DNA of 41,664 bases from Fibrobacter sp. (GTDB taxonomy: Bacteria; Fibrobacterota; Fibrobacteria; Fibrobacterales; Fibrobacteraceae), in the NCBI GenBank assembly GCA_024689485.1, contig JAILDK010000051.1:1-41664 (forward strand), given 5' to 3'. Numbering within the stretch: the stretch's first letter is position 1; the number at the start of each line of letters is the position of its first letter. The notes below the pieces were generated by a model. That model made no database searches, had not been told where the DNA came from, and was given only the letters and a program-made list of their open reading frames with translations. The position numbers were made by a program, and so were the translations under genes. Positions 1 to 41,664 of this stretch are shown piece by piece.

Positions 1-55
1 CGAAAAAGCGCCGCCGCCGTCAGGGAAAATACTGAAGTAACCTAAATTTGTTCCC

Positions 56-904
56 ATGCAGAAAACGGAAACCTGGTACAAAGCGGAAGGCGATTGCCCT
101 GCGGAAGATTTTGAACTCGCGAGCTATTTGCTTTTTGAAGCGGGCGTCGCCTCGCTCGAAGAATTAGACCCGACTGATGACGGACTCTCGCACTTTTGCT
201 TTTACACGAGCGATCGCTCGGAACGGGACCGTCTTGTACAGCAGTTTCCGCAGTACCATTTTCAGGTGACGGAAGAACCGGATACGGACTGGGTACAGGT
301 TTTCCGCGACAGTGCAAAACCGGTGCATGTAAGTCCTCACCTTTGGGTGCGTCCACCTTGGGTCCCGTTCACTCCCGAAGACGCGGACGCGGTCGTCCTC
401 GAACTCGAAGCGAAGGCCGCTTTTGGAACCGGCGAACACGATACCACGTGTGGCGTCGCAAATTTGATGGAATTCATCGATCTACAGGGGAAAACGGTCT
501 TGGACATTGGCACGGGTACCGGAATCCTCTCCATGTTCGCCCGTCGCCGCGGGGCAAAACTCGCCGTCGGAACGGAAATTGACCCGGTGACGCTTCCCTG
601 CATCGCGGAAAATTTTGAACGCAACGGCTTTGAAAAAAGCGACTGCGTCCTCGGTTATTTGAACGTATTCCGCCCAGGCGTGCAATTTGACGTCATCGTC
701 TGCAACATGTTCCTGCGTGAATTTTTACCGATGCGCGAACAGGTGGTACAGCTTTTGTCTCGGGGCGGTAAGCTCGTCCTTGCCGGGCTTCTTTTGACCG
801 AAAAGGATTTTGTCCTTCAATGGTTTAAAGAAGTCGGGCTGACGATGGAACGGGAATATTCGAGTCGCGAATGGTGGAGCGTTTTAGGCTCTATTCGCAC
901 TTAA
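56..904 (+). CDS. prmA: PrmA-like ribosomal protein L11 methyltransferase
   Basis: This 282-residue protein is a class I SAM-dependent methyltransferase of the PrmA family, which trimethylates ribosomal protein L11 in the cytoplasm. The PrmA signature AFGTGEHDTT is at residues 122-131, and the SAM-binding glycine loop DIGTGTGIL is at 150-158. The usual substrate-site motif NILANPL is changed to CNMFLREF near N217, so the exact substrate is less certain. Length is close to E. coli PrmA (293). The first ATG follows a region without a clear Shine-Dalgarno. The last 14 bases overlap the 3' end of the convergent thioredoxin gene. The family is clear; L11 as target is inferred. Confidence 0.85.
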   Translation: MQKTETWYKAEGDCPAEDFELASYLLFEAGVASLEELDPTDDGLSHFCFYTSDRSERDRLVQQFPQYHFQVTEEPDTDWVQVFRDSAKPVHVSPHLWVRPPWVPFTPEDADAVVLELEAKAAFGTGEHDTTCGVANLMEFIDLQGKTVLDIGTGTGILSMFARRRGAKLAVGTEIDPVTLPCIAENFERNGFEKSDCVLGYLNVFRPGVQFDVIVCNMFLREFLPMREQVVQLLSRGGKLVLAGLLLTEKDFVLQWFKEVGLTMEREYSSREWWSVLGSIRT

Positions 905-1682
905 AGCCTTGGAGCTCAAGACCCGCTTTCATTTCGCTGTAGTTGGACGTTCTCTTCATGTCCATGGCGCGCATAAAGCGGCTGTTGTTCGCGGTGTGCA
1001 GCTTGAAGCCCGTTTTGGTTTCGGTGACTTCCGACTTTCCGCTGGATTTGAACTTTTCCATGATCTGCGGCTTGTGCGCTTCGAGTTCCGGCGGAATTAG
1101 CACGTCGGTCACAATGTCCACGTTGTCGATTTGCGTTTTGCCGAAGACAAAAGAAATTGTGATGTGATTCTTGAGCCCGCTGAATTGACCGTCGACAGAG
1201 CAGGATAGGTTCTTCTTTTTGGGAGCCTTGTACTGGGTCACCTTTTTCGCGTTCTTCGCCGGGGTATATTCCAATGCCTTCAGCAGCTCGTCTTCTTTCA
1301 TCGCGCCCATCTTCATGTTGATAATCTTACCGTCTCTTAAAAAGTAGAAGGTGGGGAATGCCTGAATTCGGAAGGTGTTCTTGATCTTTTCAATGTTCGG
1401 TTCGTCGAAGCCGATCGAAGCGACCTTGATGTCGGTGTAGTTCTTTGCAATATCGATGAGTGTCGGAATCATGATGAGGCACGGTGGGCAGCTTGTCGAA
1501 GAGATTTCGAGAATGATCGGCTGCTTCGAATTCAGGATTTCTTTTTCAAAGTTGTCGTCGTTGATTTTGACGATGCGAATGTCTTCGTCGTTAGAGGCTT
1601 TTGCGAGTACGGTGCTAAAGGAGCCAAGGATCAAAGTCAGCAAAAGTACGGAAACAAGCGAAAAATTTCTTTTGAATTTCAT
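891..1682 (-). CDS. Secreted thioredoxin-fold protein with extra C-terminal domain
   Basis: The 263-residue product has an N-terminal signal peptide (lysine/arginine-rich start, hydrophobic run to about residue 27). A thioredoxin domain at about 36-135 carries the redox motif C65-P-P-C68 and the cis-proline P110 in FPTFYF. The approximately 110 residues after a lysine-rich linker (140-157) match nothing I recognise; they include C160 and a terminal cysteine, C262. It probably acts as a periplasmic thiol-disulfide protein. An AAAGGAG ribosome site lies just upstream of the ATG. It is divergent from the ACT-domain gene and overlaps the methyltransferase gene tail to tail by 14 bases. Oxidase versus reductase role cannot be told from sequence. 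Confidence 0.85.
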
Positions 1683-1734
1683 TTGGAATCTCCTTTGCGT
1701 TACAAATTACAAAATAGAATTTCGATGATGGAGC

Positions 1735-1742
1735 TATATTTG
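1735..1742 (+). promoter_or_regulatory. TATATTTG promoter-like box before ACT-domain gene
   Basis: TATATTTG fits the Bacteroidota -7 consensus TAnnTTTG and ends 37 bases before the ACT-domain start codon, leaving room for the GAGGAG ribosome site. No matching -33 TTTG box is visible. The same octamer at the same distance precedes the GT2 gene near 23304. Confidence 0.4.
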
Positions 1743-1779
1743 CGCCTGAAAGTAAAACGAAGCATTGAGGAGTTTCGGC

Positions 1780-2061
1780 ATGGCACAAGAAAGAGCTATC
1801 ATCACGGTTGTCGGCAAGGATACGGTGGGCATCATCGCCACGGTCTGCACCTACCTCGCAGAAAACAACATCAACATTTTGGACATTTCCCAGACGATTG
1901 TCCAAGGTTACTTCAACATGATGATGATCGTCGACATTTCGGCGATTCAAAAGGCTTTTGGCGACATTCAGAACGAACTGACGAAGCTCGGCGAAGAAAA
2001 GATCGGCGTCCAGATCAAAACGCAAAAAGAAGCCATCTTCGACGCGATGCACCGCCTTTAA
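1780..2061 (+). CDS. ACT-domain protein (UPF0237 family)
   Basis: This is a 93-residue stand-alone ACT domain, a small-molecule (usually amino-acid) sensing fold. It shows the typical start [13 protein letters not shown] followed by ...[14 protein letters not shown] chose ATG 1780 because GAGGAG at 1767-1772 sits seven bases upstream; an earlier in-frame TTG at 1765 would run over that site. The UPF0210 gene follows 26 bases downstream. The pairing of UPF0237 with UPF0210 is seen in other bacteria (for example streptococci), which suggests a shared function, still undefined. The ligand is unknown. Confidence 0.88.
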
Positions 2062-2087
2062 TTTTGGACTGCCCACAAGAGGTTTAT

Positions 2088-3455
2088 ATGATCAATCTTC
2101 GCGAGGTTGAAGAAACCAATGCCATGATCGATAAGGAAAACTTGGACGTCCGCACCATCACGATGGGACTCTGCCTTCTCGATTGTATCGATTCGAATGT
2201 GGATAAGCTTTGCCAGAATATCCACGATAAAATTTACCGCTGCGCCAAGGACCTTGTGAAAACCGGAAATGAAATCGCCAAGGACTTTGGCATTCCGGTG
2301 GTGAACAAGAGAATTTCCGTGACGCCGATTTCCCTCGTCGGCGCATCCGCTTGCAAATCTTCCGCCGATTTTGTGAAAATCGCCAAGACTCTGGATGCGG
2401 TTGCGAAAAAGGTCGGTGTGAATTTCTTGGGCGGCTACTCGGCTCTCGTCAGCAAGGGCATGACCCCTGCCGATGAACTTTTGATCCGCTCCATTCCGGA
2501 AGCCTTGACCGAAACCGATGTCCTCTGCTCCTCGGTCAACTTAGGCTCGACGAAAACCGGCATTGACATGGACGCGGTCCGCTTGATGGGAACGATCATC
2601 AAGGAAACCGCCGAACTTTCCGAAAAGAAGGGCGTTCTGAATGGCGACTCGAAGCTCGTCGTCTTCTGCAACGCTCCGGACGATAACCCGTTTATGGCGG
2701 GAGCCTTCCACGGTGTTACGGAAGGCGATGTCGTTTTGAACGTAGGCGTTTCCGGTCCGGGCGTTGTCAAAAAGGCTCTGGAATCGGTCCGTGGCACGGA
2801 CTTTGAAACGCTCTCCGAAACGATCAAGAAGACCGCGTTCAAGGTGACTCGTGTCGGTCAGCTTGTGGCGAAAGAAGCTTCCAAGCGCCTCGGCTATCCG
2901 TTTGGCATTGTGGACCTTTCGCTTGCGCCGACTCCGGCGATTGGCGATTCCGTGGCCGATATCCTTTGCGAAATGGGCCTGGAATATGCTGGCGCTCCGG
3001 GAACGACCGCAGCCCTTGCCATGCTGAACGACCAGGTGAAGAAGGGCGGTCTGATGGCTTCTTCTTATGTGGGCGGACTTTCGGGCGCGTTCATTCCGGT
3101 TTCCGAAGACCAGGGAATGATCCACGCCGCCGAAGCGGGCGCACTGACTCTTGAAAAGCTCGAAGCGATGACTTGCGTCTGCTCCGTGGGCCTCGACATG
3201 ATCGCCATTCCGGGCGACACCAAGGATACGACCATCGCGGGCATCATCGCAGATGAAATGGCGATCGGCATGATCAACCAAAAGACGACTGCTTGCCGTC
3301 TGATTCCTTGCCCGGGCAAAAAGGTCGGCGACAAGGTGGAATTCGGCGGCCTTCTCGGCTTTGCTCCGGTGATGGCGGTGAATCCTTATTCCTGCGAGGC
3401 CTTTGTGAACCGCGGCGGAAGAATTCCGGCTCCGGTCCACTCGTTCAAGAACTAA
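2088..3455 (+). CDS. UPF0210 / DUF711 (PFL-like) protein
   Basis: The 455-residue protein belongs to UPF0210 (DUF711), a family with a fold related to glycyl-radical enzymes but no established reaction. Conserved-looking segments include [41 protein letters not shown] and a C-terminal NRGGRIPAP. Start ATG 2088 has AAGAGG five bases upstream. The frame stays open to 1683, but that stretch is covered by the ACT gene in another frame and is not family-like. It is probably co-transcribed with the ACT-domain gene, its usual partner, and the GSCFA gene follows after 20 bases. No catalytic role is proposed. Confidence 0.9.
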
Positions 3456-3475
3456 GGCGAAGGCAAAAGCAAAGC

Positions 3476-4456
3476 ATGAATTGGACGACTCCCGTAGAAA
3501 TCCCTAAATCCGATATCCGCATCGACTGGAAGTCGAACATCGCCTTTATCGGATCTTGCTTTGCCGAAAACATTTCGCATAAATTCAGCGCGTTGCATTT
3601 TCACACGGCGGTGAACCCGTTCGGAATCGTTTACAATCCGCTTTCCGTGGCGAACATGCTCTCACGGATTGCACACGAAAAGCTCTACACCGCAGACGAA
3701 ATTTTCTTTGACGGCGAAATGTATGCCTCTTGGGATTTTCACGGGAGCTTCTCTTCCAAAGATTCGAACTTGTGCCTGCAACAGATGAACGAAGCCGTGC
3801 AGTCCGCACACGCCTTTTTGCAAAAGGCGGACGTCGTCTTTATCACGCTCGGCACGGCGTACTGCTACTTCCTTCAGGAATCCGGCGCCGTCGTTTCGAA
3901 CTGCCACCGTCAAAATGCAAATCTTTTTCATCGGGAACTCGTTTCTGTGGAACGAACGGTGCAGGCTCTCGAAAGCGCTGTTCAAAGTTTGCAAAACTTG
4001 AATCCGCAGGCGCACATCGTTTTAACTGTTTCACCGCTCCGCCATCTCAAGGATGGGGCTCACGGAAATCAGCTTTCCAAGGCGACGCTCTTGCTCGGTG
4101 CTAATTCTGTCGTAAAAGCTTTCAAAAATGTGGAATATTTTCCGAGCTATGAAATCGTGATGGATGAGCTTCGGGATTATAGATTCTACGCCGCCGACAT
4201 GATTCATCTTTCTTCGACCGCGGAAGACTACATCTTTGAAAAATGTGGCGAGGCTTATTTTAGCGGGGAAACCCGGCAAAATCTTTTACGCGTACAAAGC
4301 TTCCTCAAACTTTCGAACCATCGAATTCTCGACGCGGATTCTTCGAAGGTCAAAGCCTTTGCTCAAAGTGCCCTTTCGCAGGCAAAAGATTTGCAATCGC
4401 AAATTCCAGGCTTGGATTTAGGCGTAGAAGTCCGCTATTTTGAAGCCCTGCTTTAA
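3476..4456 (+). CDS. GSCFA domain protein (SGNH-hydrolase-like)
   Basis: The 326-residue protein carries the signature that names the GSCFA family: GSCFAENI at residues 26-33, followed by FGIVYNP. A conserved block SPLRHLKDGAHGNQLSKA lies mid-protein and an IHLS segment lies further on. GSCFA proteins resemble SGNH/GDSL esterases, with the serine of GS as candidate nucleophile; their substrate is unknown, although they are common in the FCB group. I used ATG 3476, preceded by GCGAAGGC, since the open frame upstream lies inside the UPF0210 gene. There is no signal peptide. It is probably the last gene of the ACT-UPF0210-GSCFA unit. Confidence 0.88.
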   Translation: MNWTTPVEIPKSDIRIDWKSNIAFIGSCFAENISHKFSALHFHTAVNPFGIVYNPLSVANMLSRIAHEKLYTADEIFFDGEMYASWDFHGSFSSKDSNLCLQQMNEAVQSAHAFLQKADVVFITLGTAYCYFLQESGAVVSNCHRQNANLFHRELVSVERTVQALESAVQSLQNLNPQAHIVLTVSPLRHLKDGAHGNQLSKATLLLGANSVVKAFKNVEYFPSYEIVMDELRDYRFYAADMIHLSSTAEDYIFEKCGEAYFSGETRQNLLRVQSFLKLSNHRILDADSSKVKAFAQSALSQAKDLQSQIPGLDLGVEVRYFEALL

Positions 4457-4493
4457 CTCTCGGCTTGGTTCGCACTCAGATTGGATTAGGGAA

Positions 4494-4522
4494 ATAAAAA
4501 AATCCTCTCCGCAAGGAGAGGA
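4494..4522 (-). terminator. Intrinsic terminator of small lipoprotein gene
   Basis: An 8-bp perfect stem (4503-4510 with 4515-4522) closes a GCAA-type tetraloop. Seven A's at 4496-4502 become a T run on the minus strand, so it terminates the lipoprotein transcript. There is no T run on the plus side. Confidence 0.85.
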
Positions 4523-4553
4523 CTTAGAGGAGGGAAGCTGTAACAAATACGGC

Positions 4554-4811
4554 TTAGAGAAGAGAAACCTGAGTGACGCCAGCAACGCCGAGGACTTCTT
4601 CGCCAGAAACTTCATCGATGATGATCGGGCAAAGGTTTTCATCTGCCACAATGGTACCATCGGTGCAATTGAAGGTTTCGGTCGACATAGCCGGTGCAGC
4701 GACAACTGGAGCCTGATCCGGTGTTGCGGCGACATTCGGAGTGTGAGTGCCAGCGCAAGCGGTGAAGAAGGTGGCGCCAAAGAGAAGAGCTGCAAGAGAA
4801 ATTTTTTTCAT
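4554..4811 (-). CDS. Small lipoprotein of unknown function
   Basis: The 85-residue product starts MKKISLAALLFGATFF and has a lipobox-like TAC followed by AG, so C19 should be lipidated and the protein anchored in a membrane. The mature part is short, proline/alanine/threonine-rich at first, then has two cysteines (C49 and C61) that could form a disulfide. It resembles no family I know. AAGGAA precedes the ATG. It is a single-gene unit with its own terminator and is divergent from the Omp85-like gene across a 192-base spacer. Confidence 0.75.
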   Translation of the reverse strand: MKKISLAALLFGATFFTACAGTHTPNVAATPDQAPVVAAPAMSTETFNCTDGTIVADENLCPIIIDEVSGEEVLGVAGVTQVSLL

Positions 4812-5003
4812 GGATTTAGGTTCCTTTTTTTTCCTCTCTTAAAATCACTTCCATTTTTCAGAAATCCAAGAAAAAAATGTGAAACAGCCTCCAATTTATA
4901 GTACAACTTGGAATATATCAGTCAAAAATAGGGACGAATCGTTTCAAAATGGTTCAAAACTAGCGTATGGAAAAAGTAATGATTTCTATATTGCCCGTCC
5001 GTC

Positions 5004-6137
5004 ATGAGGCTTTGGTGGAAAATAGTTGCGATCCTGTGCTTGGGATTTTCGTTCGCGTCTGCAGATGCTCTAGGTAGCTTGCAGGGTGTACCGCTTGTGG
5101 ACACGCTCCTCGTGGACTCTTCGAAGATCGTTTCCCGCCAAAAAGTGGATGACTTTCAGCGTTTTTCGCTGGTGCCTGTTTTAGGCTATACCGAAGAGAC
5201 CGAGGTCTTGTACGGTGCCATGGTTCTCTTCTTTTTAAAGCCCGATGAAAAAGGCGGCAAGGTTCCGGAAATCGGTTTGACCGCTTACGGTTCTTCGCGT
5301 GGACAGTGGCAGTTTGTGCTTGAACCGTTCTTTTACCTGTATCACGATCTGATCAGCGGCTGGTTTGCGCTTAAGTATCAGGATTGGATTACAAGCTATT
5401 ACGGAAACGGAAACAATCCGGATATCAACACGTTCACGAATTACGACAAGGAAAAGTTCTACTTTGGCTCCAAATTTGAATCGAAGGCGTTTGTTCCCGC
5501 CTGGTTCAAGTACGGGGTAGAATTCCACATTGAACACACCAAGATCCAGTTCCGCGAATCGGATTTGGAACTTCCCGATCCGCAGCCGGGCTGGCGAAAT
5601 GGACTCGGTTACCTGTTCGGAATCGATACGCGCGACAATACGAACTGGACCGCCCACGGCTTTTTGGCGGAATGGAAACAGCTCTTTTACGCAGAAGCCT
5701 TTGGCGACTATTCCTTTGACGTGGAAAGCCTGGATTTGAGAGGCTACTCGCCGATTCCTTTGCGGGCAACTGCCGCTTTGGGCCTTTTGTGGCAACGCGC
5801 CGAAGGGAATGTTCCGTTCGATATGCTCGCTGGCCCGGATGGCGTTCAGCGATTCCGCGGTGTCGAAAGCCTTTACTTTAACGACAAACAGTCGTTGATT
5901 TTGCAGTCGGAAATTCGTAAATATTTCGGCTGGAGACTCGGAGGACACGTGTTCTTTGAAGGCGGCAAGGTCGGCGGCTACTTTAGCGAACTCATGCGCA
6001 ATGACTGGCATCGGGCGGTGGGCTTTGGCGCCTTGCTCGGTTTGAATGTCAAAGAACGCCTGTTCGCCCGTGCGGACGTCTCCTGGGTGGATTTTGATCA
6101 CGTCGGTCTTTCGTTCTACGTGAGACAGGCGTTTTAA
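5004..6137 (+). CDS. Omp85-type (BamA/D15-like) outer-membrane barrel protein
   Basis: The 377-residue protein has a signal peptide (residues 1-20, cleavage near SADA) and then alternating beta-strand-like segments ending in an aromatic C-terminus (VRQAF), the outer-membrane barrel signature. GVQRFRG at 280-286, followed by a strand with SLILQSEIRKYF, matches the VRGY-type loop-6 motif of Omp85 barrels. No POTRA repeats fit in the approximately 40 residues before the barrel, so this is a barrel-only member. An in-frame TGA at 4980 fixes the start at ATG 5004, which has no Shine-Dalgarno. The thioesterase gene follows 14 bases later. Its cargo, if any, is unknown; a link to the lipid genes downstream is inferred from position. 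Confidence 0.8.
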   Translation: MRLWWKIVAILCLGFSFASADALGSLQGVPLVDTLLVDSSKIVSRQKVDDFQRFSLVPVLGYTEETEVLYGAMVLFFLKPDEKGGKVPEIGLTAYGSSRGQWQFVLEPFFYLYHDLISGWFALKYQDWITSYYGNGNNPDINTFTNYDKEKFYFGSKFESKAFVPAWFKYGVEFHIEHTKIQFRESDLELPDPQPGWRNGLGYLFGIDTRDNTNWTAHGFLAEWKQLFYAEAFGDYSFDVESLDLRGYSPIPLRATAALGLLWQRAEGNVPFDMLAGPDGVQRFRGVESLYFNDKQSLILQSEIRKYFGWRLGGHVFFEGGKVGGYFSELMRNDWHRAVGFGALLGLNVKERLFARADVSWVDFDHVGLSFYVRQAF

Positions 6138-6151
6138 AGGGAAGAACTGTT

Positions 6152-6562
6152 ATGGAAGTTTGCAAAATTCAGTACACAAGCCATATCGATGTCCGGTATG
6201 CAGAAACGGACCAGATGGGTGTGGTGCACCATTCCGTATATGCCATCTGGTTTGAACAGGCTCGAACGGAATTCTTTAAAACGGTCGGTTCTACCTATGC
6301 GGATGTCGAAAAACAGGGCTTTCTTTGCCCGGTCTTGGAATTGAACGTGCGTTACCGCTATCCGACCCATTACGGCGATACGGTAGATGTAGAAACGACC
6401 CTGATGCGCAAGGGAAAGCTCCATTTCAAGTTCCGCTACCGCGCCTATGTCAAAGGGACGCTCTGTGCGGAAGGATATTCCTTGCACTGCTTCTTAAAGG
6501 ACGGCAAACCGACCGCTGAATTGCCCCCTCAGGTGGATCTTTTCTTTCCACCAGAAAAATGA
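6152..6562 (+). CDS. YbgC-like acyl-CoA/acyl-ACP thioesterase (4HBT hot-dog)
   Basis: The 136-residue protein is a 4-hydroxybenzoyl-CoA-type thioesterase. The family motif RYAETDQMGVVHHSVY has the catalytic aspartate D20, followed by FEQAR. It should hydrolyse acyl-CoA or acyl-ACP thioesters in the cytoplasm. AAAGGGAAG sits eight bases before the ATG. It lies directly upstream of the ACP/ketosynthase operon on the same strand, so product release from that carrier protein is a reasonable but unproven role. Confidence 0.88.
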   Translation: MEVCKIQYTSHIDVRYAETDQMGVVHHSVYAIWFEQARTEFFKTVGSTYADVEKQGFLCPVLELNVRYRYPTHYGDTVDVETTLMRKGKLHFKFRYRAYVKGTLCAEGYSLHCFLKDGKPTAELPPQVDLFFPPEK

Positions 6563-6587
6563 TTGATTTCGTGGGAATTTGTCGCTG

Positions 6588-6611
6588 ATTTTGGCATCCT
6601 GTCGCCAAAAT
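6588..6611 (+). promoter_or_regulatory. Inverted repeat ATTTTGGC-N8-GCCAAAAT, candidate operator
   Basis: Two perfect 8-base arms (6588-6595 and 6604-6611) are separated by eight bases, about 68 bases before the ACP start. TCGCTGA occurs at 6582-6588 and again at 6622-6628, and the second copy runs into the 10-base palindrome CTGAATTCAG (6625-6634). There is no T run, so a terminator for the thioesterase gene is less likely. It could bind a regulator of the lipid operon. Confidence 0.4.
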
Positions 6612-6678
6612 GGGAGCTTGATCGCTGAATTCAGGTAATTTTTTTCTATTCTTTCAAAAAATCTAAAATGAGGTAAAA

Positions 6679-6924
6679 ATGAACAACGAAGAAGTAAAAA
6701 GTAAGCTCAAGGCATTCTTTATGTCGGATCTCGGCGTCGATGGCGACGTTTTGAACTACGACACTCCGCTTTTTGGCGAAGAAATCGGCCTTGACTCGGT
6801 GGACTCTTTGGAAATCATTTCCTTTGTCGACAGCAACTTTGGCGTTTCGATGACCGGTGCTGGCAAGGAACCGTTCCAGAGCATCGATACGATTGCTGAT
6901 TTCATTGAAAAGCACCAGGCTTAA
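6679..6924 (+). CDS. Acyl carrier protein
   Basis: This 81-residue acidic four-helix carrier has the phosphopantetheine site GLDSVDSLEI, with S40 as attachment serine. The DSVDSLE form resembles carriers of specialised type II PKS/aryl-polyene systems more than the DSLD form of housekeeping AcpP. GAGGT lies close upstream of the ATG. It opens a same-strand run with the ketosynthase fusion (40 bases on), reductase and dehydratase, and should carry their acyl intermediates. Confidence 0.9.
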   Translation: MNNEEVKSKLKAFFMSDLGVDGDVLNYDTPLFGEEIGLDSVDSLEIISFVDSNFGVSMTGAGKEPFQSIDTIADFIEKHQA

Positions 6925-6964
6925 TCGCTTTTTGCTTTCTTTACTGGTTTTTGGATAGGATATC

Positions 6965-9361
6965 ATGATTTCGAACGATAGTCGCTGTGTCGTTACCGGT
7001 CTTGGCGTGATTTGCGCTGTCGGTAACAATGTTGAAGAAACTTGGAAGAACGCTCTGAACTCCGTTTCGGGCATTCATAAGACCACTTCGGTGGATACGG
7101 ACAAGTGCTACGCGGACCTCGCTGCCGAAGTCCATTGCGACTCTTTGGACGCAATTGACGCTCCGGAAGAGAAGGATCGTGCTTCGAAGCTTTGCATCAA
7201 GGCTGCAAATGAAGCCCTGCAGGATGCGGGTCTTGGCAATTTTGCCGACGACCAGCGTGTAAGCGTGATTATCGGAAGCTGCGTCGGCGGCGTGATCAGT
7301 GTGGAACATTATCACCAGCACGGCAAAAACGCAAATGATATCCCCAAAATGCCGATTGCGGCCATTGCATCTCAGGTGGCAGAAACCTGTGGCGCTGGCG
7401 GCATTGTGACGAACGTGGCAAACGCTTGTGCGGCCGGTACGATTTCCATCGCTCTCGCTTGCGACTTGATTCGCGCGGGCAAGGCCGATGTCGTCGTCGC
7501 TGGCGGTGCGGATTCGTTTGCTGCCGTTCCGTATTCCGGATTCCTTTCTTTGCACGCCTTGGATGAAAACGGATGTTCTCCGTTCAACCATTGCAACGGC
7601 ATTACGCTTGGCGAAGGCGCGGGCATTGTTATTGTGGAATCCTATGCACACGCTCAAAAGCGCGGTGCAAAAACCTATTGCGAAATTCTCGGTTCGGGCG
7701 TGACGAGTGACGCTCACCATATTACGGCTCCGCGTGAAGATGCGCTTTGCTTGACGGAAGCGATGAACCGCGCTGTCAAGAATTCCGGCATCCAGAAGTC
7801 CGACATCGGCTATGTGAATGCACATGGTACGGGTACGGGCAAGAACGACAACGCGGAAATCACGGCTTTCACCAAGTTCTTTGGTGAAGAAAATCCGACG
7901 GTCAGTGTGAGCTCGACCAAGGTGATGACGGGCCACTGCCTCGGTGCAGCGGGCGCAATCGAAGCCGTGTTCAGCATCAAGGCTTTGACGACCGATACCG
8001 TGCTTCCGACTCTGCATTATTCCGCAGAAGATTCCGAAGCGTTGAAGGCGAAGGTCGGTCAGATGGACTTTGCACAGAACGTGCCGCACGCCAAGGCTTT
8101 GAAGTGCGTGATGAGCAACAACGTCGCTTTCGGCGGTACGAACGCGAGCATTGTGTTCTCCAAGGAATCGGCGAACGTCTCTTTCCAGACGGCAAAGGAC
8201 AAGAAGATCGCGGTGACGGGTCTTGGCATTGTAAGCCCTCTCGGCAACAGCAAGGCCGCTTACCTTTCTGCAGTCGAAAAGGATGTGAAGCCGGAAAGCG
8301 CTTCGATCCATTCGACCATCGCCTTGGATGATTACAAGGAACTCGGCATCAAGATGGCGTTCTACCGCAAGCTCGACAATCTGGGTCAGCTGCAGACGGT
8401 TTCGGGCATGCGTGCCCTCCAGGACGCAAACTTCAAGGTCTCCGAAGAAAATGCCAAGGAAATCGGCATTATCGTCGGTACCTCGGAAGGTGGACTCGGT
8501 GCCACTTATGATTTTGAAGAACTGATCACGAATCTCGGCAACGCTCAGGGCAGCGCCTTTAAGTTCCCGCATACGGTTTACAATGCGGCGGGCGGTTATC
8601 TGTCGATTTGCTCGGGCATCAAGGGTTATGGTGTGACGATTACGACGGGTCCGGTTTCCGGCCTCGACAGCATCGGTTACTCGATGAACGTGATTCACGA
8701 CGGTCAGGAAAAGGCGATGATGGCGACGGGTACGGATGAAAACCTCCCGATCATCACGGAATTCGCCCAGAAGTTGAATTTTGCCGCCAACCAGGTCGTC
8801 GCTCCGCATTCGGACTCCGAAGGCTGCGTCGTGGGCGACGGTAGCGTTTCCATTCTCATGGAAACCGAAGAACAGGCAAAGGCTCGCGATGCCAAGATTT
8901 ACTGCTACGCTCTCGGCTACGGCAACGGCCGTAAGAACGTGAAGTTCGGCAAAATCGAAGGCTCGGGCGAAGCTTTGGACAATGCAATCCAGGAAGCCTT
9001 GAAGGACGCGGGCATTTCGATCGATGAAATCGACGCTGTCTGCGGCTTTGCGGATGGCTTTAAGAAGATTGACAATATCGAAAAGGAATCTTTGATTCGC
9101 GTGTTCGGCGACAAGATTTCTTCGAAGCCGGTCTTTGAAGTGAAGGAACGCGTCGGTGAAGGCCGTGCTGCTTCGGCAACGCTCGCCGCTGCGGAAGCCG
9201 CTCTCCTCCTCAGTTCGGAACTGAAGAGCGAAAAGGCTTACTTCATTGCACAGGACGGCTCTGTTTCGACGAAGACGATGGAATCCAAGGATTTGAAGAA
9301 GATCCTCGTGATTTCGTTTGCTGCGGGTGGCTCTTACAGCGCAGTCGTTTTCGGTAAGTAA
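6965..9361 (+). CDS. Fused ketosynthase and chain-length-factor-like protein
   Basis: The 798-residue protein contains two complete beta-ketoacyl-ACP synthase folds. The first (about 1-405) keeps the full condensing site: C155 in NACAAGT, H287 in HGTGT, K319 and H324. The second (about 413-798, restarting with KIAVTGLGIVSP) has lost it: the cysteine position is P563 in TTGPVSG, the HGTGT segment is CGFADG near 693-698, and the second histidine is E732, though K727 five residues before it is kept. This is the pattern of a KS-alpha/KS-beta (chain-length factor) heterodimer, here in one chain. It should elongate acyl chains on the neighbouring ACP. In most type II systems these are separate genes. 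TAGGA lies four bases before the ATG. Confidence 0.9.
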   Translation: MISNDSRCVVTGLGVICAVGNNVEETWKNALNSVSGIHKTTSVDTDKCYADLAAEVHCDSLDAIDAPEEKDRASKLCIKAANEALQDAGLGNFADDQRVSVIIGSCVGGVISVEHYHQHGKNANDIPKMPIAAIASQVAETCGAGGIVTNVANACAAGTISIALACDLIRAGKADVVVAGGADSFAAVPYSGFLSLHALDENGCSPFNHCNGITLGEGAGIVIVESYAHAQKRGAKTYCEILGSGVTSDAHHITAPREDALCLTEAMNRAVKNSGIQKSDIGYVNAHGTGTGKNDNAEITAFTKFFGEENPTVSVSSTKVMTGHCLGAAGAIEAVFSIKALTTDTVLPTLHYSAEDSEALKAKVGQMDFAQNVPHAKALKCVMSNNVAFGGTNASIVFSKESANVSFQTAKDKKIAVTGLGIVSPLGNSKAAYLSAVEKDVKPESASIHSTIALDDYKELGIKMAFYRKLDNLGQLQTVSGMRALQDANFKVSEENAKEIGIIVGTSEGGLGATYDFEELITNLGNAQGSAFKFPHTVYNAAGGYLSICSGIKGYGVTITTGPVSGLDSIGYSMNVIHDGQEKAMMATGTDENLPIITEFAQKLNFAANQVVAPHSDSEGCVVGDGSVSILMETEEQAKARDAKIYCYALGYGNGRKNVKFGKIEGSGEALDNAIQEALKDAGISIDEIDAVCGFADGFKKIDNIEKESLIRVFGDKISSKPVFEVKERVGEGRAASATLAAAEAALLLSSELKSEKAYFIAQDGSVSTKTMESKDLKKILVISFAAGGSYSAVVFGK

Positions 9362-9380
9362 GGTTTAGCGAGGAGACAGG

Positions 9381-10112
9381 ATGAAGGTTGCACTGGTTAC
9401 AGGCGCTTCGAAGGGTATCGGCAAGGCTTGCGCCCTTCGTTTGGCTAAAGACGGTTACACGGTCGTTGTGAACTATTCGAGTTCTGACGCGGCTGCCCAG
9501 GAAACCCTTTCGCAGATCCAGGCGGCTGGCGGCGAAGGCATGATTTACAAGGCCGACGTTTCGAAGCTCGACCAGGTGAAGCTCATGATTCGCGAAGTCT
9601 TTAAGGCTTACGGTCGCATCGATGTTCTGGTGAACAATGCTGGCATTGTTCGCGACGAATATCTTTTGATGATCAATCCGGATACTCTCGACAAGTGCTT
9701 TGAATTGAACGTGAAGGGTTATATCTACTGCGCTCAGCAGGTCGCTCTCAAAATGTTCAAGCAAAAGTCTGGCGTGATCATCAACATGAGCTCGGTGAGC
9801 TCGAAGTTTGCTCTCGCCGGTCAGAGCGTTTACAGTGCCACGAAGGGCGCCGTGAATTCTTTGACGCAGACTCTTGCAAAGGAACTCGGCGGCTACGGCA
9901 TTCGCGTGAACGCGGTCGCTCCGGGCTTTATCGCTACCGAAATGATCGAAGCGATTCCGGAAGAAAAGCGCAAGGCTTACGTGGACCAGATTCCGCTGAA
10001 GCGTTTCGGCACGGCAGATGAAGTGGCGAACATGGTTTCCGCTCTTGTCTCGGATCAGTTTGCCTATGTGACGGGTCAGGTGTTCGTTTTGGACGGAGGC
10101 CTTTCTCTGTGA
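9381..10112 (+). CDS. 3-oxoacyl-ACP reductase (FabG-like SDR)
   Basis: This 243-residue short-chain dehydrogenase has the cofactor loop TGASKGIG (7-14), NNAG, the catalytic serine in MSSVSS and YSATK, and a C-terminal VTGQVFVLDGG typical of FabG. It should reduce 3-oxoacyl-ACP with NADPH after each condensation. GAGGAG sits five bases before the ATG. It follows the ketosynthase fusion by 19 bases, and its stop overlaps the dehydratase start (GTGA). A housekeeping FabG role cannot be excluded. Confidence 0.9.
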   Translation: MKVALVTGASKGIGKACALRLAKDGYTVVVNYSSSDAAAQETLSQIQAAGGEGMIYKADVSKLDQVKLMIREVFKAYGRIDVLVNNAGIVRDEYLLMINPDTLDKCFELNVKGYIYCAQQVALKMFKQKSGVIINMSSVSSKFALAGQSVYSATKGAVNSLTQTLAKELGGYGIRVNAVAPGFIATEMIEAIPEEKRKAYVDQIPLKRFGTADEVANMVSALVSDQFAYVTGQVFVLDGGLSL

Positions 10113-10558
10113 GCATGAACATTTACGAAATCAGTCAGAAGATCGCTCAGCGTCCGCCGTTTCAGATGGTGGAAAAGGTAACGGAACTCGTTCCGAACGA
10201 ATCCGCGACCGGCATCAAGAATGTGAGCGTGAACGAACCGTATTTTATGGGCCATTTTCCGGGAACCCCGATTATGCCGGGCGTTCTGATTGTGGAAAGC
10301 TGTGCCCAGCTCTGCTCCTTGGTGATCGAAAAGAAGCCGGAAGACTTGGACGACAAGCTTTATGTGCTTTTGAAGATCGACGGCTTTAAGTTTGTGAAGC
10401 CGGTGATCCCGGGCGATCAGCTGGAAATGACCGTGACGAAGACGAAGGGCGGTGGAGTCCTTGTGGGCTTTAACTGTGTCGTCAAGGTAAACGGTGCGGT
10501 ACATGCGAAGGGCGATTTGACCTTTACGACGATTCCGAAGGATTCCTTGGGCAAGTAA
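10109..10558 (+). CDS. 3-hydroxyacyl-ACP dehydratase (FabZ-like hot-dog)
   Basis: The 149-residue protein has the FabZ signature: RPPFQMV near residue 15, then YFMGHFPG with H49 and [12 protein letters not shown] with E63 as the catalytic pair. It should dehydrate 3-hydroxyacyl-ACP to the trans-2-enoyl form. I prefer GTG 10109, which overlaps the fabG-like stop by four bases and lies nine bases after CGGAGG; ATG 10115 is a possible alternative. No enoyl reductase gene is present in this run, so chains may be left unsaturated unless one is encoded elsewhere. Confidence 0.9.
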
Positions 10559-10569
10559 GGTCTTAGGCT

Positions 10570-11256
10570 GTGAAATCGATTGTCGAATTCTTTTTGAAGA
10601 TTATCGTTCGCTTGATTGAACGAGCGGGCTGGGCGTATTTTCATATCGCTTACCGTCCGCAGCTTGTCTTTACCGATCCATCGGTGCAGTCGACAAACTT
10701 GAAAACGCCTTCCCTGATTATTGCGAACCATACATCGACGAACGATCCGATTCTTTTGCTCGCCCTGTTCTTTCACAAGCGGAGCATTGTCGTGGCAAAA
10801 GACTGGTATGAAATGCCAAAGTTCCACTGGATCTTGAAACGTTCGAACGTGGTGCCGTGCGACCGCTTTAACCTGGACACGGAATGGGCTCTCAAGGCAA
10901 AGAAACAGCTTGAAGCAGGCAATTCGGTCATCATCTTCCCCGAAGGCAAGTGCCGCGAAGATGGCCTTTTGAACGAATTCAAAACAGGCTTTGCTTTCCT
11001 TGCCCGCAGCACGGGCGCTCCGGTGATTTCCATTGGACTCGACGGCATTTACAAGCGCGGACACAAGACCCGTGTCATTATCGGCAACGCCGAAAAGATT
11101 GAACGCGTTAAAGGCATCCCTTCGTCGGTTCACTTGGCGGAACGCAGCGAATACTTTAGACAAAAGGTTTGGGCTTTAAAACAGCAAGCCTTGAATCAAC
11201 CGCTCACGGAACTTCCGACAGCAGAAAATACGCCTGCAGAAGAGGTGGTGAATTGA
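10570..11256 (+). CDS. PlsC-like glycerophospholipid acyltransferase
   Basis: The 228-residue protein belongs to the PlsC/LPLAT family. Motif I is NHTSTND (H54, D59) and motif III is FPEG (123-126). A hydrophobic N-terminal segment suggests membrane association. It should transfer an acyl chain to a lysolipid or similar acceptor, so it could load the product of the preceding ACP pathway into a membrane lipid; this is inferred from context. The start is GTG, 11 bases after the dehydratase gene, with AAGGT upstream. Its TGA overlaps the TTG start of the patatin gene. Confidence 0.85.
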   Translation: MKSIVEFFLKIIVRLIERAGWAYFHIAYRPQLVFTDPSVQSTNLKTPSLIIANHTSTNDPILLLALFFHKRSIVVAKDWYEMPKFHWILKRSNVVPCDRFNLDTEWALKAKKQLEAGNSVIIFPEGKCREDGLLNEFKTGFAFLARSTGAPVISIGLDGIYKRGHKTRVIIGNAEKIERVKGIPSSVHLAERSEYFRQKVWALKQQALNQPLTELPTAENTPAEEVVN

Positions 11257-12104
11257 AAATCGGCTTGGTACTTGAAGGCGGTTCCCGCCAGACGATCTTT
11301 TCGGCAGGTGTCCTCGACACAATGCTCGATGAGAATATAGAGTTTCCGTATATCGGAGGCGTTTCGGCTGGCGGCCATGCGGCGATGAACTATGTGACAA
11401 AGCAGAAAGGTCGCTTGCGCCACATCATTATGCCGACCAAGTTGCAGCAGGGCAAAAAGAAGGCTCATCGCATTTTGGACGGCATTCATAAAGAATCCCG
11501 CGCGTTGCATTATGGTGCCGCTTACGGCCATATTCCGTTTGACTTTGAATCTTTCTTTGCGTCTCCGGTGGAATGCGAATTTACGCTGACCTGCTGTGAA
11601 ACGGGCCGTCCCGTTTACATGTCGGAGCATCAAGATCAAAAGCGTTTGCTCGACATTGTGAATGCGAGCTGCTCCGTGCCGATGCTCTTTCCGGTGGCGC
11701 AGATTGGCGACAAGCATTATGTGGACGGTTGCGTGACCGATCCGATTCCTTACCGCAGAGCCTTCGAAATGGGCTGTGACAAGGTCGTCGCGATTTCGAC
11801 ACATTATCCGGGCGAATCGGTTTCGGATTTTCGCAAGTACAGCGCCGTTTTGAATCCGATGTTCAAACGCAAGTATTTGGACCTTTTCCGCGCTCTGATG
11901 GTGCGCTATCGCCGTTACCAGCGGATGTTCAAAGACCTGGAGCGCTTAGAAAAAGAAGGCAAGGTCTTTTTGATGCGTCCGGAAATCGATCTTTGCGATC
12001 TTTTTGAAACGGATCTTGATAAGCTGAACGCGTCTTACTTCCACGGTTGCGATTACGCTCGCCGCAAGATGAATGCGCTCAAGGCTTTTTTGCAAGCGGA
12101 ATAA
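11253..12104 (+). CDS. Patatin-like phospholipase (YjjU-type)
   Basis: The 283-residue patatin-family protein has the Ser-Asp dyad: S38 in GGVSAGG and D158 in VDG. The oxyanion segment near residues 7-21 reads LEGGSRQ...SAGVLD, as in YjjU-like members. There is no signal peptide, so it is probably cytosolic or attached to the inner face of the membrane. The start is TTG 11253, seven bases after AGAGG and overlapping the acyltransferase stop (TTGA); the open frame upstream lies inside the acyltransferase gene. An acyltransferase and a lipase side by side suggest acyl-chain remodelling. Confidence 0.85.
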   Translation: MKIGLVLEGGSRQTIFSAGVLDTMLDENIEFPYIGGVSAGGHAAMNYVTKQKGRLRHIIMPTKLQQGKKKAHRILDGIHKESRALHYGAAYGHIPFDFESFFASPVECEFTLTCCETGRPVYMSEHQDQKRLLDIVNASCSVPMLFPVAQIGDKHYVDGCVTDPIPYRRAFEMGCDKVVAISTHYPGESVSDFRKYSAVLNPMFKRKYLDLFRALMVRYRRYQRMFKDLERLEKEGKVFLMRPEIDLCDLFETDLDKLNASYFHGCDYARRKMNALKAFLQAE

Positions 12105-12107
12105 CCG

Positions 12108-12542
12108 ATGAAATTTTTGATTCAGCGCGTGACAGAGGCGAAAGTCGATATCGACGGTAAAACGGTCGGCCAAATCGGCAAAGGCTACATGGTGCTGATC
12201 GGCGTCGGGGAAACGGATACGAAGGAAGTCGCCGACCGCTTGATCCGTAAAATGCTTTCCCTGCGCATCTTTGCCGATGAAAACGGTAAAACGAATCTTT
12301 CAATTTTGGATGTAAAAGGGGAACTTTTGCTCGTTTCGCAGTTTACGCTCTATGCGGACTGCCACAAAGGTAACCGTCCGACTTTTAACGGGGCGGGGAA
12401 CCCGACTCTTGCGAACGAGCTTTATGAATATGTCATTTCGGAATGCAAAAAACGGATTCCGGTGGTGCAGACCGGTCGTTTTGGAGCCGATATGCAGGTC
12501 AGTCTTGTGAATGACGGCCCTTTTACCATTTTCCTCGACTAA
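12108..12542 (+). CDS. dtd: D-aminoacyl-tRNA deacylase
   Basis: The 144-residue protein matches DTD in length (E. coli 145) and in both active-site motifs: SQFTLYAD near residue 77 and the C-terminal NDGPFT carrying the Gly-cisPro pair. It removes D-amino acids (and glycine) wrongly attached to tRNA. It starts three bases after the patatin stop and ends the lipid operon; its role there is probably incidental. The 140 bases that follow hold AT-rich promoter-like sequence and a weak AGAGAG/CTCTCT repeat but no gene. Confidence 0.95.
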
Positions 12543-12682
12543 AATCGAACTTTTTTTGAAAAAATCTATAAAATTTCTCTTTTGGAGCGTATATTCTTGA
12601 AAGAGAGGATTGGATGGTCAAAAGTTCTCTCTGGATTTTTTGCTATTTTGGATGATGTAAAATCTGAATCGGGAAATTTTTT

Positions 12683-15600
12683 ATGGGGAAGCAAAATACA
12701 TTCGCAAATTTTTTGGGATGCCTGTGGGTGATTCTTTGCTTTGCCGTACTCGGTTATGCAGGGGAAGCTCGAACCGTTAAAGTCGGTTGGTTTGAAAAAG
12801 AGAATTTTCAGGAAGGTCGTGCAGAAGGTTCTAAATCGGGCTATGGCTATGAAGTTTTGCAGGGTGTAGCTCGCTATGCGAACTGGGAACTGGAATATGT
12901 TCCTGGCACCTTGGAAGAGCATTTGGAAAGCCTTCGCCGCATGGATGGTAAGATCGATATCTTGGCGGGGCTCCCGGCGGATCCGGAATTTTTCCGTTTT
13001 GTGCGGTTTCCGAATGTTCCGATGACGATGGATGCGTATTTCGTTTATTGCCATCCGCAAGAAATGAATGAATATGTGGACTTTACGTCTCTCATCGGAA
13101 AGAAAATCGGTGTGACGGCGGGGTCTTTGGCCGAAAGGTCTGTGCGGCAGTGGAAGGCGATGACCAAGTTCGAATACACGATCGTTCCTTTCCATGATGA
13201 TACTGTTGCGCATATTTCTGCGGATACGCTCCGTGTCCGAGCTTTCCATGAAGGGAAGATTGACCTGAATGCCGATTTGGACAATCAGGTTTTTAAGGGA
13301 GATGGCATGCTGCCTGTGGTGCAGGTGGCTTCGGTCAATAAGTATATCGGCGTTTCTCTCAGAAGCATCTATTTGATGCCGGAACTCAGCCGTGCAATCG
13401 GAATTATTCGTTCGTCTTCGCCGCGCTTTTTTACGGACTTGGAAGACAAGTATTATAGCGAAACGGCGACGCGTAATATTTTGCCGGTGTCCGAAAAAAT
13501 TTGGATCAATAACCACGAGCAGTTGCATGTCGGTTATTTTGAAGGCTACGCTCCGTTCAGCGAAACGGGCAGCGATGGTCGTGATAACGGTCTTTTCCGT
13601 GACATCCTGAATTTTACCTTGGATGCTTACGGCATTCAGGCGACGATTACGTATCACGCCTACAAGAGCTATCGTCAGCTGGTTTCGGACCTTGTCTTTG
13701 GTAAAATCGATTTGGCGACGCCGATTTACGCCAATGATTACCGTTCTGAAAGGTACGGTTTTTTCCAAAGTATGACGGTGTCTGCTTCGCCGATGGTCTG
13801 GGTTTATCGCGATGACTCCAAGGCGAATTTACTGGACAACGTAGATAATCTGACAGACGAGCAGTGGTCTAAGATTCGAATTGCGATTTCAGAAGACACA
13901 CCGTTGCAGGAAGCGGTGTTTTCGGAGTATTATTCCAAGGCGACTGCAGTTCGCGTCAAGAACTGGCTGGAATGCATCAAGGCGGTGGAAAATGGCGATG
14001 CGGACGGTACTCTGCTGAACGTTTACCGATCGATGGTTAATTTGCGCCAAAATTATACTTTGAAGCGCAAAGAATTGAAGACGATGAGCCGCTGGTCTTT
14101 TGGCGTGAGCCGTGAAAATCCGGAACTGCTGAAGATTATGGACCGCGGTATTACGCTCTTTGGCCCGGATAATGTGGCAGAATCCTTGGTGCGCCATACC
14201 GAAGCTTCGTATGCGTTTACCTTCTGGGATTATGTGCAGTCGCATATCCGTGCGTCTTTGGGCGTATTGGTCTTTTTGATTGCCCTCGTTCTTTCGTTCT
14301 TGCTGTTTGTGATTTGCCAGAAGAGATTGCAGAAGGTTTTGAACAAGAAGGCGCATTTTGATCCGGTGACGGATTTGCCGAACCGCAGAGCGTTTAACGA
14401 TGACTTCCAGAAGCTTTCGGAAAAGCGCTTGGATATAGACCTTGTCGTCGGTGTGATGGACTTGGATGCCTTGAAGGATACGAACGATTCCTTGGGACAT
14501 GCGGCGGGAGATGAATTGATCCAAGGCGCGGGCGAATGTCTGGACGAGCTGATCGCTCCGCATGGAAAGGTGTATAAGGTCGGCGGGGATGAATTCCTTG
14601 CGATTTTCTGGTGCTCGGAAGAAGTCTTGCAGGATTTGCGACAGAAACTGAAAAAGAGCTTTGCTTCTTGGAAGGGTAAAAAGGTGGAAAGCCTTTCTGT
14701 TTCGTGCGGCTTTGCAACGCGTCGAGAATTCCACGGTTATTCTTTAGGCGAATTGATGCGTGCTGCGGATGACCGCATGTACAAGGAAAAATTCTCGCAC
14801 CGTGCCAGTATCCGTGTGAAGACAAAGTCCGGCGTTTTCAAGAACGTGGCGGGCTATGGCAAGCTTTTCAAGAACGATGAAGAAAAGACGATGCTCGACT
14901 CCTTCATTGCGGCTTATGAAACGCAGTACGATACGCTGACGAGTCTTCCGACGATGTCTTACTTCCTCGAATTGCTCGAAGCTCCGGAACATCCGGTTAC
15001 GAAATCTGGGAAGACTCCGGTGATGATTTCCTTTAACCTGAACGGGATGAAGGGTTATAATACGCGTTTCGGGCTTCAGGAAGGCGATGAACTTTTGATC
15101 GCTTTTGCCGACATTTTGAAGAAGGTCTTCGGCAAGAATTGCTGCTCTCGTTTTGGCGAAGACCGCTTCTATGCTGTGACGACGAATGAGTTTGTCGAAG
15201 AAAATGTGAACCGCGTTTTCGATTTGATGGCGCAGTGCAATAACGGTACGTCGTTGAAGGTACGCGCAGGTATTTACGTTTACGATTCCGACAATCCGAG
15301 CTTTGCAAGCCTTGCTGCGGACCGTGCTCGTACCGCTTGTGACCATAACCGCGATTACGATTCTCACTTCACCTACTTCGATGAAAAGATGAAGAAGAGT
15401 CTTGAAATCCGTGACTTTGTCATCTTTAACATCGACAACGCGATGGCTTTGGGGCATATCCAGGCGTATTACCAGCCGAAGGTCAGCACGGCAACGGGCA
15501 AGCTGGTGGGCTTTGAAGTCCTGGCGCGTTGGATCGATCCGGTGCTCGGCTTTATTTCGCCGGCGGACTTTATTCCGGTGCTTGAAGAATTCGGCTTGAC

Positions 15601-16183
15601 TTACAAGCTGGACATGTTCATGGTGGAAGAACTCGCGAGAGACTACAAGACGACGTTCGGTATGGGCTTCCAGGATGTCCCGACGTCTTTCAACCTTTCG
15701 CGTATGGACTTCATTGTGGGCAATCCGCGTGAAGAAATTCAGAGAATCTTGGAAGAATACAAGATTCCGATGCGGTATTTCCAGGTGGAAATCACGGAAT
15801 CCTGCGTGATGACCGATCCGAAGAAGATGAAGAATGAAATCGAACTCTTCCGTTCGGCTGGCTTTGAAGTGCTGATGGATGACTTCGGCAGTGGCTATTC
15901 TTCGCTGGGCACGCTCCGCGAATTTGAATTCGACGAAATCAAGATCGATATGAGCTTTATGCGCAACTTTGGAGAAAAGTCCAAGGCGATCATTTCTTCC
16001 ATTGTGGCGATGGCGAAAAAGCTTGGCGTTCGCACGCTTTGCGAAGGCGTAGAAACGCAGGAACAGGTGGACTTCTTGAAGGAAATCGGCTGCGAATGCA
16101 TTCAGGGATGGTTCTACGGCAAGGCGGAACCGCTGAATATTGTTGTCGAAAAGTGGCTGAAACCGCTGGAATCGAAGTCGTAA
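12683..16183 (+). CDS. Periplasmic-binding GGDEF/GGDEF/EAL signalling protein
   Basis: This 1166-residue c-di-GMP protein has a signal peptide or anchor (1-26), two consecutive solute-binding (SBP_bac_3-like) domains in the periplasm (about 30-280 and 285-505), a membrane helix (about 524-546), and then cytoplasmic domains. The first GGDEF domain (about 555-715) has an intact G634-GDEF. The second (about 740-910) is degenerate, with GEDRF at 825-829. The EAL domain (about 920-1160) reads EVL at 945-947 and keeps DDFGSG from D1066 plus EITES, KIDMSF and CEGVET. It may both make and degrade c-di-GMP in response to a small ligand. The ligand is unknown. There is no clear ribosome site. Confidence 0.9.
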   Translation: MGKQNTFANFLGCLWVILCFAVLGYAGEARTVKVGWFEKENFQEGRAEGSKSGYGYEVLQGVARYANWELEYVPGTLEEHLESLRRMDGKIDILAGLPADPEFFRFVRFPNVPMTMDAYFVYCHPQEMNEYVDFTSLIGKKIGVTAGSLAERSVRQWKAMTKFEYTIVPFHDDTVAHISADTLRVRAFHEGKIDLNADLDNQVFKGDGMLPVVQVASVNKYIGVSLRSIYLMPELSRAIGIIRSSSPRFFTDLEDKYYSETATRNILPVSEKIWINNHEQLHVGYFEGYAPFSETGSDGRDNGLFRDILNFTLDAYGIQATITYHAYKSYRQLVSDLVFGKIDLATPIYANDYRSERYGFFQSMTVSASPMVWVYRDDSKANLLDNVDNLTDEQWSKIRIAISEDTPLQEAVFSEYYSKATAVRVKNWLECIKAVENGDADGTLLNVYRSMVNLRQNYTLKRKELKTMSRWSFGVSRENPELLKIMDRGITLFGPDNVAESLVRHTEASYAFTFWDYVQSHIRASLGVLVFLIALVLSFLLFVICQKRLQKVLNKKAHFDPVTDLPNRRAFNDDFQKLSEKRLDIDLVVGVMDLDALKDTNDSLGHAAGDELIQGAGECLDELIAPHGKVYKVGGDEFLAIFWCSEEVLQDLRQKLKKSFASWKGKKVESLSVSCGFATRREFHGYSLGELMRAADDRMYKEKFSHRASIRVKTKSGVFKNVAGYGKLFKNDEEKTMLDSFIAAYETQYDTLTSLPTMSYFLELLEAPEHPVTKSGKTPVMISFNLNGMKGYNTRFGLQEGDELLIAFADILKKVFGKNCCSRFGEDRFYAVTTNEFVEENVNRVFDLMAQCNNGTSLKVRAGIYVYDSDNPSFASLAADRARTACDHNRDYDSHFTYFDEKMKKSLEIRDFVIFNIDNAMALGHIQAYYQPKVSTATGKLVGFEVLARWIDPVLGFISPADFIPVLEEFGLTYKLDMFMVEELARDYKTTFGMGFQDVPTSFNLSRMDFIVGNPREEIQRILEEYKIPMRYFQVEITESCVMTDPKKMKNEIELFRSAGFEVLMDDFGSGYSSLGTLREFEFDEIKIDMSFMRNFGEKSKAIISSIVAMAKKLGVRTLCEGVETQEQVDFLKEIGCECIQGWFYGKAEPLNIVVEKWLKPLESKS

Positions 16184-16289
16184 AATTATTTTAGAAATCC
16201 GTACTTTTCAGAAACGTTTACGCTAATTTTTAGAGAGCGAGACGTTTAAAAATGCTATTTAAAGAAAGACCTGAAAAAGGAGTTTTGGT

Positions 16290-17624
16290 ATGGGTAATAA
16301 GGTCTCTATCGGATTGATTTTCATTTTGGCGATTGTCTGTGCAACGCTTGTGTTTCACCGGGGAAACTCGAAAAAGGCGATAGTCCCGATGGATTCGGGA
16401 AGTCCTGGGGAAACGCCTTCGATTCTCGTTTCGACATCGGAAAGCAAGAATTTTATTGCGAACGAATACAAGCTCGTTTTTGCGGTAGAACTTTACGACA
16501 AGAATAAGGAAAAGCTTTTTAAGGAGATGGATGTTCGCCGGAACCAGATTTTTGAATCGGCGAAGTCGATGGGCATTTCTGAAGAAAACGTGGAACAGAA
16601 CAGCTTACAAATCGAAAAGCCTTGGAATTATATGAAGACGCAAAAGTTTACCGCCCGTCAGAACTTTAAGATCGCGGTGGCGACTAAAGAGGCGGCGGAT
16701 TCTTTGAGCGATTTGCTTTCGGCGATTCCGGACGTGGAAATGACGCAGACAAACGCCTTGCTCAAGAATGAAGATTCTTTGCAGGCGGCGATTGTGAAGG
16801 TGGCTTGTGAAAAGGCGCTGCTCAAGGCGGACCGTTACGCGGAAGGCGTCGGGGAAAGAACGGGAAAGGTTCTGTTTGTACGTGGGGACGTGGAATCGTC
16901 CCGGTTTAACACGGCGGATTCGGTTTCTTTGATCGTGAACATGGATCTTTCGATGTCAATTTCGAACTCGGATGATGGCGACGCCAAGTCTTTCTTAGCG
17001 GTGGAAGCGACGGTAGACCGCAAGTATCCGGCGGATGAATTCCTGGGCAGCTTCTCTTTGGAATGTGTGGAAAAAGATAAGCAGGCTCTGTATCGGAAAA
17101 TGGATGAAAAAAGCCAGAATGTGATTGCTCAAATCAAGAGCCTGGGAATTCCGGAAGCCAATATTTCGGTACAGCGGATGTCCCTCAAAAAGAAGTGGGA
17201 ATTTGAAAATGGCGGTAGACAGTTTATGGGCTATGAGGCGATTCAAGAAATCCATGTGAAAACGGATTCGAAGGAACTCGCAACGGCCTTGGTGGATTTG
17301 CTCGCTCCGAATGCGGATTTGCAGTGCAACGGAACTTTGCCCTTGTTGAAGAATCGTCAGCTGTTAGAAGCCCAGGTGATTTTGAAGTCGGGCGAAAAGG
17401 CGCTTGCCAAGGCAAAGCTTTTTGCGGACGGCTTAGACATGAAGGTCGGTAAAACGCAACAGGTGGACGACGGCTCGCGGATGTATAACGGCGTTACCGT
17501 GCTGGGGGCGCGTGCAAAATCCTATGATGGCATATTGCTCGGTGGCGGAGGCTCTTCTCGCAATGTCATCGCGGATTCCGTCGAAGTCAAAGCTTCGACA
17601 AATCTCGTCGTCGAATTGAATTAG
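16290..17624 (+). CDS. Tandem SIMPL-domain (DUF541) protein, membrane anchored
   Basis: The 444-residue protein has one N-terminal membrane helix (about 5-22) and two SIMPL/DUF541 domains (about 44-235 and 238-444). Each has the strand-helix pattern with a repeated helix such as EKALLKADRYAEG and EKALAKAKLFADG, and ends in a strand like VSLIVNMDLS or EVKASTNLVVELN. SIMPL proteins usually sit in the periplasm; their function is poorly defined. AAAAGGAG precedes the ATG. It converges with the CytX-like gene across only six bases, with no strong terminator between them. Confidence 0.85.
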   Translation: MGNKVSIGLIFILAIVCATLVFHRGNSKKAIVPMDSGSPGETPSILVSTSESKNFIANEYKLVFAVELYDKNKEKLFKEMDVRRNQIFESAKSMGISEENVEQNSLQIEKPWNYMKTQKFTARQNFKIAVATKEAADSLSDLLSAIPDVEMTQTNALLKNEDSLQAAIVKVACEKALLKADRYAEGVGERTGKVLFVRGDVESSRFNTADSVSLIVNMDLSMSISNSDDGDAKSFLAVEATVDRKYPADEFLGSFSLECVEKDKQALYRKMDEKSQNVIAQIKSLGIPEANISVQRMSLKKKWEFENGGRQFMGYEAIQEIHVKTDSKELATALVDLLAPNADLQCNGTLPLLKNRQLLEAQVILKSGEKALAKAKLFADGLDMKVGKTQQVDDGSRMYNGVTVLGARAKSYDGILLGGGGSSRNVIADSVEVKASTNLVVELN

Positions 17625-17630
17625 AGCTTT

Positions 17631-18764
17631 TTAAATCGCTTTCTTCGAAAGCTTTCCGAAAAGGGCGAGGGCGCCTGCGACAAACATCGCGGTGATCGTC
17701 GCACCGATCGGCGAATTCCCTGCAAACTGATAGACTGTAAAACCAGCAAGCCATGAGATCAAATTCCAGATCCGGGCTTGCTTTTTTACAATGTAATGCG
17801 AAACGAGCAATACAACGGCCATCGGCGCAAAGACAGAAGAAATCAGGTAGAGGAAGTTCACATACCGTTCCATGATGCCGGAGACGGCAAGAACAACACC
17901 GAGAGCGCAGACGACCACGCCGACGATTTTGGAATTTGCCTTGTTCCAGATTGTCTTTGCAGATTCTCCCGAAGAATAGGCGTCAAAGAAGGTCGTGATG
18001 ACGGTCGAAAAGAGAATGATGACGATTCCCGGAATGCCAAGGCCCATGGCAAGAATCGCCGAAGGCAAGGTGGCTTCTGGGCCCAAGGTGCTGATCGCCA
18101 TACCGATGGCGTACATCCAAATGCTCATTGCCGTGTAGGCGAGCGCCGAAGCGGCAGTCGCGGCAACAGGCTTTTCCGCTTCTTTGGTGTAATCGGAAAT
18201 CAGCGGCAACCAGGAAAGTGGCATGGCAACCGACAGCTCAAAAGCGGCGAGGAACGGTAACGCATGGCTTGTCGCCGAAGCGCTTTCTGCATTCCCGAAA
18301 AGCTTAAAGGAAAGGACCGCGACAAGCGCCACGAGCAGCACCATGGCAATGCTTCCGATGCGAGCGGCGCTCTTGAGCCCCACGATCACACCACAGGCGA
18401 CGAGCGCCGCGATGACCGCAGAGGTAATTGCAGAAGGAACTGCAAGCTTTAAGCCGCTGATGGCCGCAGAACCCTGGGCAATCATCACCGACGTCCAACC
18501 GAGAAGTTGGCAAAGGTTCAAAATCGCAAAGAACTTGGAACCGTACTTTCCGAATGCGGAAGTGGTGGTTTCCATCGCATTTTTGCGGGACTGGGCACCC
18601 ATGAGACCAATGGCAAAGAGCATCGCGCCGCCGAGCAAATGCCCAAGCAATAGCGCTGCCCAATTTTTTCCGGATTGGATGCCTGCTTCGATTTCTGCAA
18701 CGGAAACGGCCGCTCCGAACCAGATGAGTCCATTGGTAAAAACGCTAGTTCCTTGGCGATTCAT
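17631..18764 (-). CDS. CytX/CodB-like NCS1 permease
   Basis: This 377-residue protein with about ten to twelve hydrophobic helices resembles the NCS1 nucleobase permeases, closest by eye to CytX, the putative hydroxymethylpyrimidine transporter (opening WFGAAVSVAEIEAG, then LLGHLLGG). It should import a pyrimidine-type compound across the inner membrane. The gene starts 13 bases after the UPF0371 gene and is probably co-transcribed with it. CytX genes are often under a TPP riboswitch; no such element is seen here or before UPF0371. The substrate is inferred. Confidence 0.75.
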   Translation of the reverse strand: MNRQGTSVFTNGLIWFGAAVSVAEIEAGIQSGKNWAALLLGHLLGGAMLFAIGLMGAQSRKNAMETTTSAFGKYGSKFFAILNLCQLLGWTSVMIAQGSAAISGLKLAVPSAITSAVIAALVACGVIVGLKSAARIGSIAMVLLVALVAVLSFKLFGNAESASATSHALPFLAAFELSVAMPLSWLPLISDYTKEAEKPVAATAASALAYTAMSIWMYAIGMAISTLGPEATLPSAILAMGLGIPGIVIILFSTVITTFFDAYSSGESAKTIWNKANSKIVGVVVCALGVVLAVSGIMERYVNFLYLISSVFAPMAVVLLVSHYIVKKQARIWNLISWLAGFTVYQFAGNSPIGATITAMFVAGALALFGKLSKKAI

Positions 18765-18777
18765 GGTGTGTTGAACC

Positions 18778-20262
18778 TTATTCGTGATAGAGCTTGGAAG
18801 ACTGGTACTTGGGTTCCATCGTGAGGTTGACGCGGAGACGGCGGAAGACGTCTACATCGACCTGCGAAAGAATAACGCTGGCGTGGACTTCGCAATGTTC
18901 GAGCTCGGAGAGCTTTTCAAGAGCGATCTTTGCGTTGTAATCCGTGAGAGCGCAAACGGAGAGTGCGATCAGGACTTCGTCCATGTGCAGGCGCGGATTC
19001 TTGTGGCGAAGCTGCGTCGTCTTCAAGTTCTGAATCGGTTCGATGACCATCGGGGAAAGCAAGCGGACTTCGTCCGGGATGCCTGCCAAATGCTTCAGAG
19101 CGTTCAGGAGTGCGCTTGCGCAAGCGCCGAGCAGGGAAGTGGTTTTGCCGGTGACGATCGCGCCGTCTTGAAGTTCAATGGCGACGGCAGGACCGTTCGT
19201 TTCTTCGGCTTCCTTCAAGGCGGCGACGGCGACTTTGCGGTCTTCTGGCTTGATGTGAGCCTGTTCCATGACGAGCTTGAGCTTGTAAACCTGATCCTGG
19301 TCTGCCTGGCCCTTGCGGACCTGGCAAAGCGTGTTGTAGTAACGGCGGATGATTTCTTCGTTCGAAGCGGCACAGGTGGCGTCGTCGTCGATGATGCAGT
19401 TGCCTGCCATGTTCACGCCCATGTCCGTCGGAGACTTGTACGGGGATTCGCCGAGGATCTGTTCAAAGGTCGTGTTCAGAACCGGGAAAATTTCCACGTC
19501 GCGGTTGTAGTTGACGGTCGTTTTGCCGTAGGCTTCGAGGTGGAACGGGTCGATCATATTGACGTCGTTCAAGTCGGCTGTGGCGGCTTCGTAGGCGAGG
19601 TTTACCGGGTGCTTCAAAGGAATGTTCCAGATCGGGAACGTTTCGAACTTGGCGTAGCCCGCTTTGACGCCGTGCTTGTTTTCGTGATAAAGCTGGGAAA
19701 GGCAAACGGCCATCTTTCCACTTCCCGGACCCGGAGCGGTCACCACGACGAGTTCGCGGGTCGTTTCCACGAATTCGTTTTTGCCGTAGCCGTCATCGCT
19801 CACGATCAGCGGAATGTTGGCCGGGTAACCTTCGATCGGGTAATGGCGGTAAACCTTGAGTCCGAGGCCTTCGAGCTTCTTTTGGTAAGCGACTGCGCTC
19901 GGCTGGTTTTCAAAACGGGTCAGCACCACGCTGCTCACATACAGACCGTAGCCGCGGAACGCGTCGATCAAACGGAGAACGTCCATGTCGTAAGTGATGC
20001 CGAGGTCGCCGCGGACCTTGTTCTTTTCGATGTCGTTTGCGTTAATCGCAATGATGACTTCCGCCTTGTCCTTCATCTTCGTGAGCATGCGAATCTTGCT
20101 GTCCGGAGCAAAGCCTGGAAGTACGCGGGAAGCGTGGAAATCGTCGAAAAGCTTTCCGCCGAATTCGAGGTAGAGTTTCCCGCCGAATTTTGCAATGCGT
20201 TCTGCAATCTTTTCCGATTGCGTTTTCAGATAAGCGTCGTTATCAAATCCAATCTTGTACAT
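18778..20262 (-). CDS. UPF0371 / DUF1846 protein
   Basis: The 494-residue protein matches the DUF1846 family in length and segments: the start YKIGFDNDAYL, LYLEFGGKLFDD near 30-42, INANDIEKNK, the glycine-rich TAPGPGSGK (about 174-182, P-loop-like), and RRYYNTLC. The function is not established. A TATTTTTG box 35 bases upstream and AAAAAAGG before the ATG give it a plausible promoter and ribosome site. It heads a two-gene unit with the NCS1 permease, which may hint at a role in nucleobase or cofactor metabolism; this is weak inference. Confidence 0.9.
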   Translation of the reverse strand: MYKIGFDNDAYLKTQSEKIAERIAKFGGKLYLEFGGKLFDDFHASRVLPGFAPDSKIRMLTKMKDKAEVIIAINANDIEKNKVRGDLGITYDMDVLRLIDAFRGYGLYVSSVVLTRFENQPSAVAYQKKLEGLGLKVYRHYPIEGYPANIPLIVSDDGYGKNEFVETTRELVVVTAPGPGSGKMAVCLSQLYHENKHGVKAGYAKFETFPIWNIPLKHPVNLAYEAATADLNDVNMIDPFHLEAYGKTTVNYNRDVEIFPVLNTTFEQILGESPYKSPTDMGVNMAGNCIIDDDATCAASNEEIIRRYYNTLCQVRKGQADQDQVYKLKLVMEQAHIKPEDRKVAVAALKEAEETNGPAVAIELQDGAIVTGKTTSLLGACASALLNALKHLAGIPDEVRLLSPMVIEPIQNLKTTQLRHKNPRLHMDEVLIALSVCALTDYNAKIALEKLSELEHCEVHASVILSQVDVDVFRRLRVNLTMEPKYQSSKLYHE

Positions 20263-20520
20263 ATACCACAGAGCCTTTTTTCGATAATATTTTCGCCCAA
20301 AAATAATAATTCTGCCTTTTTCTCTGAAGGAACTTTTTTCTGTTTTTCAAAAAAGGGAAAACGTTCATTTTTTTGAAAACTTCTAGACAACGGCCGCGTG
20401 GCGGATGAGATGAAAAAATCGTTGTAAATGCCGTAAAATAAGGCGGTTTTGATATGTGTGATACAGTTTTGAATGAATTTTATTGAACGGTTCGGACAAC
20501 GCAAAAAATGTAACTAACAC
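20263..20520. other. Gene-free stretch, AT-rich divergent control region
   Basis: These 258 bases, the first part of a 381-base gene-free interval, lie between the UPF0371 start and the candidate small RNA promoter. I find a promoter-like box at 20298-20305 (minus), poly-T/poly-A tracts around 20323-20375, short palindromes such as GAACGGTTC near 20485, and no convincing open frame, tRNA or riboswitch core. Confidence 0.5.
20298..20305 (-). promoter_or_regulatory. TATTTTTG promoter-like box before UPF0371 gene
   Basis: On the minus strand the octamer TATTTTTG fits TAnnTTTG and ends 35 bases before the ATG at 20262. No -33 element is evident. Confidence 0.4.
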
Positions 20521-20521
20521 T

Positions 20522-20549
20522 TTGAAAATACTTACATTTTTACTAATAT
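20522..20549 (+). promoter_or_regulatory. Sigma-70-like promoter of candidate small RNA
   Basis: TTGAAA (20522-20527) and TAATAT (20544-20549) are separated by 16 bases. No gene on the plus strand follows, but a terminator lies about 60-90 bases downstream, so the transcript would start near 20556. Confidence 0.5.
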
Positions 20550-20555
20550 AAAGGT

Positions 20556-20640
20556 GTCGGAACTCAAGTTCCGCAGTAGGGAAGCAGTGGTCGTTTGGGG
20601 GTTTAGGAAAAACCGCTTTCAGATGAAAGTGGTTTTTTTT
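20556..20640 (+). ncRNA. Candidate small RNA of about 85 nt, family unknown
   Basis: A promoter-like sequence, about 50 bases of non-coding sequence and a strong terminator make a self-contained small transcript. Near its 5' end CGGAACT (20558-20564) and AGTTCCG (20567-20573) form a short hairpin; a G-rich single-stranded stretch (around 20593-20607) follows; the 3' end is the terminator stem and T run. The segment GGGAAGCAG at about 20579 recalls the SRP RNA tip, but the ends cannot pair into the SRP rod. No ribosome site with a credible frame is visible. Confidence 0.45.
20608..20640. terminator. Bidirectional intrinsic terminator
   Basis: A 9-bp stem (20612-20620 with 20625-20633, one G-T pair) has loop AGAT, flanked by A's on the left and eight T's on the right. 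It ends the candidate small RNA on the plus strand and the CDF gene on the minus strand. Confidence 0.85.
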
Positions 20641-20643
20641 GTT

Positions 20644-21621
20644 TTAAAGCAGAAAGATTTGTAAAACGAGGTTCGGGTACAGCTTTTTGAGTTCCGCTTC
20701 GATTGCACTGCGTGTTTCGCGATATCTTTGAAGATTCATTTGTGCGTCATTCTGCGGGGTGATGGTAACGTCGACTTCGTAGCTGGAACCGACGTGGAAG
20801 AGCAGAACCTTGACGAGCTTAAAGCTCGGGTCGAGAGCCGCCTTGATGACGGCTTCGGTGCGGTTGCGCAAGGCGGCGTTTTGCGTGGTCCTTCCGATGA
20901 GCGAGAAGAAGGAATGCGAAACGACGCGGAGCGGAGGCGGCAGTAAAAAGAGCGAGATTCCGATGACGATGATCGAATCGCCGATGTAATTCAGAAAGGC
21001 GAATGGGGAATTCGCCGGGACGATCGCCATGAGAATCAGCGCAAGGCCCGTGCCGACGGTGACGAACGTGTCGACGTAAGCGGCGACGGTCTCGGATTTA
21101 AGAATGGGGCTTTCGCCCGCGGTCTTCTTGAGCTGCCTGCGGTAATACAGCCAAACGCCGGCGCAGGCAAATACCATGCCGATCGTGTAAATGAGAAGCG
21201 GGGTGAGCTTTAAGGGCTCAAGCGTTGTCGGCCCGCTTTTGACGTAGTTCACGATGCTTCCGATACTTTCAAAGATCGAGTACACGGTAATTGCAATCAG
21301 GAGAATTCCCTGGAGCATGGCATAAACGTTTTCAACGCTGTAGATGCCGAAGGGATATTCTTCGCTTTTGACGTCTCGTTTGCGGGTGATGCGCAGGGCG
21401 ACGATAAAGCTGACCGCTGAGATGGCGCAAAGGCTTCCGTCCAAGGCGAGCGCGTAGGAGCTTGCGAAGTAGTAGCCGACCCAGCCGCAGAGGCCCATCA
21501 AAATATTGATCCAGATGCCGACTTTGAGCGTCTGCATTTCGATCTGCTTATAGCCGAGCGGATCCTGCTTTTGCAGGACCAGTCGGGGAAAGCGGTGATT
21601 GGACATATTCGCGGAACTCAT
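20644..21621 (-). CDS. CDF-type cation transporter, atypical metal site
   Basis: The 325-residue protein has about five to six membrane helices followed by a cytoplasmic C-terminal domain (about 235-325), the cation diffusion facilitator layout. The helix-2 metal site is reduced: D61 in LALDGSLCA is present but the partner four residues on is C65 rather than Asp. The helix-5 region reads SETVAAYVDT, with no histidine. It may carry a different metal or none. ATG 21621 lies only six bases after TATATT, so the mRNA may be leaderless; the next ATG at 21606 is an alternative start. The transporter family is likely, the substrate unknown. Confidence 0.75.
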   Translation of the reverse strand: MSSANMSNHRFPRLVLQKQDPLGYKQIEMQTLKVGIWINILMGLCGWVGYYFASSYALALDGSLCAISAVSFIVALRITRKRDVKSEEYPFGIYSVENVYAMLQGILLIAITVYSIFESIGSIVNYVKSGPTTLEPLKLTPLLIYTIGMVFACAGVWLYYRRQLKKTAGESPILKSETVAAYVDTFVTVGTGLALILMAIVPANSPFAFLNYIGDSIIVIGISLFLLPPPLRVVSHSFFSLIGRTTQNAALRNRTEAVIKAALDPSFKLVKVLLFHVGSSYEVDVTITPQNDAQMNLQRYRETRSAIEAELKKLYPNLVLQIFLL

Positions 21622-21645
21622 AAAAATAATATACCGCTTTATTTG

Positions 21646-21676
21646 GCAAAAAGAAAAGCCCGCTTGGAGGCGGGCC
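21646..21676 (-). terminator. Intrinsic terminator of GT2 gene
   Basis: A GCCCGC/GCGGGC stem (21658-21663 with 21670-21675) and six-base loop are followed on the minus strand by a T-rich run (plus 21648-21657). It ends the GT2 transcript before the CDF gene. Confidence 0.85.
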
Positions 21677-21698
21677 TTTCATTAAGGAGAAAACTCTC

Positions 21699-23267
21699 TT
21701 ACTTGTTGTCGCTTGTCGTGTCCGTTGCGGCGACGGCTGCGGCTGCCTGAGCCTTGCGCTGGGCTCTGTGCATATCGATCATGTTCTGGAAGTACTGGAT
21801 GAAGCTCAATGCGCCCACAGCGAGGAAGCCGATTGCGTAGAGAGCGAGGAACGGACCGATGATGAACTTGCGGGCACCGATGTATGCGAGAACGCCCACG
21901 ATGCAGTAAACGCCGACAGCGATTTCAAGAATCGCGAGATACGGGAACTTCTGGCGGAAGAAGGAGTGCTTCTTGCCACCGGTCTTCGGGGTGCGGACGA
22001 AGGAGCCCTTACGACCGAGAACAGCGGAGAACCAAGCACGGGTGTTGCTGACTGCGATACCGACGCCCATGGCCATCAAAGCCGGGAGAGAAAGCATGCG
22101 GGTCTTCCAGCCGGTGTAACCGGAGCAACGCTGAGCGACGAAGTAGAGGGTCGAAGGAGCGATGGCGGCGAGGAAGATGAATGCAAAACCGAGAGTGAAG
22201 AGCCAAGCCGGAATGTCCGTCACCGGGTCATACCAGGCGAGAAGCGGATAAGCGGCGAGAGCGGTAAAGAGCATGCACGGGTGAATCGAGTAGTGAGTCG
22301 TGTGAAGGAAGGCACCGAGCTTTTTGCGGAACGGAACGCCCTTTGCCTTGAAGACGAGCGGAAGATCCTTGATGGCGGTCTGAATAGAGCCCTTAGCCCA
22401 GCGGAACTGCTGAGCCTTGAACGCGTTGATATCGTCCGGAAGTTCAGCCGGAACGATCACGTCGAACACGAACTTCATCTTCCAACCGGCGAGCTGGCTG
22501 CGGTAAGAAAGGTCCATGTCTTCGGTCAGGGTATCGCCTTCCCAACCACCTGCGTCGGTAATCGCCTGCTTGCGCCAGACGCCTGCAGTCCCGTTGAAGT
22601 TCATGAAGAGGTCGCCCCAGCTACGTGCGGACTGTTCCACAACGAAGTGACCGTCGATACCGATCGACTGGGCAAGGGTAAGACCGGATTCGGAACGGTT
22701 CAAGTGACCCCAGCGGCCCTGGACGAGACCGACGTTTTCGTTCATGATCAGGTGCGGAATCGTCTTGAGGAGGAAGTCCTTCTGCGGGACGAAGTCGGCG
22801 TCGAAAATGGCGAGGAATTCACCCTTGGCAACTTCCATACCGGCGGCGAGAGCGCCTGCCTTGAAGTCCTTACGGTTGGTACGGTGAATGAGTTTGATAT
22901 CGAAACCTTCAGCCTGCTTTTCGGCAACCTTGCGCTTGGTGACTTCGTAGCAGTCGTCCGTGGAGTCGTCCAAAACCTGAATTTCGTGGCGGTCCTTCGG
23001 GTAGTCGATGGCGCAGACGGCGTCGATCAAGCGTTCCACGCAGTTCGCTTCGTTGAAGACCGGAAGCTGGGTGGTGACCTGCGGCAAGTCTGCCATTTTA
23101 TGATCGCGGTAGAACTGAAGAAGGCTCTTACGGTCTGCGAGGCGAACGCGGCGGCTATTCTTCAAGAACAGATAGATGCTCCAATAGCAGTTGAATCCGT
23201 AGACGACAAGGCCAACACCGGCAATGACGTAGATGACAAAGAGGATATCAAGGATATATTGAGCCAT
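21699..23267 (-). CDS. Processive family 2 glycosyltransferase (cellulose/mannan-synthase-like)
   Basis: The 522-residue membrane protein has an N-terminal helix, a cytoplasmic GT-A catalytic domain and four to five C-terminal helices. The catalytic residues are all present: D100-D101 (DDS), D156-A-D158, T248-E-D250 and QQFRW at 286-290, the D,D,D,QxxRW pattern of processive beta-glycan synthases. It resembles CslA/glucomannan-synthase-like bacterial enzymes and should polymerise a sugar from a nucleotide donor while exporting it. No BcsB- or PilZ-like partner is adjacent. The sugar is unknown. It has its own promoter-like box and terminator. Confidence 0.88.
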   Translation of the reverse strand: MAQYILDILFVIYVIAGVGLVVYGFNCYWSIYLFLKNSRRVRLADRKSLLQFYRDHKMADLPQVTTQLPVFNEANCVERLIDAVCAIDYPKDRHEIQVLDDSTDDCYEVTKRKVAEKQAEGFDIKLIHRTNRKDFKAGALAAGMEVAKGEFLAIFDADFVPQKDFLLKTIPHLIMNENVGLVQGRWGHLNRSESGLTLAQSIGIDGHFVVEQSARSWGDLFMNFNGTAGVWRKQAITDAGGWEGDTLTEDMDLSYRSQLAGWKMKFVFDVIVPAELPDDINAFKAQQFRWAKGSIQTAIKDLPLVFKAKGVPFRKKLGAFLHTTHYSIHPCMLFTALAAYPLLAWYDPVTDIPAWLFTLGFAFIFLAAIAPSTLYFVAQRCSGYTGWKTRMLSLPALMAMGVGIAVSNTRAWFSAVLGRKGSFVRTPKTGGKKHSFFRQKFPYLAILEIAVGVYCIVGVLAYIGARKFIIGPFLALYAIGFLAVGALSFIQYFQNMIDMHRAQRKAQAAAAVAATDTTSDNK

Positions 23268-23303
23268 AATTTTTAAACCTTATGCATTTTGGATGCTTGG
23301 CGC

Positions 23304-23311
23304 CAAATATA
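23304..23311 (-). promoter_or_regulatory. TATATTTG promoter-like box before GT2 gene
   Basis: On the minus strand TATATTTG ends 36 bases before the ATG at 23267, almost the same spacing as before the ACT-domain gene. A plus-strand TATATTCG at 23333-23340 faces the opposite gene, so this 94-base gap probably holds two divergent promoters. Confidence 0.42.
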
Positions 23312-23361
23312 GAAATGCAAAAACAATATTGCTATATTCGATTTAGGATTTTGTAGCAATT

Positions 23362-23910
23362 ATGGCGCTCGGTAAGCAAGAAATATCTCCGCTCGAAAAA
23401 TGGTATGAAGCGGGTAAAAATGACCCGAAAATTGGGGCTTCTTTAAGGCTTTTGCTTGGGCATGCCCTGGTGGCGGTTTTTCGTCAAAATCGCCCAGACT
23501 TTTCCATTTTTTCGCCAGAAAAGGCCATCTCATTGGCGCAGAGATTGCCTGCGGGAGTGCTCCCGGAGGGGATCGGAACTTGGCTTGCCCATCCGGAAAA
23601 GAATGCAAAGGAAATTTTGCATTTTTGTGAAAAGTCCAAGGAATTGACGTTCCCGGCGGATATCGATCTTTCGGCTTTTTCGACGGGGGCTGTCGATATG
23701 CGCGGGGTTCATTGCCCGACGGGTTCTGTTCGGGCGAGGCTTGTGCTTGCCGGAATGGAACCGGGCGATTGCGTGACGTTCTACATCGATGAAGGGGAAC
23801 CGATTGAAAATGTTCCCCGTGCAATGGTCGAAGACGGAAATCACATCATTTTTCGCGAAAAAAGAGAAAATTATTGGGAATTACGGGTGCAGAAACGGGA
23901 AATAAAGTAG
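23362..23910 (+). CDS. TusA/SirA-like domain protein with extra N-terminal region
   Basis: The 182-residue protein ends in a TusA-like domain (about 109-180) with the signature DMRGVHCP (C118) and a GEPIENVPRA segment. TusA proteins relay sulfur as a cysteine persulfide; the C118-P119 pair is kept. The first approximately 105 residues are unfamiliar and contain a cysteine (C89). The domain is of the kind linked to sulfur or selenium metabolism, but the partner is not evident. The GDSL-like gene begins nine bases after it. Confidence 0.8.
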   Translation: MALGKQEISPLEKWYEAGKNDPKIGASLRLLLGHALVAVFRQNRPDFSIFSPEKAISLAQRLPAGVLPEGIGTWLAHPEKNAKEILHFCEKSKELTFPADIDLSAFSTGAVDMRGVHCPTGSVRARLVLAGMEPGDCVTFYIDEGEPIENVPRAMVEDGNHIIFREKRENYWELRVQKREIK

Positions 23911-23919
23911 TTTATTAAC

Positions 23920-24513
23920 GTGACGCACAGAATTCAAATCATCGGCGACGAGTTGATGGGGGTGAACGCAGAAGCAGCGACCCTGTTTTCGGAGCTTGTC
24001 CTGTGCGAATATCCGACTCGACCGATGCAATTTGCAATTTCCGGGTCGGTTCGTTACCCGATTTCGACGGTCATCGCCCGAGCTCCTGGGGATATTTTTG
24101 GCAAACTTGCGGAACGTATTGTGCTCGGCCTTGGGCTGCATGAGCTGCGTTCCGTCGCGGATGCGGACCGGGTCTTTGCCCTGTATAAAACCCTTTTGGA
24201 AGAAATCCTTTCGAAAACGTCTTCGGTGCTGTACCTGTTGACCATTCCGCGGCAAGCGCTTCCGGAGTGTGCGGCGGCGGTCGATGCGTTCAATGAGAAG
24301 GTGCGTGCGATGGACGACGGCGATCGCGTTCATGTTCTGGATTTTGCCTCGCACGTGGAAAATTTTGAAAAAGACCAGTTACAGCGGGGAAAGTTTGCCC
24401 GCAGTCTTTACGATTCCAATCATCTCCCGACATCCCTTTGCCATGTATTGTTGGGACTTTTTATTGCGCGACGAATTTTTAATACAAAGAAGGAGTCCGA
24501 AAATGGATTTTAG
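23920..24513 (+). CDS. GDSL/SGNH-like protein lacking the usual serine
   Basis: The 197-residue protein has an opening block IIGDELMG where GDSL hydrolases have GDS, and a closing block DSNHLP that fits their catalytic Asp-x-x-His. The nucleophile position is glutamate (E11), so classical esterase activity is doubtful. There is no signal peptide. The start is GTG 23920 without a clear ribosome site; coupling to the preceding gene is likely. Its 3' end overlaps the zinc-ribbon gene by 11 bases. Fold assignment is by motif only. Confidence 0.6.
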   Translation: MTHRIQIIGDELMGVNAEAATLFSELVLCEYPTRPMQFAISGSVRYPISTVIARAPGDIFGKLAERIVLGLGLHELRSVADADRVFALYKTLLEEILSKTSSVLYLLTIPRQALPECAAAVDAFNEKVRAMDDGDRVHVLDFASHVENFEKDQLQRGKFARSLYDSNHLPTSLCHVLLGLFIARRIFNTKKESENGF

Positions 24514-24838
24514 CGATAAGTTCTATGCTAAAAATGCAGCTTCTGCTCGTGCTTGGGCAGAAACCGATACTCGAAAGAAAACGTCTCATCGTGAAGCTCG
24601 CAAACCTGCAGAACCGAAGATGGGCATCTGTGAAAAGTGCAAAAAAGAAGCCCTGGTGCGTGCGCACCGTTCCCGCGAAACCGATATGAAGGACGGCGCT
24701 GCGAGCTACGGAGTGGTGGTGCATTATTACTGCGAAGATTGCTACCCGAAGAGCCGCCGTGATACGCCGACCGAACCGCCTCTTTCTTCGAAGCAGGTGA
24801 AGAACCTTCTTCGCGGCGCAAAGAAAAATCTCCGCTAA
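24503..24838 (+). CDS. Zinc-ribbon-like protein of unknown function
   Basis: The 111-residue basic protein has two paired cysteine motifs, CEKC (about residue 43) and CEDC (about residue 77), spaced as in a zinc ribbon, with a lysine/arginine-rich N-terminus and C-terminus. It may bind nucleic acid. ATG 24503 is chosen because AAGGAG (24490-24495) lies seven bases upstream; the frame is open earlier but inside the previous gene. I do not recognise the family. Confidence 0.75.
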   Translation: MDFSDKFYAKNAASARAWAETDTRKKTSHREARKPAEPKMGICEKCKKEALVRAHRSRETDMKDGAASYGVVVHYYCEDCYPKSRRDTPTEPPLSSKQVKNLLRGAKKNLR

Positions 24839-24865
24839 GGCTTGGGCAAGTTTTTCGTTTTGAAA

Positions 24866-24900
24866 AAGAAAGGCTGCGAATTTTCGCAGCCTTTTCTCTT
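24866..24900. terminator. Bidirectional intrinsic terminator
   Basis: A 9-bp stem (24872-24880 with 24883-24891) is flanked by A-rich and T-rich sequence on either side. It separates the convergent zinc-ribbon gene and sufD. Confidence 0.88.
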
Positions 24901-24924
24901 GGAATTTTTTGAAAAGTTGAACGC

Positions 24925-25995
24925 TTACTTGGTAAAGACTTCGGACAGGACTTTGAACAGGCGCTGTTTGCCCGGTTCAAAGGGATGTTCGGCGATCAGA
25001 TCCTTGGCAAAGGCGACGATGAGAAGCTCTTCGGCGTGCTTGCGATCGATGCCGCGGCTCTGTAGGTAGTAGAGAGGTTCTTTTTCCAAGGTGCCGACTG
25101 TGTTGCCGTGCGAACAGGCGACGTCATCGTGGAAAATTTTGAGGGTCGGTTTGACGTGGATGCTCGCGTCATCGGAAAGCAGCATCGTGTTGATGAGTTC
25201 CGAAGAATCGGTTCCCGTGCAATCCTTACCCGCTACGACGCCGCCGTCATAATGGACCGCGCTTGCGTCAAAGAGCAAATTGCGAATGAACTGACGGCTC
25301 GGGCACTGTGCCGCATGGTGGAAAACGCGGACAAAGTCATGCTCGGCGGAAGTTCCGTGGAGAATGTTCAGAGCGCGGTAGCCGAAGTCAGCGGCTTCGC
25401 CTTCGAGGTAAGCTTCGACGCTTGTACGGCGCAGGGCATCGCTACGGTTCAAATCGAGAATGTGAACCTTGGAGCCTTTTGCCTGGTGAACGCGGATCGT
25501 GCGGAACTTGAGTTCCTGCTTGTGCGCGACTTCGGTCGAGAAAAGTTCGAGTTCTGCATCTTCGCCGACAAAGAGGTCAATGCGTTCTGCGGAAAGTTCC
25601 CGTTCGATTTTATTTTCGAGAATTTCGAGGGAAACCTTGGCGCCTTTACCGATGCGGAAAACGGTATGCGAATATTCGTCGTGCGCTTTGAGAATGCCGT
25701 TTTCAGAAGCACCGTCAGCGACGACTTTCACAAAGGATTTGGCGCCGAGCGCTAGCGGAAGGAGAGCCGAGAAATCGGTTTCTTTTTCGATGCCGAAGTC
25801 GGCTGTTTGCAAATCGCTTTCGGCGAGGCGTTCCACGTTGGAAGCGTCGTCGATTTCGACGGGGAGTTCCTTGCTCGAAATGAATTCGAGGCTCTTGTAA
25901 GCGGCGAGATTCGCGGTGGGGAACTTGTACCAGTCTTCGACCTTGCGGCCCGGGAGACCGAGTTCCCGAATTCTTTCTAAGGCTTCTTTCTGCAT
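24925..25995 (-). CDS. sufD: SUF Fe-S cluster assembly protein SufD
   Basis: The 356-residue protein is a SufBD-family scaffold component. The C-terminal third has the hallmark CSHGNTVG and a following LYYLQSRGI...A segment; the N-terminus has the GRKVEDWYKF pattern typical of SufD. With SufC and SufB it forms the complex that builds iron-sulfur clusters in the cytoplasm. I start it at 25995, where its ATG shares one base with the sufC stop (TAATG) after GAGGG. No sufB is present in this window. Confidence 0.9.
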   Translation of the reverse strand: MQKEALERIRELGLPGRKVEDWYKFPTANLAAYKSLEFISSKELPVEIDDASNVERLAESDLQTADFGIEKETDFSALLPLALGAKSFVKVVADGASENGILKAHDEYSHTVFRIGKGAKVSLEILENKIERELSAERIDLFVGEDAELELFSTEVAHKQELKFRTIRVHQAKGSKVHILDLNRSDALRRTSVEAYLEGEAADFGYRALNILHGTSAEHDFVRVFHHAAQCPSRQFIRNLLFDASAVHYDGGVVAGKDCTGTDSSELINTMLLSDDASIHVKPTLKIFHDDVACSHGNTVGTLEKEPLYYLQSRGIDRKHAEELLIVAFAKDLIAEHPFEPGKQRLFKVLSEVFTK

Positions 25996-26741
25996 TAGGC
26001 GCCCTCGATCCAATCGTAACCGTCTTTTTCAAGTTTGAGCGCAAGGTCCGGACCACCGCTCATCAGGATTTTGCCGTGCATCAGCACATGGACAAAGTCC
26101 GGCTTCACGAGGTCGAGAATGCGTTCGTAGTGGGTCACGAGAATGACGGCGCGGTTCTGGTTGTGCAAATGGTTGATGCCGTTCGACACAATGCGGAGCG
26201 CGTCGATGTCAAGGCCCGAGTCCGTTTCGTCGAGGAAGGAGTACTTCGGCAGGAGCATTGCCATCTGGAGAATTTCGTTGCGCTTTTTTTCGCCGCCGGA
26301 GAAGCCGTCGTTCAAGCCGCGGGTGCGGTAGCGGTCGTCCATTTCGAGAAGTTCCATCGCTTCGTTCAGGCGCTTCGAAAATTCTTCGTCGGAGATGGGA
26401 CCTTCTTTCAAGTAAGCGCGTTTGGAGTCGACTGCCATGCGGAGAAATTCCACATTGGGAACGCCCGGAATTTCGATCGGGTACTGGGTGCTGGCGAAGA
26501 AGCCTTCGTTTGCACGTTCGTTCGGTTCGAGTTCCAAAAGATTCTTGCCGTCGAGTTCGACGGAGCCTTCATCGACCTGATAAGCTGGGTGACCGCTGAT
26601 CACTTTTGCCAGGGTACTTTTACCGGAGCCGTTGATACCCATGATGGCGTGAATTTCGCCAGGGTTGACGTCGAGGTTAATTCCCTTGAGGATCTGAGTG
26701 CCGTCGAGCAGGCTTGCTTTGAGGTTTTTGATAGAAAGCAT
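25995..26741 (-). CDS. sufC: SUF Fe-S cluster assembly ATPase SufC
   Basis: The 248-residue ABC ATPase has Walker A GINGSGKST (35-43), the SufC-type signature FSGGEKKR (147-154), Walker B SFLDETDSGLD with E172, and the switch histidine in THYE. SufC powers the SufBCD scaffold. It starts 12 bases after the dnaG stop and overlaps sufD, so it probably belongs to a dnaG-sufC-sufD unit. Confidence 0.95.
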   Translation of the reverse strand: MLSIKNLKASLLDGTQILKGINLDVNPGEIHAIMGINGSGKSTLAKVISGHPAYQVDEGSVELDGKNLLELEPNERANEGFFASTQYPIEIPGVPNVEFLRMAVDSKRAYLKEGPISDEEFSKRLNEAMELLEMDDRYRTRGLNDGFSGGEKKRNEILQMAMLLPKYSFLDETDSGLDIDALRIVSNGINHLHNQNRAVILVTHYERILDLVKPDFVHVLMHGKILMSGGPDLALKLEKDGYDWIEGA

Positions 26742-26753
26742 AGTGACTCCAAT

Positions 26754-28640
26754 TTAAATCTTTTCGCTGTACTCCACGAGCTTGGTGCGATAATCGAGCA
26801 AATCTTTGAAGAAAGTCGGGTCCCGCGATACGTCTGCATCGGAACGGAGCCTTGCGCGGATCGTTTTGGAGGCGAACTGGTGCAGCTCCAGGCGAAGGCT
26901 CATGGTTTCGGCGGTAATCGGTTTGGACTTTAGCTCGTCGCGGAATCGTTCCGCAGTGCGGATTTCAAGTTCTGCGAGCGATTCCAAAAATTCTTTCTGC
27001 GCGGCTTCGGCGTCCCAGGATTCTTCGCCAAAGGATTCGAGAACTTGGGCGGGAATCGGGGAAAGCGAATCGTGCAAGCGCATTAAATTAATTTGTCTGT
27101 ATTCCGTGTACTCGGCGAGAGCGGTGCTCAAAAGTTCGTCGAGAATTTCGGAAGCAAAAAGGCTCACTCCGGAACTTGCAAAATCCAGGTCGAAGAAAAC
27201 GCTTGCCGGTTCCCAGAGCGAAGGCGATGCGATAATTAAATTCACAAAACGCAGTTCCATCGGCGGTAAGGCGCTCCAGGGAACCTGTTCTTCTTCGGGC
27301 ATGGGCATTGCCATGTCCATTTCTTCGTCGTTATGGAATTTGCGTTTTTCTTCCTTGGGACGGATGCCCACAAAGTTCGCTTCGGTGCCGTAGCGTTCCG
27401 CGAGCAGGCGCAGATACTGGTGCTGCAGTTCGCGGTCGCGCATGTTGATCAAAATGGATTTTAGATGCGTGACGAACTTGGCGCGGTCTTCGATTGTCTC
27501 GGTCGGCGTGACGCGGCTCAGGTAATCGAACCAGTCTTCGGCCTTGGTCAGTTCTTGCCTAAAGTCTTCTGCGGCGGAAGCGCCGTGCTCGTTCACAAAG
27601 TTATCCGGGTCGATCTTTTCACCGTTCGGACGGGAAAGCGCGACGATTTTGGGAACGATGCCTTCGGGAAGCACGATTTCGATGGTGCGGAGAGCCGCCT
27701 TGCGTCCCGCTTCGTCTCCGTCAAATACAAGGTAGGCGCTCTTGGTGTAACGCGAAAGAATTTCCGCGTGCTTTTCCGTGAGAGCGGTCCCCGAAACGGC
27801 GACGACGTTTTTGACGCCCGCCTGGTAAAGGCTGATCATGTCGAAATAGCCTTCGACGAGAACGACAGAACCTGCCTTGGGAATTTCGGTCTTTGCCTTG
27901 GAAAGCCCGTAAAGGATTTCACCTTTTTTGTACAGGGCGGTTTCCGGGCTGTTCAAATACTTGGGCTTTTTTTCTTTGTCGAGAACGCGGCCGCCAAAGG
28001 CGACGACTTTTCCGGAGAGGTTCTCGATGGCGAACATCAGGCGGTCGCGGAACTTGTCGGCGATGCCTCCGTTTTCACGTTCCACGGCGAGGCCCGCTTC
28101 GACGAGCTGTCGCGGTGAGAAGCCGTTTTTCGCGGCGTAACTTAAAAAGCCTTCGCGCCCTTCGGGCGCATAGCCGACCTTAAAGAAGTGCCGCGTTTCT
28201 TCGGAAAGATGTCTCGTGCTGATGTAGCCTAGAGCCTTTTCGCTTTTCGGGAGCTGTTCGACGAACCAGTCGGCGGCGAGCTCGTTCAGTTCGCGGACGA
28301 GGGTGCGTTCTTCGGCGACTTCCGGGGCGAGAGGGGCGCCGAGTTCGGGCAACTGAAAACCGGTGGCACTTGCGACCCATTCCACGGCGGCCTTAAAGTC
28401 CAGCTTTTCGTGTTCCATGACGAACTTGAAAACGTCGCCGCCCGCTCCGCAGGCAAAGCATTTGTAAATGCCCATCTGCGGGTTTACGTTCATGGAGGGG
28501 GAATGGTCGTTGTGGAACGGGCATCTGCCGACGAAGCGTCCTGCGCCAGAACGTTTGAGCGGAACGAACTGCTGGATGATGTCCGCAATGTTCGTTTGCT
28601 GCTTGAGTTCTTGAATGACTTCGTCTGAATAAAATGCCAT
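26754..28640 (-). CDS. dnaG: DNA primase
   Basis: The 628-residue primase makes RNA primers for replication. It has the N-terminal zinc site (C40, H43, C61, C64), the RNA-polymerase core, and a TOPRIM domain with VEGYFD and DGDEAG. The C-terminal approximately 190 residues should be the DnaB-helicase interaction region. A TATTTTTG box lies only eight bases before the ATG and there is no ribosome site, so it may be translated from a very short leader. It heads the unit with sufC and sufD and is divergent from the tRNA gene. Confidence 0.95.
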   Translation of the reverse strand: MAFYSDEVIQELKQQTNIADIIQQFVPLKRSGAGRFVGRCPFHNDHSPSMNVNPQMGIYKCFACGAGGDVFKFVMEHEKLDFKAAVEWVASATGFQLPELGAPLAPEVAEERTLVRELNELAADWFVEQLPKSEKALGYISTRHLSEETRHFFKVGYAPEGREGFLSYAAKNGFSPRQLVEAGLAVERENGGIADKFRDRLMFAIENLSGKVVAFGGRVLDKEKKPKYLNSPETALYKKGEILYGLSKAKTEIPKAGSVVLVEGYFDMISLYQAGVKNVVAVSGTALTEKHAEILSRYTKSAYLVFDGDEAGRKAALRTIEIVLPEGIVPKIVALSRPNGEKIDPDNFVNEHGASAAEDFRQELTKAEDWFDYLSRVTPTETIEDRAKFVTHLKSILINMRDRELQHQYLRLLAERYGTEANFVGIRPKEEKRKFHNDEEMDMAMPMPEEEQVPWSALPPMELRFVNLIIASPSLWEPASVFFDLDFASSGVSLFASEILDELLSTALAEYTEYRQINLMRLHDSLSPIPAQVLESFGEESWDAEAAQKEFLESLAELEIRTAERFRDELKSKPITAETMSLRLELHQFASKTIRARLRSDADVSRDPTFFKDLLDYRTKLVEYSEKI

Positions 28641-28648
28641 TGTGTGTT

Positions 28649-28656
28649 CAAAAATA
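28649..28656 (-). promoter_or_regulatory. TATTTTTG promoter-like box before dnaG
   Basis: On the minus strand TATTTTTG fits TAnnTTTG and lies eight bases before the dnaG ATG, which would give a leader of only a few bases. Confidence 0.38.
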
Positions 28657-28698
28657 GAATTTTGCAGAAATATTTTATTACTTTTGGGAAACCATTGA

Positions 28699-28772
28699 GG
28701 AGCTTTAGCTCAATTGGTTAGAGCCGCGGACTCATAACCCGTTGGTTCCCGGTTCAAGTCCGGGAGGCTCCA
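28699..28772 (+). tRNA. tRNA with CAU anticodon, probably tRNA-Ile2
   Basis: A complete cloverleaf: acceptor GGAGCTT/AGGCTCC with discriminator A28772, D stem GCTC/GAGC, anticodon CAT at 28733-28735 in loop CTCATAA, variable TGGTT, and T stem CCCGG/CCGGG with loop TTCAAGT. The G27-U43 pair, variable loop and T loop resemble E. coli ileX (lysidine-modified Ile2) more than elongator tRNA-Met, but identity is not settled. The base pair next to the loop is A-C (28730/28738), a mismatch. CCA is not encoded. Confidence 0.95.
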
Positions 28773-28780
28773 CGAAAAAA

Positions 28781-28810
28781 GCACTCCATTCGGAGTGCCT
28801 TTTTCTTTTG
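28781..28810. terminator. Intrinsic terminator after the tRNA
   Basis: A perfect 7-bp stem (28781-28787 with 28792-28798), loop ATTC, then T-rich sequence; the upstream A's also give a T run on the minus strand, where it would end the metS-like gene. Confidence 0.88.
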
Positions 28811-28827
28811 AAACGGGGTGGGAACGG

Positions 28828-28935
28828 TTATTTCTTCTTCTTGCCAAAGATCTTGGTGAAGCAGAAAATGTTCAGGCCGAGAATGGCGGCCCAAGAGGCG
28901 ATCATAAAAATCAGTCCACCGGTTGTGAGTTCCAT
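28828..28935 (-). CDS. MetS-like small subunit of NSS transporter
   Basis: A 35-residue protein with one hydrophobic helix (about 8-27) and a lysine-rich tail (KKKK). The size, the ISWAAILGLN-like helix (here IASWAAILGLN) and the position directly after an NSS transporter match MetS-type small subunits, known to be needed with MetP for methionine/alanine uptake in Corynebacterium. Its ATG shares one base with the transporter stop (TAATG), and GAGGAGG lies six bases upstream inside the transporter gene. The assignment rests on context and pattern. Confidence 0.78.
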   Translation of the reverse strand: MELTTGGLIFMIASWAAILGLNIFCFTKIFGKKKK

Positions 28936-30557
28936 TATGCGTCCTCCTCGGATTGACCAATGCTAACCTTTTTAATCTTCGGATCACGGCCTGTTGCACG
29001 TCCACTCTTCCAGGCGTACCAAATGGCGACGTTCACCATCAGCGCCGAAAGAATTAAGAACAGACGGAAGCCGTGAGTAAATGCCTTTTGCGGCATGGAA
29101 ATTCCAAAGAACTGCACCATGGCGTCATCGGCAATGTGACGGAGAAGCAGAATGTTCAGACCGTCGTGAATGCACCAGGAAATGAGCAGAACGACAAGCG
29201 CAGCCGGGCAAACATACTGGATGATCACACGGAACACCTTCGGAAGTTTGATCGTTGCCCCTTCGTTCAAAAGGGCAAAGGCTTCGGATTCGCCCGGAAC
29301 CGTGTCCGACTTTTTACGGCCGAGGATAAAGGCGAAGACAATCGCCTGGATTGTTCCGAGAAGCACAAGCAGGAAGCTTCCGCCCCAGAAGTCGAGTTCG
29401 TCGACGGCGCCAGCGGCAAGGCCCGCAATTGCAAGAATGCCACCGACAAGGGAAATGAGACCGACCGTCGTCACGGCGCTCTTACGGCTCAGCTTAAGAT
29501 CGTCTTCGCAGAAGCTGATGAGCGGCTGGATGATCGAAATGGCGCTCGTCACGCCCGCGATAAAGAGCATTAGGAACCAGAGCGTCATAAAGGCGCTGCC
29601 GAACGGAATCTTGCTAAAGACAAGCGGCATACTCTGGAAGGCGAGACCGAAGGTTCCGAGTTTAGCGCATTCGTCAATGTTCGCCCCGATGACGATGACC
29701 GCAAGAGGAATCACGATCGTACCGCCCAGGATGATTTCGGCAAAGCCGTTTGCGGCGTCCGCGGAAAGGGAAGAAACCACCAGGTCTTCATGACGCTTGG
29801 TGTAGCTCGCGTAGCAGAAAACAATGCCCATGCCAAGGCTCATGGTGAAGAACACCTGGCCTGCGGCGGCAAGCCAAACTTGCGGGTTTGTGAGAGCCGA
29901 AAAGTCCGGATTCCACATAAAGGCAAGGCCCTTGCTAATGCCCGGAAGCGTGAGAACGCGAACCACAAGGATAATGCCCATGATCACGAGGATCGGCATG
30001 GAAATCTTGTTCACACGTTCAATGCCCTTGCGCACGCCAAAAGAAATCAGTGCCATGTTGCAGACAAAGGTAATGGCAAAGAAAACGATTGCAGCCGGGA
30101 GGGCGCCAATCTTTTCATTCAGCGAAATGAAGTTTCCGAAAAATTCCGTGATTTTACCCGCCTGGACGACTTCCATCAACTTGCCGTTGAGAGAGTACCA
30201 CGTAAAGGCGAGAATCCAGGATTCGATAAAGACGTAATAGAAAATAATGAAGAGCGGCGGAAGTAAGCCGATCGAGCCGAGGTACTTTCCCCACGGCTTG
30301 CCGATAATCTGGTCGTAAGCGCCCGGAGAAGTGCCGTGGCGGAGAATGCCCGCATAACGGCCAAGAGTCCATTCAATCCACGACAGGGGAATGCCGAGTA
30401 CGATGAACGCGATGATGTAAGGGATGATGAATGTGCCGCCGCCGTTTGTAGCCGCTTGCACAGGAAAACGTAAAAAATTGCCGAGTCCGACGGCGCTACC
30501 GGCGACAGCCAAAATAACGCCAAGTTTCGAGCCCCAATTCTCGCGTGAAGAATTCAT
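28935..30557 (-). CDS. NSS (SNF) sodium-dependent amino-acid transporter, MetP-like
   Basis: The 540-residue protein has about twelve membrane helices. The first has the sodium/substrate signature GSAVGLGNFLRFP (20-32), as in LeuT/SLC6 transporters, and the protein opens with NWGSKLGVILA. It should import an amino acid with Na+. Together with the following small MetS-like gene it resembles the MetPS system, so methionine or alanine are candidate substrates. It lies 38 bases after azlD, with a TATCTTTTG promoter-like sequence in the gap, so it may be transcribed separately. Confidence 0.9.
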   Translation of the reverse strand: MNSSRENWGSKLGVILAVAGSAVGLGNFLRFPVQAATNGGGTFIIPYIIAFIVLGIPLSWIEWTLGRYAGILRHGTSPGAYDQIIGKPWGKYLGSIGLLPPLFIIFYYVFIESWILAFTWYSLNGKLMEVVQAGKITEFFGNFISLNEKIGALPAAIVFFAITFVCNMALISFGVRKGIERVNKISMPILVIMGIILVVRVLTLPGISKGLAFMWNPDFSALTNPQVWLAAAGQVFFTMSLGMGIVFCYASYTKRHEDLVVSSLSADAANGFAEIILGGTIVIPLAVIVIGANIDECAKLGTFGLAFQSMPLVFSKIPFGSAFMTLWFLMLFIAGVTSAISIIQPLISFCEDDLKLSRKSAVTTVGLISLVGGILAIAGLAAGAVDELDFWGGSFLLVLLGTIQAIVFAFILGRKKSDTVPGESEAFALLNEGATIKLPKVFRVIIQYVCPAALVVLLISWCIHDGLNILLLRHIADDAMVQFFGISMPQKAFTHGFRLFLILSALMVNVAIWYAWKSGRATGRDPKIKKVSIGQSEEDA

Positions 30558-30595
30558 GGCTTACCTCATGTTAGTTTGAGGCAAAAGATAACAAA

Positions 30596-30907
30596 TTAAA
30601 GGATCACGCCGTCGACAAAAAGCACGGCGGCAGTCGCTGCGCAGGCAACGACAACAAGACCGCGCCCCAAAAGCGATGCGGCGACCGCAGCGATAAAGGC
30701 TGCAATGCCCGAAATCCGGTTATTCGTCGCATGGAAAATCGCAGGGACCGTCATCGCGGCAAGAACCGTGTACGGAATGTAGGCGAGGAAAGAATTCCAG
30801 AATTCGCTCTTCAACTGCTTTTTCAGCAAAATGAAGGGAATTGTGCGGAGCAAATATGTGACGCCCGCCATCGCGAACAGATACAGGGCAAAATCGTGCA
30901 GGTTCAT
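30596..30907 (-). CDS. azlD: AzlD-family small subunit of amino-acid exporter
   Basis: The 103-residue membrane protein has about four helices and the AzlD pattern YLLRTIPF near residue 17. It pairs with AzlC to export branched-chain (or related) amino acids. I start it at 30907, where ATG overlaps the azlC stop (ATGA) and GGAGG lies seven bases upstream; the earlier in-frame start would lie deep in azlC. Confidence 0.88.
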   Translation of the reverse strand: MNLHDFALYLFAMAGVTYLLRTIPFILLKKQLKSEFWNSFLAYIPYTVLAAMTVPAIFHATNNRISGIAAFIAAVAASLLGRGLVVVACAATAAVLFVDGVIL

Positions 30908-31605
30908 GAATTTGCCTCCGCATTTTTCTTGATCGGGAAGAATTTCGCACAAAGAAGCGAAGCGACGACCGCGCAAATAATGATCGCAAAGCCCGCAGAA
31001 ACGTTTTGCAGCACAGGCACGTAATAGAAGGCGCAGCTGAGAGCGACTGCAATTGCAACGGCGATGCTTGTCGGCTTATGCGCTTTCATCGGCGGAACGA
31101 CAATCGCAATGAACATGCCGTAAAGCGCAACGCCCAAGGCGTTCGTCAAAATGGCGGGTAAAATTTCACCGGCGATTGCACCGCAAAGCGTTCCCGTGGA
31201 CCAGCCGAGATACGGCAGAACGGTAAGCCCCAAAAAATACAGCGGGTTCACCTTTTCCTTGGAACCGATCGCGACCGCGTAAATTTCATCGGTAATGCCA
31301 ATGCTCAAAAGCAGGCGCTGCAAAGTGCCAAAACTCGGCGTCACCTTTTGCGAAAGGGAAATCGCCATAAGGGAATAGCGCAGGTTAATAAAGAACATCG
31401 CAATGATCATTTCGATCAGTGTGCCTGCTGCCTGCATAATCTGAAGCCCTGCAAATTGACCTGCAGAAGTCAGATTGGTCATGGATATAAGCGTTACAAG
31501 CGGCCAAGAAAGAGTCTTGGAGCCTGCGATACCGAAAGAGAAAGAAACGGCCAAATAGCCGATTCCGATGGGAAGCCCATCGATGACGCCTTTAGAAAAT
31601 TTCAC
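30904..31605 (-). CDS. azlC: AzlC-family amino-acid exporter subunit
   Basis: The 233-residue membrane protein has the AzlC opening GLPIGIGYLAVSFSFG and a SAGQFAG motif near residue 47, with about six to seven helices. With AzlD it forms an exporter for branched-chain amino acids or analogues. It starts 21 bases after purF and is probably part of that transcript. Confidence 0.9.
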   Translation of the reverse strand: MKFSKGVIDGLPIGIGYLAVSFSFGIAGSKTLSWPLVTLISMTNLTSAGQFAGLQIMQAAGTLIEMIIAMFFINLRYSLMAISLSQKVTPSFGTLQRLLLSIGITDEIYAVAIGSKEKVNPLYFLGLTVLPYLGWSTGTLCGAIAGEILPAILTNALGVALYGMFIAIVVPPMKAHKPTSIAVAIAVALSCAFYYVPVLQNVSAGFAIIICAVVASLLCAKFFPIKKNAEANS

Positions 31606-31626
31606 GACGCCAATTATAACAAAAAA

Positions 31627-33012
31627 CTAGCCGCAGCTGAATTTGCCCGCTTCTTTTCCGATATATTCAGGGTAAATTCCGTCGAAACAGGCTGCACAGT
31701 AATCGCTTGGAGCCGAGGTGCATTCCTTCATGCCGTCAATGCTCAAATAGCCCAGGCTTTCGACTCCGAGCATTTTGGCGATTTCCTGCGGTTTCATGCT
31801 GCTTGCGGCGAGTTCGCCTGCGTTCGGAAAGTCCATGCCGAAGTAGCAGGCGTGTGCAACCGGAGGCGATGCGATGCGGATGTGGACCTCTAGGGCGCCT
31901 GCATCGCGGATCATCTTGGAAAGGATTTTTAAGGTCGTGCCGCGGACAATGGAATCGTCGACGACGCAGACTTTGCGACCTTTGAGGACGCCTTCGATCG
32001 GGTTGAACTTGAGGCGTACCTTTTGGGAACGCACATTTTGCGTCGGGTCGATAAAGGTTCTGCCGACGTAGTGATTACGCAAGAGTCCGATTTCAAACTT
32101 GATGCCGGATTCGCGTGCAAAGCCCAAGGCGGCCGTTGTCGAAGAATCCGGAACCGGAATCACGATGTCGGCATCGACGGGGCATTCGCGGGCGAGCTGC
32201 TTGCCCATTTTGCGGCGAATCTTGTCGCAGCTCTGTTCAAAGATCTTGGAATCCGGACGGGCAAAGTAGATGTATTCGAAAATGCAGTGGGCGAGGCGAC
32301 CTTTTTGGGTGAAGGTTTCGGACTGGAGACCTTCCTTGGTAATCGTCAAAAGTTCACCCGGCTGAATGTCGCGCACGTAGTTTGCGCCTAAAAGGTCGAA
32401 TGCGCAGGTTTCGCTTGCGACGCACCAGCTGTTTCCGAGTCTTGCAATGGAGAGCGGTCTAAAGGCAAAACCGTCTCGGGCGACGTAGAGAGTGTCCTTG
32501 GCAAGAATCAGCATGCAGAAGCAGCCGGTGAGCTTGGAAATCGCCTTTTTGATCGCTTCTTTTAAGTTTGGCGCCTGGGTGCGGGCGATTTCGTGCAAAA
32601 AGATTTCGGAGTCGGAAGTGGTCTGGAAAATGTGACCCGCTTCTTCCATTTCGGCGCGGAGTTCGGCGGCGTTGGTGAGGTTGCCGTTGTGCGCAATCGC
32701 GAGCTGGCCCCATTTGCAGCTGATGAGAATCGGCTGGGCGTTGGCGAGAGTGCTTGAACCCGTTGTGCTGTATCGCACGTGGCCGATTCCGGCGTAGCCT
32801 TGCAATTCGTCGACGTTGTGTTCGCGGAGGAGAGTGGAAACGAGTCCCATCGATTTGCGAACTCGGATTTTTTCTCCGTTGGTGATGGCGAAGCCGGCGC
32901 TTTCTTGACCGCGATGCTGCAGAGCGTAGAGTCCCATACAAACATTGCGGGCGACGTTTTCACCGTTGTAAATTCCGATGACGCCGCATTCTTCGTGAAG
33001 TTCATCCAACAT
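31627..33012 (-). CDS. purF: Amidophosphoribosyltransferase
   Basis: The 461-residue enzyme catalyses the first committed step of purine synthesis, PRPP plus glutamine to phosphoribosylamine. The first eight residues are a propeptide that is removed to free the catalytic C9 (ECGVIGI). The glutaminase domain has the RYSTTG and NGNL motifs; the PRPP loop is VVDDSIVRGTT. Cysteines in AHCIFEYIYF, HACYFG and YCAAC fit the [4Fe-4S]-containing B. subtilis-type enzyme. It follows the metallopeptidase gene by 73 bases. Confidence 0.97.
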   Translation of the reverse strand: MLDELHEECGVIGIYNGENVARNVCMGLYALQHRGQESAGFAITNGEKIRVRKSMGLVSTLLREHNVDELQGYAGIGHVRYSTTGSSTLANAQPILISCKWGQLAIAHNGNLTNAAELRAEMEEAGHIFQTTSDSEIFLHEIARTQAPNLKEAIKKAISKLTGCFCMLILAKDTLYVARDGFAFRPLSIARLGNSWCVASETCAFDLLGANYVRDIQPGELLTITKEGLQSETFTQKGRLAHCIFEYIYFARPDSKIFEQSCDKIRRKMGKQLARECPVDADIVIPVPDSSTTAALGFARESGIKFEIGLLRNHYVGRTFIDPTQNVRSQKVRLKFNPIEGVLKGRKVCVVDDSIVRGTTLKILSKMIRDAGALEVHIRIASPPVAHACYFGMDFPNAGELAASSMKPQEIAKMLGVESLGYLSIDGMKECTSAPSDYCAACFDGIYPEYIGKEAGKFSCG

Positions 33013-33085
33013 GGGGACCTCTCTAGTGATGCCGTTAATTTAAAAAGGGGGGTACGGTATCACAATACGAGAGGCTTTCGGTTTT

Positions 33086-34087
33086 TTATTTTCTTTCGAC
33101 AAAATTGTAAAGTAGGTCCCCCTGTTTCTTACAAAAATGTCGCATTAAAGCTTCGTCCACGCTGGATTTTTGCAGGTCGACAAATACGTTGCGGAGTTTG
33201 ACGAATCGGTCGTCTCCTGCGTCCGATAGGAGCGTTTCCACCATCTTTTGGGAGTACCAGTACAAGCGTTCTACCGTTGCACGGTCAGAGTGCTTGGTAA
33301 AGCTTTCCGTTAAATCTTCGAGGCTCGGCACGGGACCGCTTGGCTGCGGACGCCCGTTGCGCGATCCGTCGATCACCTGCGCAATGCCTTCGTTCAACCA
33401 CAGCGGAACCTTGGCACGGGTCATCTGATGCACAAAGGCGTGGGTCAGCTCATGAAAAAGAATCGGGCGGTAAAGTTCCCGATACTGCATCAGGTTCGCC
33501 GGGAATCGGAGCTTTCCATCGTAAACGGCTCCGACCCAATCGGGATGGTCTCCCACGCCTTGAAAATCCTTGGACTGGTACATCACCACGAGAATGGTGT
33601 TTTCGGGGTAGAACTGGAAAAGATTCGAAAGGGAATCGTAGGCGATTTCAAGAACGCTCAAAGCCTCTTGCACTTCGATTGGGTCCGCGTAACCGTCGAG
33701 TTCCAAACGGAAATGCCCAAAGTCTTTAATGCCAAGTTCATCGCGTTCGCGGATCAAAAGTTTGGACTTTTCGACGAGAAACTCAAAGTCCGCAGACCGG
33801 AACGTGCGAGATTCGATGTAAGAAATGCATTCCTCGTAGCGGCCCTGTTCAAAGAGGATGCCCGCGTAATGCATTTGCAGATTGGTGTCGTTTGGAAGTT
33901 CTTTTAAGAGAAAGTCCAGGTGCGTTTCCGCGCACTTCCAATGCCTCGCTTCGGAGCAAGCGTTGAATTCGTCCACGTAGCGGTTAAAGGTTTCGGCTTC
34001 TTTTTTCTGCTGCAAAAAATGGCGCGTGACGTGGAGTGAAGCGATGAGCAGAACACCGAGAACGATCAAGCCGAGGACTTTTTTCAT
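33086..34087 (-). CDS. Membrane-anchored MA-type (HExxH) metallopeptidase
   Basis: The 333-residue protein has an N-terminal membrane helix (about 4-20), a helical, TPR-like region (about 30-115), and a zinc-peptidase domain with H212-ELTH216 and E233 in LWLNEGIAQ, the gluzincin arrangement of peptidase MA-like proteins. It should act outside the inner membrane on an unknown substrate. It starts nine bases after the UbiA-type gene. Confidence 0.82.
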   Translation of the reverse strand: MKKVLGLIVLGVLLIASLHVTRHFLQQKKEAETFNRYVDEFNACSEARHWKCAETHLDFLLKELPNDTNLQMHYAGILFEQGRYEECISYIESRTFRSADFEFLVEKSKLLIRERDELGIKDFGHFRLELDGYADPIEVQEALSVLEIAYDSLSNLFQFYPENTILVVMYQSKDFQGVGDHPDWVGAVYDGKLRFPANLMQYRELYRPILFHELTHAFVHQMTRAKVPLWLNEGIAQVIDGSRNGRPQPSGPVPSLEDLTESFTKHSDRATVERLYWYSQKMVETLLSDAGDDRFVKLRNVFVDLQKSSVDEALMRHFCKKQGDLLYNFVERK

Positions 34088-34096
34088 GGGAGAACC

Positions 34097-34924
34097 TTAC
34101 ACAAAACCGGTCAGAATCAGAGCGACAAGTCCTGTGATCATCGCGAGCTTGGTCAGCTTTTGCGCGGCGCGGTACTTCTTTTTGTACGTCTTGCGGATTA
34201 GGGCAATACACGTGGGCAGTAGCGGCACAAGTACAAGCAAGAAGGCCGGGTGGAACCAGTTCAAAAGCACGGGCATCGGAATGGAAAAAAGTCCAAAGCC
34301 GATGATGAGGCTTGCAAGCATCTGGGCTTGTTCTTTGCCGGCGATCAGTGGGAACGTGATGATGCCCGCTTTCAAGTCTCCGCTTGCGTCTTCCAAGTCT
34401 TTTAAAATTTCCCGGGCGAGCGTGAACAAAAAGGCGAAGCCCGCGGTGGCGTAAAGCGGCTCAAAGACAGCGTCTGTAAGGAAGGCTGCCCGCAGAATGG
34501 GCGTTGCACAGAGAACGGCGACCGTCACATTTTTCACGAGCGGAATCTGCTTCAAGAACTTGTCGTACAAAAAGAGCAGCAGAAGGATTCCTGCAAAAAA
34601 TCCGAGGTGCACCAGGTGCTGCGTTCCGGGAATCGCCGCAAGGAGAAGGGTCAAAATGATGCAGACAAGGCTTGCCACTTTGGCCGCAAACGGCGAAACC
34701 TTTCCCGAGGGAATCGGGCGTTCTGGCTTGTTCACCTTGTCCGTTTCCACGTCCAACAGGTCGTTGTAAATGTTTCCAAAGGCGATGGCGAATGCAAAGG
34801 CGCATGCGTCAGCGATAAAACTCGAAGGGGTATAGCTCCCTTTCGACAGAAAGTAACCGGCAGAAAGCGTGACGATCGCAATCACGATGTTTCCGACTCG
34901 GGACATTTTAAAAAGCGAAAGCAT
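34097..34924 (-). CDS. UbiA-family prenyltransferase
   Basis: The 275-residue membrane protein has the two aspartate motifs of UbiA enzymes: N54-D55-LLD58-VETD62 and D176-LED179-ASGD183. The layout resembles geranylgeranylglycerol-phosphate geranylgeranyltransferases (DGGGPS-like) annotated in many bacteria, but menaquinone- or heme-type acceptors cannot be excluded. It is divergent from rsgA across a 49-base AT-rich gap; a TATCTTTTG sequence lies shortly before the ATG. Confidence 0.82.
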   Translation of the reverse strand: MLSLFKMSRVGNIVIAIVTLSAGYFLSKGSYTPSSFIADACAFAFAIAFGNIYNDLLDVETDKVNKPERPIPSGKVSPFAAKVASLVCIILTLLLAAIPGTQHLVHLGFFAGILLLLFLYDKFLKQIPLVKNVTVAVLCATPILRAAFLTDAVFEPLYATAGFAFLFTLAREILKDLEDASGDLKAGIITFPLIAGKEQAQMLASLIIGFGLFSIPMPVLLNWFHPAFLLVLVPLLPTCIALIRKTYKKKYRAAQKLTKLAMITGLVALILTGFV

Positions 34925-34973
34925 ATCTCAAAAGATAAAAAAGAGAAGAAGAAAATATTCTAAATTAGGGCTG

Positions 34974-36089
34974 ATGAATCACGAACTCGACAACGATCAG
35001 GAAGAAGAACACTCCGGCCGTACATTCCGCCGCGACGCACGCGCTCGTCGCGTGAACACGATGGAAATGTGGAAACGCGGAACGCTCGACGACCGCCCGA
35101 TCAAGGAACGTTGGAGCCGTGAATTCAAAAAGCCTAAAATCAAAAAGATCAAGGACCCTTCGGAAAAGTTCGACGCGGACGATTCCGTGGAAGGCTTGGT
35201 TTTGGAAGTCCACCGCAGAACCTGCGTCGTGAGACTGCCGAACGGCGACAGCGTAAACGCGACTTACCGCGCCGCGGTCGTTTACGAATTAAAGGAATTT
35301 CCGGTCGTCGGCGATCAGGTGATCATTGCCCGTGCGAAAAATGCGGAAGAGGACGCTCCTTATTCGCTGCTCCGCGTGCTGCCGAGAAAGTCGGCGCTGG
35401 TGCGCCCCGGTCCCAAGGACAAGTCCCGCAGGGAACTCGTTCTCGCGGCAAACGTCGACCAGGTGGTGGTCGTTTCGAGCGTGGCCGAGCCTCCGTTCAA
35501 CTACGGCTTTGCGGACCGTTTTTTGCTTGCGGCGAACCTTTGCAATTTGCCGCTCGTGATGGTTCTGAACAAGACGGATCTTGTGGAAGAAATTCCGCAG
35601 GACGTGAAGGATTTTATTTCGATTGTCGACAAGTTCATTTGCGTGAGCTGCAAATCGGGTAAAGGCTTGGATGAATTGCGCGAAGTTTTAAAAGACAAAA
35701 ATTCCGTGCTTTCGGGAAAGAGCGGTGTCGGCAAATCTAGCCTGGTGAACGCTCTTGTGCCCGAGGCTCAGCTGAACGTGGGCGAAGTCCGCGAACTCGA
35801 CGGCAAGGGTCGTCACACGACGACGTCTTCGAGCCTGTTCGATCTTCCTTTTGGCGGTCGCATTATCGATACGCCGGGGATCCGTGAACTGGGAGTCGTG
35901 GAAATGGACGGTCATGATTTGGCGCGTTCGTTCCCGGGATTTTTCCCGGGTGAATTCTTTACCTGCAAGTACAACGACTGCATGCATATTAATGAACCGG
36001 GCTGCGATGTGCTTGCCCGTGTGGAATCGGGCGAAATTCCCAAGGCCCGCTATGCGAGCTACTTGCGCATTCTGAATTCCGAAGAATAA
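34974..36089 (+). CDS. rsgA: Ribosome small subunit GTPase RsgA
   Basis: The 371-residue protein has the circularly permuted GTPase order: G4 NKTD (199-202), then G1 GKSGVGKSS (248-256), then G3 DTPG (299-302), and a zinc finger C331, C336, H338, C344. An OB fold (about 70-140) precedes it. RsgA checks late 30S maturation. A charged N-terminal extension of about 68 residues is longer than usual. ATG 34974 has only a weak AGGG upstream; M30 is a possible alternative. Confidence 0.92.
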   Translation: MNHELDNDQEEEHSGRTFRRDARARRVNTMEMWKRGTLDDRPIKERWSREFKKPKIKKIKDPSEKFDADDSVEGLVLEVHRRTCVVRLPNGDSVNATYRAAVVYELKEFPVVGDQVIIARAKNAEEDAPYSLLRVLPRKSALVRPGPKDKSRRELVLAANVDQVVVVSSVAEPPFNYGFADRFLLAANLCNLPLVMVLNKTDLVEEIPQDVKDFISIVDKFICVSCKSGKGLDELREVLKDKNSVLSGKSGVGKSSLVNALVPEAQLNVGEVRELDGKGRHTTTSSSLFDLPFGGRIIDTPGIRELGVVEMDGHDLARSFPGFFPGEFFTCKYNDCMHINEPGCDVLARVESGEIPKARYASYLRILNSEE

Positions 36090-36110
36090 TTTTTTTGCAT
36101 TTTCAAAAAC

Positions 36111-36143
36111 AAAAAAGGCCCGCATTTCTGCGAGCCTTTTTTT
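36111..36143. terminator. Bidirectional intrinsic terminator
   Basis: A GGC-C-CGC/GCG-A-GCC stem (36117-36123 with 36130-36136, one mismatch) with a six-base loop is flanked by A's and seven T's. It separates convergent rsgA and gltA. Confidence 0.85.
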
Positions 36144-36155
36144 GAATCTTAAAAA

Positions 36156-37448
36156 TTAACCGCGGTTGTCGATCGGGAGCCACGGACGTTCGGCGTAGCC
36201 CGTGTAAATCTGACGCGGACGGTTGATCTTCGACAGAGGATCGTCGTGCATTTCCTTCCAGTGAGCGATCCAGCCCGGGAGACGTCCAATGGCGAACATC
36301 ACGGTGAGCATGTTCGTCGGAATTCCCATGGCGTGGTAAAGGATGCCCGAGTAGAAGTCCACGTTCGGGTAGAGCTTACGTTCAATGAAGTATTCGTCCT
36401 TGAGGGCGGCTTCTTCGAGTTCGCTTGCAATGTCGAGCAGAGGGTCGGCAATGTGTTCGCGGTCGAAGATCGTGTGGACAAGGCCCTTGAGAACCTTGGC
36501 ACGCGGGTCGTAGTTCTTGTAGACGCGGTGACCGAAGCCGTAGAGCTTGAACGGGTCCTTCTTGTCCTTTGCCTTTTCGATGACCTGCTTGACCGTGAGA
36601 CCGCTCTGGTGAATCTTCATCAAAGTTTCGAGAGCTGCCTGGTTTGCACCGCCGTGGAGCGGGCCCCACAAGGCGCAAATGCCTGCGCAGATACTTGCGT
36701 AAAGGCTTGCCTGCGAGCTGCCGACCATGCGGACGGTAGACGTCGAGCAGTTCTGTTCGTGGTCCGCGTGGACAATCAAAAGAACGTTCAGAGCGTGGAC
36801 AAAAAGCGGGTCCACGTTGTACGGCTTTGCCTTGCTCGAGAACATCATGTTGAGGAAGTTCGAGCAGTAGCTCTTTTCCGCATCCGGATAGACGAACGGT
36901 TCGCCGATGCTTGCCTTGTAAGAGAACGCGGCAATCGTGCGCACCTTGGAAATCAAGCTTGCAACGGTCAGGTTGAACGCGTCCTGCTTGCTTTCGTCGT
37001 CATAGAAGCGCGGGGTAAAGAGGCCGAGCGCATTCACGACTGCGCCGAGAATACCCATCGGGTGAGCCGATGGCGGCATTTCACGGAAGAAGTTCAACAG
37101 GTTTTCGTGGATCAGGGCGTTTTCCGTCAAAAGACGGCGGAACGAACCGAGCTGTTCACGGGTCGGAAGATTTCCGTAAATGAGAAGCCATGCCGTTTCC
37201 GGGAAGGTGGTGTAGGCGGCGAGGTCTTCGATATTGTAACCGCGATAGCGAAGAATGCCTTTTTCACCATCCACAAAGGTGATCTGGCTCTTCGTACTAC
37301 CCGTGTTCGTGTAGCCGTAGTCCAGCGTGACAAGACCCGAGTCCTTGCGGAGCTTGGAAATGTCAATCGCCTTTTCGTTTTCCGTTCCAGTTACGAGCGG
37401 AAGGTTGTAATCCTTACCGTCGTAGTTCAAGGTAGCGAAATCGGGCAT
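36156..37448 (-). CDS. gltA: Citrate synthase
   Basis: The 430-residue enzyme condenses acetyl-CoA and oxaloacetate. Catalytic residues are H265 (WGPLHGG), H307 (GFGHRVYKNYDPR) and D364 (YPNVDFYSG), with the H230 region HADHEQN conserved. Length and sequence fit the type II (hexameric, E. coli-like) class. It starts 11 bases after the aminotransferase stop, so the two are likely co-transcribed, which fits supply of 2-oxoglutarate for transamination. Confidence 0.96.
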   Translation of the reverse strand: MPDFATLNYDGKDYNLPLVTGTENEKAIDISKLRKDSGLVTLDYGYTNTGSTKSQITFVDGEKGILRYRGYNIEDLAAYTTFPETAWLLIYGNLPTREQLGSFRRLLTENALIHENLLNFFREMPPSAHPMGILGAVVNALGLFTPRFYDDESKQDAFNLTVASLISKVRTIAAFSYKASIGEPFVYPDAEKSYCSNFLNMMFSSKAKPYNVDPLFVHALNVLLIVHADHEQNCSTSTVRMVGSSQASLYASICAGICALWGPLHGGANQAALETLMKIHQSGLTVKQVIEKAKDKKDPFKLYGFGHRVYKNYDPRAKVLKGLVHTIFDREHIADPLLDIASELEEAALKDEYFIERKLYPNVDFYSGILYHAMGIPTNMLTVMFAIGRLPGWIAHWKEMHDDPLSKINRPRQIYTGYAERPWLPIDNRG

Positions 37449-37459
37449 GATGCCTCCTA

Positions 37460-38758
37460 TTACTTGGATTTGAGAGCTAGAATCGCGTGGTACACATTGT
37501 CAAAGAGCTGCGGGAGCTTTGCCGTCGGCACAGCCGAGAAGGCGAGGCGGAGCAGACCCTTGAGCATAATGGTACCCGTGCTGTAGTTCTGAAGAAGTTC
37601 AACGCGAGCGGCTTCGGCGTCGACACCCTTCGGCTTGACGCACATAAAGTAACCGCTGTTGAACGGCATAGGTTCAAATGCTTCGGAGTATTCCGGGTGG
37701 GAAGCGAGCGTTTCCTTGATGATGTCGTAACGCTTCTTCAACACGGCGTACTTTTCTTCCTTTTCCTTCACGTATTCCGGGCTGTTGTAAGCGGCGAGGA
37801 GAATGCGCTGGGAAATGTTCGGAGCGTTGGAAATGTTACCGCGGACAGCGCCAGCAGCCTTGCTTTCGAGAGCCTTGAGCTGTTCCGGAGTGGCACCCTT
37901 GAAACCGAAGGTCATGAAGCCCACGCGGAAGCCCCAAACGTAGTCTTCCTTCGTCGGACCGTCGAGCTTCACAGCGAGGACGTCCTTGTGAGCGTCGAGG
38001 AGCTTTGTGAAGAGGGATTCGCGGGTCACGCCGTCTTCGTATACAAGTCCAAAGTAGGCGTCATCGAGGAGGGCGACGACCTTGTTGCCCTTTTCGGCTG
38101 CGCGGACGAGGACTTCCGTGATCTTCTTGGCTTCTTCTTCGGTAGCGGTGTAGCCGGTCGGGTTGTTCGGGAAGTTCAAGAGCAGAACTTTCTTACCGAT
38201 GCCGTCCTTGTTCAAAGCTTCTTCGAGAGCTTCGACGTCAAAACCGCCGTTCTTGAAGGTGTTGTAGGTCTGAATCTTGGCGCCGTAGGCGTTTTCGAAA
38301 ACGAGTTCGTAGTTGTCCCAGTACAGGTCCGGAATGATGACCTTGTCGTTCGGATCGAGGAACAGGTAGCCGGCCATGGAAATGGCGTGCGTCAAAGCGG
38401 CGGTAACGACCGGGCGGGAGAAGGACTTGCCTTCGAGGCTCGGGTTCTTGCGAATGACTTGTGCCTTCCAAGCGTCACGGAGGTCCGGGTTACCGTAGCT
38501 CGGTGCGTAGAGGAAGGACTGCTTCGGCATGTTCAAGGACTTCATCACGCTCGGAAGAACGAGCGGGGTGCCGTCATCTTCGAGAGCGGTACCGATGGTC
38601 GCATTGATTTCTTTACCCTTTGCTTCGCCACCCTGGCCGAGAATACCTTTGCTCGGGAAGAAAATGGCCTTTCCCTTTTCGGAAAGCATTTGGAGGATGG
38701 AGGATCCGTTAGCGGAGAGATCGCTGTTGAGCGCTTCAGCAAGAGGATTAAGATTCAT
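37460..38758 (-). CDS. PLP-dependent class I aminotransferase
   Basis: The 432-residue fold-type I aminotransferase has NFPNNPTGY (195-203), DDAYFGLVY near 232 and the PLP lysine K270 in GPTKEDYVWGFRVG, with R278 for the substrate carboxylate. It resembles aspartate/aromatic-type enzymes; the amino donor cannot be told by eye. A TATCTTTG box lies 31 bases before the ATG. It leads the unit with gltA. Confidence 0.88.
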   Translation of the reverse strand: MNLNPLAEALNSDLSANGSSILQMLSEKGKAIFFPSKGILGQGGEAKGKEINATIGTALEDDGTPLVLPSVMKSLNMPKQSFLYAPSYGNPDLRDAWKAQVIRKNPSLEGKSFSRPVVTAALTHAISMAGYLFLDPNDKVIIPDLYWDNYELVFENAYGAKIQTYNTFKNGGFDVEALEEALNKDGIGKKVLLLNFPNNPTGYTATEEEAKKITEVLVRAAEKGNKVVALLDDAYFGLVYEDGVTRESLFTKLLDAHKDVLAVKLDGPTKEDYVWGFRVGFMTFGFKGATPEQLKALESKAAGAVRGNISNAPNISQRILLAAYNSPEYVKEKEEKYAVLKKRYDIIKETLASHPEYSEAFEPMPFNSGYFMCVKPKGVDAEAARVELLQNYSTGTIMLKGLLRLAFSAVPTAKLPQLFDNVYHAILALKSK

Positions 38759-38789
38759 AGTGCGTGTCCTTGAAGAATTTTCCAGCGGG

Positions 38790-38797
38790 CAAAGATA
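38790..38797 (-). promoter_or_regulatory. TATCTTTG promoter-like box before aminotransferase gene
   Basis: On the minus strand TATCTTTG fits TAnnTTTG and ends 31 bases before the ATG at 38758. It abuts the T run of the gmk terminator, so one unit ends where the next begins. Confidence 0.42.
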
Positions 38798-38830
38798 AAA
38801 AAATCCCTTCGCACTAGCAAAGGGATTTTA
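38797..38830 (-). terminator. Intrinsic terminator of gmk
   Basis: A 7-bp stem (38803-38809 with 38820-38826) and ten-base loop are followed on the minus strand by a long T run. It ends the NPCBM-GT2-gmk unit. Confidence 0.82.
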
Positions 38831-38849
38831 CTTGAAAATTCGTTGCAAA

Positions 38850-39407
38850 CTACTCGGAAAGAATCTTTCGCAACATATTTGCGGCGTCTTCGAGATTGTC
38901 ATTGACGATTTTGTATTCATACTTGCCGTTCTGCTCGGCAAATTCGATTTCCTTGCGGGCGTTGTGCAGGCGCAGATTGATGACTTCGTCCGAGTCCGTG
39001 TTGCGGTTGCGCAGGCGCTGTTCAAGGATTTCGAGCGACGGCGGAAGAATCAAAATGCCGATCGCTTCCGGGTAAACCTTGTCAAAATTGACCTTGCCAA
39101 AGACGTCCAGGTCAAAAAGAACGCGCTTGCCTTCGGAGAGCATCTTTTCGACAAAGCTCTTCGGGGTGCCGTAGAAGTTGCCGTGGACTTCGTTCCATTC
39201 CACGAGTTCGTTGTTCGCAATCATGCGCTTGAATTCGTCGCGGCTCTTAAAGAAGTAGTGAACGCCGTCCACTTCGCCTTCACGCGGAGCGCGGGTCGTT
39301 GCGGAAATGGAATAGACCATGTCCGGAAATTCCTTGATCACCAGGTCCTTCAAGGTCGTCTTGCCCGCTCCGGAGGGAGCGCTCATCACAAACAAACTGT
39401 GTTTCAT
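38850..39407 (-). CDS. gmk: Guanylate kinase
   Basis: The 185-residue enzyme phosphorylates GMP to GDP. The P-loop is SAPSGAGKTT (9-18), followed by the GMP-binding SATTRAPREGEVDGVHYFF region. Length is slightly under E. coli Gmk (207). Its ATG overlaps the stop of the glycosyltransferase gene (ATGA) with GAGGA upstream, so translation is probably coupled. Confidence 0.95.
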   Translation of the reverse strand: MKHSLFVMSAPSGAGKTTLKDLVIKEFPDMVYSISATTRAPREGEVDGVHYFFKSRDEFKRMIANNELVEWNEVHGNFYGTPKSFVEKMLSEGKRVLFDLDVFGKVNFDKVYPEAIGILILPPSLEILEQRLRNRNTDSDEVINLRLHNARKEIEFAEQNGKYEYKIVNDNLEDAANMLRKILSE

Positions 39408-40330
39408 TTCTTTTCCTCGGATTTTTTATCCTCAATGTACAACGGACGCTGCTTTACTTCTTCGTAAATGCGCCCAATATATTCGCCGACAATGCCGATG
39501 GACATCAGCTGAATGCCGCCGAAGAAAACGATCACGGTCATGAGAGATGCCCAGCCCGGAACCGTTGTCGCCGGACTCAAGAACTTTTCGAGAATGCTCC
39601 AGACGAACACGCCAAAGGCGATGATCGTCGCAAAGAAACCCATTAAAAAGCTGACCTTCAAAGGCGTCGTGCTAAAGCCTGTGATACCGTCCATCGCGAG
39701 GCGGAGCATTTTGCGAAGCGGATACTTGGACGTTCCCGCCGTGCGTTCGGCGCGGTCGTAAAGGATTCCGATCTTCTTAAATCCCACCCAGCAGACAAGA
39801 CCGCGCAAAAAACGGTTGCGTTCGGGCAGGGCATTCAACTGATCCACGACAACGCGGTCCATGAGACGGAAGTCTCCCGTATCCTGCGGAATGTCGATGC
39901 TTGTAAGCGAATGCAAAAGCTTGTAAAAAAGGTGTGCTGTTACCTTCTTAAAAACGGTTTCGCCTTGGCGCTTGCGGCGCTGGGCATAGACCACCTGGTA
40001 ACCTTCGCGCCACTTCACAAGCATATCCTTGATTAACGACGGCGGATCCTGCAAATCTCCGTCAATAATCACGACGGCGTCGCCCTGGGCGTGCTTTAAG
40101 CCTGCGCTGAAAGCGGCCTGGTGACCGAAGTTGCGGCTAAAATTCACAAGCTTATTCTGCGGAGTCTGCTCCAAGAGCTTTTCCAAAATTTCACGGGTGC
40201 GGTCCTTAGAACCGTCGTTCACAAAGATCAGTTCATGCTCAATGTCTTTGAGTTCCTCTTCGAGAACCGAAAAGGTCTTGGCGACGATTTCTTCTTCGTT
40301 GAACAGGGGAACGATGACGGATAAAAGCAT
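39404..40330 (-). CDS. GtrB/DPM1-like family 2 glycosyltransferase
   Basis: The 308-residue protein has a GT-A domain (SVIVPLFNEEE, VNDGSKDRT, DGDLQDPP) and two C-terminal membrane helices (about 228-250 and 262-285), the layout of GtrB/ArnC/DPM1-type enzymes. These load a sugar onto undecaprenyl phosphate for later transfer outside the membrane. The gene upstream encodes what looks like the end of a lipid-linked sugar glycosyltransferase (GT-C), a natural partner. Its ATG shares one base with that gene's stop (TAATG). Confidence 0.88.
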   Translation of the reverse strand: MLLSVIVPLFNEEEIVAKTFSVLEEELKDIEHELIFVNDGSKDRTREILEKLLEQTPQNKLVNFSRNFGHQAAFSAGLKHAQGDAVVIIDGDLQDPPSLIKDMLVKWREGYQVVYAQRRKRQGETVFKKVTAHLFYKLLHSLTSIDIPQDTGDFRLMDRVVVDQLNALPERNRFLRGLVCWVGFKKIGILYDRAERTAGTSKYPLRKMLRLAMDGITGFSTTPLKVSFLMGFFATIIAFGVFVWSILEKFLSPATTVPGWASLMTVIVFFGGIQLMSIGIVGEYIGRIYEEVKQRPLYIEDKKSEEKK

Positions 40331-41664
40331 TATTTTACCTCGGATTTAAGCTCGACCTTTCCGCTCGGAAAAAGAGTCGGATGGACGATGTCCACATGGT
40401 CGCAGTCTTTATTCGAAAGGGAATCGGTCGTAATCAAAAGTTCACGGACGCCGTGCACGATCACGTCTAATGAATCCGGTTTTCCGATGGCGACGCTCGG
40501 GCTCTGGTAAAGGAGCTTGCCGTCGCCAAAAATTTTGTACGCAATGCCGTCGCTGCAAAGGCTTTCTTCGTCAAGACCGACGATGGCGGTTAAACGTTCG
40601 AACTTGCCTTGCAAGTCAAAGTTCGTTTCGCTCGAAGCGTGAACGCCAAAGCCTTCGTTGAACTTTTTGCCGTTGAGCGTAAAGGCGTGCCCTTCGATCG
40701 AAGCGTTCCTGCTCAGGTTTCCCCAGGCCTGCCTGTGCGCTGTCGGCTGCATCTGGGAAAGTTCGAGCGCTCCTTCAAAACGGAAGAATCGGAAGTTTTC
40801 AATGTGGGCAATCGCTTCGGAAGTCGTTGAATCGTAAATGTCCGCTTCGAGCTTGTTGTAGCCGGGCTTTAACACGGGACCGGTGAGCGTATCGCTGAAG
40901 TCGCCCGCCTGGTAAGGCTTCGCGTAAATCGAATCGCCGTTCAACGCAAAGCGGATCTTCCACGGAGCCTTGGTGCCAAAGTATTCAGACGAGTTGAAGA
41001 TGAACGTCTGCGAGGAAGGTTCTCCCTGCCAGAATCCAAAGGCAAAGAGCTTTTCCGGATCGTAATCGCGACGGGTTGAAATCTTTTTGATCGTCACCCA
41101 GTAGTTGTGGGTAATCAGCACCTGGTAAACGTCTTCGAGTTTCGCTTCGCGTTCAAAAATGTCGCAGGTCGTCGGAATGCGATGTTCCACCGCCTTCGCA
41201 TGGTATGTTTTGGAATCCCAGCAGTCAAGACCGCGAATGTAATAGACTTCGCCGTCGTACTTTTGAATCAAGCTCTGCAGGGAATCTTGTGGAATCTGAC
41301 GGGCGCGGTTGTAATGGATCGCGGACTGCCCGTAGGCGACAAAATGCCAGGGCCTTCCGTAAACGAACAGGCGAGGCTTTTTCGGTTGAAGTTCCAGCCA
41401 CTTCCAAATTTCGGCTTCTTCGGTCGTCAGATGGTTGCGGTTGTACATGATGTTCTTGTTGAAGCTTTCTTTGTAACCGAGCGTGTTGCCGCAGACGATA
41501 ACGGAAAGGATCAAAGTGGCGGCGAGGTTTGCCTTGAAATCGTTCTGCAGGCTCGTTTTCCCTGCGAGGAAGTAGGCGACAAAGAGGAGCTTTCGAATGC
41601 CGAATGCCGCAAGGAATGCCATGGTCGGCATCATCACGAGGGCGTAACGCTGGTTGATTTCAAT
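40330..41664 (-). CDS. Membrane protein with C-terminal NPCBM domain (5' end beyond window)
   Basis: The frame is open to the window edge; 444 codons are visible. The start of the visible part, QRYALVMMPTMAF followed by hydrophobic helices, resembles the membrane core of a GT-C glycosyltransferase (PMT/ArnT-like). A soluble region follows, and the end (about the last 140 residues) is an NPCBM carbohydrate-binding domain with GFGVHASSET and FERLTAIVGLDEE. GTG 41637 is the first possible internal start, but the reading frame continues upstream without a stop, so I treat the gene as partial. Its stop overlaps the GtrB-like start. A cell-surface glycosylation role is inferred. Confidence 0.75.
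   Translation of the reverse strand: MEINQRYALVMMPTMAFLAAFGIRKLLFVAYFLAGKTSLQNDFKANLAATLILSVIVCGNTLGYKESFNKNIMYNRNHLTTEEAEIWKWLELQPKKPRLFVYGRPWHFVAYGQSAIHYNRARQIPQDSLQSLIQKYDGEVYYIRGLDCWDSKTYHAKAVEHRIPTTCDIFEREAKLEDVYQVLITHNYWVTIKKISTRRDYDPEKLFAFGFWQGEPSSQTFIFNSSEYFGTKAPWKIRFALNGDSIYAKPYQAGDFSDTLTGPVLKPGYNKLEADIYDSTTSEAIAHIENFRFFRFEGALELSQMQPTAHRQAWGNLSRNASIEGHAFTLNGKKFNEGFGVHASSETNFDLQGKFERLTAIVGLDEESLCSDGIAYKIFGDGKLLYQSPSVAIGKPDSLDVIVHGVRELLITTDSLSNKDCDHVDIVHPTLFPSGKVELKSEVK

Follow-up and report, generated by a model that had tools for sequence, protein, structure and literature searches.

Introduction

Polyketide and fatty-acid systems that join a ketosynthase (KS) and a chain length factor (CLF) in one chain include PfaC, a component of a multidomain type I megasynthase, and the cyl group, in which the streptococcal CylI is probably itself a KS-CLF fusion. 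The cyl operons produce the polyene granadaene with an ACP, KS, KR and DH (PMC6985545). In aryl-polyene (APE) clusters, ApeC is the chain length factor complexed with ApeO, the elongating KS; these clusters include acyltransferases for lipid attachment, and the predicted starter of the E. coli cluster is 4-hydroxybenzoate (PMC8253772). ApeO-ApeC alone yields fully elongated polyenes in vitro (PMC8358021).

Here we describe a cassette built around a single-chain KS-CLF in a 41,664-nucleotide stretch of DNA from Fibrobacter sp. (contig JAILDK010000051.1; the 41.7-kb window). No account of this head-group-free cassette family or of its spread over three phyla was found in the searchable literature, and both appear to be undescribed. 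Nothing usable came from the literature on KS-CLFs in Fibrobacter, on the pigments or lipids of this genus, on polyketides of Lachnospira eligens or on 9S5H, a well-scoring KS pair in the PDB; in a catalogue of type II PKS clusters, the names Fibrobacter, Treponema and Lachnospira do not appear in the main text.

Results

Organization of the cassette

The features of the cassette are collected in Table 1. As the initial annotation had it, the KR and FabZ follow the fusion and the PlsC-like and patatin-like genes end the run; the ACP, however, precedes the fusion rather than following it, and the patatin most likely starts at the TTG at 11253 rather than at 11169. This TTG overlaps the PlsC stop codon by four bases and is preceded by AGGTGG, which resembles a ribosome site. 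A four-base overlap is also seen between the FabZ start and the KR stop, and the two overlaps suggest a single transcript for the run 6679-12104. A promoter and terminator scan gave a result no better than chance. No dedicated enoyl reductase was recognised in any locus read, in keeping with the compact, enoyl reductase-free set first proposed.

Two upstream genes are part of the run in close relatives. The 4HBT thioesterase adjoins the cassette in all six window-genus genomes and in some sister-genus genomes, was not beside it in the Treponema or Clostridia loci compared, and probably belongs to the Fibrobacter cassette. The Omp85-like barrel matched no Pfam family; its AF2 model is all-beta with low confidence (pLDDT 52.7), and the closest PDB structures are the BamA/TamA barrels. 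It adjoins the cassette in many Fibrobacter loci, and it is possible that it belongs to the Fibrobacter cassette as well.

Table 1. Positions of the cassette features in the window and, in the last row, of a recurring neighbor at other loci.
Feature	Position	Strand	Evidence
Omp85-like outer-membrane barrel without POTRA domains	5004..6137	+	AF2 model, PDB matches
4HBT (YbgC/FadM-like) thioesterase	6152..6562	+	PF13279 65.4 bits; TIGR00051 above cut-off
ACP, Ser in GLDSVD	6679..6924	+	Pfam PF00550 27.4 bits
KS-CLF fusion, 798 aa	6965..9361	+	two full ketoacyl synthase matches
Catalytic KS half, residues 1-400	6965..8164	+	C155, H287, K319, H324
CLF half, residues 408-798	8186..9358	+	P563, CGFADG, E732; no catalytic Cys/His
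FabG-type KR	9381..10112	+	TIGR01830 260.8 bits
FabZ-type dehydratase	10109..10558	+	NF000582 138.3 bits, above cut-off 113
PlsC-like lysophospholipid acyltransferase	10570..11256	+	PF01553 77.5 bits; NHTSTND and FPEG motifs
Patatin-like phospholipase, GVSAG	11253..12104	+	PF01734 59.8 bits; DUF6363 50.4 bits
FMN reductase (loci L118; L122; L132; L091)	8431..9168; 8525..9283; 15289..16011; about 9988

Active sites and fold of the fusion

The initial annotation read the chain as a catalytic KS followed by a second, inactive KS of CLF type, and the residues that it named were confirmed. In the CLF half, P563 replaces the Cys (motif TTGPVSGLDS), CGFADG replaces the first His motif, and E732 stands at the second His. 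Alignment of the active-site columns confirmed the pattern of catalytic KS and dead CLF in 11 family members, with the Cys and both His missing from the second half in every member checked. At the Cys position the Fibrobacter and Treponema members have Pro, those of Lachnospira and the other Clostridia Ala; the fusion's CLF lacks the Gln typical of this site in actinorhodin-type CLFs. The presence of KS-alpha and KS-beta in one polypeptide is real, but it has precedents and is not unique: PfaC and the cyl-like fusions of Priestia and other Fibrobacterota share it.

Beta-ketoacyl synthase models align to both halves end to end. The FabF model TIGR03150 scores 343 bits on the KS half and 146 bits on the CLF half, both under its cut-off of 493.75. 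The CLF half is divergent in sequence, and its phmmer matches in the PDB include the act CLF 1tqy_B and 6smo_C. An AlphaFold2 model of the fusion, built from 25 relatives, is of moderate confidence (pLDDT 75, pTM 0.81). Its best PDB match is the PfaC KS-CLF didomain 6riw (TM 0.76 by query length), which alone among the top matches spans both domains as a KS-CLF, nearly all others being single KS folds. With 6riw as both the best and the two-domain match, an internal KS:CLF pair is the most likely fold of the chain.

Occurrence and neighborhoods

A sequencing join of two genes, which the initial annotation had allowed for, was rejected on the full-length, stop-free copies in dozens of independent genomes. 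In a first survey, full-length fused copies 82-96% identical were present in the five other window-genus and in two sister-genus genomes. A CLF-half search of 168 genomes of the phylum found this half at 75-95% identity in 6/6 window-genus and, by count from its table, 52/80 sister-genus genomes, the fusion being collinear in these; in the rest of the phylum its matches reached only about 24-32%. The named records in these two genera include Fibrobacter intestinalis and F. succinogenes.

Natural fusions, which the initial annotation had proposed to count, were found in Fibrobacter, Treponema, Lachnospira eligens and other Clostridia. A CLF-half scan of 84,980 species genomes, a pattern scan and not exhaustive, returned 50 loci. 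Most are from Fibrobacter; a dozen lie in Treponema of rumen or gut, two in Clostridia and one on a short contig binned as Bacteroidales. Identity to the window fusion is 66-75% in rumen Treponema, 60% in L. eligens and 44% in other Clostridia; plasmid records place the L. eligens copy, 60% identical over its full length, on a megaplasmid of 626,744 bases. Four fused relatives came from a sample of 391 Clostridia-class genomes and four from 393 Spirochaetota genomes. Spread by viruses was considered, and viral contigs gave no relative with the patterns used. The 3.1-kb contig labelled Bacteroidales (L131, JAGCXP010000013.1) carries a Fibrobacter-type barrel (67%) and CLF (85%) and may be mis-binned Fibrobacter.

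The core of ACP, KS-CLF, KR and FabZ is kept at nearly all loci in Fibrobacter, Treponema, Lachnospira and Clostridia, and locus comparison finds the ACP 70-100% identical and in the same position at nearly all Fibrobacter and Treponema family loci. PlsC is present in most family loci overall, and PlsC with patatin in most Fibrobacter and many Treponema loci. The L. eligens set runs on with a malonyltransferase (MAT), AccD, AccA, a flavoprotein and PlsX. Two Treponema loci (L120 and L127) keep the ACP and KS-CLF, and KR, FabZ, PlsC and patatin are absent from the next 5 kb. A flavoprotein with an FMN-reductase fold is a repeated neighbor at Treponema, Lachnospira and some Fibrobacter loci, and a family scan returned a fold for it and no function. 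This flavodoxin-fold FMN reductase, with CxGCxxCW, stands beside the cassette in three phyla (Table 1); a 40% homologue is encoded outside the window contig in the window genome (C97:1481-2194).

Descent of the fusion

The initial annotation had also proposed a tree of each half. In a joint tree of family KS halves, family CLF halves and reference KSs, the KS halves are monophyletic (100/100), as are the CLF halves (98/95). Both halves branch alike, with Clostridia, then Lachnospira, then two Treponema groups, and Fibrobacter nested beside the second of these. The family KRs likewise fall into a single clade (100/100), in which Fibrobacter again sits next to that Treponema group. As KS, CLF and KR each form one family, the fusion and its cassette were inherited together as a unit and moved between phyla by horizontal spread.

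A KS-only tree groups the family with the KS halves of Priestia and of two other Fibrobacterota (G036 and G037) and with the ApeO-type KSs, split at 100/100 from FabF, FabB, ApeR and the Streptomyces KS. Constraining the family with FabF alone was rejected in this tree (p-AU 0.0018). By these trees, the KS half belongs to an ApeO/cyl-like lineage and not to FabF. In the joint tree, the placement of G011, the Streptomyces CLF, E. coli ApeC and further long rows is uncertain, as are the deeper joins (long branches); because of these long-branch placements, we do not claim a single origin for all fused KS-CLFs.

Other fatty-acid and polyene genes

Genome-wide statements here rest on family and protein searches. 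Outside the cassette, the window genome has two stand-alone FabFs, on contigs C104 and C75, as well as additional ACPs and one more FabA/FabZ-family gene; a FabV-like gene, named by eye, adjoins the C75 FabF. Separate FabFs are also present in 4/4 Treponema and 2/2 Clostridia genomes checked. The fusion is missing from 28 of the 80 sister-genus genomes, several of them near-complete. Given the separate fab genes and the near-complete genomes that lack the fusion, the cassette is accessory and independent of the primary fatty-acid synthase.

The same genome carries a split APE cluster apart from the cassette (contig C94; locus L007, 6535-19790), with ApeR (55%), an ApeO-like KS, ApeC (31%), MMPL, an AMP ligase, GT2, an ApeK-like thioesterase (38%) and acyltransferases. 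Since this genuine split cluster is present, the fused cassette is a separate, second system rather than an APE cluster stripped of genes. Within the window, tblastn queries with AMP ligase, MMPL, GT2, ApeC, GCV_T, malonyltransferase and AccD gave no match, and an ApeR query matched only the fusion itself. APE membership was rejected on gene content: the cassette has no separate ApeO and ApeC proteins and no AMP ligase, MMPL, GT2 or ApeR. The absence of AMP ligase and MMPL agrees with the initial annotation; the ammonia lyase that it had listed with them does not hold as an APE hallmark (PMC8253772).

Rumen Treponema genomes with the cassette also have neighbouring extra KS genes resembling an APE-type pair (G168 C17:236822-240017; G171 C179:3599-9755). 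Contig C7 of the window genome may hold an NRPS cluster, as frames of more than 2,000 aa there contain several PP-binding domains.

The Priestia megaterium pBM500 locus holds MAT, FabG, ACP, FabZ, a GCV_T protein and a KS-CLF fusion, and on this content it is called cyl-like. GCV_T queries from Priestia and G036, used for a CylF (GCV_T) beside the KS, found nothing in the window, and cyl membership was rejected on this gene content. No ABC-transporter Pfam match was found among the genes scanned at 3488-12101. Other Fibrobacterota (G011, G036, G037) carry cyl-like KS-CLF fusions with GCV_T genes. Such fusions, different from that of the window, lie beside GCV_T-domain genes at L047 4399-9958, L048 8007-13783 and L049 5566-10595, which would be granadaene-like clusters outside the Gram-positives.

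Discussion

The cassette is best read as an auxiliary, highly reducing type II PKS/FAS that makes an unsaturated, probably polyene, acyl chain put on an envelope lipid, a reading to which we assign a probability of roughly 0.6. It has the catalytic KS with a dead CLF, and the dedicated ACP, KR and DH with no dedicated enoyl reductase, of a highly reducing type II PKS. Gene content, active-site state, conservation, horizontal spread, the lineage of the KS and the independence from the primary fatty-acid synthase are the established parts of this reading; the polyene state, the chain length, the lipid attachment and the envelope role are what we infer. A housekeeping malonyltransferase would load malonyl units on the dedicated ACP, and the single-chain KS-CLF, as an internal pseudo-heterodimer, would extend a starter acyl group iteratively. 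The dedicated KR and FabZ would reduce and then dehydrate each unit, and because no dedicated enoyl reductase was found, the double bonds would probably be retained in a polyene or polyunsaturated chain. PlsC (PlsX in Lachnospira) would move the chain onto an envelope lyso-lipid, and the patatin, thioesterase and Omp85-like barrel may serve in release, remodelling or placement. The presence of PlsC in most loci and of PlsX near MAT, AccD and AccA in Lachnospira points to lipid acylation. The lack of a starter-loading gene, an exporter or a glycosyltransferase counts against this reading, and the product, as first noted, is not nameable from sequence.

The main rival, which we consider unlikely, is an auxiliary elongation set for phospholipid tailoring, whose specialised product would be a saturated, 3-hydroxy or mono-unsaturated acyl chain of a length fixed by the CLF. 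An enoyl reductase could act in trans, so a saturated product through the housekeeping enzyme is possible. The KR and FabZ are of ordinary FabG/FabZ types, the L. eligens neighborhood amounts to a fatty-acid-to-phospholipid set, and membrane remodelling suits PlsC and patatin. However, the KS half is of the ApeO/cyl-like lineage, simple elongation does not usually involve a dedicated CLF and ACP, and no locus read offered a dedicated enoyl reductase. The ordinary FabG and FabZ could also fit the organism's primary fatty-acid synthase, which we find scarcely credible and rejected: natural near-complete genomes do without the fusion, and the window genome keeps its two FabFs, another ACP and another FabA/FabZ-family gene elsewhere. 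The initial annotation would have taken FabF-like halves and a lack of other fab genes as the marks of a primary synthase; other fab genes are present, and the KS half lies outside FabF. The cassette might instead be what remains of a granadaene-type (cyl) or aryl-polyene cluster after loss of the genes for head group and export, which would account for the common KS-half lineage and for the fusion of KS and CLF in cyl-like loci as well. This is nonetheless very improbable, given only 29-37% identity to the Priestia fusion, the lack of GCV_T, MMPL, AMP ligase, GT2 and ApeC homologues in the window, a reduced form that is stable across three phyla, and the genome's own separate APE cluster.

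Beyond the polyene-lipid reading itself, we put forward, tentatively and with slightly less than even odds, that the ACP, single-chain KS-CLF, KR, FabZ and PlsC are a new minimal class of polyene-lipid synthase that passed horizontally between fibre-degrading Fibrobacter, Treponema and Clostridia of the gut, and that its product, formed under strict anaerobiosis, is a polyunsaturated envelope lipid that lacks a head group and is as yet undescribed. If so, bacteria that break down fibre and abound in gut and rumen, among them the human commensal L. eligens, would need no oxygen and as few as four to six genes to produce a novel unsaturated lipid. The single-chain, full-length KS-CLF and its discrete partners would also offer a compact system in which to test how chain length is set by a CLF. 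Strains that naturally carry or lack the cassette put the product within direct reach.

Comparison with known systems

The cassette resembles APE clusters in a KS of the ApeO elongating lineage, in a KR and DH without enoyl reductase, and in an acyltransferase and thioesterase nearby. It differs in carrying KS and CLF on one chain instead of two proteins, in a full-length CLF as against the half-size ApeC, and in having no AMP ligase, MMPL, GT2 or second KS. With cyl-like loci it shares the single-chain KS-CLF accompanied by ACP, FabG and FabZ, and the KS halves are close in the tree; the fusions themselves are distant, the GCV_T gene of cyl-like loci and the malonyltransferase of Priestia and G036 are both absent from the window, and no ornithine or sugar genes were seen at the window cassette. 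Every step has the fold and chemistry of the housekeeping FabF/FabG/FabZ synthase, although the KS is of another lineage, a CLF is added, and the genome keeps a separate FabF, ACP and FabZ. The cassette is not a PUFA (pfa) synthase, in which multidomain type I proteins join tandem ACPs and DH domains to the KS-CLF; its chain consists of KS and CLF only, beside a single stand-alone ACP. PfaC is nevertheless its closest full-length structural match and is likewise a single-chain KS-CLF, whereas the Fibrobacter protein, 17% identical to it, is a stand-alone didomain with discrete partners.
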